A DNA stretch of 64,000 bases, from the NCBI GenBank assembly GCA_002162075.1, contig CP021423.1:1054001-1118000 (forward strand), read 5' to 3'. The notes below the pieces were generated by a model. It saw only the letters and a list, made by a program, of their open reading frames with translations. It was not told where the DNA came from and ran no database searches. Source of the stretch: Armatimonadetes bacterium Uphvl-Ar1. GTDB lineage: Bacteria; Armatimonadota; Fimbriimonadia; Fimbriimonadales; Fimbriimonadaceae. Shown here in pieces: positions 1-64,000 of the stretch; the stretch's first letter is position 1; every line of letters begins with the position of its first letter. The translations under genes were made by a program, and so were the position numbers.

Positions 1-131
1 TGCTCCCAGGCGTTCCGACTCGAAGAGCTTTGGGAACCGCCTCCCGTTGAGAATTGGGCGTGTACCGTTGCGGGTGCAACCATGCCAAGGGCGATGGCGA
101 GGGTACTAACGAGTAGCGTTCGATGCTTCAT
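1..131 (-). CDS. gspD: Secretin-type protein GspD/PilQ, N-terminus only (runs off the window)
   Basis: Only the first 43 codons are inside the window. They start at ATG 131 and encode a Sec signal peptide (MKHRTLLVSTLAIALGMVAP, then a likely cut after VHA-Q) followed by a Ser/Gly-rich stretch. No secretin domain is visible, so the identity rests on position: it is the last gene of a T2SS operon, directly after the PilP/GspC-like gene, where gspD/pilQ normally sits. The start overlaps the 3' end of the upstream gene by 26 bases, which suggests translational coupling. A secretin would form the outer-membrane channel. Inference, moderate confidence. Confidence 0.55.
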   Translation of the reverse strand, partial: MKHRTLLVSTLAIALGMVAPATVHAQFSTGGGSQSSSSRNAWE

Positions 132-768
132 TGTTTGTTGTCCTATTTGATTCAGTTGAATTGTTTTGGGCGTTGGCTTGTGAAATTCCGATTTGACCCG
201 AAAGGGGGTTGAGAGGAGCGTTTTGGGCATTGAGTTCGACGATTGGTCGGTTTTCGAGGAGTGTGAAAAGTTTGGATTCACCCGAGGGTCCGGTCAGAAC
301 GATTGTGTTCGTACTGATATCGGTGAGCGTGGCACTTTTTAAGGTCTGACCAAGCGTGAGGTACTCCCCCTGATTATCGGTTGCGTTTTCCAGGAGGGCC
401 ATCCGTTGACCATCCGCGGTGACGATACCGGTGAGGAACCAGCCATTTTCTCCATTCATGAAATTGGCGGGAATTTGATTCGGGAGTTCGGCGCCTCGAT
501 TAGATTTTTTACCGTCGTCAACAACTGCTGGTTTGAATGCGTTGTTAATGGGTTCATCAAGCCGAGCAAACCGTGCATTTTCATCGTCTTCGGTAAATTT
601 AGACTGCTTTGCCGCTCGGGATGAAGACCGGGTAGAGGAAGCTGATGTTTTTGTCGCTCCTTCGAGCGAGCTTTTGGCATCTGGCTCTGGTTCGGTCATG
701 ATGAAGCCGACAACGCCGATCACGGCGACACCGAGGTACAGGAAAAGGCGCTTATTCGTTGGCTTCAC
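106..768 (-). CDS. GspC/PilP-like inner-membrane T2SS protein
   Basis: A 220-residue protein with a GTG start. It has one N-terminal membrane segment (about residues 7-23), then a Ser/Lys-rich linker, then a compact beta-rich region (about residues 108-170) with GWFLTGIVTADGQRMALLE and TIVLTGPSGE. That layout and the repeated short beta turns resemble the PilP/HR domain of GspC, which links the inner-membrane platform to the secretin. The last 30 residues are Asn/Ser/Thr-rich and probably disordered. It overlaps the PilO-like gene upstream by 17 bases and the secretin gene downstream by 26. The symbol is left blank because GspC and PilP cannot be separated by eye. Confidence 0.6.
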   Translation of the reverse strand: MKPTNKRLFLYLGVAVIGVVGFIMTEPEPDAKSSLEGATKTSASSTRSSSRAAKQSKFTEDDENARFARLDEPINNAFKPAVVDDGKKSNRGAELPNQIPANFMNGENGWFLTGIVTADGQRMALLENATDNQGEYLTLGQTLKSATLTDISTNTIVLTGPSGESKLFTLLENRPIVELNAQNAPLNPLSGQIGISQANAQNNSTESNRTTNNEASNATR

Positions 769-1402
769 GTTTTGCTTCTCCTGGTGCAGACGAACTGGCG
801 GAGGAATCGTTCGGCGATTTTTCGTCCTTTTGGGACGTTTCTTTGGATTTTTCGCTGGATTCTCGAGTTTTTTCGACGACTGGTTGTTTCACGTAGGCAA
901 TTACAGCGACGGTGGCGTTCACTTTGTCAGATTCTTGATCGCTTGAGGAAATCTGCACTTGGCTGACTCCCAAGCGATTTGCCGCGGAATCTAGTGCCCG
1001 TACGAAGTTCGCAACTTGGGGAAATGTCCCGTCTATGAGGAGGACGTAGTTACCTCGGGAGAGGTCTCCATCGGCAACGGGAGTTTGCGGTCGGAAGCTC
1101 TTGAGGTTGACCCCTTGGGCTTTGGCAATCACGCTAATGCTTTGCAAGATTTGCGGGGTGATTGTCTCAGTCTGTCCTTCCCACAGAGCCGGATTCTGTT
1201 TTTTGAGTGACTCTTGTTTGGATAGGTTGAGGTTGAGTTCCTTTTGTGCCTTTTCGAGCCGGAGTTTGCCGGCTCTTTCGGCGATTTCTGGATCAGGCTT
1301 AGGAACGATGAAGAAAAACGTCGCGATCCCGGCAAGGCAGAGGAGCAAAAGAACGGTGAGGATGTTGTAAGTTCGGAGATTGTTGCCTAGTTCGAAGTTC
1401 AT
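752..1402 (-). CDS. PilO/GspM-like T2SS assembly-platform protein
   Basis: A 216-residue bitopic inner-membrane protein. A short cytoplasmic N-terminus precedes a membrane helix at about residues 13-33, a coiled-coil-like Lys/Glu-rich segment (about 40-70), and an alpha/beta ferredoxin-like domain (about 80-180) with the PilO-type stretch VLLIDGTFPQVANFVRALDS. The C-terminal tail is very rich in Ser, Glu and Lys. In T2SS and type IV pili this protein dimerises with GspL/PilN to form the inner-membrane platform. The ATG overlaps the TGA of the GspL-like gene by four bases, so translation is probably coupled. Confidence 0.7.
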   Translation of the reverse strand: MNFELGNNLRTYNILTVLLLLCLAGIATFFFIVPKPDPEIAERAGKLRLEKAQKELNLNLSKQESLKKQNPALWEGQTETITPQILQSISVIAKAQGVNLKSFRPQTPVADGDLSRGNYVLLIDGTFPQVANFVRALDSAANRLGVSQVQISSSDQESDKVNATVAVIAYVKQPVVEKTRESSEKSKETSQKDEKSPNDSSASSSAPGEAKREANE

Positions 1403-2673
1403 CGTGCGCGTCCTCCTCTCGTTTCTTTACGAGGTTCGGCGAGGGGTATGTTTCCGACAACATGAGCAGTAACTGAGAATTGGACAACGGGCGTTTCTCC
1501 GATGTTGTTGTTGTTTGAGAAAGCCAATTTGACTTCACGGAGACGGGGCGTTGCGCTGAGAGTGTCAACGAATGCTGCTACCTGCGCATTACTGAGTGCG
1601 GTTCCTCGTACGGCAAGGTCTTTGCCTCGTTCAATGCTGGCTCCGGTGAGCCAGAGCCCATCTGGCGTGGCATTGGCGGCGATCGTAAGAATGTCACCAA
1701 TTGCTTGTCGGGGTTGAAGTCCATCGCTGACGAGTTGCAATTGCTCTTCGATTTTGGTGGTTTCCGTTCGAATGCGACCGATTTGGGCGTTGATTCGGTC
1801 AACCTTGCCGTTGTAGTCAGTTTGGACTTTGGCGAAAGCGGCGGAATCTTCGTCGTGGGCCATCCAGGTGAAGACTCCAGCGATGAACAGAGAGCCAGCA
1901 AGAAGTCCGACAAGTCGCTTGCGAGCGCCTAGTTTTGCCCCAGCAGCTTTGGCCAAGTCTTCGGGCAGGCGAAGGTTGATGGACGTGGGATGATGGGCAA
2001 CTTTGCTAAGCGGGTGTTCGGAGAAAGTTCGAACGTTGGGGCTGACTAATTCTCGGAGTGAATCGTGAGCGAGTGGAGCGGTTGATGATTGACCACCTGC
2101 GGCGATATTTCGCCGGATTTCTGTATCCATTTCGGCGGTTGTCGTCATGGAATGGGTGACTCGGCTGGAATCGATGTTGCCATGAGTAATGACATCAAAT
2201 GACGTTCCTTCTGCGCAGGGAGCGATCACGAGGGAAGATTTGCCCGGATCTCCGCAAAGAATGGATCCCAATCCAGCCGGAATCATCGATTCGATTTTCG
2301 ATCCAGCGTGTTGGAAGAGTGCCCGTGCTTGCTTGAGCGTTTCAGCGCGGGTTGCAAACACGACAAACTCGCGGCCCTCTGAATCAATGCTCTCGGTGGG
2401 ATGAATGTCAAAGGCAAGTTCGTTGGCTGGAACTGGGAAAAGTTCTTCCAGACGGAACCGAACGAGGTTGCGCACTTCATCAATTTCCAGGTCAGGGAGG
2501 CGAAGACTTCGCTGGAAGTATTGGCGCCTTCCAAGGGCCAGATTGATCCGCTTGGGGCTTCCGATTGCACGAAGTGCTTCGGTAGGGGTGACATGCTGAC
2601 TGATTTGCCCAGATGAGGGATCGAGCGCAAGACAGTTTTCGGGCGACCATTCAATGATGGGTAAGTGACTCAT
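1399..2673 (-). CDS. gspL: GspL-like protein (PilM-type actin fold joined to PilN-type membrane part)
   Basis: A 424-residue protein. Residues 1 to about 245 are cytoplasmic and read like a PilM/GspL actin-like domain, with FRLEELFPVPANELAFDIHP and a later ATRAETLKQAR strand-helix. A membrane helix at about 258-275 (GLLAGSLFIAGVFTW) is followed by a PilN-type coiled coil and ferredoxin-like domain (TPDGLWLTGASIERGKDLAV). GspL normally has this two-part design and recruits the GspE ATPase to the platform. The ATG starts exactly where the gspK stop ends, and the 3' end overlaps the next gene by four bases. Confidence 0.72.
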   Translation of the reverse strand: MSHLPIIEWSPENCLALDPSSGQISQHVTPTEALRAIGSPKRINLALGRRQYFQRSLRLPDLEIDEVRNLVRFRLEELFPVPANELAFDIHPTESIDSEGREFVVFATRAETLKQARALFQHAGSKIESMIPAGLGSILCGDPGKSSLVIAPCAEGTSFDVITHGNIDSSRVTHSMTTTAEMDTEIRRNIAAGGQSSTAPLAHDSLRELVSPNVRTFSEHPLSKVAHHPTSINLRLPEDLAKAAGAKLGARKRLVGLLAGSLFIAGVFTWMAHDEDSAAFAKVQTDYNGKVDRINAQIGRIRTETTKIEEQLQLVSDGLQPRQAIGDILTIAANATPDGLWLTGASIERGKDLAVRGTALSNAQVAAFVDTLSATPRLREVKLAFSNNNNIGETPVVQFSVTAHVVGNIPLAEPRKETRGGRAR

Positions 2674-3921
2674 TTAATTGGGTTCCTCCAGGAGGGATTG
2701 ATCGGACAACGGATCGATTTCCCAGCCCCAGCGGGTGAGAGGATCGCGTTCGATGGGACGGTTCAGTTGGAGGAGTCTCGGTTGACCGTCGACAATGTTG
2801 ACAATGGCTTCAGCGTAAGAGCGGGCGGGGCCGCGCCGCCCTTCGAGTCGAATCAGAAATGTTTGCGACCCAATGGTCAGAAAATCGGCGAGTTGCTGTA
2901 AGGTGTTTGTGCTAATCCCAGGAACTTCTGTGATATCGCCGAGTTGTTCAAATGACCCTTGCCGGGTGAGGATGCCCTGGACTTGATCGTCGGTGATTTC
3001 AGGGATTGTTCGGAGCACTGCTTCTGGTGCCGTATTGACATTGATTTTGCCGTTGAGGAAGTTCTCGGCAGAGATCGTCGCCACATTGAGAATCACCTCC
3101 GCATCTTGAAGATTGAGTCCGTTAACGGCGAAGACTTGATTCAAGCTAGTGAATTGTCCTTGGGTGTTGCGACGCTGAATGATGGCCTGGGCGGCTTGGT
3201 TGGAAATTCCGGCTTGAACGAGTTGAGGATTTTGAGCGATGTTGAGGTTGACTCGCTCTGATCCGTCTTCTCGTCGGTTCGGGGAACGAGATTCGATCGT
3301 GAGAATGTCGATGGGCGCGGGCTGATCTTCGATGTTGCCAGATAAGAGGGCGTTGCCACCGTTGTTCTGAGGCGGGAAGAGGACGTCGGCGGGCGTGAAT
3401 TCGCGGACGAGCAACAGCTCGGAAACGGAGTCAAATCGGCGAAGTTTGACGTTGTAGGGAGTGGTGAGTGTGTTGTAGTACTCGTCTTTTGCTCCAAGTT
3501 GCCTTGGCTGGAGCTGATCTTCGCGCCAGTCGAGGATTGCCGCAACTTGATTTTCGGTGAAATTGAGTTGTTCAAGCTGCTCTTCGGTGGCGGTATTCAA
3601 ATTGACAAACCGAGTCGTGTCGATGATCTGGATACGAACAGAGGAATCTGCCACTGTGAAAGCAATGGAACCAGTTTCGCCTAAATTGAACCATTCATCA
3701 TTCGTTGTGGTGACGTTGATATTTGCGTCAACGAGTGAGGCCATGGCGCGAGAAAGGCCAGCTTGAATTGCCAGTTCAGTCTTCCGGCGATCGATTCGGC
3801 TGGATTCGGACTTGATGTGTGAGTCGAGCCGCAAGCTAAAGCTTGTGACGACAAGGGTCAATATCACCATGGTCGCCAAGGCCAGCATGAACGCGCTCCC
3901 TGATTGCTTGGTGCGTTTCAA
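2674..3921 (-). CDS. gspK: Type II secretion minor pseudopilin GspK
   Basis: A 415-residue protein with a TTG start that overlaps the gspJ stop (TTGA). A short basic N-terminus (MKRTKQSGSAFMLALATMVI) leads into the hydrophobic helix of a pseudopilin, followed by RRKTELAIQAGLSRA, typical of GspK. The large C-terminal region has repeated helix-hairpin-helix-like modules: VNLNTATEEQLEQL (about residue 107), LNIAQNPQLVQAGIS and INVNTAPEAVLRTIP. These are the SAM-like domain inserts that make GspK the largest pseudopilin. GspK caps the pseudopilus with GspI and GspJ, both encoded just upstream. Family assignment is firm. Confidence 0.85.
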   Translation of the reverse strand: MKRTKQSGSAFMLALATMVILTLVVTSFSLRLDSHIKSESSRIDRRKTELAIQAGLSRAMASLVDANINVTTTNDEWFNLGETGSIAFTVADSSVRIQIIDTTRFVNLNTATEEQLEQLNFTENQVAAILDWREDQLQPRQLGAKDEYYNTLTTPYNVKLRRFDSVSELLLVREFTPADVLFPPQNNGGNALLSGNIEDQPAPIDILTIESRSPNRREDGSERVNLNIAQNPQLVQAGISNQAAQAIIQRRNTQGQFTSLNQVFAVNGLNLQDAEVILNVATISAENFLNGKINVNTAPEAVLRTIPEITDDQVQGILTRQGSFEQLGDITEVPGISTNTLQQLADFLTIGSQTFLIRLEGRRGPARSYAEAIVNIVDGQPRLLQLNRPIERDPLTRWGWEIDPLSDQSLLEEPN

Positions 3922-4640
3922 GGTCCGGTACCTCCAGTTGATTCTTGGGTGATGGGATTCTCGGCGGTGACATCGCTGGTTGGAATGCGGAATGTGAGGT
4001 ATTCGGGCTCTTCCTCTTCGCGCTCAAGGGTGAGGCGGACAGCCGGAGGAATACGGCGTGAGCCACCGTTGACTGTGTCCCACGCATCCACCCATTGCGC
4101 TCCATCCCAGAATTCATAGATGACGTTTGTGACGTTAGGGAAGAGGAGGCGTTCGGTTCCCCCTTGTGTGGGGTCTCCGTCGGCGGGGGTTTGAATGCGG
4201 AGGAAAAGTCCAGCGCGATCGTCACCAGGATCGCCGACTGATTGGATATTCAGGCTCACTTCGCTGAGGCCACCTTGCGGCCCAAAACGATCATTGAGGT
4301 CTTCAAAAGTGGAATCCTGATCGAGCAAGAAGCCGCCATCTATCCGGCGGCTGAGAGTGGTGAAGGTGAGAGAGTCAGCCGTTGTTGATTGACCAGTTGC
4401 GTTGGCGGCGACAAAGTAGGTGAGCCGGTCATCGTTGTCATCCGAAACATAAGTGCCCTCCATTAAACTCTCTAGAGTTCGGCGGTTTTGAATTTGGTCT
4501 TGGAATGCATTGAGCCGTTCTGGAGTTTTGCGGCTGTAATCCACAGTGATTTGGTAAGCGGTTGCAATTGACCCGATGAGGAGCAGGGTCATCGTCATGG
4601 CAATGATCAGCTCAATAAAGGTGAAGCCTCTCTTTCGCAC
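3918..4640 (-). CDS. gspJ: Minor pseudopilin, GspJ-like
   Basis: A 240-residue prepilin with a GTG start sharing one base with the TAG of the previous gene. The type III signal KRG/FTFIELIIAMTMTLLL has the conserved Glu at +5, so prepilin peptidase would cut after the Gly. The remainder is a beta-rich pseudopilin head containing SLNIQSVGDPGDDRAGLFLR and a WVDAWDT segment common in GspJ heads. It lies between gspI and gspK, which fits GspJ of the tip complex. Other prepilin assignments cannot be excluded on the signal alone. Confidence 0.75.
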   Translation of the reverse strand: MRKRGFTFIELIIAMTMTLLLIGSIATAYQITVDYSRKTPERLNAFQDQIQNRRTLESLMEGTYVSDDNDDRLTYFVAANATGQSTTADSLTFTTLSRRIDGGFLLDQDSTFEDLNDRFGPQGGLSEVSLNIQSVGDPGDDRAGLFLRIQTPADGDPTQGGTERLLFPNVTNVIYEFWDGAQWVDAWDTVNGGSRRIPPAVRLTLEREEEEPEYLTFRIPTSDVTAENPITQESTGGTGP

Positions 4641-5029
4641 TAGGTGCCTCCCCCTTCGGCGGTTCCGGTTGGTGCGGGAGCGGTGAATACGACCGTGCTG
4701 ATCGAATTTTCGCCTTTGTTTTGGCTCGAAACAGTCAGAGTGAGACCGGTGAGGTTCTCAACTCCGACGTTCGATTCTTGAAGAGACCAAGTGTAGTCAC
4801 GTAGCCGCTCGTCGTCGAATGTTCCTCCGGCCTCGGATTGCCAAGCCTGAGTTGCGATCAATTCTTGGAGTTTTTCGTGAGCGATTCGATCAATGAAGTC
4901 TTTTTCTGCAACGGCGCGTTCGGCACGCATCAGTCCAGAAATTGCTCCGACGAGGGCGGTAATCCCTACAGCGAGGAGAACAGCGGCAACGAGAACTTCG
5001 ACGAGGGTGAAACCGCGCTTAGCCGACAC
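4640..5029 (-). CDS. gspI: Minor pseudopilin, GspI-like
   Basis: A 129-residue prepilin. I place the start at GTG 5029 (VSAKRGFTLVEVLVAAVLL) because GGGGAG lies ten bases upstream. The open frame continues further 5', but that stretch overlaps gspH and looks non-coding. The prepilin signal has Gly/Phe at the cut and Glu +5. RIAHEKLQELIATQAW follows the helix, as in GspI. The start overlaps the gspH 3' end by 11 bases. It would join GspJ and GspK at the pseudopilus tip. Confidence 0.75.
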   Translation of the reverse strand: MSAKRGFTLVEVLVAAVLLAVGITALVGAISGLMRAERAVAEKDFIDRIAHEKLQELIATQAWQSEAGGTFDDERLRDYTWSLQESNVGVENLTGLTLTVSSQNKGENSISTVVFTAPAPTGTAEGGGT

Positions 5030-5585
5030 GTTGTTCAATCTCCCCGGCTTCCCACTCTTCTTCGGCTTGTTCACTGAGAGTGCCTTGAATAATCCGCGTC
5101 GAGCCACTTTGCGGGTTAACGATAAGGAGGAATGTTTGATCGTCTTGGGTGAATTCGAGATAAGCGCGGTCGGCTGATCCGTCTGGATAGAATCCGACTT
5201 GCCATTCATCTTGCGATACGTCTTGCCGATTCAGCTCGTACGTAAGCATCTCGGTAGTGGGTGTAGGTTGAACCGCATCCCTGACCGCGCCGAGTTCGAG
5301 TTCATCGGAATCAGCCCCGTTCGCGATTTGCTCTTCGGTTTGGTCTTCAATAAAATCCCATCCGATTTGGCCATCGGCGTTAAATTTTAGGGCGGTAGCA
5401 CGATTTTGGCGAATGGCTTCGGTTCTTGCTTTTTGGGCGATACTTTCGACGCTTTGTCGGAATCCAATTGCCGCTTGTGACCGCTGGATTGCTCCGATCG
5501 AAGGATACACAGTTGCCGCCAGCAGGATGATCAGAAAGATCACCGTGCTGACTTCAACGATTGTGAATCCTCGGCGTCGCATCAT
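5019..5585 (-). CDS. gspH: Minor pseudopilin, GspH-like
   Basis: A 188-residue prepilin with the signal RRRGFTIVEVSTVIFLIILL. It is followed by the usual GspH helix continuation with an SIAQKARTEAIRQNRA segment, very like the GspH/FimT family. The C-terminal two thirds form a beta-rich, Asp/Glu-rich head. Two adjacent ATG codons could start it, and no strong ribosome-binding site is seen. It sits between gspG and gspI, the normal place for gspH, and its product should join the pseudopilus below the tip complex. Confidence 0.8.
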   Translation of the reverse strand: MMRRRGFTIVEVSTVIFLIILLAATVYPSIGAIQRSQAAIGFRQSVESIAQKARTEAIRQNRATALKFNADGQIGWDFIEDQTEEQIANGADSDELELGAVRDAVQPTPTTEMLTYELNRQDVSQDEWQVGFYPDGSADRAYLEFTQDDQTFLLIVNPQSGSTRIIQGTLSEQAEEEWEAGEIEQRVG

Positions 5586-5596
5586 GGGGGTGGAGA

Positions 5597-6037
5597 CTAT
5601 TCGCCGGATTCGATAACGTCTTCTGCTTCGCCTGTACCACCGGGAGCACCATCGCTTCCGTAGCTGAGAAGTACGAATGACTCATCACCGTCTGGTCCGG
5701 GCCATTCGTAAATGTAAGGGTTGTTCCAAGGATCATTTGGAAGCGGCTTAGTGATATAAGGTCCTTTCCAGCCTTGTGCGTCTGAAGGTTGGGTGCGAAG
5801 CGATTCTAGCCCTTCATCGGATGTGGGATAGTAGCCGACATCAAGTCGGTAAGTGTCCAACATTTTTTGAAGGTTAACGAGATCGCCTTTTGCTTTGGCT
5901 TGCTTGGCATCGGCGGATCGGCTGACAATTCGGGGCACGATCATTGCGGCGAGGATCGCCAAGATGAGCATGACCACGAGAAGCTCGATCAAGGTGAACG
6001 CTTTTCGGGTTTTGGGTGACGTGCGAGGATTTTTCAT
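5597..6037 (-). CDS. gspG: Major pseudopilin GspG
   Basis: A 146-residue protein with a textbook signal (RKAFTLIELLVVMLILAILA) and the conserved GspG head: KGDLVNLQKMLDTYRLDVGYYP, TSDEGLESL and WKGPYITKPLPNDPWNNPY. That last block carries the calcium-site and GspG loop residues and distinguishes the major pseudopilin from type IV pilins. It forms the shaft of the pseudopilus. Unusually for GspG the processed residue before Phe is Ala rather than Gly, although Ala is tolerated in some prepilins. The ATG overlaps the gspF stop by four bases. Confidence 0.9.
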   Translation of the reverse strand: MKNPRTSPKTRKAFTLIELLVVMLILAILAAMIVPRIVSRSADAKQAKAKGDLVNLQKMLDTYRLDVGYYPTSDEGLESLRTQPSDAQGWKGPYITKPLPNDPWNNPYIYEWPGPDGDESFVLLSYGSDGAPGGTGEAEDVIESGE

Positions 6038-7257
6038 TTGACAAGTTCCTGTGCTTGGAAAATGGGGAGCATAACGCTCAGAACGACAAAAGCGACAAAG
6101 GCGCCCATGACGAGAACAATGACGGGCTCGAGGGCAGAAGTGAGGCGGCGGAGGCCTTGTTCGACTTCAAAATCAAGGCTATCTGCGACCCGGGAGAGCA
6201 TTTTTGGAAGATCGCCCGTTTCTTCCCCAATTGCAACCATGTGCGTGAGAACCGGGGGAAATTCACCCGTGTCTTTCATGGCTTGGGCGATGGGAATTCC
6301 TTCCTTGACATCTTGGAGAACCTGGGCTGAAGTGCTGCTAAAGACTCGGTTTCCTGCAGCACGGCCCGAAAGTTCCAAGGCTTCGAGGATATTGACTCCG
6401 CCGTTCACAAGTGTTCCGAGAACACGGGCGTACCGACTGACAACTGACTTTTTGATTATTGATCCGCCGAGAGGCAAATTCATCAGCAATCGATCTTTTG
6501 CGAGGGCACCAGCGGGGGTCGCAACCCACCCTCGAAATGCAAAGAACCCGACAACGAGAGCGATGGTTATGGCGGTTGCATTCCCGGTCAAGAATCCAGT
6601 TGTTGCGAGGAGCACCTTGGTCATAGTGGGAAGACTGTCGCCCATCCCCTCAAAGACTCCGCTCAACCGAGGGACAACGAACGTTAAAAGAAACACGACG
6701 ACGAATATGGCGACGCCAGTGAGGACAGCGGGATAAACGAGGGCCGAAGTGACTTGGGATCGGCGGGCGACTTCACCTTCGAGGAGGTCAGCCATCCGTT
6801 CGGCGGATTCTGAGAACTGCCCTGAAGCTTCACCGGCTCGTAGAGTTTGGGTGTAGACCTCGGGGAAAAGCTTGGAGCCTTGTAAGGCGAGTGAATCACT
6901 CACGGCGAGTCCACCTTGGACTTCTGCTAGAGCACCTTCTGCGGCCTTTGCAAGCGGGAGGGCTTCTGTTTGTTCGGCAAGCACGGTGAGAACGCGGTCT
7001 AGGGGAAGCCCTGCGCTGGAGAGATCAGCCATTCGGCGAGTGAAAAGGGCAAGGTCAGCCCGGTTTGAACGGGCTTTCTTCTTTTCCCCTTCGGAACTGC
7101 GCTTAGTTTCGCTGGTTTTTGCCTGCTCTTTGATATCGAGCAAGAATTTGCCTTCTTTGGTCAGGATAGCTACCGCGGCGTTTTGGTCTGGAGCATCAAG
7201 AACACCATTCCGTTTGCGGCCCGACGCTTCGACGGCGGAGTAAGCAAAAGTAGGCAA
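6034..7257 (-). CDS. gspF: T2SS inner-membrane platform protein GspF
   Basis: A 407-residue protein starting at TTG 7257, with GGGAGG about 11 bases upstream inside the end of gspE. Two GspF domains are visible: the first around residues 70-190 (FTRRMADLSSAGLPLDRVL) and the second around 270-400 (YARVLGTLVNGGVNILEALE). Three membrane helices occur at about 165-190, 220-238 and 375-398. The N-terminal FAYSAVEASGRKRNG block is the usual GspF/PilC leader. GspF is the polytopic rotor that links the GspE ATPase to pseudopilin assembly. Confidence 0.9.
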   Translation of the reverse strand: MPTFAYSAVEASGRKRNGVLDAPDQNAAVAILTKEGKFLLDIKEQAKTSETKRSSEGEKKKARSNRADLALFTRRMADLSSAGLPLDRVLTVLAEQTEALPLAKAAEGALAEVQGGLAVSDSLALQGSKLFPEVYTQTLRAGEASGQFSESAERMADLLEGEVARRSQVTSALVYPAVLTGVAIFVVVFLLTFVVPRLSGVFEGMGDSLPTMTKVLLATTGFLTGNATAITIALVVGFFAFRGWVATPAGALAKDRLLMNLPLGGSIIKKSVVSRYARVLGTLVNGGVNILEALELSGRAAGNRVFSSTSAQVLQDVKEGIPIAQAMKDTGEFPPVLTHMVAIGEETGDLPKMLSRVADSLDFEVEQGLRRLTSALEPVIVLVMGAFVAFVVLSVMLPIFQAQELVK

Positions 7258-7260
7258 AGG

Positions 7261-8847
7261 TTAGATGTCCTCCCTCTGACATACCCGAAGCACTTCTTCG
7301 GCAGTTGTTTGGCCTTCGAGAACGGCGAGACGGCCTTCTCCGAGAAGCGTTCTCATGTTTTGGTGCTTGAGGGCGTGATCTTTGATCGCGCTCGCGGGGG
7401 CATGTTCGACGGTCATCCGCCGAACCTCTTCATCTACTGACATGAGCTCGTAGAGTCCTCGTCGCCCTTTGAATCCTGAGCCGCCGCACTTTTCGCATCC
7501 GGTTCCGGCGCGGAAGGGCGGATTTTTGGGATCGTAGTCGTCCGGTGAAATTCCGATTGCGGCAAGAATTTCGGCTTTCTCAACATAGGGTGCCGAGCAG
7601 TTACTGCAGTTGGTGCGAAGAAGCCGCTGGGCGCAAACGCCAACAATTGAGGATGCGGCGAGGTACGGCTCAACGCCCATATCAAGGAGCCGCGTGATTG
7701 CGCTCGGAGCATCATTCGTGTGCAAGGTGCTAAAAACCAAGTGACCGGTCAGAGCCGCGTGGATGGCGATTTCGGCGGTTTCATGGTCGCGAATTTCCCC
7801 AACCATGATGACATCAGGGTCTTGTCGAACAATTGACCGGAGTCCAGAGGCGAAGGTTAGGCCGATATTGGCGCGCACCTGAATCTGGCCGATGCCCGCA
7901 ACTTGGTATTCGACCGGATCTTCGATGGTGAGTATGTTCAGCTTGGGGCTGTAGATTTCTTGAAGGCTGGCGTAGAGCGTGGTTGATTTACCGGAACCAG
8001 TCGGGCCAGTGACCAGGATCATTCCGTACGGAATGCCGATGACTTTACGGAACGTTTTGAATGTGTCTTCGCGCATTCCAAGTTGGGGAAGCGTGAACAT
8101 GCTAGTTCCTTTGTCGAGGATCCGCATGACGGCGCGCTCACCGTGGACGGTGGGAACGATTGAAACCCGAACGTCAACTTGGCGCGCTCCAATGGTGAGC
8201 TTAATGCGACCATCTTGGGGCAAGCGACGCTCGGCGATGTTGAGTTCGGCAAGAATTTTGAGACGAGAAATGACCGCTGCATGCATCCTCCGGGCGGGGG
8301 ACATTGCATCTTTGAGGATGCCATCGATTCGAAACCGGATTTTGAGTTCCTTTTCGTACGGTTCGACGTGGATGTCACTGACGCCATCGCGAACGGCTTG
8401 AGCGAACATCAGGTTCACCATCTGAACGACGGCAGCCTCTCCAGCAAGTTTTTGGAGGTCGGCAAGGTCGCTGGTTTCGTCGACATCAATAAAGTTAGAT
8501 TCGTCGGCGCCGGAAATGTCCCCGAGCATGCCTTCGAGGTAGCGTTTTTCGAGTTGGTCGCGAATCATCGCCGGGTCGGCAAGGAAGACTTCTACATTCT
8601 TTCCGACGAGGACAGCGAGATCGTCAGTTGCCGAGATGGATTTGAGACTGCCGATGGCGACATTAAGAGTGCCATTTTGGGTTGAGAGGGGAAGAAGTTG
8701 ATGTTTGAGGGCAAAGTCTCGGGGAACAAGATCGATAACATCATTGGACGGCTTGGTTTCTTCAAGATTGATGTAGCCAAATCCAAGATCAGCTGCTTGT
8801 TCGTGTTCGGGAGTAATCGCCACCGTTTGTTTTGTCCTCAAATGCAA
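7261..8847 (-). CDS. gspE: T2SS secretion ATPase GspE
   Basis: A 528-residue cytoplasmic hexameric ATPase that powers pseudopilus extension. From the first in-frame start (TTG 8847): an N1/MshEN-like N-terminus; Walker A GPTGSGKS at 281-288; Asp box TIEDPVEY at 307-314; Walker B VIMVGEIRD at 346-354; His box at about 367-379; and a four-Cys zinc site (C414, C417, C451, C454). The start is doubtful: there is no ribosome-binding site before the TTG. A short frame just upstream with a good GAGG site would fuse in frame if one T were added near 8842 (see the separate entry). First gene of the operon. Confidence 0.92.
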   Translation of the reverse strand: MHLRTKQTVAITPEHEQAADLGFGYINLEETKPSNDVIDLVPRDFALKHQLLPLSTQNGTLNVAIGSLKSISATDDLAVLVGKNVEVFLADPAMIRDQLEKRYLEGMLGDISGADESNFIDVDETSDLADLQKLAGEAAVVQMVNLMFAQAVRDGVSDIHVEPYEKELKIRFRIDGILKDAMSPARRMHAAVISRLKILAELNIAERRLPQDGRIKLTIGARQVDVRVSIVPTVHGERAVMRILDKGTSMFTLPQLGMREDTFKTFRKVIGIPYGMILVTGPTGSGKSTTLYASLQEIYSPKLNILTIEDPVEYQVAGIGQIQVRANIGLTFASGLRSIVRQDPDVIMVGEIRDHETAEIAIHAALTGHLVFSTLHTNDAPSAITRLLDMGVEPYLAASSIVGVCAQRLLRTNCSNCSAPYVEKAEILAAIGISPDDYDPKNPPFRAGTGCEKCGGSGFKGRRGLYELMSVDEEVRRMTVEHAPASAIKDHALKHQNMRTLLGEGRLAVLEGQTTAEEVLRVCQREDI

Positions 8848-8927
8848 GTAACCGGGGTACTGACGGCATTGAGCGCCATAAGTTCAACCTCGTTCAAAAT
8901 TTTCTTCAGAATCGGGTCGCTTGGCAC
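8838..8927 (-). CDS. Short frame overlapping the gspE start: displaced gspE N-terminus or leader peptide
   Basis: 29 codons from GTG 8927, or 13 from ATG 8879. The peptide PSDPILKKILNEVELMALNA looks amphipathic and protein-like. The ATG has GAGG eight bases upstream, whereas gspE itself has none. It stops at TGA 8840-8838, ten bases inside gspE. Adding one T to the TTT run at 8840-8843 would read VTCILRTKQTVAITP straight into GspE. So this is either the true gspE N-terminus cut off by a missing base, or a coupled leader peptide. Inference. Confidence 0.4.
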   Translation of the reverse strand: MPSDPILKKILNEVELMALNAVSTPVTCI

Positions 8928-8984
8928 TAGATACGAATCGTTACAGTGAGAAGTGCCAAGCCGACCTTGAGATTGGGCAGAAAA

Positions 8985-9476
8985 TCAGCGACCGATGGGC
9001 CGCCGAATGTGGCAGCCATGACCACCATTTTTGATGAAATACTCTTGGTGATATTCTTCCGCGCGGATGAACTCAGTTGCAGGGACAATCTCGGTTACGA
9101 TGGGACGATTGAAGTAAGCCTGTGCCCACCCTTTTGATTCTTCAGCTTGTTGGACTTGCTCTTCAGAAGTTGCAAAAATGGCGGATCTGTACTGAGTGCC
9201 GATGTCCGGGCCTTGGCGGTTGAGGGTGGTGGGGTCGTGGATTTCCCAGAAATAGTGAAGTATTTCCTTGTAACAGACTATTGCCGGATCGAATTCAATA
9301 CGGACGGCTTCCGCATGACCGGTGAGGCCGCTGCAAACTTCGCGATATGTGCTGTTCGGATGATGTCCGCCGATGTAACCGGACTCGGCTTTAAGAACTC
9401 CAGGAAGTTTCCGGTACAGGTCTTCTACTCCCCAGAAGCATCCTCCGGCGACGATAGCGATTTCAGTTTGAGCCAT
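8985..9476 (-). CDS. msrA: Peptide methionine sulfoxide reductase MsrA
   Basis: A 163-residue cytoplasmic enzyme that reduces methionine-S-sulfoxide in proteins with thioredoxin as the usual donor. The catalytic motif GGCFWG is at 11-16 with nucleophile Cys13. The family blocks SGYIGG, GHAEAV, FWEIHDPTT and GTQYRS are all present. Cys155 in HGCHIRR near the C-terminus is a likely resolving cysteine. Length is normal for the short MsrA form. It is upstream of the gspE operon on the same strand with a gap of 57 bases or more, so the T2SS genes may be partly cotranscribed with it. Confidence 0.95.
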   Translation of the reverse strand: MAQTEIAIVAGGCFWGVEDLYRKLPGVLKAESGYIGGHHPNSTYREVCSGLTGHAEAVRIEFDPAIVCYKEILHYFWEIHDPTTLNRQGPDIGTQYRSAIFATSEEQVQQAEESKGWAQAYFNRPIVTEIVPATEFIRAEEYHQEYFIKNGGHGCHIRRPIGR

Positions 9477-9517
9477 GGTTGTTCTAAGCGGTGAGAGGGG
9501 GAAATCGTTCGGAGGAT

Positions 9518-10942
9518 TTAGGATCGATCACTCTCTTTGAAAAGAGCAAGGTCTTCTTCGAGTTCATCCTGCGGCTTTTTGCCGGGATGAAGGGCTTCGT
9601 CTGCGGGAAGTTTAACATTCGGAACGGCGATGTTGGGCATCGGTCGGGCTACGTATGCTCCGGTCTTTGCTTTGTCTTTGACGCGAAGGAGTTCAGCCCG
9701 TTCACGTGCACCTTCCGAAATTGGCCAGAGGGTTCGATCAGCCCAATAGGAATCAAGGAATTCGCTCCAAACCCGGTCGTAGACCGCGATGGTTTGATCG
9801 GCAATAAGGCCCCAATCGAATTCGGTGTCGAGCCGTTGGTTTGCCGCTTTCTTGAAAGCTTCAGTTTTCTCTGGGTTACGAAGGGCGTGAAGGATTGCCC
9901 AAGCAAGTGATTCGGGGTTGCCGGCCCAGTGAGTGAGACCCGTTTCTTCGTGAAGAACGACTTCCTTGAGTCCTCCGGCATCAGATGCGATGACAGCGGC
10001 TCCGGCCGCCATTCCTTCCAGTGCGACAATGCCAAACGGTTCGTAGAGGCTGGGGAACACCGCGACATCGGCACATCGGTAAAGCTGGTGGAGCGAACGG
10101 TTGGCCATGAAACCCGTGAAAAGCACTTTGTCGGTGAGGCCGTACCAGCGAACGAATTTTTCGAGGGACTCTCGGTTGCCGCCACCCACGATGACGAACT
10201 TGGTGTTCGGCTCGTTGGCGAGGACAACGCTGGCGGCGTTCAGGAGAACATGGATGCCTTTTTCGCGGACGAACCGACCAACGTACATCACAATTTTTTC
10301 GTTGGGGAGAGCGAGCTTTGCGCGCCATGCCGCTCGTTCTTCTTCGCTCCATTCAAAGCGGAATTTCTTGGCATCGACTCCGTTGTAGATAATGTCAACT
10401 TTGTCACCTGGGCAGTTGAAGTAGCGGTTGACTTCATCTTTCATGTATTGGGTGCAGACGATGACGCGCCACGCCTCATAGGTCAGCCAGTATTCGGCTT
10501 CGTGAATGTAGCGCTGGAGGTCGTTGTGAATCCCTTGATTGCGGCCCTGCTCAGTTGCGTGGACAGTGGCGATCATCGGGAGTTGGTATTCGTATTTAAG
10601 AGATCGCGCTGAATCGAGGCTGAGCCAATCGTGGGCGTGGAAGATGGTCGGTTTGCCTTCTTCGCGCCATTCTTCGAGGAGTTGGCGGCACCGGAGATCG
10701 GTGGCTTTGTTCAGAAGTTGGATTTCGTGGACAAAATTGTCGGGTTCTTTTTCGAGATGGACACGGTGGATTTGAACGCCTGATGGCTCGGTTTCTTCGT
10801 CGGGGGCGAGCGGGGTGGCTTTGGTAACGACGTGGACTTCAATTCCGCGTGCAGCGAGTTTTTGGGAGAGTTCGTAAACGTGAGGGCTGATTCCGCCAAC
10901 GATGCGGGGCGGGTATTCCCAGGACAGCATGACAACTCTCAT
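9518..10942 (-). CDS. GT4-family glycosyltransferase, glycogen-synthase-like
   Basis: A 474-residue GT-B fold enzyme. The N-terminal SWEYPPRIVGGISPHVYEL block holds the glycine-rich donor loop. HAHDWLS at about 102-108 and TVHATEQGRNQG are typical of the GT4 group close to archaeal-type glycogen synthases. The C-terminal half has VGRFVREKGIHVLL and the E-x7-E nucleotide-sugar motif EPFGIVALE at 301-309. It likely transfers glucose from ADP- or UDP-glucose to an alpha-glucan, but trehalose or capsule substrates are possible. The last 60 residues are charged and family-atypical. Confidence 0.8.
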   Translation of the reverse strand: MRVVMLSWEYPPRIVGGISPHVYELSQKLAARGIEVHVVTKATPLAPDEETEPSGVQIHRVHLEKEPDNFVHEIQLLNKATDLRCRQLLEEWREEGKPTIFHAHDWLSLDSARSLKYEYQLPMIATVHATEQGRNQGIHNDLQRYIHEAEYWLTYEAWRVIVCTQYMKDEVNRYFNCPGDKVDIIYNGVDAKKFRFEWSEEERAAWRAKLALPNEKIVMYVGRFVREKGIHVLLNAASVVLANEPNTKFVIVGGGNRESLEKFVRWYGLTDKVLFTGFMANRSLHQLYRCADVAVFPSLYEPFGIVALEGMAAGAAVIASDAGGLKEVVLHEETGLTHWAGNPESLAWAILHALRNPEKTEAFKKAANQRLDTEFDWGLIADQTIAVYDRVWSEFLDSYWADRTLWPISEGARERAELLRVKDKAKTGAYVARPMPNIAVPNVKLPADEALHPGKKPQDELEEDLALFKESDRS

Positions 10943-10974
10943 TGGAGTTCATTGTGGCTGATTGCGCGGGGCAC

Positions 10975-11901
10975 TTAGTAACTTTGATAGATGTTTGTCA
11001 CTGAGCCATCATCGAATAAATCAATCACGGCAAATCCGGGGCCGAATTCGTAGTAGTTGCCGCCCCACCATGCCCCAGAAACCGCCCCATTGCAGTAGTA
11101 ATCAACGCCAAGAAAATTGGCCATGTCAACTTGGTGCATATGACCCGAAACTGCAGCTTTGACATTAGGATGGTTGTGGAACAGGTTCTTGAGGCGAAGA
11201 AAATCAATGTGCATCCACGAACCGGGAACAACCCAGTTTCCAGATTTGGCGTTGTCACCATCTACGAATCCGCATACGCACAGAAGCGGGATGTGAGATG
11301 AGAGAAGAATGTTGGTTTCCTTTGGAGTGGACTTGAGTTCGTTTTCGAGCCATTCGAATTGAGGCTCATCCAATTTGGCTGTGTAACCACTGCCACTCGG
11401 ATAAGTGCTATCGAGCACGATGATTTTCCAGTTGTTCTTCGTAACGGAGTGATACGGTTTGGAAATCTGAAATTGCTCCATGCACCAATTTTTGCCCCAT
11501 TTTGCTTCTTGTCCGGATGTTTGAGACGAGGACTTGTTCCACCCCCAGATGTCGTGATTTCCGATCGTGTGTATGGCGGGGATTTCGAGATTTGCCTTCT
11601 TAACAGAATTGTAGGAATCCCATTGGGCTTTAGTTTTGGATTCGTCAGCGACAAATGCGTCCATGATTTCATCTCCGCCGAAGAGGATGTAGTCGGGTTT
11701 GGGATCGAGAGATTGGGCGGCTTCGAGGGCTTTCTGGAATCCCAGTTGAGCTTTTGATTCTGTTGTGATATGGGTATCGGTGAGGTGAGCGATGCGGAGT
11801 TGTCGTTTGGGCGCGGGTGTTTGGGACGACGGGAGAAGAGCGGAGGCTCCGGCAAGAAGAGAAGTGCCGAGGAGGGATCGTCGGGTGAGGCTTTGGGACA
11901 T
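10975..11901 (-). CDS. Tat-exported calcineurin-like phosphoesterase
   Basis: 308 residues from ATG 11901. I prefer this start over ATG/TTG codons further 5' because those fall inside a terminator stem. A twin-arginine signal (LTRRSLLGTSLLAGASALLP) indicates folded export. The metallophosphoesterase motifs follow in order: HLTDTHI, GGDEIMD (the usual GD-x-x-D), GNHDIW and the SGHMHQVD histidines, so both metals can be bound. It resembles CpdA/YfcE-type phosphodiesterases or phosphatases; the substrate is unknown. It is transcribed after a PEP-CTERM gene but is separated from it by a strong hairpin, so it is probably a separate unit. Confidence 0.8.
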   Translation of the reverse strand: MSQSLTRRSLLGTSLLAGASALLPSSQTPAPKRQLRIAHLTDTHITTESKAQLGFQKALEAAQSLDPKPDYILFGGDEIMDAFVADESKTKAQWDSYNSVKKANLEIPAIHTIGNHDIWGWNKSSSQTSGQEAKWGKNWCMEQFQISKPYHSVTKNNWKIIVLDSTYPSGSGYTAKLDEPQFEWLENELKSTPKETNILLSSHIPLLCVCGFVDGDNAKSGNWVVPGSWMHIDFLRLKNLFHNHPNVKAAVSGHMHQVDMANFLGVDYYCNGAVSGAWWGGNYYEFGPGFAVIDLFDDGSVTNIYQSY

Positions 11902-11910
11902 CTGTAAGAA

Positions 11911-11940
11911 CATACCCAGGGGAACGAACCCCTGGGTATG
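11911..11940 (-). terminator. Hairpin terminator after the first PEP-CTERM gene
   Basis: A perfect 12-bp inverted repeat (arms 11911-11922 and 11929-11940) with a six-base loop. On the minus strand it is followed by TTCTTA. It lies 27 bases past the stop of the PEP-CTERM gene and overlaps alternative starts of the phosphoesterase, which supports the later start chosen for that gene. Confidence 0.75.
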
Positions 11941-11967
11941 AGTTTAACGGAGATTTATTCTTCGGAT

Positions 11968-12726
11968 TTACTTTTTGCGTCGTCGGAGGGCAGCCATTGC
12001 AGCGGCCCCGGCGAGGATGGTCATAGTGGCGGGTTCGGGGATGGCTTCGGATGTAACTGAAATGTTATCAATGCCAACCCATTCGTCAGCTCCCTGTGCA
12101 TCAACAGTCATAATTCGGAACTGAAGGTCTGCGATATTGTCCCATTGTGTTAAGGACGAAGTAATGTTATAATTTGGCCCAGATTGCGAGCCGAGAGTTG
12201 CATCTGCCACATACGCTCCAGCTATTTGCGTAAAGTTGCCAAAATTTCCAATTCGATATTGCAATGTGACTTGCTGGATAGCATTGTCAGTTCCCGATTC
12301 GAGATCACGTATATCAAATGAGATTTGGACGTTCTTACGTCCGGTCGCATTCATATAGAGAACGAGATGTGGCGCCCGAGCAGTACTACTTCCTGCAAGG
12401 GCAATAGTCGAATCAGTTAGCTGAAATTCTGTAACGCCTCCTGAAGTGAACGAATTAGGGTTGGTTTGATTCGCATTAACATCTAGTGGCGTTGATGAGC
12501 CATCAGCCAAAATCGTACGCGCATCAGTTGCAGCGGCAGTTGCGAGACCATCTCCCCGGTAACCCATAATACTTGCGACACCAGACCAATTGTCATCTAA
12601 CGTTATGAGGGAATTGTTTGACCAGTCTTGTGTGAAGTCTGATGCAGAAAGATCGTGGGCAATTGTGGTCGCACTTGCAGCTGTGGCGAGGCACAGGGGT
12701 GCCGCGATGAGAATGAGTTTTTTCAT
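11968..12726 (-). CDS. PEP-CTERM sorting-domain protein
   Basis: A 252-residue exported protein. A Sec signal (MKKLILIAAPLCLATAASAT) and a C-terminal PEP-CTERM signal frame it: IPEPATM, then a hydrophobic helix, then the basic end RRRKK. Such proteins are cut by an exosortase and released to the surface or matrix; no exosortase gene is in this window. The middle is a beta-rich, Ser/Thr/Asn-rich domain with no catalytic motif I recognise. SD GAGAGGAG lies close before the ATG. It is paralogous in signal and leader to the next gene. Confidence 0.85.
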   Translation of the reverse strand: MKKLILIAAPLCLATAASATTIAHDLSASDFTQDWSNNSLITLDDNWSGVASIMGYRGDGLATAAATDARTILADGSSTPLDVNANQTNPNSFTSGGVTEFQLTDSTIALAGSSTARAPHLVLYMNATGRKNVQISFDIRDLESGTDNAIQQVTLQYRIGNFGNFTQIAGAYVADATLGSQSGPNYNITSSLTQWDNIADLQFRIMTVDAQGADEWVGIDNISVTSEAIPEPATMTILAGAAAMAALRRRKK

Positions 12727-12864
12727 TTGTGCTCCTCTCGAGTCCCCAAATCAGGGACACCGATGTCAATACTTTACCAAAAGACCAAGCACAATTCCTG
12801 TGCGATGGGATGATAAACACTAAATTTAACAGTAGCCCGGCAAAGACTGGTAGTTTTGCCGGGC
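12727..12864 (-). promoter_or_regulatory. Leader of PEP-CTERM gene 1 with conserved distal hairpin
   Basis: Reading the minus strand, a perfect 10-bp stem (arms 12855-12864 and 12835-12844) with a ten-base loop ACTACCAGTC stands 108 bases before the ATG. Immediately before the ribosome-binding site is a small GTCCC...GGGAC hairpin. Both elements, and the last 45 bases including GAGAGGAGCACAA, recur before the second PEP-CTERM gene while the sequence between differs. It could be a regulatory RNA, an operator or a duplicated promoter. Confidence 0.6.
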
Positions 12865-13011
12865 AATCAAGGTCATCTGAGAAACTTATCTAAGCTAATT
12901 TGAAGTCGCCCCTGACTGTGCTAGCCTGACAATGCACATTTATTCATCATCAACTCAACTGCTTGTTTGCGAGCTCGGTCGAGTCACACGGTTCAGTTTC
13001 GGTTGACCTTA
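12865..13011. other. Non-coding part of the longest gene-free gap
   Basis: Between the two PEP-CTERM genes the gap covers 12727-13069 (343 bases). The right end holds a terminator hairpin and the left end the leader of the first gene. In this middle part I see no open frame, tRNA, repeat or clear promoter. Confidence 0.6.
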
Positions 13012-13053
13012 GGGGATACTGATTCAAGGAGATTCTTGAATCAGGCCCCTTTT
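13012..13053. terminator. Terminator hairpin downstream of PEP-CTERM gene 2
   Basis: A perfect 10-bp stem (13019-13028 with 13035-13044) and six-base loop GAGATT, extended by outer GGGG/CCCC pairing across a small bulge. It starts 17 bases after the stop of the minus-strand gene. The T-run is on the plus-strand side, so on the minus strand it would act as a stem without a U-tract or as a bidirectional element. Confidence 0.6.
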
Positions 13054-13069
13054 CAATTCAAAAATGCAT

Positions 13070-13855
13070 CTATTTTCGCCGCCGATGCGCAGCAATGGCG
13101 GCGGCACCGGCGAAGATAATCATGGTTGCCGGCTCAGGCACGGCATCAGCAGTTACTGATACATCATCAATTGTCAGGAAGTGATCGTTGCTTACATCGT
13201 TGAGGTCTATCCAACGCAGCATGAGCGTCTCGCCCGCTTGGAGAGTGAGTCCGGTCAATCCAGAACTCAACGAAGTACTGTTTGTGGGTAAATTTCCGTC
13301 TAGAGCGCTTCCACCAAGACCTACTGTTGGACTTGTAAATGTCAGGCCCGCAACGCTGGTTACGGTCGCTGCAAGCAGCGCGGGAACGGTAGGAGAAGTG
13401 CCAACTGCATAGCCGAACGTAAGTGCTTGGCTCGAAGGAAAGTCTCTCCTGAATTGTTCTCCTCGGAAGGAGACAACAAAATTTTCGAGTGCGGAACTCG
13501 AATTGTTTGTGAGGAAAAGTGCGAGCGCGTTTCTCCCGGTCCCAGATGCGCCCGAGAATGCGTTCGATGGAGCAAAACCAATTGAGCGATCAGTCAATGG
13601 ATTGATGCCTGTTACACCAAAGGAGTACAATCCTGCAGTGGTGGTCGACCCGGTATTGATTCCGATGGTCGAAATTGAAGGGGTTGCATCAGTTCCGGCA
13701 TACCAACCCGCCAACGTTGTGTTGTTAGACCAGGTTGTGCTCGAAGTTGACGGCAACGAATCAAAGTTTTGGGAATATGATCCTGCGAAGTTGATTTGCG
13801 CCGATGCCATTGTGATCAGGCACAGCGGTGCCAGGATTAGGATGAATTTTTTCAA
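13070..13855 (-). CDS. PEP-CTERM sorting-domain protein
   Basis: 261 residues, started from TTG 13855, which lies at the position of the ATG in the sister gene and behind the same GAGAGGAG ribosome-binding site. Signal peptide MKKFILILAPLCLITMASAQ, then a beta-rich Ser/Thr/Gly domain with FAGSYSQNFDSLPS at the N-terminus, often seen in PEP-CTERM beta-sandwich proteins. The C-terminal VPEPATM, hydrophobic helix and RRRK end follow. Signal and sorting ends match the neighbouring PEP-CTERM protein closely but the central domains differ, so this is duplication with divergence or module exchange. A surface or matrix role is inferred. Confidence 0.85.
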   Translation of the reverse strand: MKKFILILAPLCLITMASAQINFAGSYSQNFDSLPSTSSTTWSNNTTLAGWYAGTDATPSISTIGINTGSTTTAGLYSFGVTGINPLTDRSIGFAPSNAFSGASGTGRNALALFLTNNSSSALENFVVSFRGEQFRRDFPSSQALTFGYAVGTSPTVPALLAATVTSVAGLTFTSPTVGLGGSALDGNLPTNSTSLSSGLTGLTLQAGETLMLRWIDLNDVSNDHFLTIDDVSVTADAVPEPATMIIFAGAAAIAAHRRRK

Positions 13856-13995
13856 TTGTGCTCCTCTCGAATCCCCAAAATCAGGGACAGCGATAGGGAT
13901 AGTTTACCAACAGTCCAAGATGAAGTTACTAAGATTGATGTTATCTGTGCGATATTTTCCAAAGGCCCGGCAAAGACTGGTAGTTTTGCCGGGCC
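13856..13995 (-). promoter_or_regulatory. Leader of PEP-CTERM gene 2 with the same distal hairpin
   Basis: The hairpin at 13964-13995 has an 11-bp stem and the identical loop ACTACCAGTC seen before the first PEP-CTERM gene, and starts 108-109 bases from the TTG. The hairpin also sits eight bases past the stop of the upstream BNR gene, so it could double as that gene's terminator, but no U-tract follows. The proximal TGTCCCTGATTTTGGGGA element and SD are conserved too. Confidence 0.6.
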
Positions 13996-14003
13996 GAGTC
14001 AGA

Positions 14004-16682
14004 CTATTCGAGAATTGTAACTGTGCCTTCTTGGGTGTGATCGCCCATTTTGAGCTTAATCTTGTAGGTTCCGGGCCGGCAATGCCACTTGTTCATCATC
14101 ATTTCTTCCGATTTGTCGGCGAGTTTGTGCCAATCGTCGGGTTCCATGTTCCAGACGATGCGGTTGTAGCCCGGGGCGTTTGAACCAGAGAGTTTTTTGA
14201 CGGTCACTCCCTTCTCGTTTTCAATGACGCAGGAGACTTCATCACCCGTATATTCGTTGACCCAATAGTCAATGACGATTCCGAACGGGGCATTTTTTGC
14301 GCGGAACATTTTGTGGCTCCAGAGGCCGTTGTAATGAAGGAATTGCCGTGATTTGCCGGGCTTGGACGAGAACAAGTGCAAGGGCTTGGCTAGGTTCTCA
14401 GCGGTTGCATCGCCGAGCCAGTTGGCGTTGTCAAGAACCCACACTGAGCGTCCGTGAGTTGCAATGACAAGATCGCGCTCGCGTTTGTGCTGCTTAATGT
14501 CGTAGACCGGGACAGTGGGCAGTCCTTTCCCGTGCATTCTCACCCAAGTTTCCCCCTGATTGAGGCTGACGTACATTCCAGATTCTGTTCCGCAGTAGAG
14601 AACGTTCTCGTTGGCGTCGTCCTCACGAACGAGCATTACGCTGTGGCTTTGGGGGAGATTGGACGAGATTTCGCGCCAAGTCTTGCCAAAGTCATTGGTA
14701 ACCATGATGCATGGAGTCATGTCGTCCATCCGGTGACCATCAAAGGTAGCGTAGCAGCGGCTCTCCTTGAAATGGCTGGCTTCAACCCGGCTGACGTAGC
14801 GACCGCCGGCATCCTTGGGGGTGACGTTCTCCCATGATTTGCCATCGTTCTGGGTCACGTGAACCAATCCGTCATCTGACCCGGACCAGAGAAGACCGGC
14901 TTTGATTGGAGATTCGGCAAGACTCACGAGGGTACAGAAGTTTTCCGCATTTGAACCAGCGGCAACCATCTTGGAGCCATCGGCGGTTGTGAGATCGGGG
15001 CTGATCGCTTCCCAGTTGTCGCCTTTGTTCGTGAGTTTGAACACCATGTTGCCCCCAAGATAGATTGCGTGGGGTTTGTGTTGACTCACGAAGAAGGGGG
15101 CGTTCCAGTTGAAACGGTGTTTGGGTTGACCTTCGCGGGCTTCCGGGATGAGCCATCGTCGTTCGCCGGTTTTGAGGTTGACTCGGGTCAGGTTGCCGCC
15201 TTGCCATTCAGCGTAAACGATGTTTTCGTCTTCAGGGTCAAAGTCAGTGTGGAAGCCATCTCCCCAGAGGATGAAGTCAATGTCACCGTTGGTTAAGCCG
15301 GTCGCCGGGGTGCGGCAAGCTTTATCTTCTTCGGCTTCGCGAACAAAGTTTGTCGAGGGCCAAACCCACGAACCATTGTCTTGGAGTCCACCAGAAATTC
15401 GATATGGCTCTGAGTTATCGATCGCGATGTTGTAAAACTGACCGACTGCGATGGTGTTGAGAAAATCCCAGTTTTCCCCTTTGTCGAAAGTGAGGTAGGC
15501 ACCGCCATCGGTTCCGACAATGATGTGGGTGGGGTCAGTGGGGTTAACGATGATTGCGTGATGGTCGGCATGGAGTAGGTCTCCCCATCCGCCCCGGAAA
15601 GTTTCGCCGCCGTCGTCGCTGACTTCGGTTGTCCATCCAAGCATGTAGACCCGGTTGTCGTCTTGACTATCGAACTTGATTTTGCTGAAGTAAAACGCGC
15701 GTGGGGATCTGTGGGAACAGCGTCGCCAGGATTCGCCTCCATCATCGGAACGGAAAACCCCACCTCCGCGCATACGGTCGTCGCGAATTGAGTTTGCCCC
15801 GCCATCGGTTGCTTCGACCACGGCAATTAGCTTTTGAGTGTCTTGGATGAAGACGTCAAGCCCGATGCGACCGGTGTTCTTGGGTAGGCCCTTGGTGAGT
15901 TGTTTCCAGGTTTTTCCGCCGTCGGTTGACTTGTAAATACCGCCCTTTTTGCCGCCGGATTTGAAGCTGTATGAAGATCGGATTCGCTCGTAGAAAGCTG
16001 CGTAAATCGTATCAGGATTTTTGGGATCTAGGGCGACGTCACAGCATCCGGTCTTCTCGTCAAGGTAGAGGACTTTATCCCAGGTTTTCCCGCCATCTGA
16101 AGTTTTGAAGAGACCCCGTTCTTGGTTGTATCCCCACAGATGACCGAGAGCGGCGACATAGCAAACATCTGGATTGCGGTGGTCTACAACGAGGCGAGGG
16201 ATATCGTGAGTGTCTTTGAGGCCAACATTTGTCCAAGTTTTGCCGGAGTCGGTGGAACGGTAAACCCCGTTACCCCAACTGGATGAATTCCGACCATTGC
16301 CTTCTCCTGTCCCGACCCAAATGATGCGCTCTTTGCCCTTTTCAAGTCGGTCCGCTTTCTTAATATCGCTCGTCCAACCTTCCCAGTCTGTTGGTGCATC
16401 GCAAACGGCGATTGCTCCAATAGCGCAAGTCTCTTCTTTGTCAAACAGGGATTCGAATGTCACGCCGTGATTCTTTGATCGCCAGAGACCAGATGTTGCG
16501 TAGGCAACAAAGAACGTTTTGGGGTTTCCGGGGGCAAAACACATATCGCTGATCCGACCGCCCATGACAGCGGGGCCAACCGAACGCCAGGGGAGTCGCT
16601 TGAGGTCATTTTCGGTTAAGACTCGGGTGGGTGATGTCTGCGTTGAGGCAACTTCTTTCGGAGCGGCTTTCTTGGATGCCAT
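14004..16682 (-). CDS. BNR/VPS10-like beta-propeller protein without signal peptide
   Basis: About 892 residues from ATG 16682; an ATG nine codons earlier is also possible. Many Asp-box repeats are visible (STDSGKTWTNVG, TSDGGKTWDKVL, STDGGKTWKQLT, SDDGGESWRR, THGRSVWVLD), giving two seven-bladed propellers as in sortilin/VPS10 or GH74-like proteins. A C-terminal beta domain follows. The paralogue at 57202 has a Sec signal; this one begins MASKKAAPKEVAS and has none. GH74 catalytic Asp pairs cannot be asserted from sequence alone. Substrate unknown; glycan or protein binding is plausible. Confidence 0.75.
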   Translation of the reverse strand: MASKKAAPKEVASTQTSPTRVLTENDLKRLPWRSVGPAVMGGRISDMCFAPGNPKTFFVAYATSGLWRSKNHGVTFESLFDKEETCAIGAIAVCDAPTDWEGWTSDIKKADRLEKGKERIIWVGTGEGNGRNSSSWGNGVYRSTDSGKTWTNVGLKDTHDIPRLVVDHRNPDVCYVAALGHLWGYNQERGLFKTSDGGKTWDKVLYLDEKTGCCDVALDPKNPDTIYAAFYERIRSSYSFKSGGKKGGIYKSTDGGKTWKQLTKGLPKNTGRIGLDVFIQDTQKLIAVVEATDGGANSIRDDRMRGGGVFRSDDGGESWRRCSHRSPRAFYFSKIKFDSQDDNRVYMLGWTTEVSDDGGETFRGGWGDLLHADHHAIIVNPTDPTHIIVGTDGGAYLTFDKGENWDFLNTIAVGQFYNIAIDNSEPYRISGGLQDNGSWVWPSTNFVREAEEDKACRTPATGLTNGDIDFILWGDGFHTDFDPEDENIVYAEWQGGNLTRVNLKTGERRWLIPEAREGQPKHRFNWNAPFFVSQHKPHAIYLGGNMVFKLTNKGDNWEAISPDLTTADGSKMVAAGSNAENFCTLVSLAESPIKAGLLWSGSDDGLVHVTQNDGKSWENVTPKDAGGRYVSRVEASHFKESRCYATFDGHRMDDMTPCIMVTNDFGKTWREISSNLPQSHSVMLVREDDANENVLYCGTESGMYVSLNQGETWVRMHGKGLPTVPVYDIKQHKRERDLVIATHGRSVWVLDNANWLGDATAENLAKPLHLFSSKPGKSRQFLHYNGLWSHKMFRAKNAPFGIVIDYWVNEYTGDEVSCVIENEKGVTVKKLSGSNAPGYNRIVWNMEPDDWHKLADKSEEMMMNKWHCRPGTYKIKLKMGDHTQEGTVTILE

Positions 16683-16785
16683 AGGTTCACGGGAGTATAC
16701 GCACCTCATCAGCGAAAAATGCCCTGAACATTTAACGAATCCTGTTTTTGGAATACAGAAATTTGCCCTATACTAAGACTCAGGG

Positions 16786-18270
16786 ATGAACAACTTAACG
16801 GATCGTCAGAAGATATCTCACCTTTTGCGCAGGTTTGGATTTGGAGCTTCGACATGGGAGATGGAGGAATTTGTTCCGCTGGGGGTTCGGGGGACGATTG
16901 ACCGTCTGCTGGATTTTTCGGGGTCGAAGGATTTGGGTGATCCGCTCCGGTATGCATTCAAGAAGGATGAGGATGCGGAGCCGGGTGGCTATCGGTTCCG
17001 ATTGCACTGGGCGTTGCAGATGGTGACGACCAAAACGCCTTTGCGCGAGAAGTTGGCTTTGTTTTGGCACGACCATTTTGCGGTGAACGAAGACAATGTT
17101 TCGCACGGAATTGCGATGCTGGATTACATGGAGCGGATACGGCGGAATCCGGCTGGGAAGTTTGCGGATATTTTGACTTTGGTTGGAAAAAGCCCAGCGG
17201 TGATGCGCGAGTTGAACGTGGAGTTATTCAGCCGATTGAAGCCGAACGAAAACTATGCCCGGGAGCTGATGGAGCTTTATACTCTTGGCGAAGGGAATGG
17301 CTACACCGAAAAAGATGTCAAGGAAGTCGCTCGGGCTTTGACAGGATGGGGTCACTTGGATGTCTTTTGGGCTTTGGGCAAAACCAACAACGAGCGGCTT
17401 GAGAACATGCGGCGGGCCGAAGTAAATCCGGTTTTGTTTGTCAATGCGCCGGAAGTGAATATTCCGGGAAAGAAGCGGGTTTTGGGTCAAGAAGTTGAGA
17501 ATGGCGATGATGTCATAGCGCTCCTGGCAAAGCATCCTCAAACCGCAAAATTTATCTGCGAAAAGCTATGGGGTTGGTTTGCCGGGAAAAATCCGAGTGA
17601 AAAGGTGATATCTCGGCTGAGTAAACGGTTCATCGCGATGGACGGAGATATTGGGTTGGTTTTGCGTGAGATGGCGGAGATGGATGAGTTTTATGCGACT
17701 TACCGCCAGCTTATCAAGAACCCGTTTGATTATGTTGTTGGTTTGGTGCGGGCCCAAAACGGAGGACCGAGATTCATCAAGGAACTTGAAGCGGAAGCTG
17801 ATTTCACTAAGCCGATGGCTGAAGACGTTTTTTCTGGTTGCGGGGAAGTGATCTACTGGGCAGACCAAGTAGGGATGGGATTGTTTTTTCCCCAGTCGGT
17901 TGCAGGTTGGGATTGGCATGAAGGTTGGACGAGTACAAGTATGTTGATCCGGCGAAAAGACTTCACGGGATGTCGCACTTGGTATCCGGTTGAGCAGGCC
18001 GGCAAGGAGACAGAGTGGCATCCTGATTTACCGGTTCAGTATGTGATTGGTCAGATCAGAAAACGAAATCCAGCAGACTTGGAGGCCCTCGTCAATGCGT
18101 TTTGCACGGTTTATGACTGCTCGCTTTCTCCGGATCAGCAAGCAGTATTGGTCAAGCATTTTGAAAAGAATGGTGGTCTTGGGATGATGAGCAATGATCG
18201 CCATTTCGGGTGGATTTGTACAACCGCTTTGAATCTGTTGGGATCAGCACCTGAATTTCAACTGTGTTAG
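16786..18270 (+). CDS. DUF1800 family protein
   Basis: A 494-residue protein with the DUF1800 hallmarks: HLLRRFGFGAS at the N-terminus, LREKLALFWHDHFAV at about 85-100, and PNENYARELMELYTLGEGN at about 148-166, followed by DVKEVARALTGW. The function of the family is unknown. It usually sits next to a DUF1501 gene and is often exported, but here there is no signal peptide and no DUF1501 partner in the window. CAGGG precedes the ATG. It is divergent from the BNR gene with about 100 bases between starts, so they may share a control region. Confidence 0.85.
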   Translation: MNNLTDRQKISHLLRRFGFGASTWEMEEFVPLGVRGTIDRLLDFSGSKDLGDPLRYAFKKDEDAEPGGYRFRLHWALQMVTTKTPLREKLALFWHDHFAVNEDNVSHGIAMLDYMERIRRNPAGKFADILTLVGKSPAVMRELNVELFSRLKPNENYARELMELYTLGEGNGYTEKDVKEVARALTGWGHLDVFWALGKTNNERLENMRRAEVNPVLFVNAPEVNIPGKKRVLGQEVENGDDVIALLAKHPQTAKFICEKLWGWFAGKNPSEKVISRLSKRFIAMDGDIGLVLREMAEMDEFYATYRQLIKNPFDYVVGLVRAQNGGPRFIKELEAEADFTKPMAEDVFSGCGEVIYWADQVGMGLFFPQSVAGWDWHEGWTSTSMLIRRKDFTGCRTWYPVEQAGKETEWHPDLPVQYVIGQIRKRNPADLEALVNAFCTVYDCSLSPDQQAVLVKHFEKNGGLGMMSNDRHFGWICTTALNLLGSAPEFQLC

Positions 18271-18306
18271 GTCGGTCGCAATGCACCCCCGGCCTAAACG
18301 GTCATT

Positions 18307-18972
18307 ATGGTTGGAGCCATGAGCATTGATTCAACCAGTGAAGTGACAGGAGAAGAGACTCTCAGTCTCTCAGAAGAGATCACTGTGGTTTTTGATCGGC
18401 TCGGCGAGGAAGCTACGATTGGCGATTTGGTGAAGTCGGTTGAGCATAAAGGGTTTGGCTTTCTCTTTGTGATCATGAGTTTGATTCCGGTTTTGCCGGG
18501 CACGAGTGGGATCGCAACACCTTTTGGAATTCTTTGCGCTCTGTTGGCATTTCAAATCATCGCTGGTCGCAACGAGCCGTGGTTTCCAGAGAAGATTCTT
18601 AAGAAGCGGGTTGGCTCGGGGCTCAGGAAGGTCTTGACTTCATTTTCGGTGAAACTTAAGAAAATTGAAAAAATGCTCAAACCCCGGATGAGCTTTTTGT
18701 TTCATAAGAACATTTTTCGATTTGGAATGGCTCCGGTGCTTGCAATTTTGGGATTCTGTATCGCTCTTCCGTTCCCCGGTGTGAATTCGATTGCTGGACT
18801 CGCGGTTTTTTTGATCGGATTGGGAATGTTGGAGGATGATGGGTTGTTTGGGTTTGCAGGTGTGGGAATCGCTGTAGCGAGTTTTGGTCTTGCGATTGTT
18901 GGGCTATATTTTGTTGTTATCTATGGTGCGGATGGCTTGAGTCGGATGCGAGAGATGCTGAGGGGCCGCTAG
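18307..18972 (+). CDS. ExoD family membrane protein
   Basis: A 221-residue protein of the exopolysaccharide-synthesis ExoD family. The cytoplasmic start carries the typical LSEEITVVFDRLGEEATIGD block. It is followed by about four membrane helices, with the signature SLIPVLPGTSGIATPFGI (residues 58-75) and LPFPGVNSIAGLAVFLIGLG later. ATG 18307 is used; ATG 18319 behind GGAG is an alternative. The role in export or alkaline stress is only known for rhizobia, so function here is open. Its TAG overlaps the convergent downstream stop in the sequence CTAG. Confidence 0.8.
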   Translation: MVGAMSIDSTSEVTGEETLSLSEEITVVFDRLGEEATIGDLVKSVEHKGFGFLFVIMSLIPVLPGTSGIATPFGILCALLAFQIIAGRNEPWFPEKILKKRVGSGLRKVLTSFSVKLKKIEKMLKPRMSFLFHKNIFRFGMAPVLAILGFCIALPFPGVNSIAGLAVFLIGLGMLEDDGLFGFAGVGIAVASFGLAIVGLYFVVIYGADGLSRMREMLRGR

Positions 18973-19559
18973 GGGACAACCCAACTTGCTTGCCAAATCT
19001 CATCAAATTGATAGGTGCAGCGAGTGTGTCCGGTAAAGGCGAGTGAATAGACGTCGAAGGTATCGACGTGAGTGTTGACGAGACAAAAGTTGTCTCGGCC
19101 CAATTCACTTTCTTCCTCGGTGGGTTCGCGATCGGTCAGATACTCCGGGAATCCACCGGTTGGGTGCTCGACAAAGCTGCCGGGGGCGGTTGTCGCGAGG
19201 TAGCAGCGACGAGAGAGAAGTTGCGTTTCCGTCCATGCTTGATCGACTTCTAATGTGTCTGTTTCGATGGAGCACGGGCCGGACGCCCTGATTTGGAGCT
19301 TGAGTTGCGGTGACTGAAAAACCCATGCTAGACGCGTTCCATTCTGAATTGATTCAAATTTCTGACTTCGAATGTCCGTATGAAAGCGCAGAATTCTCTC
19401 GTCGCGTTCAGCATAACGGAGGACGACGGTGCGAGCCTCCGGGCCGAGCACGGATGAATTGGCGACGATTCCGACTCGGAACGGATGTTTGCGGTTCCGA
19501 ACTGCGAGCAACAGTTCCTGCCAGGCATTGTTGAAGGTTTCCTTCTGTTCTGGGGACAT
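18969..19559 (-). CDS. Pyridoxamine 5'-phosphate oxidase-like flavin-binding protein
   Basis: A 196-residue split-barrel protein. The block RKHPFRVGIVANSSVLGPEARTVVLR gives the FMN-phosphate contacts of the PNPOx family. FHTDIRSQKFESIQNGTRL matches the central strand-helix, and an LLSRRCYLATTAPGSF segment lies C-terminal. It is more like the Alr4036-type group than true PdxH, whose pyridoxal-site residues I do not see, so the vitamin B6 role is not claimed. Probably a dimeric FMN oxidoreductase. Its divergent neighbour starts 62 bases away. Confidence 0.75.
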   Translation of the reverse strand: MSPEQKETFNNAWQELLLAVRNRKHPFRVGIVANSSVLGPEARTVVLRYAERDERILRFHTDIRSQKFESIQNGTRLAWVFQSPQLKLQIRASGPCSIETDTLEVDQAWTETQLLSRRCYLATTAPGSFVEHPTGGFPEYLTDREPTEEESELGRDNFCLVNTHVDTFDVYSLAFTGHTRCTYQFDEIWQASWVVP

Positions 19560-19621
19560 CGACTTATCTGGATATTCTGGCTGACCTTGGGTCTGAGAAG
19601 GGCAAAAGGTAACTTGATTTC

Positions 19622-19999
19622 ATGAACTTTGTTCGTTGGTCGATGTTGGTTTACGGACTTGCTTTGATTGCTATGGGGGTGCAATCGTTCTTTTTCCCTC
19701 ATGATGGCGGCAAGCCTTCGATGATTAGCCTTGCGGCGGCCGGTGGAATGGGCATGGTGACACTGGTCTTGACTTACTTGTCGACCAAGGTTGCAAACCC
19801 TCGGGGTGTTTACATTGGGATGATTTTTCTGGCTTTTTTTGCGAGCTCACGATTTGTGATGACTGGAATTACTAAGGGATTCGTGTTGTATCCAGGGATC
19901 GTGACGATTGTTTTGAGCTTCGCACTGATTGCAATTCTGGGGATGGGTCACATGTCCGCCATGAAGAAGCGAAAAGAACTACAAGCGGAAGGGGAGTGA
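19622..19999 (+). CDS. Small four-helix membrane protein, TMEM14-like
   Basis: 125 residues with four membrane helices at about 6-24, 34-50, 64-80 and 88-106 and a basic C-terminal tail (MKKRKELQAEGE). The block GGKPSMISLAAAGGMGMVTL and the paired glycines fit the TMEM14/UPF0136 family. Function in bacteria is unknown. The last 21 bases overlap the convergent ygfZ gene. Confidence 0.55.
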   Translation: MNFVRWSMLVYGLALIAMGVQSFFFPHDGGKPSMISLAAAGGMGMVTLVLTYLSTKVANPRGVYIGMIFLAFFASSRFVMTGITKGFVLYPGIVTIVLSFALIAILGMGHMSAMKKRKELQAEGE

Positions 20000-20800
20000 G
20001 TGAACGGTCGCGGCTCCGGAGTCCCATTTCAATTGGGAACCTGAACCGGTGAATTCATTTCTTAGGGTCGCAGTAGCCAAGAAACCGTGCTGAATGGAAT
20101 GAGCAATGCGATGAATTGTTCCGACCTTCTGCCCGCTTACAACTATATCCCCCGCAATTAAATCGCTATCTGAGAGGAGTCCGACAAGGGTTTTGTTGGT
20201 GTGACCTCGAGAGTGGAGCCTTTGGAGGACTTCTTGTCCGGTGTAGCACCCTTTCTCGTAGTTGATGAAATTGAGGTCAAAGTTTGGGCCAAGCTCGGGA
20301 GGAAGGGTTTTCGGGCCGATTTCGAATCCAAATCGGGGAATTCCAGCAAGAATTTCAAGTTCAAGAAGTTCTGATTCGCTCAATCCGTTGGGAGCAGTTT
20401 CTAAGATATCAAAGCCGCCAAATCCGGTTCTGTCGTGAGCCAGTTCACCTTTCGCTCCAAGCCCTTGTTCTGTCGAAACGGCTCCGGGTAGGAGTTCAGC
20501 AGAAACATCTTCCATGATCACGAAGTCTTCCACTCGGCCGAGCAGCACCTCAGGATGCGGCGTGATTGCAATGATGCCGTCCTTTTGATCATGAAGGCGC
20601 ACCGTGGTCATCAATTGACCGGTTGGGGAGCATATGCAAGCCGAAAGCGGAGATTCTATATTGAGCTTGTTGATGTCGTTAGTTATCTGACCTTGAAGCC
20701 ATGACCGAGCGTCAGCGCCAGTAAACAGGACAGCTCGCTCGGAAGTTGTGAATGTAACGGTTCCGGAAGTAAGCCACTTGATCAGATCATCGATTGTCAT
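19979..20800 (-). CDS. ygfZ: YgfZ/GcvT-domain folate-binding protein (Fe-S repair, tRNA modification)
   Basis: 273 residues with the family signature K-G-C-Y-x-G-Q-E in YEKGCYTGQEVLQRLHSRG at about residue 190. YgfZ binds tetrahydrofolate, and the conserved Cys is essential for its role in maintaining Fe-S enzymes such as MiaB. The N-terminal half has LFTGADARSWLQGQITNDI, the usual YgfZ start block. The position is standalone: divergent from DUF2993 and overlapping a small membrane gene at its end. Function by homology. Confidence 0.85.
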   Translation of the reverse strand: MTIDDLIKWLTSGTVTFTTSERAVLFTGADARSWLQGQITNDINKLNIESPLSACICSPTGQLMTTVRLHDQKDGIIAITPHPEVLLGRVEDFVIMEDVSAELLPGAVSTEQGLGAKGELAHDRTGFGGFDILETAPNGLSESELLELEILAGIPRFGFEIGPKTLPPELGPNFDLNFINYEKGCYTGQEVLQRLHSRGHTNKTLVGLLSDSDLIAGDIVVSGQKVGTIHRIAHSIQHGFLATATLRNEFTGSGSQLKWDSGAATVHSLPFRL

Positions 20801-20864
20801 TTTTGGTTAGTCTGTTTGGTAGTTACGAGGAACGATTTGCATCCGTTCAGGTTAAGCTATTGAG

Positions 20865-21689
20865 ATGGGATTATTGAGCATCTTGCTGGTGGGGAGCGGA
20901 TTGTTTTTTGCTGATCAGGAGAAGGGCCGATTCGAACGCAAGGCCGCAAGCGACATTTTGGCGCAAATGGTTGAGGGGAAGGGGAAAGTCGAAGTGCGAG
21001 TTGAACCAACGCTCTTAGGTGGCTTGACCGGAGAACTCCATTCCGCAACGATTCGCGGCTCCGAGTTCCAACTCGATGAAATGCCCCTATTCTTGGAGCC
21101 TGAGCGCAGTAAGAGCGGAAAAATTGGCGAATTGCGACTAGAGCTTAAAGAGTTTCAACTTCGGAAGCTCCGGGTTTCTGAGTTGAAGGCAACCATCCCA
21201 GGCTGTCGGTACGACTATGGGTTGGCAAAGTCGAAGAGCCAAATTCGGGTGAGCCAAACGGGAGAGGGGGATGGGTATGTTAAGTTACTTGAGCAAGATT
21301 TGGCGGACTATTTGGTGGCAAAGTACCACGAGATCAAGTCGTGCAAGGTTAAGCTCCATGGTGATACGGTTTGGGTGGAAGGTTATGGGGAATTTTTGAT
21401 TGTGAACTCAAAATTTGCCGTTATTGGTCAAGTCAAAATTGTTGATGGGACGAAGTTGATGCTCGATAACCCAAGCATCTACTTTGATTGGGTGAAAGCT
21501 GATCCGCTCGCTACTCAAGGGCTGCTTAAGATTCTCAATCCCATCGTGGATTTGGAGCGCGATCTCGGTTTGGCGAATGCGGTGACGGTTGAGAAAGTAA
21601 AGATGAAAGATGGAGTCTTGACCGCATCGGGGAAGACAAGAATTCCAACCCGACCATCTGACGATTCAGTCTCTGAAGTCCGAAAATGA
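20865..21689 (+). CDS. DUF2993 (LmeA-like) exported protein
   Basis: A 274-residue protein with a short hydrophobic N-terminus (MGLLSILLVGSGLFFADQ) that acts as a signal or anchor. The DUF2993 body includes VEVRVEPTLLGGLTGELHSA and a repeated strand pattern with KVKLHGDTVWVEGYGEFLIV, as in the beta-cup LmeA family of lipid-binding envelope proteins. Actinobacterial members act in lipomannan metabolism; in this lineage the ligand is unknown. The following gene starts four bases after the stop and is likely coupled. Confidence 0.65.
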   Translation: MGLLSILLVGSGLFFADQEKGRFERKAASDILAQMVEGKGKVEVRVEPTLLGGLTGELHSATIRGSEFQLDEMPLFLEPERSKSGKIGELRLELKEFQLRKLRVSELKATIPGCRYDYGLAKSKSQIRVSQTGEGDGYVKLLEQDLADYLVAKYHEIKSCKVKLHGDTVWVEGYGEFLIVNSKFAVIGQVKIVDGTKLMLDNPSIYFDWVKADPLATQGLLKILNPIVDLERDLGLANAVTVEKVKMKDGVLTASGKTRIPTRPSDDSVSEVRK

Positions 21690-21693
21690 GAAT

Positions 21694-22461
21694 GTGATTG
21701 CGGCGGTTACAGCAGGGATCGCGCTCGGCTGGGGCGTGGGTGGCCCTAATATGGTTGAATTTGCACGGGGGCAAAAGATTGCCGCTAAATGGGATCGCGA
21801 TCATTGGCGTCGGCAACTGGAGCTTCCACCAGAAACCAGTCAACTCACTGATATTTCCGAAGTATTTCAGGAGGATCGGGTTGTTCTAGGAACTTGGAGC
21901 GAAGGATGGAGAAAGCTTGATGTCGAGTGGGCGATTCTTCTTTCGCCTCAGCTTATTTCGCGATGGTTGGGATTCCTCAGTGTTCGTGAGGCTTGGCCGG
22001 ATGGAGAATTGGCTAGACGTTGGGAGTGGGTGAGGCAAGAAATCGGAGATCGTCCAGTTTTTATTGTAATTCTGTCCGCTTTCCCGAAGAAGGAGCTTTT
22101 GGGTTTAGGGGATACAACCGCACCAAGCACGGATGAACTGGAGAACATTAGAATCGTTTTTGAGACCCATGGTCGTGTTTCGGAGGCTATGAGCTATGAG
22201 TTGTTGACAACTCGAGCCGAGTCGAGAAGTCGGATTGACTCGGTGCCTTGGTGGCAGTTGACAAGATTGGATGACGCTTTAACATTTGAGTTCGAAAATC
22301 GATTTGAGGAACCTCTGATTCCACGTGGGGACTTCCATCGCTCGTGGCGTTGGGTCGTGCCGATGGATGAACTTGAGTGTTCTAGGACGACACTTAAGAT
22401 TGTGAGTCGCCGGAAGATTCGGTCGGCAGAGTTTTCGCTGGTTTCCAATTCCGGTATTTGA
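21694..22461 (+). CDS. Exported protein of unknown function
   Basis: 255 residues from GTG 21694. The first 17 residues (MIAAVTAGIALGWGVGG) are hydrophobic and look like a weak signal or anchor. The rest is rich in Trp, Arg and Glu with no motif I recognise. A segment GDRPVFIVILSAFPKKELLG resembles a strand-turn-helix of a periplasmic domain. It follows DUF2993 by four bases. Its last 68 bases overlap the convergent GT2 gene, so one of the two 3' ends may be shorter than drawn. Confidence 0.6.
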   Translation: MIAAVTAGIALGWGVGGPNMVEFARGQKIAAKWDRDHWRRQLELPPETSQLTDISEVFQEDRVVLGTWSEGWRKLDVEWAILLSPQLISRWLGFLSVREAWPDGELARRWEWVRQEIGDRPVFIVILSAFPKKELLGLGDTTAPSTDELENIRIVFETHGRVSEAMSYELLTTRAESRSRIDSVPWWQLTRLDDALTFEFENRFEEPLIPRGDFHRSWRWVVPMDELECSRTTLKIVSRRKIRSAEFSLVSNSGI

Positions 22462-23137
22462 AGAGTGTGAGGAATGCCTCGGGTGCGTCGGTCCACCGAA
22501 TCTTCTTGCCAGCGGCTTTGGAGCGAGGCTCATAACTAATCGGGAGTTCTTTGATTTTTTCACCCATATTGATCGCCTTGGCTGTTACTTCGGGGCAAAA
22601 CTCAAAGCGCTGGCATTCCAGGTTCATTTGGTTGATCAAATGGCGGTCGAATGCTTTGTAACAGGTCGCTTCATCGGTGAGTTTTTGTCTGAAAAGCACT
22701 TGAACGGCAAGCCGGAGCAGAACATTCACGACTTTGTTTGGGAGAGCCATGCTGGGGTGCAATCCATGAAGGAACCGGGTTCCGTAAACGACTTTTGATT
22801 CGTTCTGAGTGATTGGGGCGATCAACGCCGGAATCTCTTCTGGGCGGTATTCCAGATCAGCGTCTTGAATGATCACGGCATGACCGGTGCAGGCGGGCAA
22901 GGCTTTACGGATCGCGTTCCCCTTACCGCCGGGAGAAGGGTTGGTCAGAACTTTTATTTGGTTGCCAAACTCCGCGAGAATTGTTCCCGTTTTGTCGGTG
23001 CTGCCATCGTTTACAACAACAATCTCAGAAATTATGGGGAGAGCGAGGAGACGTTCGATGACCTCGTGTATCGTGTCCTCTTCGTTGTATGCGGGGACGA
23101 TAACGGAAACAGTTGGTGTTTTCGCGTCCTCAGGCAT
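22394..23137 (-). CDS. GT2 family glycosyltransferase, dolichyl-phosphate-mannose-synthase-like
   Basis: 247 residues with the GT2 DPMS pattern: VSVIVPAYNEEDTIHEVIER, VVVNDGSTDKTG, PGGKGNAIRKALPACTG and the DXD-like QDADLEYRPEE at about 91-101. The C-terminal GEKIKELPISYEPRSKAAGKK is also typical of polyprenyl-phosphate glycosyltransferases that lack C-terminal membrane helices. It likely makes a polyprenyl-phosphate sugar for glycan or protein glycosylation. Divergent from dihydroorotase with about 53 bases between starts. Substrate inferred. Confidence 0.85.
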   Translation of the reverse strand: MPEDAKTPTVSVIVPAYNEEDTIHEVIERLLALPIISEIVVVNDGSTDKTGTILAEFGNQIKVLTNPSPGGKGNAIRKALPACTGHAVIIQDADLEYRPEEIPALIAPITQNESKVVYGTRFLHGLHPSMALPNKVVNVLLRLAVQVLFRQKLTDEATCYKAFDRHLINQMNLECQRFEFCPEVTAKAINMGEKIKELPISYEPRSKAAGKKIRWTDAPEAFLTLFKYRNWKPAKTLPTESSGDSQS

Positions 23138-23190
23138 TTAAGGGAAGGATACCTGGGACAGAAAGGTTGTTGATTGACTATTATAAGGGG

Positions 23191-24522
23191 ATGCAGCAGT
23201 TTGATTTGGTCATTCGGGGAGGGCAAATCGTGAGTTCATCCGGGATTAGCCAGGCAGATATTGGGATTCGAGATGGTCGGATTGTTGCCATGGGATCGCT
23301 CGAATCATCATCTGGAAAGACTTCGGTGGACGTTTCGGGGAGTCATATTTTTCCGGGAGCGATTGATACTCAGGTTCATTTCCGAGAGCCAGGACTTGAG
23401 CATAAGGAGGATATTTCAACCGGAACCCATGCGGCGATTTGCGGAGGTGTAACGACAATTTTTGAAATGCCAAATACTCAGCCGACGACGACCTCCCAAG
23501 AAGCTTTGGCGGACAAGTTGGCCCGGTCAACTGCGCGGGCATATTGTGATTTTGCATACTTTATGGGTGCGGCTTCTACCAACTTGGAACATCTCGCGGA
23601 GTTTGAAATGCTTCCGGGCTCGCCGGGAATTAAGATGTTTGCTGGGAGTTCGACTGGTGATTTGCTGGTGGAAGGGGAGGGCGACCAGCGGAAAGTTATG
23701 CAGAACGGAACGAGGCCGATGTCGATCCACAGCGAAGACGAAGCGCGATTGCGTCATCTTAAGGAGTCTCTGGGGGAGAATCCTCATGTCCGGCAGCATC
23801 CAGAAGTTAGAGATGCGGAAGCCGCCCGGCTGTGCACAGATAGGATGATTCGACTTTGTGAAGAAACAGGACGACCGATTCATATTCTTCATATTTCGAC
23901 CAAGGAGGAATTGCCCTTACTCGCCGACGCGAAGAAACGAGGATTGCCTGTTACTTGCGAGGCAACACCCCACCACCTCACATTGAATAGCGATCAGTAC
24001 GAAACGCTGGGAACTTTGATCCAAATGAACCCCCCGGTACGGAGTGAAGACCACCGACTAGCTTTGTGGAATGCAGTAAAGGAAGGACTGTTTGACGTTT
24101 TTGGCAGCGATCACGCACCGCATACATTGGAGGAAAAGGCTAAGCCTTATCCGAATAGTCCTAGCGGGATGCCCGGAGTCCAAACATTGTTCCCCGTGAT
24201 GCTCGATTGGGCTCTGAAAGGTGAGCTTCCTTTGACTCAGCTCGTCAAAATGCTGATGGAACGGCCCGCCGAGCTTTTTGGGATTGCGGGGAAGGGTCAT
24301 ATTCAAGCTGGCTACGATGCTGATCTTGCCATCGTTGATTTGGAGCGGACATGGACGGTGACCAACGAGGCGATGAAAAGCAAGTGTGGTTGGACGCCTT
24401 ATGCAGGGAGAGAACTCAAGGGCGCTATTGAGCACGTGTTTCTGCGCGGGGAGCAGGTGGTTCAAGGTGGGATAAGCCTAGAAAAACCAATCGGCCAGCC
24501 CGTCAAGTTCACATGGAAATGA
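23191..24522 (+). CDS. pyrC: Dihydroorotase
   Basis: 443 residues from ATG 23191, directly behind AAGGGG. It cyclises N-carbamoyl-aspartate in pyrimidine synthesis. The amidohydrolase signatures are all present: DTQVHFREPGLEHKED at about 62-77, IKMFAGSSTGDLLVEGEG, the HSEDE metal site, ILHISTKEELPL, and GSDHAPHTLEEKAK with the catalytic Asp. The first His of the usual H-x-H motif is Gln here, as seen in a subgroup of bacterial dihydroorotases. Allantoinase or hydantoinase is less likely. The rest of the pyrimidine pathway is not in the window. Confidence 0.85.
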   Translation: MQQFDLVIRGGQIVSSSGISQADIGIRDGRIVAMGSLESSSGKTSVDVSGSHIFPGAIDTQVHFREPGLEHKEDISTGTHAAICGGVTTIFEMPNTQPTTTSQEALADKLARSTARAYCDFAYFMGAASTNLEHLAEFEMLPGSPGIKMFAGSSTGDLLVEGEGDQRKVMQNGTRPMSIHSEDEARLRHLKESLGENPHVRQHPEVRDAEAARLCTDRMIRLCEETGRPIHILHISTKEELPLLADAKKRGLPVTCEATPHHLTLNSDQYETLGTLIQMNPPVRSEDHRLALWNAVKEGLFDVFGSDHAPHTLEEKAKPYPNSPSGMPGVQTLFPVMLDWALKGELPLTQLVKMLMERPAELFGIAGKGHIQAGYDADLAIVDLERTWTVTNEAMKSKCGWTPYAGRELKGAIEHVFLRGEQVVQGGISLEKPIGQPVKFTWK

Positions 24523-24567
24523 CGCGCATTACGGGACAGCCGTCGTAGGAACGTCATAGAGATAGCC

Positions 24568-25098
24568 GTGAAATATTCAAGCGAGTACCAGGAAGAATAC
24601 ATTCTCACCAGCGGAGAAATCATAGAGTTAAGATTGGTACGTCCAGAAGACAAGCCAGCCTTTGTGAGTGGTTTGGAATTGTGTAGCCCTCTGACGATTT
24701 ACAACCGGTTCATGGGGGCGAAGCCAAGGTTCTCAGAATCCGATTTGAAATACTTGACGGAGGCTGACCCAGCGGATCACGTCGCAATTGTGGGGTTTCG
24801 CGAGAGTGATTTGGTTGCGGTGGGTCGAGCGATTCGTTACGCCCGGCGACCCGATGCGGCGGATTTTGGGTTAATTGTTGCGGACTGTTGTCAGCGCCAA
24901 GGACTCGGAGCATTCTTATTGAAACGGCTGGCCGAAGCTCTTGCGGAGCGAGATATTCGGTATATGTGCGGTGAGATGTTCTCGACGAATTCGGCGATGT
25001 TTCGGGTGGTTGATGACTTGCCGTTTATTACAGATTGGGTTCTGGATGGTTCGGTTGCATCTTTTGAAATAGATTTGAGTACACCAAAATTGGGGTGA
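24568..25098 (+). CDS. GNAT family N-acetyltransferase
   Basis: 176 residues from a GTG start. The acetyl-CoA binding signature V/I-x-x-x-x-Q-x-x-G-x-G/A appears as VADCCQRQGLGAFLLKRLAE at about 109-128. The early block LRLVRPEDKPAFVSGLELCS with PLTIYNRFM resembles the GNAT part of protein-lysine acetyltransferases of the Pat family, without the acyl-CoA-synthetase part. The substrate is unknown. It precedes the S9 peptidase by 32 bases. Confidence 0.75.
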   Translation: MKYSSEYQEEYILTSGEIIELRLVRPEDKPAFVSGLELCSPLTIYNRFMGAKPRFSESDLKYLTEADPADHVAIVGFRESDLVAVGRAIRYARRPDAADFGLIVADCCQRQGLGAFLLKRLAEALAERDIRYMCGEMFSTNSAMFRVVDDLPFITDWVLDGSVASFEIDLSTPKLG

Positions 25099-25130
25099 TA
25101 TTTGGATGTCAGGTTGCGTATGATGGGGAC

Positions 25131-27503
25131 ATGCGTGCATGGAAAGCGTTGGCCCTTCTGGGTTTTGGGCTGAGTTCAATTGGTTTTGCGAACACCGGGC
25201 TGGAGCTGGCAACCCAGCGGGAAACTGACCTCAAATTTGATGATCTTTTTCCACGGAGGTCTCATTTTGGTTCGAGTGCTCGGCTCCTCGGTTGGTCGCA
25301 CGACGACCGGTACTTGGCTTACACCTGGAATCCGTTTGGAGTAATCGGAAGCGACCTGTATTTGTACGATTCAAGATCGGGAAAATCGATCCAAGTAACA
25401 ACTCCAGATACATTCAAACCGTTTGATGGCGATATCACAGATGCGCTCAAGCAACACGAAGAAACCCAAAAGCGGTTGGATGAGTGGGAGAAATTGGGTG
25501 ATAAGGAGTACCGAGAAACCCGAGAAAAGTTTGAGGAGGAGCAGCGCAAGAATACAACTCCTCGAAAATCATACGGAGGGCCAAGTGAAGTCAGTTGGGC
25601 CAATGGCAAGCATGAATTTTTGATGACTTATCGGGGCGATATCTACCGGTGGAAGGTGGGCGAAAAGGCTCCAGTTCGATTGACGGATACATCTGATTCG
25701 GAGAGCAGCGTTGAATATTTGCCGGACGATAAGGGATTCGTTTTCCGCCGTGGAAGTGCGGTTTACAAGATGGTCTTTGATTCTCCTCTAACCATTCAAC
25801 TCTCACCATCGCTTGATGGAGGCGTTACTTTTGGTGGATTCTCAATCTCACCGGATGGGAATCGGATGCTGGTTTTTGGTAATAAGAGTGGCCCGCCAGC
25901 TCGTCAGGTGGACTATATCGTTTATCGAGGACGATTTGCTGAAGCCAGGAAAACCAGCCGGAGCGTTGCCGACGACGACTTTACGGGTGAATCTTATGTG
26001 TACCTGTACGACATTCGGTCAGAGACGATCGCGGATAAAAGCAAGAAGAACGAGCCTTTCGAAATTTGGAAATGGAAGGGCGGCGAAGAGTGGGAAGAGA
26101 TTGCTGTGAGTTCCGAACCGTGGAGCAAAGATGGCAACCGATTTGTTTTTGGTTCTTGGGCTCGAGATAAGAAGGAACTCAAGATTCACCAAGCGAATAT
26201 TGTTGACCGCAAGGTTGATGTCATTTACCAGGGAACGAGCAATGGCGAGCACGGCACTCCGGGAATGGCAAATCCGTTCTACACCGCCGATGATCAATCT
26301 GTCGTTGTTCTTCTCGACAAGAGTGATTGGCGTCATGTTCACTTGCTTGATGGAAAAGGCGGCGAGCGTCAGATAACTTCAGGCGCATTTGAGGTTTATC
26401 CTCTGCAGATGTCGGCGGATGGGAAATCTGTTCTCGTCACGAGCTCCAAAGAGAATTTGGCTCGGAGAGATATTTACCGTGTGAGTTTAACGAATGGTGC
26501 AATGGAGAAACTCTCGACCGAACCTGGAAGTCGCACCACACCAGTTTTTGCTAACAAAAGTGACAAATATGGACTGACATTCAGTTCTTGGAATCAGTTG
26601 CGCGAACTCTACATTCACAATGGGAAAGGCGAAGAGAAGATTACGGATTCTCATCGGAGCGATCGGTTTTGGTCAACGGTGAAAATCAAGCCGGAGTTAT
26701 TCACTTACGAGAATCGCCACGGCGACACGATCCATGGGTATCAGATGATTCCGAAGGATATGAAACCCGGTGAGAAGCGTCCGCTTTTCATTTACGTTTA
26801 TGGTGGACCGCTTGGCGAAGGAAATTCGGTTCAGGATGGCACGTGGAACTCGACGAGTGTTATGTTTGCCCAGTATCTGACGCACGTTCTTGGTTACATT
26901 ACGGTGACAATTGACCCGCGCGGTCAAAGTGGATACTCAGCAAAGTTCGGTCGAGCTAACTGGGAGAATGTTGGCGTTGCCCAGACAGAAGACTTGGTTG
27001 ATCTAATCAAGTTTTATGAGGCAAAGGGAATGATTGACCGGAACCGAGTTGGGTTGAATGGATGGTCGTTTGGTGGCTTCCAAACCCAGCACACGATGTA
27101 CACACAACCCGGATGGGTGACGCTTGGCATTGCGGGAGCCGGACCAACGGAGTGGCAAAACTACAACAACTGGTATTCAGGCGGAGTCATTGCAAATGCT
27201 CCAAAAGGAAAGACTGAAGAGATTGATAAATTCTCGTTGACCCATGTCGCCAAGAACTTGACCCATCCTTTGATGCTCCTTCACGGAGTCGAAGACACGA
27301 ACGTGCTTTATCAAGACACCGTGAACGTTTACCGCAAGTTGTTGCAGGCAGGAAAAGGGCCGCTCGTCGAGCTTTCCATTGACCCAACGGGCGGACACGG
27401 TATGGGAGGGGATATGAATACTCGGGATCGCCATGCAATTTATCTGGCATTCATCCTGAAGTATTGGGAAGCCCCGTATCAAAACCGGTCTGCCTTGCCA
27501 TAA
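25131..27503 (+). CDS. Secreted prolyl-oligopeptidase-type serine peptidase (S9)
   Basis: 790 residues from ATG 25131 behind GGGGAC. A Sec signal (MRAWKALALLGFGLSSIGFA) precedes a WD-like propeller (about 30-530) and the alpha/beta hydrolase peptidase domain. The triad is visible: Ser646 in GWSFGGFQ, Asp722 in HGVEDTN, and His756 in TGGHGMGGD. The propeller carries a charged insert near 100-135 rich in Glu, Lys and Arg. It probably degrades short peptides, possibly with dipeptidyl activity, in the envelope. A later ATG is used rather than an upstream start that lacks the signal. Confidence 0.9.
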   Translation: MRAWKALALLGFGLSSIGFANTGLELATQRETDLKFDDLFPRRSHFGSSARLLGWSHDDRYLAYTWNPFGVIGSDLYLYDSRSGKSIQVTTPDTFKPFDGDITDALKQHEETQKRLDEWEKLGDKEYRETREKFEEEQRKNTTPRKSYGGPSEVSWANGKHEFLMTYRGDIYRWKVGEKAPVRLTDTSDSESSVEYLPDDKGFVFRRGSAVYKMVFDSPLTIQLSPSLDGGVTFGGFSISPDGNRMLVFGNKSGPPARQVDYIVYRGRFAEARKTSRSVADDDFTGESYVYLYDIRSETIADKSKKNEPFEIWKWKGGEEWEEIAVSSEPWSKDGNRFVFGSWARDKKELKIHQANIVDRKVDVIYQGTSNGEHGTPGMANPFYTADDQSVVVLLDKSDWRHVHLLDGKGGERQITSGAFEVYPLQMSADGKSVLVTSSKENLARRDIYRVSLTNGAMEKLSTEPGSRTTPVFANKSDKYGLTFSSWNQLRELYIHNGKGEEKITDSHRSDRFWSTVKIKPELFTYENRHGDTIHGYQMIPKDMKPGEKRPLFIYVYGGPLGEGNSVQDGTWNSTSVMFAQYLTHVLGYITVTIDPRGQSGYSAKFGRANWENVGVAQTEDLVDLIKFYEAKGMIDRNRVGLNGWSFGGFQTQHTMYTQPGWVTLGIAGAGPTEWQNYNNWYSGGVIANAPKGKTEEIDKFSLTHVAKNLTHPLMLLHGVEDTNVLYQDTVNVYRKLLQAGKGPLVELSIDPTGGHGMGGDMNTRDRHAIYLAFILKYWEAPYQNRSALP

Positions 27504-27548
27504 GGCGGGATCGGGAACGGTGCGCAGGTCAAAACTGTCTAAAGGGAT

Positions 27549-28181
27549 GTGAAACAACATCGCCGAGGATGGTTTTGGCCTACAGCTGCTCTGATCGCAG
27601 TACTTGGAAATGGGTTTGGGTTGGGTCGCGGCGGGAGTCGCGATGTTCGTCCAACTCCAGCTCCGGTCGTCTTGCGACAAGTCCGCGACCTTGGTGAGCT
27701 CCATTTGGTTCAGCATCAGTATCAAACAGTGTTTGAAATGGAGAGCCACAAAGATGCGCCAGATTGGACACAGGAAGTTCCAGTTTTGAACCGGCTGGCT
27801 TCAAGTATTGCGGAAGGGGCGACGAAGAACGTCGCGCTTGTAACGGTCACCGGGACGGTCGAGGCGGGAATTGATTTGAGCCAAGCAGAGGTTTCTCAAC
27901 GGGGAAATTCGATTACGATCGTCATTCCTGCCGCAAAGGTTTATCCGGCAAATGTCGATGCGGTCTTGCACAGTCAAAAGCGCGGTGTAACGTGGGATGA
28001 TCGAAATCTTGCCTTGAAAGCGCGCCGAGAAGGGGCAAGTCGATTTGAGAAAAGTAGCCGAGAAGCGGGGATTCTTGAGGTAGCGAGGAAGCGAGCAATT
28101 GACCAAGTGACCCGGCTATTTGACGCGGCGGGCCTCGATTCGGTAAATGTTGAATTCAAGGGCGAGAATATTACGTCTTAA
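27549..28181 (+). CDS. DUF4230-like membrane-anchored protein
   Basis: 210 residues from GTG 27549, with AAAGGG just upstream. A single hydrophobic stretch after a basic start (HRRGWFWPTAALIAVLGNGF) anchors it. Block VVLRQVRDLGELHLVQHQYQ and LVTVTGTVEAGIDLSQ, then SITIVIPAAKV, match the DUF4230 pattern of a PH-like envelope domain of unknown function. It is followed 41 bases later by the L,D-transpeptidase gene. No regulation is seen. Confidence 0.65.
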   Translation: MKQHRRGWFWPTAALIAVLGNGFGLGRGGSRDVRPTPAPVVLRQVRDLGELHLVQHQYQTVFEMESHKDAPDWTQEVPVLNRLASSIAEGATKNVALVTVTGTVEAGIDLSQAEVSQRGNSITIVIPAAKVYPANVDAVLHSQKRGVTWDDRNLALKARREGASRFEKSSREAGILEVARKRAIDQVTRLFDAAGLDSVNVEFKGENITS

Positions 28182-28222
28182 TTGCTTGAAGTTGGAGTGA
28201 ATTCTCGCCAAAGATATTGAAC

Positions 28223-28990
28223 ATGAAAGTCCTCAGCATTGGTTTGGCAATTGCAATTACAGCGGTTTCCTTCGCTCAGAAAGGGCCGACGGTCGTGATG
28301 CCCGCGTCAGATTCACTCGTCGGAGTAACGTATGCATCCGTTCCTGGAGCGGTTTACTTGCCGATCGATGAGCTGAGTGAAGAACTGGGGTTGATTGCTG
28401 ATTGGGACACAAAGGCAAAGTCGTATTTAGTCGGATCACAAATTTTCAAAGGGAAAGATGTTCGCAATCTGTTTGATGGCACTCCTATGATCAATGTCCT
28501 TGCCCTAAAAGGTGAAGGAGTTGAGGTCGAATACGACGATGTCCAAAAGGAGATCACGATTCAATCGGGAACTCACTTTGGCGTTATTACGATTGGCGAG
28601 CAGTGGGTTGAAGTGAATTTGAGAGCCCAGCGATTACGGGCTTACCAGGGTGACCGCTTGGTTATGGAGACAAAAATCAGCTCCGGAAAGAAGGGGAGTC
28701 CCACGATTACGGGCGAGTTCAAAACAGGGCCAGAAAAGTCAAAATATCGTACTTCCAGTCTGTACAACGATGCACCTATGCCGTTCGCGATCCAGGTGCA
28801 TGGAAATTACTTTATTCATGGATCTTCGAGCGTCCCAAATTACCCAGCCTCGCACGGATGCGTCCGGATGCCCTTGACGGGACAGAATGCAGCAAAGTAC
28901 TTTTTCGAATGGGTTGAGTTAGGCGTACCCGTATCTCTCAGATATGGGTGGTCGGAAAGAGTCGCTGAGCTTGATCGAAGCTCGGACTAA
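28223..28990 (+). CDS. L,D-transpeptidase (YkuD domain) with copper-amine-oxidase-like N-terminus
   Basis: 255 residues from ATG 28223. Sec signal MKVLSIGLAIAITAVSFAQ. The first domain (about 35-120, GAVYLPIDELSEELGLIADW) is like the copper-amine-oxidase N-terminal repeat used for wall binding. The YkuD domain follows (about 125-245), with LRAQRLRAYQGDRLVMETKI, the HGNYFIHG histidine and the catalytic Cys in ASHGCVRMPL. It makes 3-3 cross-links in peptidoglycan or attaches proteins to it. The 3' end overlaps the last codons of a tiny minus-strand frame. Confidence 0.9.
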   Translation: MKVLSIGLAIAITAVSFAQKGPTVVMPASDSLVGVTYASVPGAVYLPIDELSEELGLIADWDTKAKSYLVGSQIFKGKDVRNLFDGTPMINVLALKGEGVEVEYDDVQKEITIQSGTHFGVITIGEQWVEVNLRAQRLRAYQGDRLVMETKISSGKKGSPTITGEFKTGPEKSKYRTSSLYNDAPMPFAIQVHGNYFIHGSSSVPNYPASHGCVRMPLTGQNAAKYFFEWVELGVPVSLRYGWSERVAELDRSSD

Positions 28991-29160
28991 GCAAATTTGA
29001 ACTTTGCGAAGTTCGGCATTGCGCCTCGGCGACCAAGGAGTTGTCCCAATTTCAGCACGAGTGACCATGCAAACCGAACGAGACGCATAAGGGTCTCCAC
29101 CGACGTGACCAATGCGGCGAGGGTCAAGAGAACTTTAATGACTTTGGCGATTGCGCTCAT
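28987..29160 (-). CDS. Small hypothetical membrane protein (57 aa)
   Basis: 57 residues, MSAIAKVIKVLLTLAALVTS at the start. One membrane helix at about 6-24, then a basic amphipathic part (MRLVRFAWSLVLKLGQLLGR). No strong ribosome-binding site is seen. Its stop overlaps the convergent L,D-transpeptidase stop. It fills the otherwise empty gap up to the nitrilase gene, and the composition looks coding rather than random. Function unknown. Confidence 0.45.
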   Translation of the reverse strand: MSAIAKVIKVLLTLAALVTSVETLMRLVRFAWSLVLKLGQLLGRRGAMPNFAKFKFA

Positions 29161-29207
29161 GATCAGTTAGACGTAATTTTTGGTAATGGGTTGCGAAATG
29201 ATTAGGG

Positions 29208-30068
29208 CTAGGTGGGATGGAACTTCGCTACGGCCCAGTTTCCTCGGTCGCGATCATGCCAATTGCGGACATCGTCACCGTTTCGAGCCAATTCGATCAA
29301 TTCTAAGTCAATGTCGGCGATAGCGATGGCTTCTTGATTGAATGGGGTTTCGGCAAGGATTCCGGTTTCATTGAACGGGGCAACACTTGGGCAGAGTATT
29401 GCGCTTGAACCAAATGTGGTGGTCACGGGCTCTCGCCCTAGTGAGCCGACGAGTGAGGCATGGATCACAAATGTCTGACATTCGACGGTTCGAGCGTGAC
29501 AGGACCATCTCACCCGGTTAAATCCGCATCGGACTTCGGTATAGGCGGGGACGGCGAGAATTTTTGCTCCCGCTTCACAAAGGGCTCGAGCAGCGGGCGG
29601 GAATTCGCTGTCGTAGCAGACCATCGTTCCGAGTTCGAGATTCGGTTCAAGAGTGAGTCCACTCCCACTCTGAATCTGCCACTCAGCAAGTTCCCATTGA
29701 GTCAAGACATTCTTGGATTGTGTGAAAGAGCCGTCCGGCGTACATATCAACGCTGAATTATAAAATGCCTGGTAGACCTCATGGATGTGTGTTCCGGCGA
29801 GAATTGTCACGGAGTGATTTCGGGAGAGGGACTCGAAATGGGCTCGAACTTCGGGGAAATCGGGGGCGAGAGTTCGGGCGACTTGATCTTGCGGAACCAT
29901 ACCTTGGTACGAGATGCGCTCTAAGTCAATGGATTCCGGTAGGACGATCAGTTGAGCCCCGTGTTCAATCGCTTGAACGACCAAATCAGTGCAATGATCT
30001 AAGAACGCTTGGAGATTCGGAATCTCCCGGACTTCCCAGCTAGCGGCGGCAACTCTTAGACTTGCCAT
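29208..30068 (-). CDS. Carbon-nitrogen hydrolase (nitrilase superfamily)
   Basis: 286 residues. The catalytic triad is readable: Glu in IVLPESIDLE (about residue 45), Lys in SKNVLTQWE (about 118), and Cys in TMVCYDSEFPPAARAL (about 150). The preceding ILAGTHIHEVY fits the amidase fold. The closest class cannot be told; the substrate could be an omega-amide or N-carbamoyl compound. The start overlaps the end of the upstream GNAT gene by 13 bases, so the two are probably cotranscribed and coupled, a pair seen in fused GNAT-nitrilase proteins elsewhere. Confidence 0.85.
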   Translation of the reverse strand: MASLRVAAASWEVREIPNLQAFLDHCTDLVVQAIEHGAQLIVLPESIDLERISYQGMVPQDQVARTLAPDFPEVRAHFESLSRNHSVTILAGTHIHEVYQAFYNSALICTPDGSFTQSKNVLTQWELAEWQIQSGSGLTLEPNLELGTMVCYDSEFPPAARALCEAGAKILAVPAYTEVRCGFNRVRWSCHARTVECQTFVIHASLVGSLGREPVTTTFGSSAILCPSVAPFNETGILAETPFNQEAIAIADIDLELIELARNGDDVRNWHDRDRGNWAVAKFHPT

Positions 30069-30661
30069 TCCAAAATTGCTCCCGCGTTGCCGCTCTCTTG
30101 ATCATCCATGTATTCGGGGATTATGCCTTGAAAAACGCCTCCGAGTTTGATTAGGGGGGTGAGAGTGGGATCCGTTACAATGTTTCCAACTACAGCAAGG
30201 GCGTATTGGAGAGGATCATCAAGTTTTGAATGGATAAAGCCAGGTAATCGGCAAACGGTTCCGTACTGCACCTTGCGATCTCGGCAATATTGTAGTCGTT
30301 TCTCATAGAGCAAACGGGCGATGCCCTGTCCGCGAAAATTCGGATGGACGGAGATATCGATTCCGTACATGACATAGCCTTGAGGATTATGGTTGGGAAG
30401 GGATAGGCCGCCCGTCGTCGTCTGCCAGTCCAAGTGGGCATGCCAAACCTCTTCTGTCACCAGCATATTTGTACAGCTCGCGACTATGGAGTTATCGATT
30501 TCTGCGAGATATTGGCCAGCAGGGAATTGAGTGATATGAGCTATGAGGTGCGCATTGCTCCAGAGGAGATCCTCGGGAAATGGCTCGGGAAAGCACGCTC
30601 TTTGGAGGGCGACAACGCCCGAAATGTCGGCATGTGTTGTCTCGCGGATGATCAGGCTCAC
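30056..30661 (-). CDS. GNAT family N-acetyltransferase (coupled to nitrilase)
   Basis: 201 residues from GTG 30661 (VSLIIRETTHADISGVVALQ), chosen because the longer 5' extension lacks GNAT features. The acetyl-CoA site is VHPNFRGQGIARLLYEKRLQ at about 125-144, with the R-G-x-G-I/A-A motif intact. In some bacteria an identical GNAT-plus-nitrilase pair is one polypeptide, and here they are encoded as adjacent overlapping genes. That supports a joint role such as acylated amine or amide processing, but the substrate is unknown. Inference from context. Confidence 0.7.
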   Translation of the reverse strand: MSLIIRETTHADISGVVALQRACFPEPFPEDLLWSNAHLIAHITQFPAGQYLAEIDNSIVASCTNMLVTEEVWHAHLDWQTTTGGLSLPNHNPQGYVMYGIDISVHPNFRGQGIARLLYEKRLQYCRDRKVQYGTVCRLPGFIHSKLDDPLQYALAVVGNIVTDPTLTPLIKLGGVFQGIIPEYMDDQESGNAGAILEWQV

Positions 30662-30733
30662 GCAACTATTTTGCCGAATTTCATGAAAATGGGCACAGAA
30701 TCTTCGTTTTTGTTGTATCCCAGTATGGGAAAC

Positions 30734-31639
30734 ATGTCTCACATCATTGAATCAATTCAGGCAACTGATCTAGGCGTTGCCGTAGAGGGAGGAGCGAAAT
30801 TTTATGCCGAAAGCGCGAACGGGGCGGTTCGGTCTATCGGGTCTCGGTCGGGCGAAGTTGCTCTGTTCGGCAGCGGAGTTTATGCAACTGAAAGCTTTAA
30901 TGTCCGACCGGCCCGAACCAAGAGCAATTCCGAAGCGGAACTCCAGGGTCTTTGGCTGAGCGAGACTGGGGATTTACTCTTTGCGGCTACTTCGGTGGAT
31001 TTGGTTGCAATCAGTACTTCGACGAAAACTCTTGCTTGGCAATTTGCTCAGAAACGACAATGGGGGTTCTTGCCGAGCATTCCCCAAGGTGCGGTGCTTC
31101 ACGAAAATGATGTTTTGATGGTGTTTTATTCGAGCGGCGAAGTGGTCGCGCTGGATCGGAAATCACGCGTTATTGAATCCGAGACTCACTCAGAATCCGT
31201 GCGGTCAGTTGTTACTTCTGGATCAGTCGGATTTGCAACGGATGGGCATACAATTTGGAAATTTCATGTTGCAGAAGGGTTCGGAAGTCGCAGCAAATTT
31301 GCGTTTGTCCACAACTATGAGATTGCTTTGAGCGGGAATGCGGAGAAGCTTTTTGTGCGGATACCGAATCGCGTTTTGATCTTTGATGCAAGGACTGGAG
31401 AAATTGATCGAGAATGTGAAACTGGCCCAGGATTGCCTCAGATGGCCGTAGATTTTGATGGAACCCAGTGGTCGCACTTGACCGCAGGAGGTTTAGATGT
31501 CCGTGGCATGGATGGAAGCGTTCTTGGCTCAATCCAAAGCGAGGAATTCCCAATTTCTGTTCACCGCAGTTATGCGATGGAGAGCTTTATCATAGGGATG
31601 CGGTCTGGGTCTGTCTATTCCGTGCCTTGGAATCAGTAG
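30734..31639 (+). CDS. PQQ/WD-like propeller protein of unknown function
   Basis: 301 residues from ATG 30734; ATG 30725 is also possible. The sequence shows repeated strand units ending in VYSSGEVVALDRK, FDARTGEIDREC, MRSGSVYSVPW, and AATSVDLVAISTSTKTLAWQ, like a seven-bladed PQQ/WD propeller without the classical W-D pairs. No signal peptide is seen. The product is probably a cytoplasmic scaffold or sensor; no partner is evident. Convergent with the flavoprotein gene, whose last seven bases overlap. Confidence 0.6.
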   Translation: MSHIIESIQATDLGVAVEGGAKFYAESANGAVRSIGSRSGEVALFGSGVYATESFNVRPARTKSNSEAELQGLWLSETGDLLFAATSVDLVAISTSTKTLAWQFAQKRQWGFLPSIPQGAVLHENDVLMVFYSSGEVVALDRKSRVIESETHSESVRSVVTSGSVGFATDGHTIWKFHVAEGFGSRSKFAFVHNYEIALSGNAEKLFVRIPNRVLIFDARTGEIDRECETGPGLPQMAVDFDGTQWSHLTAGGLDVRGMDGSVLGSIQSEEFPISVHRSYAMESFIIGMRSGSVYSVPWNQ

Positions 31640-32298
31640 ATCGTGCAGATTTGTTCCAGTGATTTTCTGGATAGGTCTGGTACTTCGCATGTTGGCGATG
31701 GGTAGCCAACAGGCATGAGTACGAACGGCTTTTCGTTGATTGGTCGGTTGCATATTTCTCTCAAAAAAGTCATTGGCGCTGGCGTGTGGGTGAGAGTGGC
31801 AAGACCAGCCCTGTGGAGTGCCTGGATGAGAAATCCAACGGAAATACCGACGCTTTCGGTCATGTAGTAGTTTTTTGATCGAGTTCCATCGGGAAGAACC
31901 TCATAGTCTTGTCGGAACACAACAATCAACCACGGGGCATCTGTGATGTGCTCTTTGTTGAAGTCAGTTCCAAGGGGGGCAAGCGCGTCGAGCCATTCCT
32001 GGGTGGCTCGACGCTCATAAAATTCTCGCTCTTCAGCTTCCGCGGCTTCCCGAATCTTGGCTTTCAATTCGGGATTATTGATCGCAACAAAGTGCCAAGG
32101 TTGTTTGTGTGCGCCTGAAGGAGCGGTTCCCGCCGAGAGGATTGCGTTTTCGATCACTTTCTGATCAACTTCGTCGGTGGAGAAATGCCGAACCGATCGC
32201 CGAAGGTTTGCAATGGCGTAGTCTGACCTTGCAATTTCGAGCGATTCTGTCGCAGATACTCGCGGTGGATTGTACGGAATCGTGGGCAACTTTGACAT
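31633..32298 (-). CDS. Nitroreductase-family flavoprotein, iodotyrosine-deiodinase homologue
   Basis: 221 residues from ATG 32298. The sequence tracks animal iodotyrosine deiodinase more closely than ordinary nitroreductases: RRSVRHFS at 33-40, the AGTAPSGAHKQPW block (SG at 61-62), and VLMPVGYPSPTCEVPDL near the end. The substrate-lid residues that grip halotyrosine in that family are present as Glu90, Tyr94 and Lys115 with the same spacing as human E157, Y161 and K182. It should bind FMN and reductively dehalogenate aromatic amino acids. Substrate is by homology only. Divergent from a hydrolase gene, 30 bases apart. Confidence 0.85.
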   Translation of the reverse strand: MSKLPTIPYNPPRVSATESLEIARSDYAIANLRRSVRHFSTDEVDQKVIENAILSAGTAPSGAHKQPWHFVAINNPELKAKIREAAEAEEREFYERRATQEWLDALAPLGTDFNKEHITDAPWLIVVFRQDYEVLPDGTRSKNYYMTESVGISVGFLIQALHRAGLATLTHTPAPMTFLREICNRPINEKPFVLMPVGYPSPTCEVPDLSRKSLEQICTIY

Positions 32299-32328
32299 GG
32301 AGAGCAATCTACCTGGTAAACCTTAGAG

Positions 32329-33285
32329 ATGACGGTGGCAGTGGCGGCCCTCGCCCTGATCGTTCCGAGCGGGCGAATGGAACAAATCAATCTGGATCAA
32401 ATTTGCGCAGATGCGGTCACGGCGGCCCAATCTCATTTTCCGGAGGACAAGATAGTGCCCGAAGATATTGGCATTAGCCTCTATTTGGTGAACAGAGCGG
32501 AGAAGTTGTGGGTTCGCGGGGGATTTAGGGCTGATGTGCAGATGTATCCAGCGAGTGTGGTGAAGATGTTCTTCATGGCCTATGCTGCGCACAAACTACA
32601 GAAAGAGGAAATCGTCAGTTCCCCAGAGTTTGAACGAGCGGCATCCGACATGATCAAGGTGTCAAATAATGATGCAACGGGATACATCGTGGACAAGATC
32701 TGCGGCACGACTCCAGGTCCGGAACTGAATGATGCGGAGTTCAGCGTGTTCGCCGAAAAGCGGAGAGCCGTTAACCGGTGGTTTGAATCACTCGGTTACA
32801 AAGGGGTTAATGCCGTTCAACGAACGTATAACGAGGGGCCGTATGGTCGAGAGCGGCAATGGGTTGGCGAGAAGTTCGACAATCGGAACATGCTGAGTCC
32901 AGATCATTGCTCGATGCTTTTGGCGGATATTGCCCTCGGTCGTCATTGGGATCAGCCTCGAGTTGAATGGATGAGTAATCTGCTTAGTCGCGTCAATCCT
33001 CAGGAAGATTTTGAGAAGTCGGACGGTCAGGCAAGGGCTTATATCGGACGGGTGATTCCGGCGGGTACGAAGCTTTATTCCAAAGCGGGCTGGACAAGTA
33101 CGACTCGCCACGACTCTTCGTGGTTGGTTTTGCCCGATGGTCGAGAAATCACCCTGACGATCTTCACGACAAAGGCTCAGAATCTCCAACTGGTGAGCTA
33201 CATTGCGGGCGAGATATTGAAAAGCTTAGGATACGAAGTGAAGCCACCAATGGGTGACCCGGTCATGCCAGTCGTGACGGATTAG
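32329..33285 (+). CDS. Class A beta-lactamase-fold serine hydrolase
   Basis: 318 residues with a short weak signal (MTVAVAALALIVPSG). The active site is Ser76-V-V-Lys79 in MYPASVVKMFF. VSNNDATGYIV at 111-121 matches the SDN loop, and KAGWTSTTRHDS near 250 the KTG element, with Ala in place of Thr. The Glu166 region of true lactamases is not identifiable, so this may be a D-Ala-D-Ala peptidase-like or esterase homologue rather than a resistance enzyme. It overlaps the convergent SIS gene by four bases. Confidence 0.75.
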   Translation: MTVAVAALALIVPSGRMEQINLDQICADAVTAAQSHFPEDKIVPEDIGISLYLVNRAEKLWVRGGFRADVQMYPASVVKMFFMAYAAHKLQKEEIVSSPEFERAASDMIKVSNNDATGYIVDKICGTTPGPELNDAEFSVFAEKRRAVNRWFESLGYKGVNAVQRTYNEGPYGRERQWVGEKFDNRNMLSPDHCSMLLADIALGRHWDQPRVEWMSNLLSRVNPQEDFEKSDGQARAYIGRVIPAGTKLYSKAGWTSTTRHDSSWLVLPDGREITLTIFTTKAQNLQLVSYIAGEILKSLGYEVKPPMGDPVMPVVTD

Positions 33286-34226
33286 AGAGTTTCCGTGACT
33301 TTTTTGAGATTCTGAGCTTGATCGGGGTTTAACCCGCGCGCCCGAGATGCCAGGAGGGAAAGCCACTGACCGAATTGGATGTTCCAGAGCGGAGCCCAAA
33401 CTCCTTTGTCGGCTTTTGGAGCTTCGATGACCGTTGCCCCGGTGGCCCGGAGATCATCGGGGACTTCGCCGTAGAGGATGCAAGCCGTAGCCGGATTCGC
33501 CAGAGCTTTTGGGCCGTGGTGAAAATCGGCAATGCTGTAACTCTTCGCCGGGATGAGCGCGCATTCCATCAACTTAAGCGCGGTTTCAACGGCAGTGCAA
33601 TAGCTGTAGCCTCGACCCAAAGCGAAGATCGGGCTGCAACGGACAATATGACCGCTGTTTTCGCTGGCAACTTGAAGAGAATATTCGAGCCATTCTTGAT
33701 CAGGAAGGACAGGAGCGGGAATCTCGGCACCCATTGCTCGAACAAGTTGGCCCAAAGCGAGCAGAGAAGTGGAATAGGTTTTAGTTGCGGCGATGCTTTG
33801 CTCTTCGCCCGCGCCAAGGACAACGGAATAGGCGGCCTCTTGGGTTAATCGACTGCCCGGAGTATTGGTGATTGCTAGCGTATCGTGGCCCTGCTCACGG
33901 CAGTAGGCGATCACTTCACTGACATCTGGTGCCGCTCCCGATTGACTGATCCCAATCGCAAGGGACTTGGGGAATCGAATTTTGCTGTTGTGCTGTGTGA
34001 TTACACTCGGGGCGGCCAGGCTGACAGGGATTCCGAGGTGGATTTCGATCATGTACCGGGCGTAGAGCGCGGCGTGGTCGCTACTCCCTCGCGCAGCAAG
34101 AAGAATCATGTCATACGACTTTCCCGCGAGAAATTGTTTGAGTTCAGAAAAGTAGCGATCTGCGTTTTCGGCAAGCACCTGTGGCTGTTGCCGGATCTCT
34201 TTTTCCATTAAAATCCCAAGGGACAT
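33282..34226 (-). CDS. Double-SIS sugar isomerase, GlmS isomerase-like without glutaminase
   Basis: 314 residues with two SIS domains (about 35-160 and 190-300). The phosphosugar loops are seen as ARGSSDHAALYARYMIE and ISQSGAAPDVSEVI, with SIADFHHGPKALAN matching the GlmS isomerase helix. The N-terminal EKEIRQQPQ block is also GlmS-like, but the whole glutamine amidotransferase half is absent. It could be a glucosamine-6-phosphate deaminase (NagB-II) or a fructosyl-amine deglycase. Length fits those families. ATG overlaps nothing and no operon partner is seen. Confidence 0.8.
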   Translation of the reverse strand: MSLGILMEKEIRQQPQVLAENADRYFSELKQFLAGKSYDMILLAARGSSDHAALYARYMIEIHLGIPVSLAAPSVITQHNSKIRFPKSLAIGISQSGAAPDVSEVIAYCREQGHDTLAITNTPGSRLTQEAAYSVVLGAGEEQSIAATKTYSTSLLALGQLVRAMGAEIPAPVLPDQEWLEYSLQVASENSGHIVRCSPIFALGRGYSYCTAVETALKLMECALIPAKSYSIADFHHGPKALANPATACILYGEVPDDLRATGATVIEAPKADKGVWAPLWNIQFGQWLSLLASRARGLNPDQAQNLKKVTETL

Positions 34227-34322
34227 GACTCTGTGAGACTACCTTTGGTTAGGTAGATTAAATTGCCATTGGTCGGAGGTTTCCTGGTGTCTGCGAAGCG
34301 GACGCCGAAGGTGAGCCGTCTG

Positions 34323-35360
34323 ATGGAATACAAAACCATGGTCTTGCCAGCACTTGCACTTGCCCTGATGTCTCAGGAGACTCCCACGAAGGATTATGTC
34401 AACACGAACGTTGACCTAAAAATGAAATATCCCGCCGACTGGGAACTCAAGCGGGAGAAACTTTCGGATCAGCTGAGATTCAAAGTTGACGGGAAGCAGG
34501 TTTATGTTGATCTCATGGGAATTGAAATGAACTTTCCGGCATCACACTGGCAAGAAGTCACTCGCGAAATCAATACCAATAATGATCGTGCAGTCTTGCG
34601 GCAATGGGAAGAAGAATTTTTGGGAGTACCGCTCCTCTTGACCAAGGTTCGGGACATCAGCAAAGCGGATTCCGAGATCACGATTACTGGACTGTTGATG
34701 AGTAACCGCCCACAACGATTCTTGTTCCGTCTGTTTGCGCCCGACTCGGTTTCGATCCAAGCTGAAGAGATATGGAATCGAGTGCTGTTGAGTGCCGATA
34801 CGGTCAGCGGGAAGCTCCCCAGTGAAGCATTAACAACTGGTCAGCAGGGGGGTGGAACGACCCCTCCGCCGACATCGGATAATGGAAAAACTCACGTCCT
34901 CCGGCCCCGAGATATGGCTCCGAAGAATCCGGTTTTGGGTTCTCAACGAACTGTCCTTGAAGAATCTCGTGGAACATTCCTCTATCTTCCGGAAGGATGG
35001 ACGAGAGAGAGCGATCAGATCAACATAGGGGCGACTAGAGTCGTGTTTGGACATGGAATCGGAGATGAACGGGTTGCTCGGCGCGATTGGTTACAAGCGT
35101 GTGGGCGAGCACTTGACCGGATAACCCGCGTTGAAAGCCGGGTCGAACCAGAATTAGGTTATCTGGACACTGGTTGTAAGGGAACTCATTTGCTTCGGCG
35201 GGGCCAAAAGGATGGTCAGACAGAAGTGCAGTGGGTTGCGTACGGTTGGAAGGGTGGCTACTTCTATCATTTGAGCTGGTTTGGAACTGAGCTTGAGTTC
35301 AAAACCGCGGAGAGTCAGCTTGCGACTCTGCATAACCGACTGGCGATTTCGTCCGAATGA
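34323..35360 (+). CDS. Exported protein of unknown function
   Basis: 345 residues from ATG 34323 behind AAGGTGAG. A short hydrophobic signal (MVLPALALALMSQ) is followed by two similar halves of about 120 residues, each with a basic strand-helix pattern (NVDLKMKYPADWELKREKLS and ESRGTFLYLPEGWTRES), separated by a Pro/Gly/Thr-rich linker near 180. The PsbP/DUF1795-like fold is possible for each half. No catalytic motif. Its TGA overlaps the tsaB ATG by four bases, so it may be translated with tsaB. Confidence 0.6.
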   Translation: MEYKTMVLPALALALMSQETPTKDYVNTNVDLKMKYPADWELKREKLSDQLRFKVDGKQVYVDLMGIEMNFPASHWQEVTREINTNNDRAVLRQWEEEFLGVPLLLTKVRDISKADSEITITGLLMSNRPQRFLFRLFAPDSVSIQAEEIWNRVLLSADTVSGKLPSEALTTGQQGGGTTPPPTSDNGKTHVLRPRDMAPKNPVLGSQRTVLEESRGTFLYLPEGWTRESDQINIGATRVVFGHGIGDERVARRDWLQACGRALDRITRVESRVEPELGYLDTGCKGTHLLRRGQKDGQTEVQWVAYGWKGGYFYHLSWFGTELEFKTAESQLATLHNRLAISSE

Positions 35361-35917
35361 CCCTCGCTCTGTCGACATCGACTCCGTTTGCAGCAGTTGC
35401 GCTCTTTGATGGTGCGCAACTCGTTACTCGGAATTGCAAAGAAAGCCGTCGTGCGGCTTCTTCGGCAATCATCGAAATGAGGGAGTTGTTACCAACGGCA
35501 GAAATTTCCCGGATTGTAGTTGATGTCGGCCCGGGGAGCTTTACGGGCGTACGGGTTGGCGTGACCATGGCTAAAATGTGGGCGGAGATTGAAGGGCTTC
35601 CGCTGTTCGGCGTGGAGTCGTTCGACTTGTTTGGATCAGGGCCAGTTGCGATTCCGAGTAAGCGTGGCGAAGTTTTCTTGCGAATACCGGGACACCCATC
35701 GCAAACAATCGGTGTCGGCGAAGCCGAGAAGATTGACGGAGTCAAGTTTGTGAATGAAGTTGAAATGAATTCGATTCTGACGGTTTTGCCATTGGATCGA
35801 ATTTTCGAGTCTGATCCATTGGGGTTGATGCCGAGCTATGTGGGAGAGCCAAACATTTCGGTCGCCAAGCAGGCGCACATTATGGGTGAAACCTTTGGCG
35901 GGAGGGGCGATGTTTGA
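35357..35917 (+). CDS. tsaB: tRNA threonylcarbamoyladenosine biosynthesis protein TsaB
   Basis: 186 residues. TsaB is the partner of TsaD in making t6A37 in ANN-decoding tRNAs. The core motif VDVGPGSFTGVRVGVTMAK (about 55-73) is the diagnostic loop, after the ALSTSTPFAAVALFD start strand. It is shorter than many family members (about 210-230), lacking part of the C-terminus, but nothing is frameshifted. It overlaps the upstream gene by four bases and the murB start by eight. Confidence 0.85.
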   Translation: MTLALSTSTPFAAVALFDGAQLVTRNCKESRRAASSAIIEMRELLPTAEISRIVVDVGPGSFTGVRVGVTMAKMWAEIEGLPLFGVESFDLFGSGPVAIPSKRGEVFLRIPGHPSQTIGVGEAEKIDGVKFVNEVEMNSILTVLPLDRIFESDPLGLMPSYVGEPNISVAKQAHIMGETFGGRGDV

Positions 35918-36880
35918 TCTTCCGGGGATTGTTGCCGAGCAACGTCTGGACGTTTACACGACCCTCAAAGCCGGCGGACGAGCCGAGTATTTCTATTCCG
36001 CTCGGACTCGAAGTGAAATGGCAAATTCTGCCATCCTTGCCCAAGAAAATGGAGTCGTGCAAACCATTCTTGGATGGGGAAGCAATGTTTTGCCATCCGA
36101 CAATGGTGTAGTTGGACTTGTGACGCTGAATCAAGCGGCAGAAATAGAGTGCGATCAGAGCGGATTCGTAGAAGTGGATTCGGGAGCAGGATTTCAGGAT
36201 TTGTTTCTGAAGTGTGCGCAAGCCGGATTGGGTGGATTTGAGTTTGCGGTGGGGATTCCGGGAACGGTGGGCGGAGCGTTAGTGAGCAATGCGGGTGCGT
36301 ACCGGAACAATGTTTCGGCATTTCTCATCGAAATTGAAGTTGTCGAGAATGGCATCCGTGAATGGCGTACTCCAGAATTCATGAAATTTGAGTACAGAGA
36401 TTCGGTTCTCCGACAGATCGATGCGCCTCAAATTGTGCTTCTGGCTGTTCGATTCCAATTGGAGTCACGAAAGCGAAAAGATATTTATGATGATGCGCGG
36501 GACTACCAAAGGCAAAGGATCGGCAAGCAACCACCTTCCGCGAGTTGCGGGAGTTTTTTTAAGAACGTTGTTGACCATGATCTCGCTCAACGGATTGAAG
36601 GGCTATCCGACGGGATGCGAGCGGCAGGGGTCATTCCGGCGGGATTTTGATCGAGCAATGTGGTTTGAAGGGGACACGATTTGGTGGCGCAATGATCGGA
36701 GCGCGTCACGCTAATTTCTTACTCAATGTGCGGGGTGCGACGGCGAGCGATATTCGCCGGCTTGCCGAGCATGCGTCTCGCCAGGTACACGATCGATTTG
36801 GAGTGCAATTAGAAGAAGAAGCACTTTATTTAGGCGATTGGTCACAGTGGCAAACCACAGGTGACTTGAGCCATTCATGA
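35910..36880 (+). pseudogene. murB: UDP-N-acetylenolpyruvoylglucosamine reductase MurB, split by one missing base
   Basis: MurB reduces enolpyruvyl-UDP-GlcNAc with FAD/NADPH in peptidoglycan synthesis. From ATG 35910 (behind GGAGGGG) the frame has the FAD blocks GWGSNVLPSDNG and GIPGTVGGALVSNAGAY and the proton-donor loop SASCGSFFKN. It ends at TGA 36648 after VIPAGF. The -1 frame continues at once with LIEQCGLKGTRFGGAMIGAR, which is the normal MurB C-terminal domain, to 36880. Restoring one T in the TTTT run at 36645-36648 gives a 323-residue protein of normal length. MurB is essential, so a sequencing error is more likely than a real mutation. Confidence 0.9.
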
Positions 36881-36881
36881 A

Positions 36882-38059
36882 CTACAGGATCATAATTTCC
36901 CGCTGAGGCGGCATAAGCCACTCGCATCCTGATTCGGTCACGAGAACCATTTCTTCAAGCCCAAGGTAGCCCCGCCCAGGGATTGTCACTCCAAGTTCCA
37001 GGGTGTAGATTTCTCCGGCTCGGATTGGGATGTTAGGGGTGTTACCGTAGCGGGGCCATTGCGGCCCAAGGAGTGCACCCCCGTCGTGGGCTTTTCGTCC
37101 AACTTGGTGTCCGAGGGCGTGCTGGTACTCGGGAAATCCTGCTTGGATAATGTATTGCCGGGCGACTTGGTCAACTTGATGTCCTAATACTCCGGGTCGG
37201 AGGACTTGTGATGCGGCTTGAATTGCGCCGGAGACTCCGCGAAATGTGGCGGCTACATCTTCCGGAATTTCGTCGCCAACATACCAGCTTCGCTGAATGT
37301 CCCCGCTATAGCCGTTTTTAGTCAGCCCAAGATCAACGTGGAAGATGTGTCCGGGTTGGATCGTGATGTTTTCGGATGGAATTCCGTGGCCGATCATTGA
37401 ATCAGGTCCTGAATTCACAATGGGATCACCAGCCGGATCCCATGAGAAAGTCAAGTTGCGCTCTCTTGCCAAGGCATGAACATGGTCGTAGACCGATCTT
37501 TCGGAGATTCCGATTCGGGCAAAGGAGGCAATATCGTCAAACATCCGTTGGGTTTCGATTAATGCACCGCGAACCCGTTCAACTTCTTGGGGGACTTGAC
37601 TCCACGGAGGGCCATCACCGTTGGCGCAGCAGAAAATAATTCATAGCGATCACCGATCATGCGCTGGAGGTTGAGATACATCCCGTGGGTGAGCCCGTCG
37701 GCCATGACGTCATCTTCACTGTAATTCACGGCGATCCGACCACCATTGGGGAGAAGTCGTTCAAGAGTTTCGAGCAGAATTGGCTCTATATCTTGAATGT
37801 AAGGAATCACTTCATCCCAATCTCCGGAGTGGAGGAGCGGGTCTGCATCATAGTTGCCGACAATCGCGATTGATTGACCGGCTGGGCTGATCAGGAGGGC
37901 ACTTTGCCAGGTTAGTCCGCCGTCCATGAGGAGCGGCAGGACGGGATCCGATCCGGCAGATGTTTCGCGGACATAGGTTATCCAGAGATCGGCTCCGCTG
38001 AGTGAGATGAGTTCTGCGGCTTGACGAAGCTTTTCGCGGTAGAGGGAGACCATTTTCAT
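36882..38059 (-). pseudogene. M24 Xaa-Pro peptidase, split by one missing base
   Basis: Two frames make one enzyme. The first (37559-38059) is a creatinase-like N-terminal domain ending VMALRGVKSPKKLNGFAVH. The second, to 36882, is the pita-bread M24 domain with metal ligands in HVDLGL, YSGDIQ, ALGHQVG, LELGV and LEEM. Between them, the frame with one C added to the five-base G run at 37589-37593 reads KSP-x-EVERVRGALIETQRMFD, the usual linker, giving 392 residues. An aminopeptidase or creatinase-like role is likely. Convergent with murB, one base apart. Confidence 0.85.
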
Positions 38060-38111
38060 ATTGTGGACAACTTTAGCAACTGGTCAGCCAATTTTTAAGA
38101 GAGTGTGATGG

Positions 38112-38117
38112 TATGAT
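38112..38117 (+). promoter_or_regulatory. Possible -10 element of glnA
   Basis: TATGAT, about 108 bases before the glnA ATG and 38 bases before the attenuator-like hairpin. No good -35 is found at 16-18 bases, so this is a weak call. Confidence 0.35.
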
Positions 38118-38154
38118 GAATATCCGACGGCAATGAAGCTGAACGGGCGCAATG

Positions 38155-38192
38155 GAGCCTCCAGGATGTGAATTCTGGGGGCTCTTGTCTTT
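38155..38192 (+). terminator. Attenuator-like hairpin in the glnA leader
   Basis: A 10-bp stem with one G-U pair (arms 38155-38164 and 38175-38184), ten-base loop, then TTGTCTTT. It stands 33 bases upstream of the glnA ATG, so transcripts would have to read through it to make glutamine synthetase. No recognised riboswitch sequence is seen around it. Confidence 0.5.
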
Positions 38193-38224
38193 CAAGTTTA
38201 GTGGAATTGGCAAAGGAACAACTC

Positions 38225-39634
38225 ATGACGGCGGCTGAAGCAATTGATCTCATAGAATCCAACGACTGCGAATTCGTGGACATTCGATTTACTGACCCAT
38301 TTGGGATGTGGCATCACTTTACAATGCCAACCCATGCCTTCACCGAGGAGACGTTCGCGGATGGACTGCCGTTTGATGGATCGAGTATTCGAGGATTTAA
38401 GTCAATCAATGAGTCGGATATGCTTCTCAAGCCCGACCCAACGAGCGTATTCATTGATCCGTTTTTTGAGCACACGACAGCCGTAGTCATTTGCGATATC
38501 GAAGACCCGATTACCCACGAGCCGTATTCCCGCGATCCTCGCTATACGGCGCGCAAAGGATTGGAGTATCTGAACAGCACCGGAATTGCGGACACGGCTT
38601 ATTTTGGGCCTGAGCCAGAGTTTTTCGTCTTCGACAAGATGGCCTATTCCATTGATCCGAACAATATGTTCTTTGCGATTGACAGCATGGAAGCAAGTTG
38701 GAACAGTGGGAAAGAAGACGCTACCGGCTACTCGATGCGGACGAAGGGTGGTTATTTCCCGGCTCCGCCGAGCGATAAGCTTCACGATATGCGATCCAAC
38801 ATGATCCTGACTTTGGAGAATGTTGGTATTCAAACCGAGATTCATCACCACGAGGTGGGTGGAGCAGGGCAGTGTGAGATTGACTTTCGGTTTGACGAAC
38901 TCTTGAATACCGCCGACAAGGTGATGAAGTTCAAATATGTCGTCAAGAACGTTGCCGCCCAGTACGGTTGTGCAGCGACCTTTATGCCGAAGCCGCTTTT
39001 TGGCGACAACGGCAGCGGGATGCACGTTCACCAGTCGTTGTGGAAGAACGGAGAAAATTTGTTTTATGATCGCGACGGATATGGCGGATTGAGCGAAATG
39101 GCCATTCACTACATCGGCGGAATTTTGAAACATGCTCCCGCATTGCTCGCCTTCACCAATCCGAGCACGAACAGCTATCGGCGACTGGTTCCGGGCTATG
39201 AGGCACCAATCAACCTGGTTTATTCGGCGCGAAACCGCTCCGCTTGTATTCGGATTCCGATGGTCGGCGATTCTCCCAAGGCAAAACGAATCGAATTTCG
39301 GGCTCCGGATCCTACGGCGAACCCCTATCTCGCTTTCACGGCGATGATGATGGCGGGTCTGGACGGGATCATCAACAAGATCGAACCGCCCAAGCCCGTT
39401 GACAAAGACCTCTATGAACTGGCTCCGGAAGAAAAATTGGACATTCCTCAAACACCGGGCAATCTCCGAGAAGTCTTACAAGCACTGCGCGACGATCATG
39501 AATTCTTGACTCGGGGCGATGTCTTTACTGAGGATTTGATTGACGCCTACATCAACTTCAAACTAATCCACGAGTGCGATGCGGTTGACTTGCGTCCCCA
39601 CCCAATGGAGTTCTATCTCTACAACGACATTTAA
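38225..39634 (+). CDS. glnA: Glutamine synthetase, type I-beta
   Basis: 469 residues from ATG 38225, with AAAGGA upstream. It ligates ammonia to glutamate with ATP. The fold motifs are present: DGSSIRGF (about 51-58), the EPEFFVFD and NGSGMHVHQS metal and substrate sites, and the RIEFRAPDPTANPYLAF block. Tyr397, in KDLYELAPEE, is exactly the adenylylated tyrosine of the I-beta class, so GlnE-type control is likely; glnE is not in the window. Length is the canonical 469. The leader has an attenuator-like hairpin, and a strong terminator follows. Confidence 0.97.
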   Translation: MTAAEAIDLIESNDCEFVDIRFTDPFGMWHHFTMPTHAFTEETFADGLPFDGSSIRGFKSINESDMLLKPDPTSVFIDPFFEHTTAVVICDIEDPITHEPYSRDPRYTARKGLEYLNSTGIADTAYFGPEPEFFVFDKMAYSIDPNNMFFAIDSMEASWNSGKEDATGYSMRTKGGYFPAPPSDKLHDMRSNMILTLENVGIQTEIHHHEVGGAGQCEIDFRFDELLNTADKVMKFKYVVKNVAAQYGCAATFMPKPLFGDNGSGMHVHQSLWKNGENLFYDRDGYGGLSEMAIHYIGGILKHAPALLAFTNPSTNSYRRLVPGYEAPINLVYSARNRSACIRIPMVGDSPKAKRIEFRAPDPTANPYLAFTAMMMAGLDGIINKIEPPKPVDKDLYELAPEEKLDIPQTPGNLREVLQALRDDHEFLTRGDVFTEDLIDAYINFKLIHECDAVDLRPHPMEFYLYNDI

Positions 39635-39648
39635 GTTGTGGTGACTCA

Positions 39649-39686
39649 AATTCCCCTGGAGAGTTTTTTCCAGGGGAATTTCTTTT
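39649..39686 (+). terminator. Rho-independent terminator of glnA
   Basis: A perfect 12-bp stem (39649-39660 with 39669-39680) with loop GAGTTTTT, followed by TCTTTT. It starts 14 bases after the glnA stop. Confidence 0.95.
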
Positions 39687-39767
39687 GTTGGGGAAAGAAT
39701 TGGGGGAATCGTTCTCGGTTTCAAGTCCGTCCGAAATACTGCATGTTGTAAGCTCAACTTGCCTTTC

Positions 39768-39783
39768 ACCCTATATCTTGTAG
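39768..39783 (+). promoter_or_regulatory. Predicted NrdR box 1 upstream of nrdB
   Basis: ACCCTATATCTTGTAG, which in reverse reads as the second copy's ACAAGATATwGGG core. It matches the NrdR consensus A-C-A-C-w-A-t-A-t-x-t-T-G-T-G-T in its central ten bases. 132 bases before the nrdB ATG. Confidence 0.65.
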
Positions 39784-39822
39784 CTGACCGGATAGAGAAA
39801 TGTATGCAATCGTGCTAACGGG

Positions 39823-39838
39823 ACACAAGATATTGGGG
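39823..39838 (+). promoter_or_regulatory. Predicted NrdR box 2 upstream of nrdB
   Basis: ACACAAGATATTGGGG, inverted relative to the first box, with centres 55 bases apart (about five helical turns). Paired boxes are the normal target of the ATP-cone repressor NrdR, which represses ribonucleotide reductase genes. nrdR is not in the window. Confidence 0.65.
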
Positions 39839-39915
39839 TAGAACTAGACAGTCGTCTACGCTGCCTGGACTGGGATGCGGGAGTGGCGCTGGAAAGAAGG
39901 ACGAAACGACAGAAA

Positions 39916-41004
39916 ATGAACACAATTTCAATCAAATTGGGCGAACGCGAGTTTGTGCTCGACCGCGAAAAAGCCGAAGCGGCTCAGGCGGGCAAGCAAG
40001 TGATTAATGGTCGGGAGACGATGGCCTTCAATCTGTTACCGCTCAAATACTCTTGGGCCTATGAGTTGTATCGCAAGATGAAGGCGAATCACTGGGAGCC
40101 GGAAGATATTCCGATGCAACGGGATGTTGAGCAATGGCGCAGTGACACCGCGCTCAGCGATGTTGATCGCTGGGTGATTCGGATGGCGATTGGCTACTTT
40201 AGCGCGGCGGAAGGAATTGTCGGAGACAATATTCTTCACGTTGTTCGAGAGGAGGTCACGGCTTCTGAATTGAAACTCGTATTGGGTCGCCACGCTCATG
40301 AAGAGAACATCCACGCAGACAGCTTGCTGTATATGATTTCCAGTCTGGGAATCAATCCGCATGAATGCGAAGCGATGTTTGAAGACGTGGCTACGATCAA
40401 GCGGAAGAATGAGTTTTTGACCCGGGTGAGCCACGATTTGCGCCGGGACATGGACTTGACCCAAACTCGGGAGAAGCAGAAGCTCGCCAAGAACATCTTC
40501 ATGTTTGGTCAGTGCATGGAAGGAACCCAGTTTTATGGCCTCTTCGGGATGGTTTTGAGCCTTTATCGCCAGGGCAAGATTCCCGGCATTGGACAGATGT
40601 TCCGCTACACATTGCGAGACGAGAGTAACCACATCGAAGTGTTCCGGCAACTCCTGATGGAACTCGTGGACGAAAACCCGGACATTTGGACGGAAGAATT
40701 CAAGATCGAGTTGGTTGAGACGATGAAGGAGGCGGTTGCTCTGGAGAAGGAGTTCATCAAGGACTGCTTGCCGGTTGCGGCGGTTGGTTTGAGCGCCGAA
40801 GAGTTCATGCAATACATTGACTACATTGCGGATCGCCGACTCGAAGGGTGCGGACTGCCGGAGTTGAATCCGGGGATTCAGAATCCGTTGCCGTGGCTCG
40901 CGGAGCTGATGGACATGAAGAAGGAGCAGAACTTCTTTGAAGGTCGGGTGACGGAGTATCAGAAGTCTTCGGCTCTGGCTTCAGTCAGCGACGACGAGTT
41001 ATGA
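39916..41004 (+). CDS. nrdB: Ribonucleotide reductase R2 subunit, class Ic-like (no radical tyrosine)
   Basis: 362 residues from ATG 39916. R2 generates the oxidising cofactor for dNTP synthesis; its partner nrdA is not in the window. The six metal ligands are clear: Glu99, Glu130, His133, Glu202, Glu236 and His239, with near-chlamydial spacing. The position four after His133, where the radical Tyr sits in class Ia, is Leu137 (HADSLLYM). The C-terminal block NFFEGRVTEYQ is of Ic style. A Mn/Fe or other metal cofactor is therefore expected, as for Ic proteins with Phe, Leu or Val there. Paired NrdR boxes lie upstream. Confidence 0.93.
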   Translation: MNTISIKLGEREFVLDREKAEAAQAGKQVINGRETMAFNLLPLKYSWAYELYRKMKANHWEPEDIPMQRDVEQWRSDTALSDVDRWVIRMAIGYFSAAEGIVGDNILHVVREEVTASELKLVLGRHAHEENIHADSLLYMISSLGINPHECEAMFEDVATIKRKNEFLTRVSHDLRRDMDLTQTREKQKLAKNIFMFGQCMEGTQFYGLFGMVLSLYRQGKIPGIGQMFRYTLRDESNHIEVFRQLLMELVDENPDIWTEEFKIELVETMKEAVALEKEFIKDCLPVAAVGLSAEEFMQYIDYIADRRLEGCGLPELNPGIQNPLPWLAELMDMKKEQNFFEGRVTEYQKSSALASVSDDEL

Positions 41005-41013
41005 TAGTAGGAT

Positions 41014-41035
41014 GGGGTGAGTGAAGGCTCACCCC
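41014..41035 (+). terminator. Hairpin after nrdB
   Basis: An 8-bp GGGGTGAG/CTCACCCC stem with a six-base loop, 9 bases past the nrdB stop. No U-tract follows, so it may slow rather than end transcription. It makes a GTG inside it an unlikely start for the next gene. Confidence 0.45.
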
Positions 41036-41046
41036 AATCGCGATTT

Positions 41047-41544
41047 ATGGGTAAGTGGGAAAACTTCAACATATGGCGGGGGCGGTTGCCGCATTGGCGA
41101 GCGGATGATGTTCGGTATTACGCGACATTTCGCCACAAGCGCCCTCTCACCGAGATGGAGCAGTGGTTGCTCTATCAGCGGCTGATGCGAGCACAACGGC
41201 GAAAATTTGATTATTTAATTCTGTGCGTCCTTCCAGAAAAGACTGAGATGATCTTCACGGTCAACACCGGGCCTGATGATGAGCCGTACGAGCTGAGTGA
41301 TGTCATCGAGAAGGCGAAACGCCAAGCGGGGAACCAGATCATTAAGAAAAGTGAGGAGCGGTGGCCCCCGTTCTACGGCGAGAGTTACGACCGCATTATT
41401 CGAGACGAAGCGGAGTTTGAAGCAACTTGGGAGTCAATTTTGAGTTCACCGGTTGACAACGAACTCTGCGAGGATCCGGACGAGTGGGAAACACTTTTCG
41501 TGCCGGACGCCCCCGACACCGTTTATTTATTCAGTGTGTTCTAG
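41047..41544 (+). CDS. Decayed REP-associated (Y1/IS200-like) transposase homologue
   Basis: 165 residues from ATG 41047. The layout is that of RAYT transposases: WRADDVRYYATFRHKRPLTE, then LYQRLMRAQRRKFDYLILCV, then SYDRIIRDEAEFEATWE and SSPVDNELCEDPDEWETL. Where active members have the metal-binding H-u-H (...MPNHVHLL...), this has LPEKTEMIF, and the Tyr of the YI-NP motif is Ser. Both catalytic features are therefore lost, and no flanking REP repeats are seen. A DNA-binding domesticated role is the best guess. Between nrdB and a regulator gene. Confidence 0.65.
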   Translation: MGKWENFNIWRGRLPHWRADDVRYYATFRHKRPLTEMEQWLLYQRLMRAQRRKFDYLILCVLPEKTEMIFTVNTGPDDEPYELSDVIEKAKRQAGNQIIKKSEERWPPFYGESYDRIIRDEAEFEATWESILSSPVDNELCEDPDEWETLFVPDAPDTVYLFSVF

Positions 41545-41552
41545 AATAAGCG

Positions 41553-43289
41553 ATGGATTTTCGGATTGAAGTGCTGGGAGAGTTTCGGTTAATCGATCTC
41601 CGCACTCAGACGGAAATCCCTATTCGGAGTTATCGAATTGTCTTAGTTGCCCTTGCTCTGAATAGAGATCGCTTGGTGCCCCGGCGCGAATTGGAGGTCA
41701 ATATATTTCCGGATGGCGATACCATTGCCGCACAGAATCGCATGCGCGTTGCCCTGTTTCGACTGCGGAAAGTGATCGGATCGGCACTTGTTGAGTCGGG
41801 CGGTATGGTCGGTCTGCAATCAGGTTTGGTTGAGTGTGATTTGTGGGAAGCGGACGACCTTTGTCAAGATTTCCGCGATGCACCGGACGTGGAGACGCAA
41901 CTCTCAAGCATCATTGCGGCATCCCAAATGAGTCTGGAGCGGGGGGCTCTCCACTTGCAAAATACGGCACCGGAGTTTGCCCGACAGCTCTTGAGCGAGT
42001 TGAGAATTGCGGTTCGGCTGGCGGCCGAATCGGGCAAGCATGAGGATGGGTTTCGATTAGCGTTGTCTGGTTTGCGACTAGCTGCTGGTGACAGAGGCGA
42101 AGCATTGAAGGAACTCTTTTCCGCAGCAATTGACTTTGGAAACGAGATTGGCGGTGGTGCATCTCATGCCGAGCAGATTGAAATGGCCCTTGGGAGCAAT
42201 GAACGGCTGAGCGGTGAAGAAAGAACAAAACTCAAGTTGTTGCGATCCGGGGCAGCCAATAAGGATTCGGTCAATACTTTGGAGCGACGGTTCCTCATCG
42301 AACTGCTCCAAATTGGAATTAGGAACTATCCGGAGTTGATTCGCCAACTCTTGGCTAAGCCGGAGGCACTTCCATTTGCCGGACAGAACCCGGCGATGAT
42401 GATCGTTCTCCTAGAACAAGTCGTTGGTGAATTGGAACCAGGCGACGACGTTCAGGAGCGGTGTTTGGCGCGTTTAGTGGGTTTGCGGGCATGGCAGAAC
42501 GACGCGCCGGGTGTTTTGCGTGATGCGCCTGCATTATTGAATTCGAGCAAGAATCCGCTCGTGCTCCGTGCGACTTGGAACTATGTGAGCTTGGCTCATG
42601 CACTATCGCGAAATTGGCAAGAGGCGGATGATGCATTGGTGAAGACGGAAGAGTTTGCGCGTGAATCGGGCGATGATATTGATCTCTTGAGTGTTCAAGG
42701 AACTCGGGCGTTCTATCTTCTTCACCAAGGGAAGTATGGCGAAGCAACGAGGGAATATGATCTTTGCCTGGATTCACTCAGGCAGATTGATCATCCCCGA
42801 GCGGCCCTTGATTTTGCGGTTGCCAATGGTTATCGGGCGATGATTCCAGTTTATGCTGGTGAGTGGGAAGCGGGAATGGAGGCTTTGTCAAGGGCCATCG
42901 CTATCCGAAAGGACATGAATCCCCCGTGCCAACATAGTCTTCTCTCGTCGGCCCGGAGTTTTTGTGGAATCAAACTGGAACGGAGGGAAGATGTTTTGTT
43001 AGATATGGTTGATGCTCTCCGCGAGGCATTCAATGGTTCGGTGGCACGAGATCAGATTTTGACACTAGAATTCTTGGCGCGGGTGCTTTTTGAACTGCAA
43101 CAAGCAGATTTTGCGGTGAGCATATGTGATCGGACCGACCACTGGCGCAGGGATTGTCATTTGCCCCGAAGTGAGGCGGAAGAGTCATTGGTCAGGATGA
43201 TTGATCGTTCCGGTGAACCCCCCGATGAGATACAACCTGAAATCTTGGCTCGGCAAGGAATTCGGGTGTTGAAACGTGCTTTAGCTTAG
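41553..43289 (+). CDS. SARP/BTAD-like transcriptional regulator with TPR-like C-terminus
   Basis: 578 residues. The N-terminal 90 residues are a winged helix of the OmpR/SARP sort: FRIEVLGEFRLIDL, IVLVALALNRDRLVPRREL, and QNRMRVALFRLRKVIG, the DNA-recognition helix. The bulk is helical, with TPR-like pairs in NWQEADDALVKTEEFARE and QGKYGEATREYDLCLDSLR. No NTPase domain is present, unlike LuxR-type STAND regulators. It lies eight bases after the transposase-derived gene and may be cotranscribed. Target genes unknown. Confidence 0.75.
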   Translation: MDFRIEVLGEFRLIDLRTQTEIPIRSYRIVLVALALNRDRLVPRRELEVNIFPDGDTIAAQNRMRVALFRLRKVIGSALVESGGMVGLQSGLVECDLWEADDLCQDFRDAPDVETQLSSIIAASQMSLERGALHLQNTAPEFARQLLSELRIAVRLAAESGKHEDGFRLALSGLRLAAGDRGEALKELFSAAIDFGNEIGGGASHAEQIEMALGSNERLSGEERTKLKLLRSGAANKDSVNTLERRFLIELLQIGIRNYPELIRQLLAKPEALPFAGQNPAMMIVLLEQVVGELEPGDDVQERCLARLVGLRAWQNDAPGVLRDAPALLNSSKNPLVLRATWNYVSLAHALSRNWQEADDALVKTEEFARESGDDIDLLSVQGTRAFYLLHQGKYGEATREYDLCLDSLRQIDHPRAALDFAVANGYRAMIPVYAGEWEAGMEALSRAIAIRKDMNPPCQHSLLSSARSFCGIKLERREDVLLDMVDALREAFNGSVARDQILTLEFLARVLFELQQADFAVSICDRTDHWRRDCHLPRSEAEESLVRMIDRSGEPPDEIQPEILARQGIRVLKRALA

Positions 43290-44428
43290 CGCTTCACGAG
43301 TTCGTAGAGGTCTTCATCTCCGACTTCGGACTTCGTGTCGGCGACTTCTAAGAAGTAGGTGTAAACCTCTTCAAACCGCTCGGCGGGGAAGCTGAATCCC
43401 AACTCACTGAGTCGGTGTTTGAGGCCATGACGACCGGACCGAGCTGTGAGAATAATCTCGGATTTTTCTGCACCGACGAGGAGAGGATCAATGATCTCGT
43501 AGGTGCTTCGTTCTTTAAGGACTCCATCTTGGTGGATGCCGCTGCTGTGGGCATATGCATTTGCCCCGACAACGGCTTTGTTCCGCTGGACAAGCATCCC
43601 CGTATGGCGACTGACTAACTTGGAAACTGAGAGAAGTTGCTGGGTTTGGATCGATGTTTCGAGATTGAATTTATCGTTTCGGATATGCAGAGCCATGACG
43701 ACTTCTTCGAGCGAAGTATTTCCGGCCCGCTCGCCGATCCCATTGACAGTGACTTCGACTTGGCGTGCCCCGCCCATTACTCCGCCGAGGGTATTTGCGG
43801 TTGCCATTCCGAGGTCGTTGTGGCAGTGGCAGGAGAAAATGGCCTTGTCCGAATTTGGAACATTGTTGATGAGATCGTGGAACAGATCGTGGTACTCGTC
43901 GGGTGTGGTGTAACCGGTAGTGTCAGGAACGTTGATGACGGTGGCACCAGCGTTGATGACCGCTTCTACGACTCGGTAGAGGTATTCCCGTTTGGCCCGT
44001 CCGGAATCCTCCATGAAATACTCGACATCATCAACGAACTGCCGAGCGAGCTTGACGGCGGCGACCCCTTTTTCGAGGGCCTGATCTTCGGTCATTTTGA
44101 GCTTATGTTGGAGGTGATTTTCGCTCACTCCGAGGCCCGTATGGATTCGCGGTCGTTCAGCGGGCTTGAGGGCTTCTGCGGCGCATTCGATATCCTTGGT
44201 GATTGCCCGGGTGAGGCCGCAAATGGTAACGCCTTTGAGCTCGGTGGCGAGGGTGTGAACACTCTCGAAATCTCCGGGGCTGGAGATGGGAAAACCCGCT
44301 TCCACGATATTCACGCCGAGATCAACGAGCGCGTGTCCGATTTCGAGCTTTTGCTCCATATTGAGGCGAACTCCTGGTGATTGCTCGCCATCGCGGAGAG
44401 TGGTATCGAAAATGTGGACTTGCTTCAT
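43286..44428 (-). CDS. leuA: 2-isopropylmalate synthase, short form without regulatory domain
   Basis: 380 residues from ATG 44428. It condenses acetyl-CoA and 2-oxoisovalerate in leucine synthesis. The HMGL-like barrel shows FDTTLRDGEQSPGVRLNMEQK at 7-27, VNVPDTTGYTTPDEY and the HCHNDLGMATANTLGGVMGG metal block at about 200-220, then GERAGNTSLEEVVMAL. The C-terminal end after GIHQDGVLKERSTYEI is only about 70 residues, so the allosteric LeuA dimer domain (about 120 residues) is missing. A homocitrate or citramalate synthase is less likely. Overlaps the regulator gene by four bases. Confidence 0.88.
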   Translation of the reverse strand: MKQVHIFDTTLRDGEQSPGVRLNMEQKLEIGHALVDLGVNIVEAGFPISSPGDFESVHTLATELKGVTICGLTRAITKDIECAAEALKPAERPRIHTGLGVSENHLQHKLKMTEDQALEKGVAAVKLARQFVDDVEYFMEDSGRAKREYLYRVVEAVINAGATVINVPDTTGYTTPDEYHDLFHDLINNVPNSDKAIFSCHCHNDLGMATANTLGGVMGGARQVEVTVNGIGERAGNTSLEEVVMALHIRNDKFNLETSIQTQQLLSVSKLVSRHTGMLVQRNKAVVGANAYAHSSGIHQDGVLKERSTYEIIDPLLVGAEKSEIILTARSGRHGLKHRLSELGFSFPAERFEEVYTYFLEVADTKSEVGDEDLYELVKR

Positions 44429-44513
44429 TGTTGATCTGCATATAGGGTACTCAGAATTGGGCTTAATCCGCATGCCCAAGTAGGGATTTTATGTAGGGAG
44501 GTAAATTAGCACC

Positions 44514-44753
44514 ATGACGGCGATTGATGTGAACTTGACGGCGCGTGATGGACAAGTAGGTGAACCCTGGATGTGCCGCCTCTGCCGCGACTTTGAGATC
44601 AGAGCTACGATCACGAAAGCAAATATTGATACAGATTTTGGGTGGATGCAAGTTCGGCTCGAAGGTCCGCTTGAGGAAGTCCAGCGAGCGATCACTTGGC
44701 TGATGACTACTGGTCTCCATGTTGATGCCGAACAACGATCCGTCGGGGCATGA
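44514..44753 (+). CDS. NIL-domain protein (free-standing)
   Basis: 79 residues behind GGGAGGT. It is one NIL domain: a beta-alpha-beta-beta-alpha unit with MCRLCRDFEIRATITKANID, MQVRLEGPLEEVQRAITWLM and GLHVDAEQ. NIL normally forms the C-terminal ligand site of the MetN methionine importer, or sits next to ferredoxin domains. Here it is alone, so a small-molecule or amino-acid sensor role is plausible. The last four bases overlap the esterase start. Function inferred from fold. Confidence 0.7.
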   Translation: MTAIDVNLTARDGQVGEPWMCRLCRDFEIRATITKANIDTDFGWMQVRLEGPLEEVQRAITWLMTTGLHVDAEQRSVGA

Positions 44754-45658
44754 GCTACGAGTCTGATCTCCTCAGACCTTACGTGCCACCCGGCTTCGAG
44801 TCGTTTTGGCGTGAAACTACCGCTCAGGCGATGGATGCTCCGGTCGAGTTTGAACTCTTTCAACAAGAGGAGGTGGATCCGCCGTGGCACACTGTGCAGA
44901 CTCTTTCATTCCGTGGGATAGACGGTGAAACTTTGTGGGGGTGGGTTGCTAAGCCCAAAGAAGTAGAGAAAGCCCACGGATTCCTATGGCTTGCCCCATA
45001 TTCCAGGTGGTCCATGCCTCCCAATCAGTACGGCACTCGGAAGGGAATGACCAGCATCAGCTTTAATTTTCATGGCGAAGGGTCTTTTCACCGTGAGGAG
45101 TATTCCCCGGAGCGGGGGTACATGGCGGATGGCATCGAAAGCCGAGATACTTGGGTGTTCAGGCGGATGTACCAAGATTCTGTGATTTTGGGAAGGATTT
45201 TTGCGGAGCTGGATTTTGTTGATGACAACCGAATCGCCGCCAAGGGGATGAGCCAAGGCGGTGGATTGGCGATCTGGATGGGCGCGTGGGTGGATTCAAT
45301 CAAAGCGGTCGTTGCGGATGAACCATTTTTGGCGGGGGTGCCCTGGATCTTGGATGCGAAGTACTACCGGTATCCATTGAAGGAGTTGACCGATGTTGCC
45401 TTTAGTTCGCCCGAGATGGAGGATCGAGTACGAGATGTTTTGAGCTTTTTTGATACGATGAATCAAGCGGCGTTCTGTGAAGTTCCAACTCGGGTGACAT
45501 TGGGGTTGAAGGATCCGAGTGTGCGACCCGCTCAAGTGAGGGCCGTTTTTGAAACATTGCCGGGTGTGAAAGATTTAGAAGAACTTGATTGGGGGCATGA
45601 CTGGCATCCAAGGATGATCGAAGGGGCGGCTGAGTTCTTAGCGAAAATTGGTTTTTAG
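44750..45658 (+). CDS. Acetyl-xylan-esterase/cephalosporin-C-deacetylase family hydrolase
   Basis: 302 residues, AXE1-type alpha/beta hydrolase. LRPYVPPGFESFWRETT opens it; the nucleophile elbow is KGMSQGGGLAIWMGAW (Ser at about 166). The Asp lies in TLGLKDPSVRP and the His in DWGHDWHP near the end. There is no signal peptide, so it acts in the cytoplasm on an imported acetyl or acyl ester. The start overlaps the NIL gene by four bases. Substrate unknown. Confidence 0.85.
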   Translation: MSYESDLLRPYVPPGFESFWRETTAQAMDAPVEFELFQQEEVDPPWHTVQTLSFRGIDGETLWGWVAKPKEVEKAHGFLWLAPYSRWSMPPNQYGTRKGMTSISFNFHGEGSFHREEYSPERGYMADGIESRDTWVFRRMYQDSVILGRIFAELDFVDDNRIAAKGMSQGGGLAIWMGAWVDSIKAVVADEPFLAGVPWILDAKYYRYPLKELTDVAFSSPEMEDRVRDVLSFFDTMNQAAFCEVPTRVTLGLKDPSVRPAQVRAVFETLPGVKDLEELDWGHDWHPRMIEGAAEFLAKIGF

Positions 45659-45718
45659 CGGCGGCCTACTCTTTACAATTATCTGCAACCAACCGTTCTG
45701 AATTGCGTCTGAATAGTC

Positions 45719-46438
45719 ATGGTCAAAAGCACTTTTGCATTGGTCGCACTCCTCACGATGTCGGCCCCGGTTCAGGAGTCCACGAAACTCGAGTGGAAGC
45801 CGAATCTCAACGAAGTAACGAAGTATCAATTCAATCTGAACATTCCGATTGATATGGGCGGGGCGTCTGGTGCCGTCGAAGTTTCATTCCTTTCGATCTC
45901 AAAGATTACGGAAATCAAAGATGATCTCGTGACTTCTGAAGGCAGCATGGATGCGTTCAAGGTGATCTTTAACGGTCAAGAAATGGACATGAGCCAGATG
46001 GGCGGGCCGGATATGAGTGGAACAGTGAAAGTTGTCACTCGATTGAACGGGGAAGTCGTCAGCGATTCAACACCCAAAGAAATGGGTGGCGGCGAAGGGA
46101 TGCAACGATTGAACGCGTTCTACCGACCCAAAACGGCGATCAAGGTAGGAGATTCATGGGAGCAAGAGTGGAAAGCAGACAAAGAAAAGGGCCTGCAAAA
46201 TGCTAAAGCCCGTTGGACTCTCAAAGCTGACGAGATGAAGAACGATGTTGGCTGCTGGAAAGTGGACTATGTTTTCGCAGAACTCGATACCGCAAACGGA
46301 ATGAGCGCGAGTGGAACAATGTGGATCAACAAAGTGGATGGTCAGATGGAGTATCTCCAATACCAATTCAACAACGTTTCGATGAGCGAAATGATGCCCC
46401 CGAGCAACGGTACCGGCACAGTGAAACGCATTCGATAA
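45719..46438 (+). CDS. Exported protein, DUF6263-like
   Basis: 239 residues with a Sec signal (MVKSTFALVALLTMSAPVQ). The rest is a beta-rich domain with Met and Gly runs (NGQEMDMSQMGGPDMSGTVK) and a repeated WKVDY/GTMWINK strand pattern like proteins of DUF6263. Nothing indicates an active site. It may bind lipid or protein outside the membrane. A long terminator hairpin follows 17 bases after the stop. Confidence 0.6.
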   Translation: MVKSTFALVALLTMSAPVQESTKLEWKPNLNEVTKYQFNLNIPIDMGGASGAVEVSFLSISKITEIKDDLVTSEGSMDAFKVIFNGQEMDMSQMGGPDMSGTVKVVTRLNGEVVSDSTPKEMGGGEGMQRLNAFYRPKTAIKVGDSWEQEWKADKEKGLQNAKARWTLKADEMKNDVGCWKVDYVFAELDTANGMSASGTMWINKVDGQMEYLQYQFNNVSMSEMMPPSNGTGTVKRIR

Positions 46439-46455
46439 AGAATCGAAAGAACAAA

Positions 46456-46497
46456 GAAGCCTCCCGCGATTAAATCACGGGAGGCTTCATGTTTTTT
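46456..46497. terminator. Bidirectional terminator between exported protein and acyl-CoA dehydrogenase
   Basis: A 15-bp stem with one mismatch (GAAGCCTCCCGCGAT pairing with ATCACGGGAGGCTTC, three-base loop) followed by ATGTTTTTT on the plus strand. It lies between convergent genes, and the acyl-CoA dehydrogenase stop overlaps the T-run. Confidence 0.9.
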
Positions 46498-48082
46498 AGG
46501 AAAAGCTCAACGGCCCGCCTTGCTTATAGATTGCATCGGCGAGCTCGGGAGTATGTCCGCTATATGGTGCGGGTATGGTCACAGATTCGCCAGAGAGGGC
46601 AGCGAAACGGGCCGCTCCCAACGCATTGGCGTAATTCGCAAACCGTTCATAGGCGGCCCGACCGAGGTCACCAGTCTTGCTTGCTCGTAGCCGTGCTGAC
46701 TGTTCGGCATATGTGAGAAGTGTTAAGTCGCTAATCGCCCCAAGAACAGATTGATCTTTACTGAACTGAGCGTAAGCACGACCCGTTAGGTCGTTCAGAA
46801 ATCCATCGCCGGAAGGGGTCAGGCTACATTTTCCTTCGTTTGCCCGGCGCATAAGACGATCGGCAAGAAAGAGTCGATTGATCTCATTTGTGCCTTCATA
46901 AATCCGGCTGATCCGCGCATCTCGGTAAATTCTGGCTACCGGGAATTCCTCGGTGAAACCGTATCCTCCGTACACTTGGAGGCAGTGGTCGACTATGGCT
47001 GCTTCCAGTTCAGTCGCAAGGATTTTGCATGCACTGCACTCAACGGCGTATTCCTCGGCGGCGAGGCGATTTTGTTCGAGCGATCCGTCCGATTTGGCAA
47101 ATGCGGCATCTATGTTGGCTCCCGTTCGATAAAGCGTAGCCTCGATAGCAAAGTAAAACGCAGCCATATCAGCGAACTTTTCTTGGATCAGCCCAAAGTT
47201 ACTGATAGATTGTCCAAACTGCTTGCGATCTTGGGCGTAAGACGCCGCATGACCAATTGCTTGGCGAGCCGGGCCAATTGACATTGCACCGAGCTTAAAT
47301 CGCCCGATGTTGAGCGCGTTGAACGCCACATGGTGTCCCTTACCCGGCTCGTAAAGCATATTATCTTTAGGGACGATCGCATTTTCGAGGACGAGCCGAG
47401 CCGTTGAAGACCCTTTGAGCCCCATCTTGTGTTCTTCCCGCGCGATGCTCACTCCGGGGAAGTCTTTCTCGACAATGAATGCGGTGACGTGTTCTCCGTC
47501 AATTTTTGCCATGACGAGGAAGAAGTTCGCCCACTTGGCGTTGCTGATCCACATTTTAGTGCCGTTAAGAACATAGTGGTCACCTTTATCTTCCGCCCGA
47601 GTCGTCATGCTGAGGGCGTCGGATCCCGAGTTTGGTTCGCTCAAGGCATAAGCTCCGATCCATTCACCGCTGGTCAATTTGGGGAGATACTTGTTACGCT
47701 GATCATCGTTACCGAAAGCCGTCAGTCCAAACTGAGAAATGCCGCTCGTGATCCCGACGGTGACGCTGAACGATGCATCAAGGCTTAAAAATTCAAGAAT
47801 CCGTGCGGCTAAGGTTTTGCTGAGGCCAAGTCCGCCGAACTGTTCCGGAGTATCGACGCCACAGAATCCAAGTTGCCCGGCCTTGGTGATCAGGGATGGC
47901 ATGAGGCCGTCTTCCTGCCTTTCCAGTCTTTCAACGACGGGCAAAACTTCTTTTCGGCTAAAGTCATCTGCCATCTGAATCATCAATTGTTCGTCTGAGC
48001 TAAAGTCTTCAGGCGTAAAGATATTGGTGGGGGTTTGGCTGAGGAACGAGCCACCTTGCTCGGTCAAATCCGTGAGAATCAT
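46496..48082 (-). CDS. Acyl-CoA dehydrogenase, long form with C-terminal extension
   Basis: 528 residues from ATG 48082. FAD-dependent alpha,beta-dehydrogenation of acyl-CoA. The core blocks are present: GAYALSEPNSGSDALSMTTRA, KMWISNAKWANFFLVMAKID, MGLKGSSTARLVLENAIVP, and HCLQVYGGYGFTEEFPVARIYRDARI. The catalytic Glu is in IYEGTNEINRLFLADRL. A further domain of about 110 residues follows, as in VLCAD/ACAD9-type enzymes, implying preference for longer chains and dimer formation. The second acyl-CoA dehydrogenase in this window lacks that extension. Confidence 0.92.
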   Translation of the reverse strand: MILTDLTEQGGSFLSQTPTNIFTPEDFSSDEQLMIQMADDFSRKEVLPVVERLERQEDGLMPSLITKAGQLGFCGVDTPEQFGGLGLSKTLAARILEFLSLDASFSVTVGITSGISQFGLTAFGNDDQRNKYLPKLTSGEWIGAYALSEPNSGSDALSMTTRAEDKGDHYVLNGTKMWISNAKWANFFLVMAKIDGEHVTAFIVEKDFPGVSIAREEHKMGLKGSSTARLVLENAIVPKDNMLYEPGKGHHVAFNALNIGRFKLGAMSIGPARQAIGHAASYAQDRKQFGQSISNFGLIQEKFADMAAFYFAIEATLYRTGANIDAAFAKSDGSLEQNRLAAEEYAVECSACKILATELEAAIVDHCLQVYGGYGFTEEFPVARIYRDARISRIYEGTNEINRLFLADRLMRRANEGKCSLTPSGDGFLNDLTGRAYAQFSKDQSVLGAISDLTLLTYAEQSARLRASKTGDLGRAAYERFANYANALGAARFAALSGESVTIPAPYSGHTPELADAIYKQGGPLSFS

Positions 48083-48112
48083 CTGATTCAATTATACGAT
48101 GGTCGCGAGGTG

Positions 48113-48514
48113 CTACTTAGCGGGTTTAGTCGGTTCGGTAACGCCAAATTTGGCAAAGATGATGGGATCGTCGGCCATTTCTTCCAACTCTGTTGCGGCT
48201 GCATCGGCTCGAAAGCTTGTTGTTTCTCCCGTTTCTTTATCCGTCAAATCGAGCTTACCGGCGGAATACTGCCAGGTTCCCGAGCTTTCCGTGTCTCCAG
48301 CGATGATTCGCCAGTGGTCACTGGCAATGATTAACTGCGGCAGGCTCTCCACGCCGCCCGCTTCGACCACTTCGTCGGGAGTTGCTTTGAGGCGATAGGA
48401 ACCTTCTATCGCTTTTGCTTGTCCCGGTGCCGTTGTCTGCAATTTGTCGGAGGAACCAGATTGGCATCCAGCAATGATCAAAACAGTGAGAAGGAAAGGG
48501 GCAGAACGAACCAC
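48113..48514 (-). CDS. Small lipoprotein of unknown function
   Basis: 133 residues from GTG 48514. The lipobox is LIIAGC (Cys17) after a basic, hydrophobic signal. The mature part has a strand-rich block IIASDHWRIIAGDTESSGTW and an acidic C-terminus. No family recognised. It is downstream of the mnmE promoter region but divergent from it, 32 bases between starts, and upstream of the acyl-CoA dehydrogenase on the same strand. Confidence 0.6.
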   Translation of the reverse strand: MVRSAPFLLTVLIIAGCQSGSSDKLQTTAPGQAKAIEGSYRLKATPDEVVEAGGVESLPQLIIASDHWRIIAGDTESSGTWQYSAGKLDLTDKETGETTSFRADAAATELEEMADDPIIFAKFGVTEPTKPAK

Positions 48515-48546
48515 ACTGCAAGTCTACTCGGCTGTAGAATGGGGCG

Positions 48547-49857
48547 GTGAGCGGAGTAGCGGGATGGACGGAGACGATTGCCGCGCGCATTACGGCCCCG
48601 GGCAAAGGTGCGGTAGCCGTTGTAAGGATTTCTGGATCGAAAACCGTTGAAATCCTCAATCAGGTGGCGGCATTTCTTCCGCCCGTAATTTCTTTCCGCC
48701 ATGCTTACTATGGTTCTTTTTCGACGGGTGATGATGGGTTGGTTACTGTGTTCAACGAGGGAGCCAGTTTTACGGGAGAGCTTTCGGCTGAGCTCAGCGG
48801 TCACGGTTCACCGGTTGCGGTTCAGCGACTTTTGGAGGCAATTTTTCAGGCGGGAGCAAGACCAGCGGAGCCAGGGGAATTCAGTTTGCGGGCTTTTCTG
48901 AATGGTCAAATTGATTTGAGTCAAGCGGAAGGAATTCGGGAGACAGTTGATGCGGTTACGGATCGCCAGCTAATTGAATCCCACCGCTTGCGGGAAGGCC
49001 GCATTTCCCAAGAACTTGAGGGGCTTTTGTCGGCGGTGCGCCATGCATTGACAACGGTCGAAGCATTGACTGATTTTAGCGAAGAGTTGGATGGGGTTGG
49101 GATTGACCTGGCGATTGAAAAAGTAGACGAGGCCAAAGCTTTCTGTAACCGCTTTCTTGCGACACAACCCCTGGCTCGTCAGATTCGGGAAGGGATGTTG
49201 GTCGTTCTGGCTGGGCAACCCAACGCGGGGAAAAGCTCGCTTTTGAATGCATTGATTAAGGAAGATCGGGCGATTGTGACGCCAATTCCCGGGACAACTC
49301 GCGATTCGATTGAAGAACGTCTTGTTTTGGACGGGATTCCAATCCGAATTGTGGATACGGCGGGTTTACGGGAGTCAGGGGATGAAGTGGAGCAACTGGG
49401 TATCGCTCGGACTCAAGACTTGATGGAGCAGTCTGATCTGATTCTCTATTTGTTTGACGGTTCACTGGGTTGGACAGAAATTGACCAAGACCAGTGGCAA
49501 AGAATTGAAAATAAAGCTGTATTGGTAGCGACAAAGTCAGATCTTGGCCAGTCCGACAGAGGGATTGGCATATCTGCATTAACCGGATGTGGTTTGCCGG
49601 AACTGATCAGTGCACTGAAGCAGCATATTCTGGTGGGCGAGCCAGCTTCGCTCGTGGAACGGCATTACGAGATTATGGAGGAAGTCCGAACTGGCCTTTC
49701 AGAAGCTCGAACTGTGTTAAGTAATCCGGGTATTCCTGATGATCTGGCTTCGGTTAGCTTGAGGAGTGCGCTCAGAAAGATTGGCGAATTGACCGGTGAA
49801 TCTGCTCCAGCGGACGTACTGGAGCAGATTTTCAGTCAGTTTTGTATCGGGAAATGA
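48547..49857 (+). CDS. mnmE: tRNA U34 GTPase MnmE
   Basis: 436 residues with a GTG start. With MnmG it makes 5-carboxymethylaminomethyl-uridine at tRNA position 34. The N-terminal folate-binding domain opens ETIAARITAPGKGAVAVVRI. The central helices lead to a Ras-like G domain with G1 GQPNAGKSSLL (about 219-229), G2/G3 PGTTRDSIEE and DTAGLRES, and the C-terminal Cys motif FCIGK that anchors catalysis. Full family length. Its gidA/mnmG partner is not in the window. Confidence 0.95.
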   Translation: MSGVAGWTETIAARITAPGKGAVAVVRISGSKTVEILNQVAAFLPPVISFRHAYYGSFSTGDDGLVTVFNEGASFTGELSAELSGHGSPVAVQRLLEAIFQAGARPAEPGEFSLRAFLNGQIDLSQAEGIRETVDAVTDRQLIESHRLREGRISQELEGLLSAVRHALTTVEALTDFSEELDGVGIDLAIEKVDEAKAFCNRFLATQPLARQIREGMLVVLAGQPNAGKSSLLNALIKEDRAIVTPIPGTTRDSIEERLVLDGIPIRIVDTAGLRESGDEVEQLGIARTQDLMEQSDLILYLFDGSLGWTEIDQDQWQRIENKAVLVATKSDLGQSDRGIGISALTGCGLPELISALKQHILVGEPASLVERHYEIMEEVRTGLSEARTVLSNPGIPDDLASVSLRSALRKIGELTGESAPADVLEQIFSQFCIGK

Positions 49858-49858
49858 C

Positions 49859-50821
49859 CTAAAGTACCTTTGTGTAGGAATGCCACACCCAGTAAGGCTT
49901 GAAGCCGAGCTGGTAGTTCAGTTGGAGCATCGGATTCTTTTCTTCGTTGTCGCAAGTGATCTGCTTTCCGCCCGCTTCTTTGGCCAATTTGAAATTGGTC
50001 ACTTTGAGTGCGGATGCAATCCCACGGCGACGATATTCTCGAAGAACTCCTGTCAATCCCGTGTGATAGAACTCCTTTGCTACCTTTGAGCGAAAGAGCA
50101 TGGAAGTGCCAACCAATCGGTCTCCATCTTGAGCGAAGTGGATCGTATTGAAAGAGTCCTTGTTCACGGTCATTGATTCAATATATGTTTCGAGTGGTTC
50201 ACCCGTAAACTCATACGGCAGGGGAACGTCCTGAAGGATTTCCATGTCCATTTCGTAGATGGTTTTCCAACCGGTTTCTGGATTTTGAGCAAGGTAGTCC
50301 GCCATGCTAGTGATCTTCAAGCCGCTGTCGAGAACAGCCTGAATATTCGATTCAAACGGGGAAGTATCAAGATCATTAAGCATCAGAACCGATTCCGGGT
50401 TTGCTTGATCGAATTGATAGCCGTTGCTTTCCAATTCGGAGATCCACGCAGAGTGATGGTTCGGGGTCCAAACATTGATCTTCTTTGCCCCTTGAGCAAG
50501 GAGCTTTTCGGTGCAAGAGGCCAATGCCAATTGAGCAATCTCGGACGTGACAGTGCCTTTGGGTCGGAGCCAGATCTCAAAGAGAGTTGGATCACTACTC
50601 CAATAAACTTGGAGCATAGTCACCCCGCATTGAGGTTCATCACCACTCCAAATGAGATTGCGCTCAAAGAAGGCAGTAGCTGGGCGAGCGGCGTCGTACT
50701 TCTTCATCGATTCGACGTCGTCAATCATGTCGGGCCGCTCATTTTGGGTGAGTAGGGCATAAATCTGGAATTCGTCGTCGGAAACGACAGGCTTGATTGT
50801 GAGTTGTGTCTGAGTTGACAT
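49859..50821 (-). CDS. Tandem GNAT acetyltransferase
   Basis: 320 residues from ATG 50821. Two GNAT modules: the first (about 10-130) is partly degenerate with FEIWLRPKGTVTSEIAQLAL; the second (about 155-310) has the acetyl-CoA motif VLREYRRRGIASALKVTNFK. This layout matches tandem GNATs of unknown substrate, and the first half may serve only for dimerisation. It ends one base after mnmE, convergently. Confidence 0.75.
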   Translation of the reverse strand: MSTQTQLTIKPVVSDDEFQIYALLTQNERPDMIDDVESMKKYDAARPATAFFERNLIWSGDEPQCGVTMLQVYWSSDPTLFEIWLRPKGTVTSEIAQLALASCTEKLLAQGAKKINVWTPNHHSAWISELESNGYQFDQANPESVLMLNDLDTSPFESNIQAVLDSGLKITSMADYLAQNPETGWKTIYEMDMEILQDVPLPYEFTGEPLETYIESMTVNKDSFNTIHFAQDGDRLVGTSMLFRSKVAKEFYHTGLTGVLREYRRRGIASALKVTNFKLAKEAGGKQITCDNEEKNPMLQLNYQLGFKPYWVWHSYTKVL

Positions 50822-51063
50822 TGTTTTTTGATTTGTTGTGGTCAGACAGGGCAACAGGTGTTGCAGAGTTCAGCGTGCAATGGAATTGAGCGGGGAACTT
50901 GGCTCAACCGAGGAAGGACTCGGGAGTTCTGAGTTCAGTTGCTAATCGGGGAGAGGTTATTCATAGGCCGGCTACCTCCTCTCGGAAAGGGAAACATATT
51001 ATTACCCGGATTACAGGAAGTGTGCAACCCGGGCCCAGAAAGATGGTTGAGAAAAGCGGTGGT

Positions 51064-51405
51064 TTAGCTCATCGCAATGGTTCCGCCGATGAACCAGATC
51101 GTCCAGATGCCGACGTATGCGCATGCACCCGCCATTGCGGCTTTGCGGACAAATGTTTCGTGCGTTTTGAAGTATTTGACCATCACGGCCCAAGCCAGCA
51201 GGAGGGTCATTGCTTTCACCGCAGCAAACAGCCATTCGCTGTATTCGATGATGGGTTTCATGAGGGGGTTCAACTCGACGATGAGACCGTGGTGGTGAAG
51301 CACCGCCGTAGTCACAAGGTCAAGGAATCCGATTCCCATGAGGGCGAGGAGAGCGCGGGTTGGAAACATCTTCTTCCACAGGGTCACACCATTTCGCATT
51401 GTCAT
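51064..51405 (-). CDS. DUF5658-like small membrane protein
   Basis: 113 residues from ATG 51405, behind GAGAGG with a seven-base spacer. Three or four helices: about 13-31 (LLALMGIGFLDLVTTAVL), 52-78 and 85-105. The L-D-x-x-T-T and E-L-N-P-L-M motifs (FLDLVTTAVL, VELNPLMKP) mark DUF5658. Function unknown. The start lies inside the 3' end of dacB, so translation is likely coupled. Confidence 0.7.
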   Translation of the reverse strand: MTMRNGVTLWKKMFPTRALLALMGIGFLDLVTTAVLHHHGLIVELNPLMKPIIEYSEWLFAAVKAMTLLLAWAVMVKYFKTHETFVRKAAMAGACAYVGIWTIWFIGGTIAMS

Positions 51406-52657
51406 TTTCAAGCCTCTCTGAATCCAGCGATTGCAGAACTGTTTCCACTATCGTATCTTGCATTTGCCGAGCTTGTGCTGATGAAAATACGTGATGATTC
51501 ATCATAATGGCAAAGATCACAGGTTCACCTGATCTGGGCCAAGCGTAGCCGGAAAGGCAAGAGACAACGTCGAGAGTTCCGGTTTTCGCCGTGACTCTTA
51601 AGCCCGCAAGGCGACTTCGGAGCGTCCCTTCACCGCTAGCGGGAAGTGCCTCGATGAAATCATCTCGGTAAGGCTTGGAATAGGCATGTCGCAATATCTG
51701 TGCCAGCGTCATGGGGGTAACTAAGTTGTGGCGGCTTAAGCCACTGCCATCATCGGGACGAAGTCCACCGGGCTTGACTCCGGGAAACTTTAAGAAACTT
51801 TCCGTCATCGTCCGCTGAGCCTGAGAATAGGTTGACGTCTTTGAGCCAGCCAGAAAAAGGCTTTCCGCTAGGAGATTATCGCTGGGCTCTAGACAAAGTT
51901 TGGCGTATTCGGCTATACGCGGACTCAAAAGAACGGCATCTGGATTTCGACTGGGAACCTGTGCAACATTTTGGAATGACTTACCGAATATGCGGGCCGC
52001 ACCGCGGTCAGGATCGGGGAGGGCAAATACACCGAGACTCGCTCCTTTGGGGTCAATTTTTCCGCGAATGGTTACCAGCCCTTGTTCTCGGCTATAACTT
52101 GTCTGGCTTGCTTTGGGGCCAGGGATATGGCGCACCTGAATGCCGGTCCAATCAGGAACCGTTGGAATCCCCTTAGAATTTGAGATCGAAAATTGGGCTC
52201 TATCAACGCAAAATGCAGTGACTGCCGGGCTGTATCGAAACGCCATATCATCAAGTTCCCAGCTCGGGCCAGACTCAAACCGATAAGCCTGGCGAACGAA
52301 AACTCGCCCTGAGCCATCTACCCCGAGCTGGTTCTTGATTTGTTTGAGCTGACTAGCAGTAATGGTGAGATCACCGGGAGCATCAATCCAGACGTTGTTT
52401 CCATCTCGCCAAAATTTGGTTTCCATTTGGAAATCTGATCCAAGTTGATCGAATGCATGAACAGCCGAGAGGATTTTTTGATTACTCGCCGGAACCATGC
52501 GGGTATTACCCATTTTTGAATACAACTCAGTTCCATCTGTTCGCATAACCACGACGCCAATCAACGAGCCAGTGGCGATCTCCGGATTGATGAGTGAATC
52601 AAGCGAATCCGTGAGCGAACCTGAATATGCGGCGATGAGGGCACCCAGAGCGAGCAT
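51320..52657 (-). CDS. dacB: D-Ala-D-Ala carboxypeptidase/endopeptidase (PBP4, DacB)
   Basis: 445 residues with a weak hydrophobic N-terminus (MLALGALIAAYSGSL). Class C PBP triad: Ser58-N-Q-Lys61 in PASNQKILS, the SxN in DGSGLSRHN, and AKTGTLDVVS. It trims peptidoglycan cross-bridges in the periplasm. The last 29 residues, from about DNAKWCDPVEEDV, lie inside the next gene and look foreign. If one base were missing upstream, the frame would end at TGA near 51407, before that gene's ATG, as expected. So the C-terminus drawn here may be an artefact. Confidence 0.88.
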   Translation of the reverse strand: MLALGALIAAYSGSLTDSLDSLINPEIATGSLIGVVVMRTDGTELYSKMGNTRMVPASNQKILSAVHAFDQLGSDFQMETKFWRDGNNVWIDAPGDLTITASQLKQIKNQLGVDGSGRVFVRQAYRFESGPSWELDDMAFRYSPAVTAFCVDRAQFSISNSKGIPTVPDWTGIQVRHIPGPKASQTSYSREQGLVTIRGKIDPKGASLGVFALPDPDRGAARIFGKSFQNVAQVPSRNPDAVLLSPRIAEYAKLCLEPSDNLLAESLFLAGSKTSTYSQAQRTMTESFLKFPGVKPGGLRPDDGSGLSRHNLVTPMTLAQILRHAYSKPYRDDFIEALPASGEGTLRSRLAGLRVTAKTGTLDVVSCLSGYAWPRSGEPVIFAIMMNHHVFSSAQARQMQDTIVETVLQSLDSERLENDNAKWCDPVEEDVSNPRSPRPHGNRIP

Positions 52658-52680
52658 CTACAGAAGATACCGCTTTGAGC

Positions 52681-54525
52681 TTATTCAGAGAACGCAGGGG
52701 AGAGATCGGATTCTGAATCTTGCCGGGATTTTGCGTTGATCTGCTCCGTGTAGAGCTTGGTGTAGAGTCCACCCAAGGCGAGAAGTTCATCGTGCTTTCC
52801 GTGCTCAACGATCTGCCCTTTATCCAAAACGAGGATTTGGTCGGCGTGGAGAATGGTGCTCAGCCGGTGGGCAATTGCAAAGGTCGTTCGCCCCTGCATC
52901 AGGTTGCCAAGTGCCTCCTGGATCATCCGCTCGGATCGAGTATCGAGGGCCGAAGTTGCTTCGTCGAGAATGAGAATCTTGGGGTTCTTCAGGATAGCCC
53001 GAGCAATGGCAAGGCGTTGCTTTTCTCCACCGCTGAGCTTGTATCCTCGCTCACCCACGACTGTTTCGTACCCTTTCTCCAATCCGGCAATGTGGTCATG
53101 GATTGCGGCCAGCTTGCATGCTTCCTCGAGTTCAGCCTGAGTCGCTTCAGGCTTGGCAACTCGAAGATTCTCTGCGACTGTTGTGTGCATCAGATAAGTC
53201 TCTTGGGTCACGGCACCGACCAACTTACTCAGATCATCGAGCTTGAAGTCTTTGATGTTATCGCCATCGAGCAAGACTTCGCCGGAATCCGCATCATAAA
53301 GCCGGGGGATGAGATAGGTGAGAGTCGTTTTTCCGGCTCCGGATGGCCCGACGAGGGCAATGAGCTGGCCCGGTTCGGCGGTGAAGTTGACGTCGGTTAA
53401 CGTGTTGCGATCTGAGTCAGCTTCATATTTGAACTGAACGGATCGAAACTCGACCCGACCTTGCACGGTCGCGGGAATGGGCTTCGCATTCGGCGCATCG
53501 GCTATGTCAACCGGGTGGTCAATGTATTCAAAAATGCGTTTGAACAGGGCCAGCGAAGACATGATCTCAACTTGGGCACCAAACAGGGCGGTCATAGGGA
53601 AGAACAGCCTGATTTGAAGCCCAGTAAAGGCAACAAGCATCCCAACGGTGATTCGCTCGTCGCCTTGAATGATCAACAGGTAGCCAGCGAGCCAATAAAC
53701 CAATGCCGGTGCGAGTTGGGTGATCAGCCGGATCATCCCAAAGAAGAGATATTGGATCACGCTGGACTTGATTTGCCAGCCCGAGAGCTTTTGATTTTCG
53801 ACCGAAAAGCGGCTAGACAGGGTTTGGCTTTGCCCAACCGCTTTGGTCAGGAGAATCCCAGAAACTGAAAGCGTTTCTTGCATCATGGCGTTGAGCTCTC
53901 CGGTTTGTTCCTGGGTGCCGAGTCGAACATCGCGAGCATAGTCGCCGACCCACTTGCCGATGAACGCAAAAAGTGGAACCAAGCCAATGCTGAGCAGGGT
54001 AAGTCGCCACTCCATGAGGAACATTGCGACCAGGGTTGAGATGACGATGGCAATGTTGCTGATTTGGTCAACAAGGGTGTTGCTGACGACGGTCTGAACT
54101 CCTTGGACATCGCTGATCAGCCGAGTTTGGATTTCCCCGGTTCGGGAGTTAGTGAAAAACCGAAGGGACATTTTTTGAAGATGTTCAAAAAGCTGTTGTC
54201 GGAGCGAGAACATGATTTTCTGCCCGACGACAACTCCCCCATAGCCATAGACAAGAGTCATTCCCGCTCCCGCCAGCACCGCGACGAGCATGAAAATGGA
54301 GTATTGCCCGATGATTCCAAGGTCTTTTTTCGCGAATCCTTGGTCAATGACGACTTGGATCAGATAGGGCGGAATGATCCCAAGAACCACTCCGATGAGA
54401 ACCGCAATGATGGTGAGGAAGACTTCTTTCTTGTAAGGTGCGAATAGCCGGATGATCCGGCGGAGCATGATACGATCTTCTTCTCGGGTCGGCTTTTCTT
54501 TTGGCTGGGGATCCACTTCCTTCAC
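52681..54525 (-). CDS. MsbA/BmrA-like ABC exporter (fused ATPase-permease)
   Basis: 614 residues with a GTG start. Six membrane helices span about 25-320, followed by a full nucleotide-binding domain: Walker A VGPSGAGKTTL (about 397-407), Q-loop AVTQETYLMH, signature YKLSGGEKQRLAIARA, Walker B KILILDEATSALDT, and the H-loop IAHRLST. A homodimeric exporter. Substrate cannot be read from sequence; lipid A, lipid or drug export are family options. An acidic N-terminal extension (MKEVDPQPKEKPTREEDR) is unusual. It is followed by dacB after 23 bases. Confidence 0.92.
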   Translation of the reverse strand: MKEVDPQPKEKPTREEDRIMLRRIIRLFAPYKKEVFLTIIAVLIGVVLGIIPPYLIQVVIDQGFAKKDLGIIGQYSIFMLVAVLAGAGMTLVYGYGGVVVGQKIMFSLRQQLFEHLQKMSLRFFTNSRTGEIQTRLISDVQGVQTVVSNTLVDQISNIAIVISTLVAMFLMEWRLTLLSIGLVPLFAFIGKWVGDYARDVRLGTQEQTGELNAMMQETLSVSGILLTKAVGQSQTLSSRFSVENQKLSGWQIKSSVIQYLFFGMIRLITQLAPALVYWLAGYLLIIQGDERITVGMLVAFTGLQIRLFFPMTALFGAQVEIMSSLALFKRIFEYIDHPVDIADAPNAKPIPATVQGRVEFRSVQFKYEADSDRNTLTDVNFTAEPGQLIALVGPSGAGKTTLTYLIPRLYDADSGEVLLDGDNIKDFKLDDLSKLVGAVTQETYLMHTTVAENLRVAKPEATQAELEEACKLAAIHDHIAGLEKGYETVVGERGYKLSGGEKQRLAIARAILKNPKILILDEATSALDTRSERMIQEALGNLMQGRTTFAIAHRLSTILHADQILVLDKGQIVEHGKHDELLALGGLYTKLYTEQINAKSRQDSESDLSPAFSE

Positions 54526-54571
54526 TATGCACGATTCAACTCAAGTTTGGATGGTGGCGTGGGTCGGAGAC

Positions 54572-54611
54572 AAAAAAATCTCCGAGTCTCGCTGTGAAGG
54601 AGACTCGGAGA
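54572..54611 (-). terminator. Terminator of the prepilin-lipoprotein unit
   Basis: A perfect 12-bp stem (54579-54590 with 54600-54611), nine-base loop, and a seven-T tract on the minus strand. It lies 18 bases after the lipoprotein stop. Confidence 0.95.
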
Positions 54612-54629
54612 CAGTTCAGCTCAGTCGGC

Positions 54630-54782
54630 TTAGTTGCCTTCTAATTCTGGAGCAGAACCCTGATGTGCTTGCTCTTGTTGAATGAGATTGGCTTCTTCTT
54701 CCTTCGATACCTCAGCTTTCGCGGCACAACCGGCCAAGAAACTGAAGGTCACGACTGCGACGGCTAACCAAGCTTTGCTCAC
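54630..54782 (-). CDS. Tiny lipoprotein (50 aa), coupled to the prepilin
   Basis: 50 residues from GTG 54782. A lipobox LAGC after a hydrophobic signal (SKAWLAVAVVTFSF) gives a Cys19 lipoprotein, with a short acidic, Gln-rich mature part (EVSKEEEANLIQQEQAHQG). The GTG follows directly the prepilin's TAA in the corrected frame, so translation is tightly coupled. Function unknown; a partner or anchor of the secreted prepilin is a possibility. Confidence 0.65.
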   Translation of the reverse strand: MSKAWLAVAVVTFSFLAGCAAKAEVSKEEEANLIQQEQAHQGSAPELEGN

Positions 54783-55669
54783 TTAGTCTCGGCTCCAGCC
54801 CTTGTTGTTCGTTGCCGCACCGCGCCATTTATCGGCCCGGTAGGAGGTGTGGAACAAGGTTCCGGTCGGAACATGCTTTGCGTGACTGTCGGCGTAAGAA
54901 ACCGTGGTCCCGTTACCGGACGCAAGTCGGCGTCGCCATGCTTGAGTATCAGTAGAAAGTGAACCGTTGATGTTGAAAACGTTTCCACTGCCTGGATCGC
55001 TTGGACCCCAAATGCCGATATTTGAAACATCAGCCGTCGGGGAAGCAATTGCAAACTGCGGGGTCGGGACAGCTGAGAGCCATCAGAGAAGGCAATCGTT
55101 CCTGCTGGATCACCGAGCGCGGTTGAAGATGCCGGGAAGTTGTAGGACAAGTCGGCGAACTCTGCATATTCAGGGCCACGAGTCACACAAACTCCCGAAG
55201 TCAATACATTGATGGTTCGTGCACAAGTGCTGAAGCCACCCAACGTCCAGTGATTGTAGGCAAAAGTGTTGAACAACTTTGCTGGTCGGAGACCATCGCT
55301 CAGTGGACTGACCCAAATGTCTTTCAATTCGTTGGTCGTTGAGTTCACACCGTTCTTGATATACGGATCAATCAGGGATGGGAACATGAATCGAAGATCA
55401 AAGACGCTTCCCGTGTCGCTAGTACCGGGCCTTGGCGGGCACTGTGCTGCTGTACAACCCATTCCAGCTGACCAAAGCGGCCACACATCGTCGTAATCTG
55501 CCATGTAAATTTGGGCGGCCGTACCGATATTCTTGAGGTTTGACAGGGCCTGGGTTTTCTTTGCCGCTACTTTAGCTTGGGCAAAGACAGGGAAGAGGAT
55601 TGCCGCGAGGATTGCAATGATGGCAATCACGACCAGCAGTTCGATGAGGGTAAAGGCATTTTTTCGCAT
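54783..55669 (-). pseudogene. DUF1559-like prepilin (type II secretion substrate or pilin), frameshifted
   Basis: From ATG 55669 behind GGAGCAC. The signal RKNAFTLIELLVVIAIIAIL is prepilin-like, with a long helix and the FAQAKVAAKKTQALSNLKNI and TAAQIYMADYDDVWP blocks of the H-X9-DG family. Near 55080 the frame changes. The upstream frame would run on with Arg/Leu-rich sequence, while the shifted frame reads NIGIWGPSDPGSGN and VSYADSHAKHVPTG and ends NNKGWSRD at TAA 54783, just before the lipoprotein GTG. One missing base restores 295 residues. A secreted or surface prepilin, not part of the T2SS cluster. Confidence 0.7.
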
Positions 55670-55737
55670 GATGAGTGCTCCCGGCACTGGGGTTCCAGAC
55701 CGAAGTCATGATCGGACACAGCAATGTGCCCGCATCA

Positions 55738-55766
55738 ATCGTACCATAGGACGACAATTTCACCAA
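55738..55766 (-). promoter_or_regulatory. Predicted promoter of the prepilin gene
   Basis: TTGGTG (55766-55761) and TACGAT (55743-55738) with a 17-base spacer, about 70 bases before the ATG on the minus strand. The match to sigma-70 is moderate. Confidence 0.4.
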
Positions 55767-55817
55767 ATTTGTGCCAAACAAATCTAACTAGAAGAACTAT
55801 CTACAAAAGAATATTTG

Positions 55818-55863
55818 AAAAACCCAGCCTTGATTCGTTGCCCGGGAAACAAATCAAGGCTGG
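55818..55863 (-). terminator. Terminator of the second acyl-CoA dehydrogenase
   Basis: A perfect 12-bp stem (55824-55835 with 55852-55863), 16-base loop, and GGGTTTTTC on the minus strand, nine bases after the stop. Confidence 0.9.
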
Positions 55864-55871
55864 AAAAGGAA

Positions 55872-57062
55872 TCACTCAAACGGATATGTCGGCAAGTTTC
55901 GGGCGAGCGGTTTATCTTCCCTGTAGCCCAATGCATACTCGGCTTGAACTAAGGTGTGAATCTCGTGGGTGCCTTCATAAATCATGGCCCCGCGTGAGTT
56001 GCGGAAGTACCGTTCGACGGGGAACTCATCGCTGAAACCGTAGGCTCCGTGGATTTCGACCGCCTTATTTGCTGCATCGAAAGCCGCTTCGCAATTCACC
56101 CACTTCGCCATGCTGACTTCGCGAGTGTGTCGGAGGCCCTGATTTTTCATCCAGCCGACTTGGTAATAGAGAAGTCGTCCGATGTCTCGGCCCTTGGCCA
56201 TGCTCGCAATCATTTGCTGGACAAGTTGCTTTTTGCCGATGGGTTCGGTTCCGACGACTCGGTCGTTGGCGTATTTAACACTGGCTTCCAGACTTGCGGT
56301 CATGATTCCAACGGCACCGGCGGCGACGGTGTACCGACCGTGATCAAGGGCAGACATCGCAACTTTGAATCCGTCGCCTTCTTCACCGAGCATGCAATCC
56401 GCTGGGATGCGCATGTCTTGGAAGAAGATTTCTCCCGTATTGCCCGCGCGGACACCTAGTTTCCCTTTGAGGGGACGGCTGCTGAACCCAGGGGTATTCC
56501 GATCAATGATGAAGGCCGCGTAAGGTGCTTTTGCATCCGTTTCGGCAAGTTTGCAGATAATCAAAAAGTGGGTGGCATAATCGGCCAAGCTGATCCACGT
56601 TTTTTGACCATTGATCACATAATGGTCGCCGTCCTTGCGGGCAGTTGTTTTGATGTTGATCGCATCCGATCCCGCATTGGGCTCGGTGAGTCCGAACGCG
56701 CCAACTGATTCTCCGGTCGCCAGATTGGGGAGCCATCGTTGCTTTTGCTCCTCGGTGCCCCATTGCATCAAGGTCATGCAGTGGAGTCCACTGTGAACGC
56801 TCATCACGACTCGCGCGGTGGAATCTGCCTTTTCAAGTTCTTCACAAACCAAACCAAGAGAGATGTAATCCGTATCGCTTCCGCCGTATTTAGCCGGGAT
56901 GGCGATTCCGAGGAGACCTGCTTCGCCCATGCGCTTGAGGGTGTTGGGATCAGATTCGTGCTTGCGGTCGAGTTCGCGGACGGTAGGGAGAATATATTGT
57001 TCGGCAAATTTCTGGGCCGATTCTCGAATGAGTTCGTGTTCTTGCGTCAGGGCAAAGTCCAT
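55872..57062 (-). CDS. Acyl-CoA dehydrogenase, short form
   Basis: 396 residues from ATG 57062; the longer 5' frame overlaps the divergent BNR gene and has no family sequence. Core blocks: AFGLTEPNAGSDAINIKTTA, GKLGVRAGNTGEIFFQDMRIP, and EIHGAYGFSDEFPVERYFRNS. The catalytic Glu is in IYEGTHEIHTLVQAEYALGY, a tail typical of glutaryl- or short/medium-chain enzymes. A glutaryl-CoA, isovaleryl-CoA or short-chain dehydrogenase is likely. The promoter region is shared with the divergent BNR gene. Confidence 0.9.
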   Translation of the reverse strand: MDFALTQEHELIRESAQKFAEQYILPTVRELDRKHESDPNTLKRMGEAGLLGIAIPAKYGGSDTDYISLGLVCEELEKADSTARVVMSVHSGLHCMTLMQWGTEEQKQRWLPNLATGESVGAFGLTEPNAGSDAINIKTTARKDGDHYVINGQKTWISLADYATHFLIICKLAETDAKAPYAAFIIDRNTPGFSSRPLKGKLGVRAGNTGEIFFQDMRIPADCMLGEEGDGFKVAMSALDHGRYTVAAGAVGIMTASLEASVKYANDRVVGTEPIGKKQLVQQMIASMAKGRDIGRLLYYQVGWMKNQGLRHTREVSMAKWVNCEAAFDAANKAVEIHGAYGFSDEFPVERYFRNSRGAMIYEGTHEIHTLVQAEYALGYREDKPLARNLPTYPFE

Positions 57063-57201
57063 GAACTGAGTGTACGGGCTTTTTTTTGCCGTCCCATGGA
57101 CACTAGGGAACCGTACACTGGGGCTTGTTCTTGAGCGTGCTTCGTGAAGTTCATTAAAAAACGCGAACGATTCACGATTCCGGTTAAGTAAAGTAACGGT
57201 C

Positions 57202-59760
57202 ATGAGGGCATTGAAATCAAGTCAAGGCGCATTACTCGCTTTGACTTTGCTTGTTTCTGGTGTTGGCATTTCTCGTGCAAATACTTGGGAGCCACAACTC
57301 CAGGGCATTGTTCCGCGGGCACTTGGTCCAACTTCGATGGGTGGCCGAGTTTCCAACTTGGCGGTTTATGAGAAAGAGCCAAGGATTTTCTACGTTGCGA
57401 CCGCAAGTGGCGGCCTCTGGAAGACCACCAGTGCAGGGATCAAGTTCGAACCCGTTTTCCAATATGAAAGCAGCGTTGCGTTGGGTGCCGTTGCGATTGA
57501 CCAAGACAATCCCGATGTCGTTTGGGTTGGAACCGGGGAAGAGAACAGCCGCAACAGTACCAGCTGGGGCGATGGAGTTTATCGGTCGACTGACGGGGGA
57601 AAAACGTGGACGCATATGGGGTTCAAATCGAGCCACCACATTGCCAATATCATGCTCCATCCCACGAACAAGAACATCGTTTATGTCGGGGTTTTGGGCA
57701 AGCTCTGGGGGCCGAGCGACGACCGAGGCGTTTATAAAACGACCGATGGAGGGAAAACTTGGAACAAGGTGTTTTCGATGCCGAACCAGAACACGGGCGT
57801 AATCGAAATGATCATGGATCCGCGCAAACCCGATACGCTGATGGCAGCCATCTGGGAAAAGAAACGACTTCCTTACTATTTTGAAAGCGGCGGCGTTGGA
57901 TCGGGGCTTTACAAAACTACGGATGGAGGGAAGAACTGGCGAAAGATCACAAAGGGACTCCCTGATTCCAAGATGGGCCGGATTGGCCTGTCGCAGTTTG
58001 CTAAGAATCCAGATGTGATCATTGCATCAATCGAAAGTGAAAAGGATCGTGGGGTTTACAAATCAACTGACAACGGCGAAAGCTGGACGTTTTTGAATAA
58101 CCTGAACCCTCGACCATTCTATTTCAGTATGCCGAAGATTGACCCGCAGGACGAGCAGCGCATCTATCTTCCGGCGGTGAACTTCCACTACTCAGAAGAT
58201 GGTGGGAAGACGTTTAAAGTCAACAATATGAATATCCACGTGGATCACCACGCCATTTGGATCGATCCGAAAGACAACAACCATTTGATCATCGGGAACG
58301 ATGGCGGAGTTGCGGTTTCTCGTGATCGGGGTGTGACTTGGGAGTTCTTGAACAACTTGCCGATCGGGCAGTATTACGCCGTTGGAGTGGATATGCGCCG
58401 CCCTTATTGGGTTTACGGCGGATTGCAAGACAACGGAACATGGGGAATTCCCACCCAAACGAACAAGGGATACGTCAGTTACGCTGACTCCCGGTTCATC
58501 AATGGCGGGGATGGATTCCATGCCCAAGTTGACCCTACAGATTGGCGAATTGTTTACGCGGAAAGTCAAGGCGGGGCACTGGTTCGGCACAATATTGAGA
58601 CAGGGGACCGCAGGTTTATTCGCCCCCGACCGCCTCAAGGGGAGACGTACCGGTTTAACTGGTCTTCGCCGATCTTGATCTCTCCGCACAACGCATCAAC
58701 GATCTGGTTTGGTGGAAACAAGCTGTTCAAGAGCGTGAATCGTGGTGATACGTGGATCGAAGCAAGCCCCGATCTCAGCACGAATGATCCTGAAAAGCTC
58801 AAACGAGGAGCAGGGATGTCGCCCGAAAACACGGGCGCAGAAGTTCACTGCACGATCATTACGATCAGTGAATCAGCGATCAAACCTGGTGTGGTTTGGG
58901 TCGGGACAGACGATGGGAACGTTCAGCTAACGCAAGATGACGGCAAAACATGGACGAACATTAAAGTTCCGGGCGTGCCGGCTAATACTTGGGTGAGCAA
59001 AGTTGCCGCCTCTCGCCACGCAATTGGTCGGGCTTATGTGACTTTCGATGGTCACCGCAGCAATGACTTCAACAGCTACGTTTACATGACCGAAGATTTT
59101 GGTCAGACGTGGACGAAGTTGAGTGAAGGTTGGCCGGAAAATCACGTGGCGTACTGCATTACCGAAGGCTTGAAGAACCCTGATCTGCTCTTTGTCGGCA
59201 CTGAGATGGGTATGTGGATGTCCTTGGATCGAGGGACAAAGTGGACTAAGTTCCATCAAAAGCAAGGCTTCCCAACGGTTCGCATTGATGACATGATCAT
59301 TCATCCTCGGGAGCTTGATCTTGTGGTTGGCACTCACGGTCGTGCGATTTGGATTGTTCCGATCAGCGCATTGGAGCAGCTCACTCCCCAAGCTCGGGAA
59401 GCGGATGTGTTCCTTTGCCGACCAACCGACGCTTACAAGTTTGGCAACTCGTTTGAAGGATGGTTCGAAGGAGATCGCACTTGGACAAGCCCGAATACAC
59501 AGCCAGGCACGACGATTTACTACCACTTAAAAGAGAAAAGTGACGAAAAAATCGAAGTGTTGATCAAAACGGCGACGGGCGAGCAAGTTGCACGGCTTGC
59601 CGGAACCGCAAATGCGGGGCTGAACGCCGTTCGATGGGCCGCTCGTGGAGCACGTAACGTTGTTCTCACGACAGGTGATTATTTGGTCGAACTCAAGGTC
59701 GGGGAGAAAACATTCACCACGACCTTGCGATACGAAGACCTTGTGGCACCCAGAATGTAG
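57202..59760 (+). CDS. Secreted BNR/VPS10-like beta-propeller protein
   Basis: 852 residues from ATG 57202. A Sec signal (MRALKSSQGALLALTLLVSG) is followed by many Asp-box repeats (STDGGKTWTHMG, TTDGGKTWNKVF, TTDGGKNWRKIT, SEDGGKTFKV, TQDDGKTWTN) forming two propellers, and a C-terminal beta-sandwich. It is clearly a paralogue of the protein at 14004-16682, with the same block order including GTGEENSRNSTSWGDGVYR. Peptide or polysaccharide binding is possible; no catalytic pair is asserted. It likely works outside the cytoplasm, unlike its paralogue. A terminator follows. Confidence 0.78.
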   Translation: MRALKSSQGALLALTLLVSGVGISRANTWEPQLQGIVPRALGPTSMGGRVSNLAVYEKEPRIFYVATASGGLWKTTSAGIKFEPVFQYESSVALGAVAIDQDNPDVVWVGTGEENSRNSTSWGDGVYRSTDGGKTWTHMGFKSSHHIANIMLHPTNKNIVYVGVLGKLWGPSDDRGVYKTTDGGKTWNKVFSMPNQNTGVIEMIMDPRKPDTLMAAIWEKKRLPYYFESGGVGSGLYKTTDGGKNWRKITKGLPDSKMGRIGLSQFAKNPDVIIASIESEKDRGVYKSTDNGESWTFLNNLNPRPFYFSMPKIDPQDEQRIYLPAVNFHYSEDGGKTFKVNNMNIHVDHHAIWIDPKDNNHLIIGNDGGVAVSRDRGVTWEFLNNLPIGQYYAVGVDMRRPYWVYGGLQDNGTWGIPTQTNKGYVSYADSRFINGGDGFHAQVDPTDWRIVYAESQGGALVRHNIETGDRRFIRPRPPQGETYRFNWSSPILISPHNASTIWFGGNKLFKSVNRGDTWIEASPDLSTNDPEKLKRGAGMSPENTGAEVHCTIITISESAIKPGVVWVGTDDGNVQLTQDDGKTWTNIKVPGVPANTWVSKVAASRHAIGRAYVTFDGHRSNDFNSYVYMTEDFGQTWTKLSEGWPENHVAYCITEGLKNPDLLFVGTEMGMWMSLDRGTKWTKFHQKQGFPTVRIDDMIIHPRELDLVVGTHGRAIWIVPISALEQLTPQAREADVFLCRPTDAYKFGNSFEGWFEGDRTWTSPNTQPGTTIYYHLKEKSDEKIEVLIKTATGEQVARLAGTANAGLNAVRWAARGARNVVLTTGDYLVELKVGEKTFTTTLRYEDLVAPRM

Positions 59761-59777
59761 ATGTAAAAGCTAGATCG

Positions 59778-59815
59778 CCCCTCTCCGCCGCAAATCAGGG
59801 CAGGGAGGGGTTTTC
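59778..59815 (+). terminator. Terminator of the secreted BNR gene
   Basis: A CCCCTC/GAGGGG stem with an imperfect inner part, followed by TTTTC, 18 bases after the stop. Confidence 0.7.
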
Positions 59816-59869
59816 ATTTCAAGACGGGTACGGATTTGTCATAATATTGATTATCGGAAAACAATTGAA

Positions 59870-60334
59870 CTACTTCCCCTTGGGGGTTGGGCGGTGTTGA
59901 AGGTAGTCGGCAATAAATGCTTCGGCGGTGACGCGGCGGACGGATTCTCCGATTAAATCGAGCGGGAGATTGTCCCACTTCTTGAATCTCACGCAGCTTT
60001 TCCCCATGTCTAGTTTGAGACCGGTCTTGGCGTATTCTTCGACAAACCAATTGTAGTTGTCGGTGGAATTATAAAGCATGCATCCATAGAATGCGATGAA
60101 ATGCTTCTGGCTGGCAATTGAGACAAATGGGAGCGGCTGTTTGGGGTCGCAATGATAGCCGTCTGGGAAAACGGAATGTGGCACGTACCAGGATGGAAAA
60201 CTGTACTGCATTCCCTCTTCAAATCCCGGATTTATGTTGGCGTTGATGACGTCGCGCAGGGCGCGGAAGGCGGAGTGACGCTCTTCGGGAATTTGGGCGA
60301 TGTATTCTTCAAAGCTCGATGCGGCAATGACCAT
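59870..60334 (-). CDS. DUF1801-like (YdhG) protein
   Basis: 154 residues from ATG 60334. The pattern EYIAQIPEERHSAFRALRDVI, the FPSWYVPHS block and MGKSCVRFKKWDNLPLDLIG identify the DUF1801 superfamily of small alpha/beta proteins with unknown biochemistry, sometimes linked to iron or general stress in Bacillus. Cytoplasmic. No partner nearby; the next minus-strand gene upstream starts 251 bases away. Confidence 0.75.
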   Translation of the reverse strand: MVIAASSFEEYIAQIPEERHSAFRALRDVINANINPGFEEGMQYSFPSWYVPHSVFPDGYHCDPKQPLPFVSIASQKHFIAFYGCMLYNSTDNYNWFVEEYAKTGLKLDMGKSCVRFKKWDNLPLDLIGESVRRVTAEAFIADYLQHRPTPKGK

Positions 60335-60354
60335 GCCCAATAGTATATGGGTTA

Positions 60355-60585
60355 TTATCCAGCCTGTCGAGATTCTTGGAACAAAATTTCGTCGAGTTTG
60401 GCGGCGGCGGCATCACATGCGTCCAGAATGCGCTCCGGATCCCACGAAATCTTCTTGTCATGACGCTGTTTGAGAAGCCAGGCCGCCGCACTCAAGCCGA
60501 CTGCAAGGCCAGTTGCAAGGAGGATCACTCCCGTCGCACTTCCCTTTGATTGCGTTTTGCCTTCAGCTTGCTCGCTTGCATCCAT
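60355..60585 (-). CDS. Small membrane protein of unknown function
   Basis: 76 residues. One membrane helix at about 18-40 (GVILLATGLAVGLSAAAWLL) between a polar N-terminus and a charged C-terminal part (DPERILDACDAAAAKLDEIL) that is helical and acidic. It resembles YtxH-like envelope proteins only loosely. GAGGT lies about 11 bases upstream of the ATG. No firm family. Confidence 0.55.
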   Translation of the reverse strand: MDASEQAEGKTQSKGSATGVILLATGLAVGLSAAAWLLKQRHDKKISWDPERILDACDAAAAKLDEILFQESRQAG

Positions 60586-60745
60586 ATCTGTTGACCTCTG
60601 TGTCAGTTTCTTTGACTGTTCATACAGATAATTGGTTTGATTTATTCCCGTATTCAGGCCAAAATCCTGGCAATTCCATTGGATTTCATCCTTTTAAGTG
60701 TGCCCTTCCTATGCGTGAGAGGGGACGGTATCCTCTTCTCCACCA

Positions 60746-62074
60746 ATGCTGGACAATTTGACGAGGCGATTAGGGGGAATCTTTGCGGGAATCCGCAAGA
60801 AGGGACGCCTAACGGAAGATGATGTAAAGGAAGTCATGCGCGAAATTCGCGTGGCGTTGCTCGAAGCAGACGTGAACTTCCAAATCACTAAAGATTTCAT
60901 CGCCCGAGTTCGCGAGAAAGCGGTTGGTGAGGAAGTCTTTGGAAGCCTGAGCGCAGACCAGACGATCATTAAAATTGTCCGAGACGAACTGGTCGCTCTA
61001 CTCGGCCCCGAAGAAACCCCGATGAATTGGAATCCGGCCCCGCCGACCGTGATTTTGATGTGTGGACTCCAAGGGAGCGGAAAAACTACCACGAGCGCCA
61101 AGCTAGCAATTTGGCTCAAAAAGAAAGGCAAAAAGCCTCTCCTCGCCGCTTGTGATCTCCAGCGCCCTGCGGCGATCAAGCAGCTTCAAGTCTTGGGTGA
61201 GAGCATCGATGTTCCGGTTTATGCCGAAGAGGCCGGCGGTAACCCGGTAGAAGTCGCCAAAAACGCTTTGGCGAGAGCCAAGCACCTCTTTTGTGATGTT
61301 CTGATCTTGGATACAGCGGGCCGTCTTGCGATTGATGAGTCTTTGATGAATGAAATTGCTGCGGTCAAGTCCGCGGTTCCACCTCAAGAAGTCATGTTGG
61401 TGGTGGATTCCACAACCGGACAAGAAGCAGTGAATGTTGCGGATGCTTTCCATCAGAAACTTGGTTTGACGGGCGCGATTTTCACAAAGATGGACGGGGA
61501 CGCCCGGGGTGGCGCCGTGCTCAGTGTTCGGGAGGCGACCGGGGTTCCAGTGAGATTTGTTGGGGTCGGTGAGCAGACCGATGCTTTGGAACAGTTTCAG
61601 GCGGTCCGCATGGCCGAGCGCATCATTGGCATGGGTGATGTCATGGGGATCATTGAGCGCGCCGAGCAAGCATTTAATCCTTCTGATATCGAAGGGCTAG
61701 AGTCAAAAATGCGATCCGGGAAGCTGGATTTCACGGACTTTTTGAACCAGATGCGAATGGTCAAACGCATGGGGCCTATCAAGAACGTCATGAAAATGAT
61801 TCCGGGGGTTGCGGCTCAGATTCCCGAAGAAGCTCTTGATTCGATTGATGACCGGCAGGTTGATCGCTTAGAGGCCATGATTCTTTCGATGACATTGAAG
61901 GAGCGGGCCAATCCCGATATCCTCAATGGATCACGCAGAAAAAGAATCGCAAATGGAGCGGGAGTCACGGTAACTGAGGTCAATAAACTGATCGAGCAAC
62001 TCTACCAAATGCGCCGAGGAATGAAAGAGATGGCGAAGATGGAAAAGAAGTTCAAGAAGTTCAAGCGGCGATGA
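60746..62074 (+). CDS. ffh: Signal recognition particle protein Ffh
   Basis: 442 residues. Ffh binds 4.5S RNA and signal sequences to target membrane proteins co-translationally. N domain (helix bundle), then the G domain with GLQGSGKTTTSAKLA (about 108-122), DTAGRLAIDE and TKMDGDARGGAVLSV, then the Met-rich M domain with MRMVKRMGPIKNVMKMIPG and basic C-terminus KKFKKFKRR. The partner ftsY and the 4.5S RNA gene are not seen in the window. First gene of a translation-related operon. Confidence 0.97.
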   Translation: MLDNLTRRLGGIFAGIRKKGRLTEDDVKEVMREIRVALLEADVNFQITKDFIARVREKAVGEEVFGSLSADQTIIKIVRDELVALLGPEETPMNWNPAPPTVILMCGLQGSGKTTTSAKLAIWLKKKGKKPLLAACDLQRPAAIKQLQVLGESIDVPVYAEEAGGNPVEVAKNALARAKHLFCDVLILDTAGRLAIDESLMNEIAAVKSAVPPQEVMLVVDSTTGQEAVNVADAFHQKLGLTGAIFTKMDGDARGGAVLSVREATGVPVRFVGVGEQTDALEQFQAVRMAERIIGMGDVMGIIERAEQAFNPSDIEGLESKMRSGKLDFTDFLNQMRMVKRMGPIKNVMKMIPGVAAQIPEEALDSIDDRQVDRLEAMILSMTLKERANPDILNGSRRKRIANGAGVTVTEVNKLIEQLYQMRRGMKEMAKMEKKFKKFKRR

Positions 62075-62132
62075 AGCCAAACCTTGGGCCTATATTCCCC
62101 GCCGACCTACCCGCTCAGTGAGTTCCACGCGC

Positions 62133-62219
62133 TATAATGGTGAGTCCACGAGATTGTCTGTCGTGGCGCGAATGTGGCTGGTGTAACCTCACATTCACAA
62201 TTGAAAGGAATTCGAAAAC
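62133..62219 (+). promoter_or_regulatory. Internal promoter candidate and leader of rpsP
   Basis: A perfect TATAAT at 62133-62138 lies 81 bases before the rpsP start; no good -35 fits, so it may need an activator or be fortuitous. The leader holds two small hairpins (CCACGA/TCGTGG at 62146-62166 and GAATGTG/CACATTC at 62170-62196). They could serve S16 autogenous control, but this is unproven. Confidence 0.4.
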
Positions 62220-62681
62220 GTGGTTAAAATCCGACTTAAAAGAATGGGCAACTCCCACCGACCGTTTTATCGGATCGTGGTGGCAAAGAGTGATTCGGCC
62301 CGAGATAGCGCAGCGATTGAATATATCGGCACTTACGATCCCCTCACCAAGCCGTCAACAATCGAAATGAAGAGCGATCGAGCCCTGCATTGGTTGATGA
62401 ATGGTGCCCAGCCGACCGAAACTGCGGCTATCCTGCTCAAGCGACAAGGGATTCTCGACGAGTTCTTTGCTCAGCGACCCAACGCAAAGAAGAAGTACGG
62501 CTTTTTGGACAAGACCACGCAAGCAATGACCAAGGAATCAGCGGTCAGCCAAGTCGCCGCTCAGGCTGAGGAAGCCAAAGTGGAAGAAGTCAAGGCTGAA
62601 GAAGTTGCTCCGGTTGAAGAAGCTCCAGTCGCCGAAGAAGCGGTTGCAGAAGAGCCCAAGGCCGAGGAGTCCGCTGAATAA
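62220..62681 (+). CDS. rpsP: 30S ribosomal protein bS16 with acidic tail
   Basis: 153 residues from GTG 62220, behind AAGGA. bS16 binds 16S rRNA early in 30S assembly. The first 100 residues are canonical: VKIRLKRMGNSHRPFYRIVV, IEYIGTYDPLTKPS and ALHWLMNGAQPTETAAILL. The C-terminal 50 residues are an Ala/Glu/Val repeat tail (about 110-153) not found in most S16 proteins, probably disordered. The last A of its TAA is the first base of khpA's ATG. Confidence 0.96.
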   Translation: MVKIRLKRMGNSHRPFYRIVVAKSDSARDSAAIEYIGTYDPLTKPSTIEMKSDRALHWLMNGAQPTETAAILLKRQGILDEFFAQRPNAKKKYGFLDKTTQAMTKESAVSQVAAQAEEAKVEEVKAEEVAPVEEAPVAEEAVAEEPKAEESAE

Positions 62682-62926
62682 TGGAGACGGTCGTCGCTTT
62701 TGTTGAAGAATCTGTGAAGCAACTGGTCAACGAACCAGATGAAGTCAAAGTAGATACCGTTAGCGACCGACACGGTCAGGTCATCAAAGTAACAGTTTCG
62801 CCGAACGACGTCGGACGCATCATCGGAAAAGATGGTCGCGTCATTACCAACCTCCGAACCATGACGAATGCCGTCGCCGCAAAAGCGCGCGTGAAAGCAG
62901 TTGTCAAAGTTCAGACGGAAGACTAA
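62681..62926 (+). CDS. khpA: KH-domain RNA-binding protein KhpA
   Basis: 81 residues. One KH domain with the GxxG loop in VGRIIGKDGRVITNLRTMTN (about 43-62). KhpA binds RNA, often with KhpB, and influences cell wall growth and expression. The start shares one base with the rpsP stop, so translation is coupled. It lies between rpsP and rimM, its normal place in many bacteria. Confidence 0.9.
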   Translation: METVVAFVEESVKQLVNEPDEVKVDTVSDRHGQVIKVTVSPNDVGRIIGKDGRVITNLRTMTNAVAAKARVKAVVKVQTED

Positions 62927-62940
62927 TCGAGTTCCCCATT

Positions 62941-63447
62941 ATGTCGGGCCGATCACCTCGCCCATCGCACATCACGATTGGACAGGTAGTCGGCCCACAC
63001 GGCATTCTGGGGGGGCTAAAAATCAAGCCATCAACGGACTTCTTCGAGCGATTTGAACCAGGCTCGGTGATTTTCTTGGATGGAACACCGGTCACGATTA
63101 CTCGATTGATGTCGCACAAAACTCAGTTGCGGATTGAAGTGAAAGAGGTTCGAGATCGGAACCACGCTGAAGCACTCAAATGGGCTAGCGTCACGGTTCC
63201 GGCGGACGAAATGCCCGTATTGGAAGAAGACGAGTTTTACACGGCGGATCTCATCGGGCTCAAGGTTGTCGATCAAAATGGGAATGTCCTGGGGAAAGTT
63301 GAAGATATCTTCCCTTCGCCTGCCCACGATATATTGATGATTGGAACCGCGATGGTGCCCGTTGTCAAGGAATTTGTGAAGGAAATCGATTTAGAAAACA
63401 AACAAGTGGTCATCACTCCCATAGCGGGGATGTTTGACGAGGATTAG
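62941..63447 (+). CDS. rimM: 16S rRNA maturation factor RimM
   Basis: 168 residues. RimM helps S19 bind and the 30S head mature. The opening ITIGQVVGPHGILGGLKIKP is the diagnostic RimM block. The C-terminal PRC-barrel contains EFYTADLIGLKVVDQNGNVL and MIGTAMVPVVKEFVKEIDLE. Family length. Fourteen bases after khpA and three before obgE. The usual trmD is not next. Confidence 0.93.
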   Translation: MSGRSPRPSHITIGQVVGPHGILGGLKIKPSTDFFERFEPGSVIFLDGTPVTITRLMSHKTQLRIEVKEVRDRNHAEALKWASVTVPADEMPVLEEDEFYTADLIGLKVVDQNGNVLGKVEDIFPSPAHDILMIGTAMVPVVKEFVKEIDLENKQVVITPIAGMFDED

Positions 63448-63450
63448 AAC

Positions 63451-64000
63451 ATGGCATTTATAGATGAAGCTGAAGTGAATTTCATTTCTGGGCGCGGCGG
63501 AGACGGTGCGGCCACGTTTCATCGTGAAAAGCACGTTCCCCGAGGTGGCCCGAACGGTGCCGATGGAGGCCGAGGGGGCAACATTACGCTTCTTGCCGAC
63601 AGGAATAAGCGCACTCTTTACGATTTCAAGCTTCGTGCTGAATATAAAGCCGACGACGGAAGTAAAGCGGTCGGGAACAAAGCGGGAAAGGATGCTAAGG
63701 ATATTGTGATTCGGGTTCCGGTTGGAACGATTGTCTATGATGCCGAAGATGGCGAGCAGATCATTGACCTTGCCGTCGATAAGATGCAATATGTTATTTG
63801 TCGGGGAGGGCGTGGGGGCCGGGGCAATCTGTATTACACCAATAGTGTTCGGCAATCACCGAGCTTCGCCCAGCGTGGTGCACCAGGCGATAATTTGAGT
63901 GCACGTTTAGAGCTTAAACTCATGGCCGATGTCGGGTTGATCGGTTTACCCAACGCCGGCAAATCAACTTTACTGAGCGTGATGAGCGCGGCAAAACCCA
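63451..64000 (+). CDS. obgE: GTPase ObgE/CgtA, 5' part (runs off the window)
   Basis: The first 183 codons of Obg, a GTPase acting in 50S assembly and stress. The N-terminal Gly-rich OBG domain is seen in FISGRGGDGAATFHREKHVP, GPNGADGGRGGNI and CRGGRGGRGNLYY. The G domain begins at VGLIGLPNAGKSTLLSVM, the G1 P-loop. The C-terminus lies beyond the edge. It follows rimM by three bases. Confidence 0.96.
   Translation, partial: MAFIDEAEVNFISGRGGDGAATFHREKHVPRGGPNGADGGRGGNITLLADRNKRTLYDFKLRAEYKADDGSKAVGNKAGKDAKDIVIRVPVGTIVYDAEDGEQIIDLAVDKMQYVICRGGRGGRGNLYYTNSVRQSPSFAQRGAPGDNLSARLELKLMADVGLIGLPNAGKSTLLSVMSAAKP

Follow-up and report, generated by a model that had tools for sequence, protein, structure and literature searches.

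The 64,000-nt window analysed here, from Armatimonadetes bacterium Uphvl-Ar1 (contig CP021423.1), carries two paralogous PEP-CTERM genes on the minus strand, gene 1 at 11968-12726 (252 aa) and gene 2 at 13070-13855 (261 aa), with gene starts assigned by simple rules; gene 2 is the one of the pair that has orthologs in sister species. A Sortilin/Vps10 BNR-repeat gene (Vps10-like gene) lies at 14004-16709 on the same strand. As an earlier note on this DNA had reported, an identical 30-nt hairpin, GCCCGGCAAAACTACCAGTCTTTGCCGGGC, precedes both PEP-CTERM genes on the minus (coding) strand, and exact matching placed copy 1 at 12835-12864 and copy 2 at 13965-13994, at distances of 108 and 109 nt from the start codons of genes 1 and 2. 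The spacers differ, as the note had also stated, and both flanks have diverged; within the 30-nt tract the two copies show 100% identity. The 10-nt loop that the note described was not borne out by the predicted fold, in which it is mostly paired: an ACT-acc-AGT segment prolongs the stem, so that just a triloop and one bulged C stay unpaired, and in copy 2 a further G-C pair lengthens the hairpin to 32 nt.

No third copy of the hairpin was found in the 2.985-Mb genome, and with two copies only it lacks the high copy number per genome of dispersed palindromic repeats of the REP/MITE-like kind. When the 22-nt hairpin core was searched with up to three mismatches, few matches were obtained among 120 relatives; 4 of the 12 weaker matches in other genomes (L038, L042, L043, and L048) adjoin PEP-CTERM genes, an association that was noticed post hoc.

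The hairpin at the 3' end of the Vps10-like gene

In a terminator-type position, copy 2 opens about 9 nt past the Vps10-like stop codon, and a hairpin follows this codon in 7 of 8 genus members, with differing sequences and whether or not a PEP-CTERM gene lies next to it. In G003, G005, and G001 the PEP-CTERM gene is absent and the hairpin after the stop codon is still there; in G004 and G007 the orthologous PEP-CTERM gene is present and the hairpins at the same place are unrelated to ours in both stem and loop. The hairpin shares with intrinsic terminators a GC-rich perfect stem right after a stop codon, and differs from them in having no T-run after the stem (TACTGTTAAA and CTTTGGAAAA come next); a terminator scan also gave no match. 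A missing T-run is usual in this genome: among 24 strong hairpins at gene 3' ends (L126-L145), 19 had none and only 5 were followed by one, and the classic U-tract may be rarely used for termination in it.

The region between the two PEP-CTERM genes contains, at 12924-13005 on the minus strand, a decayed duplicate of the Vps10-like gene's 3' end, which adjoins hairpin copy 1 (score 23.5, against 12.7 +/- 2.2 for shuffled sequences, of which 2 in 2000 scored as high). Given this relic between the two genes, the unit was therefore duplicated in tandem. In G006 (PNMZ01000002, 'bacterium isolate BC.035'), the nearest sister, the locus contains a single hairpin and a single PEP-CTERM gene. As a side observation, this lone PEP-CTERM gene (L091) appears to be chimeric, its leader, signal peptide and C-terminus being gene 1-like and its body gene 2-like. 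The identity of the two hairpin copies exceeds chance, yet it is partly explained by the tandem duplication, and judged by its sequence context the 30-nt hairpin is a duplicated 3'-end hairpin and not a conserved RNA element.

A cis-acting RNA element, with the 30-nt hairpin sitting in the leader and controlling translation or mRNA stability, would account for the perfect stem and the fixed distance to the start codon. Against it, the predicted -10 boxes, TAAAGT for gene 1 (12771-12776, minus strand) and TAAACT for gene 2 (13901-13906, minus strand), sit 50-51 nt ahead of the start codons and downstream of the hairpin, and because the hairpin is upstream of the predicted -10 box it would fall outside the predicted transcript. 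In addition, orthologs replace stem and loop with unrelated sequences, a match in genus g25 is oppositely oriented, and the Rfam covariance models gave no match at E values up to 1 across positions 11500-15000. We consider the RNA-element reading very improbable, and it was rejected on the turnover among orthologs and the position of the predicted promoter.

A palindrome upstream of PEP-CTERM genes

An unbiased k-mer search of the region from -200 to -60 of the 47 PEP-CTERM genes of this genome recovered GTA-N4-TAC 11 times against 0.6 expected, AAA-N2-TAC 20 times against 3.7 expected, and GCA-N4-TAC 14 times against 2.1 expected, and related k-mers were also recovered upstream of the PEP-CTERM genes of G004. 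When aligned, the k-mers gave a 16-bp DNA palindrome, CCnGYA-WWWW-TRCnGG, and 20 clustered matches were obtained across the 47 PEP-CTERM genes against none across 64 control genes. Two PEP-CTERM genes of this genome (L011 and L024) have oddities at their starts, one having ATA where its G006 ortholog has an ATG start codon and the other being seemingly frame-shifted near the start, which may be either real decay or assembly errors.

A matrix built from the palindrome scored above 10 upstream of 27 of the 47 PEP-CTERM genes of this genome (24 of 47 under leave-one-out), leaving about 43% of them without a site, and upstream of only 1 of the 64 control genes. In the held-out genomes the corresponding counts were 17 of 29 in G006, a near relative of the window genome and hence no independent test, 16 of 29 (55%) in the more distant G004, and 10 of 28 (36%) in G014, which belongs to another genus; flank backgrounds were 0.032, 0.008, and 0.004 per 180 nt. 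When G004 alone was used for training, the matrix matched 51% of the PEP-CTERM genes of our genome and 2% of the controls. De novo k-mers gave no clear motif in G014, although the matrix scores sites there. Over 1.98 Mb of the genome, scores above 14 were found for 15 of 40 PEP-CTERM genes as compared to 21 of 1765 other genes (Fisher P 3e-17, with the matrix trained on the genome's own sites). An exact search with the 16-bp IUPAC pattern found 24 occurrences genome-wide against 17 for the reversed control; this search was dropped as too loose and the matrix was used instead. The pattern being barely in excess, the case for the operator therefore depends on position and on the full matrix.

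The palindrome occurs in both window hairpins. Its 16-bp core, CCGGCAAAACTACCAG, lies at 12847-12862 inside copy 1 (score 17.4) and the second at 13977-13992 inside copy 2 (score 17.2), and the window holds no further site above 12.5. The genes orthologous to the window locus in G004 and G007 have weak sites only (7.9 and 10.8). The hairpin's 5' arm together with its 'loop' would constitute a 16-bp palindromic operator that marks a PEP-CTERM regulon. The earlier note had proposed selection on an RNA or protein-binding site from the conserved loop bases; the second half of this proposal is supported, as the loop bases stand in a DNA palindrome of protein-binding type, and the RNA half did not, in view of the ortholog turnover and promoter position described above.

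Operator centres lie at -115 +/- 18 relative to the start codon with -10-like boxes between operator and start, and for most sites 41-92 bp separate the centre from the -10 box downstream. In both window copies the distance from operator centre to predicted -10 box is equal, 78.5 bp, although the spacers differ. For distances of at least 40 bp in our genome and G004, with -10 boxes chosen by a simple score, the operator-to-box distances recur at intervals of about 10.5 bp (n=36, R 0.47, jitter P 0.0002), and the two species share one phase. An activator would need such one-sided contact with the DNA, and the binding protein may well occupy one helix face upstream of a sigma-70-type promoter and activate transcription from there.

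The hairpin might instead do no more than close the Vps10-like gene at its 3' end as a terminator-type structure, having been copied along with the gene downstream and resembling a regulon site by accident. Its position just past the stop codon, the hairpins of differing sequence at that place across the genus, the 3'-end relic beside copy 1 and the frequency of strong 3'-end hairpins without a T-run in this genome all fit such an origin. The operator score, however, still reached about 14.8 when both window sites were omitted from training, a level at which about 0.5% of random 330-nt stretches score (above 14), and neither the 30-nt identity between diverged flanks nor the equal distance to the -10 box across differing spacers is what a terminator alone would lead one to see. 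We regard this explanation as unlikely. In the reading that we prefer, the hairpin form at this locus would arise from a 3' arm that pairs with the operator to give a 3'-end hairpin for the Vps10-like gene, and the tandem duplication would have copied it. The outcomes that the earlier note had listed as speaking against its proposal, namely a terminator, a plain duplication or a position outside the transcript, largely describe the hairpin and do not describe the operator within it.

A candidate LuxR/GerE-PAS regulator

One of the best sites away from PEP-CTERM genes, with a score of 18.7, occupies the interval between two divergent genes, one of which codes for a LuxR/GerE helix-turn-helix protein of 248 aa (G000:C1:316984-317730, minus strand). 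The protein has a GerE domain at residues 4-52 (PF00196, 35.5 bits against a cut-off of 23.5), which places it in the LuxR/GerE helix-turn-helix family, and a PAS_3 domain at 143-222, both above Pfam cut-offs. A structure model shows helices at residues 4-43 and a 65-residue helix that joins GerE and PAS_3. A PDB sequence search with the protein gave no match, and the top matches from Foldseek were to PAS/LOV domains only. The palindrome was present upstream of the gene in all five testable orthologs (G000, G006, G004, G002, and G001; 43-100% identity) with scores of 15.9-18.7 and embedded in differing surrounding sequence, while 0.4% of random stretches score above 15 and the upstream regions of 22 other LuxR-HTH homologs from other genera reached 9.8 at most.

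Conservation of the palindrome upstream of the candidate's own gene is, as far as sequence goes, the usual sign of autoregulation, and the candidate is named mainly because this site stands before its own gene in all testable orthologs. The LuxR/GerE-PAS protein is most likely, and is our best candidate for, the binder of the palindrome. In the model, its long coiled coil and the palindromic site are compatible with binding of a dimer to the inverted repeat. The proposed regulator would thus be a dimeric LuxR/GerE-type protein with an N-terminal HTH, a long coiled coil and a C-terminal PAS sensor through which it would sense a signal, and it would bind its own promoter too.

The palindrome could also be a shared operator bound by some other LuxR-type protein, or by a protein of another family, the LuxR-PAS gene being just one more target. 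Sites do occur before unrelated genes, for example a site scoring 19.9 before a LacI-type regulator/PfkB-type kinase pair, and G014 has operator sites and, with homologs of the candidate at the HTH level only, no close ortholog of it; another protein may fill the regulator's role there. The regulator was likewise not detected in G003, which has 39 PEP-CTERM genes, or in G005. Such a binder is less in keeping with a site that persists before the candidate gene in each of the five testable orthologs, of which the most distant has 43% identity, and with a recognition-helix region (C/M-IS-x-RTVEGHW) that is nearly invariant within the genus, and we find this alternative rather doubtful. Taken as a whole, our reading, in which the 16-bp operator marks a PEP-CTERM regulon that the LuxR/GerE-PAS protein binds, activates and autoregulates, the hairpin form being a separate matter, seems probable to us. 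The shared controller of surface proteins suggested in the earlier note is accordingly likely in the form of a DNA operator, with the palindrome upstream of many PEP-CTERM genes, and not in that of an RNA hairpin.

PEP-CTERM proteins are part of the extracellular matrix or surface in many environmental bacteria, and the only PEP-CTERM regulon found in the literature consulted for comparison is that of PrsR and sigma-54 in Proteobacteria; a literature search found nothing joining PEP-CTERM with Fimbriimonas, and PEP-CTERM and Armatimonad- co-occurred in one paper only, with a single mention of each. The proteobacterial regulon depends on PrsK/PrsR with sigma-54 (Haft et al., 2006, PMC1569441; PMC9850573); a short DNA motif lies upstream of 99 of 167 PEP-CTERM genes and the regulator was assigned by comparative genomics (PMC1569441; PMC9850573), and among the species discussed the motif was shared only by Proteobacteria (Haft et al., 2006, PMC1569441). 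The two regulons are alike in having a motif before more than half of the PEP-CTERM genes and some tens of bp before the promoter. They differ in that the PrsR regulon has a -24/-12 promoter and a motif ending in TTTACA, whereas here there is a 16-bp palindrome and a LuxR/GerE-type candidate; the operator at times contains TTTAC, while its consensus is a palindrome different from the 17-nt motif 1 of Haft et al. None of the 47 PEP-CTERM upstream regions held a sigma-54 promoter of the -24(GG)/-12(GC) type with 8 of 11 consensus matches, and a GAFTGA-type motif was found in a single ORF in 1.98 Mb of genome. The PEP-CTERM regulon here is analogous to, but distinct from, the PrsR/sigma-54 regulon, because sigma-54 sites are absent and both the operator and the candidate differ.

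The candidate also resembles the Streptomyces PAS-LuxR regulators PimM and PteF, which combine a GerE-type HTH with a PAS sensor outside two-component systems and bind a 16-bp inverted repeat (PMC4700089). In PimM the PAS domain is N-terminal, and the protein binds CTVGGGAWWTCCCBAG at the -35 hexamer (PMC4700089). Our candidate likewise joins a GerE-type helix-turn-helix with PAS outside a two-component system and would bind a 16-bp inverted repeat, the domain order being the reverse (HTH at 4-52 N-terminal, the 65-residue helix, PAS at 143-222 C-terminal), the consensus differing and most sites lying well upstream of -35. The lux box of LuxR has the half-site CCTGTA and a central spacer of 6 bp; the half-site here, CCnGTA, is similar and the spacer is 4 bp. 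The candidate has no match to an autoinducer-binding domain.

Leader hairpins and further predicted targets

The GTCCC/GGGA element that the earlier note had listed with the 30-nt hairpin is present, and proved to be a hairpin of its own next to the ribosome-binding site: GTCCC..GGGAC at 12742-12758 (minus strand) abuts the gene 1 ribosome-binding site on its 5' side, and its counterpart at 13871-13888 (minus strand) does so for gene 2. Leaders of PEP-CTERM genes in this genome showed excess structure in the window from -50 to -12 (mean Z -1.37, n=47; -0.12 for the 64 controls), which was absent from flanking windows and peaked at -42 to -12 (P 4e-4). Mean Z values were -1.09 in G006, -1.18 in G004 and, more weakly, -0.61 in G014; G006 was less clean, as a far window from -170 to -132 was structured too (-1.04). 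Stem sequences vary from gene to gene, and the GTCCC/GGGAC of the window locus is TCCGC/GCGGA in G004 and AATCCGC/GCGGATT in G007. Between orthologs of our genome and G006, where divergence is too small for covariation to carry weight, 3 of 26 changed pairs were compensatory as compared to 14 of 720 non-structure pairs. The leader hairpin probably lies near the mRNA 5' end, and its role is likely to be mRNA protection or translation control.

Names of the additional targets were assigned by reading the sequences, including that of the LacI-type regulator above, and these targets are single-genome observations. Operator sites lie directly upstream of two flagellin genes (score 20.1, G000:C1:2744441, L256:2939; score 15.4, G000:C1:2330083, L255:2581), and a site scoring 14.2 lies in an intergenic gap about 270 bp upstream of the start of a GGDEF gene (G000:C1:187001, L257:3002). 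The two flagellin sites suggest that flagella and surface proteins are under a common controller, and a single sensor may serve both flagellar and matrix genes. An operator before about half of the PEP-CTERM genes, and probably before the gene of its own binder, points by its distribution to an undescribed cell-surface master switch. Tentatively, and as a possibility that we would not yet favour, one autoregulated LuxR-type protein of reversed domain order might serve as this switch in this bacterial family, driving flagellins and a diguanylate cyclase along with dozens of PEP-CTERM proteins that are sorted by exosortase, all via one palindromic operator, with the leader hairpins as a second layer of control. 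A lineage unrelated to Proteobacteria appears to have evolved its own PEP-CTERM regulon, and a defined operator, a named candidate and a target list make this directly testable. As a separate observation, G063, which belongs to another genus, has three tandem PEP-CTERM genes (L098:1617-3795), two of which are separated by a region with an oppositely oriented, operator-like palindrome that differs from the hairpin core by one mismatch.
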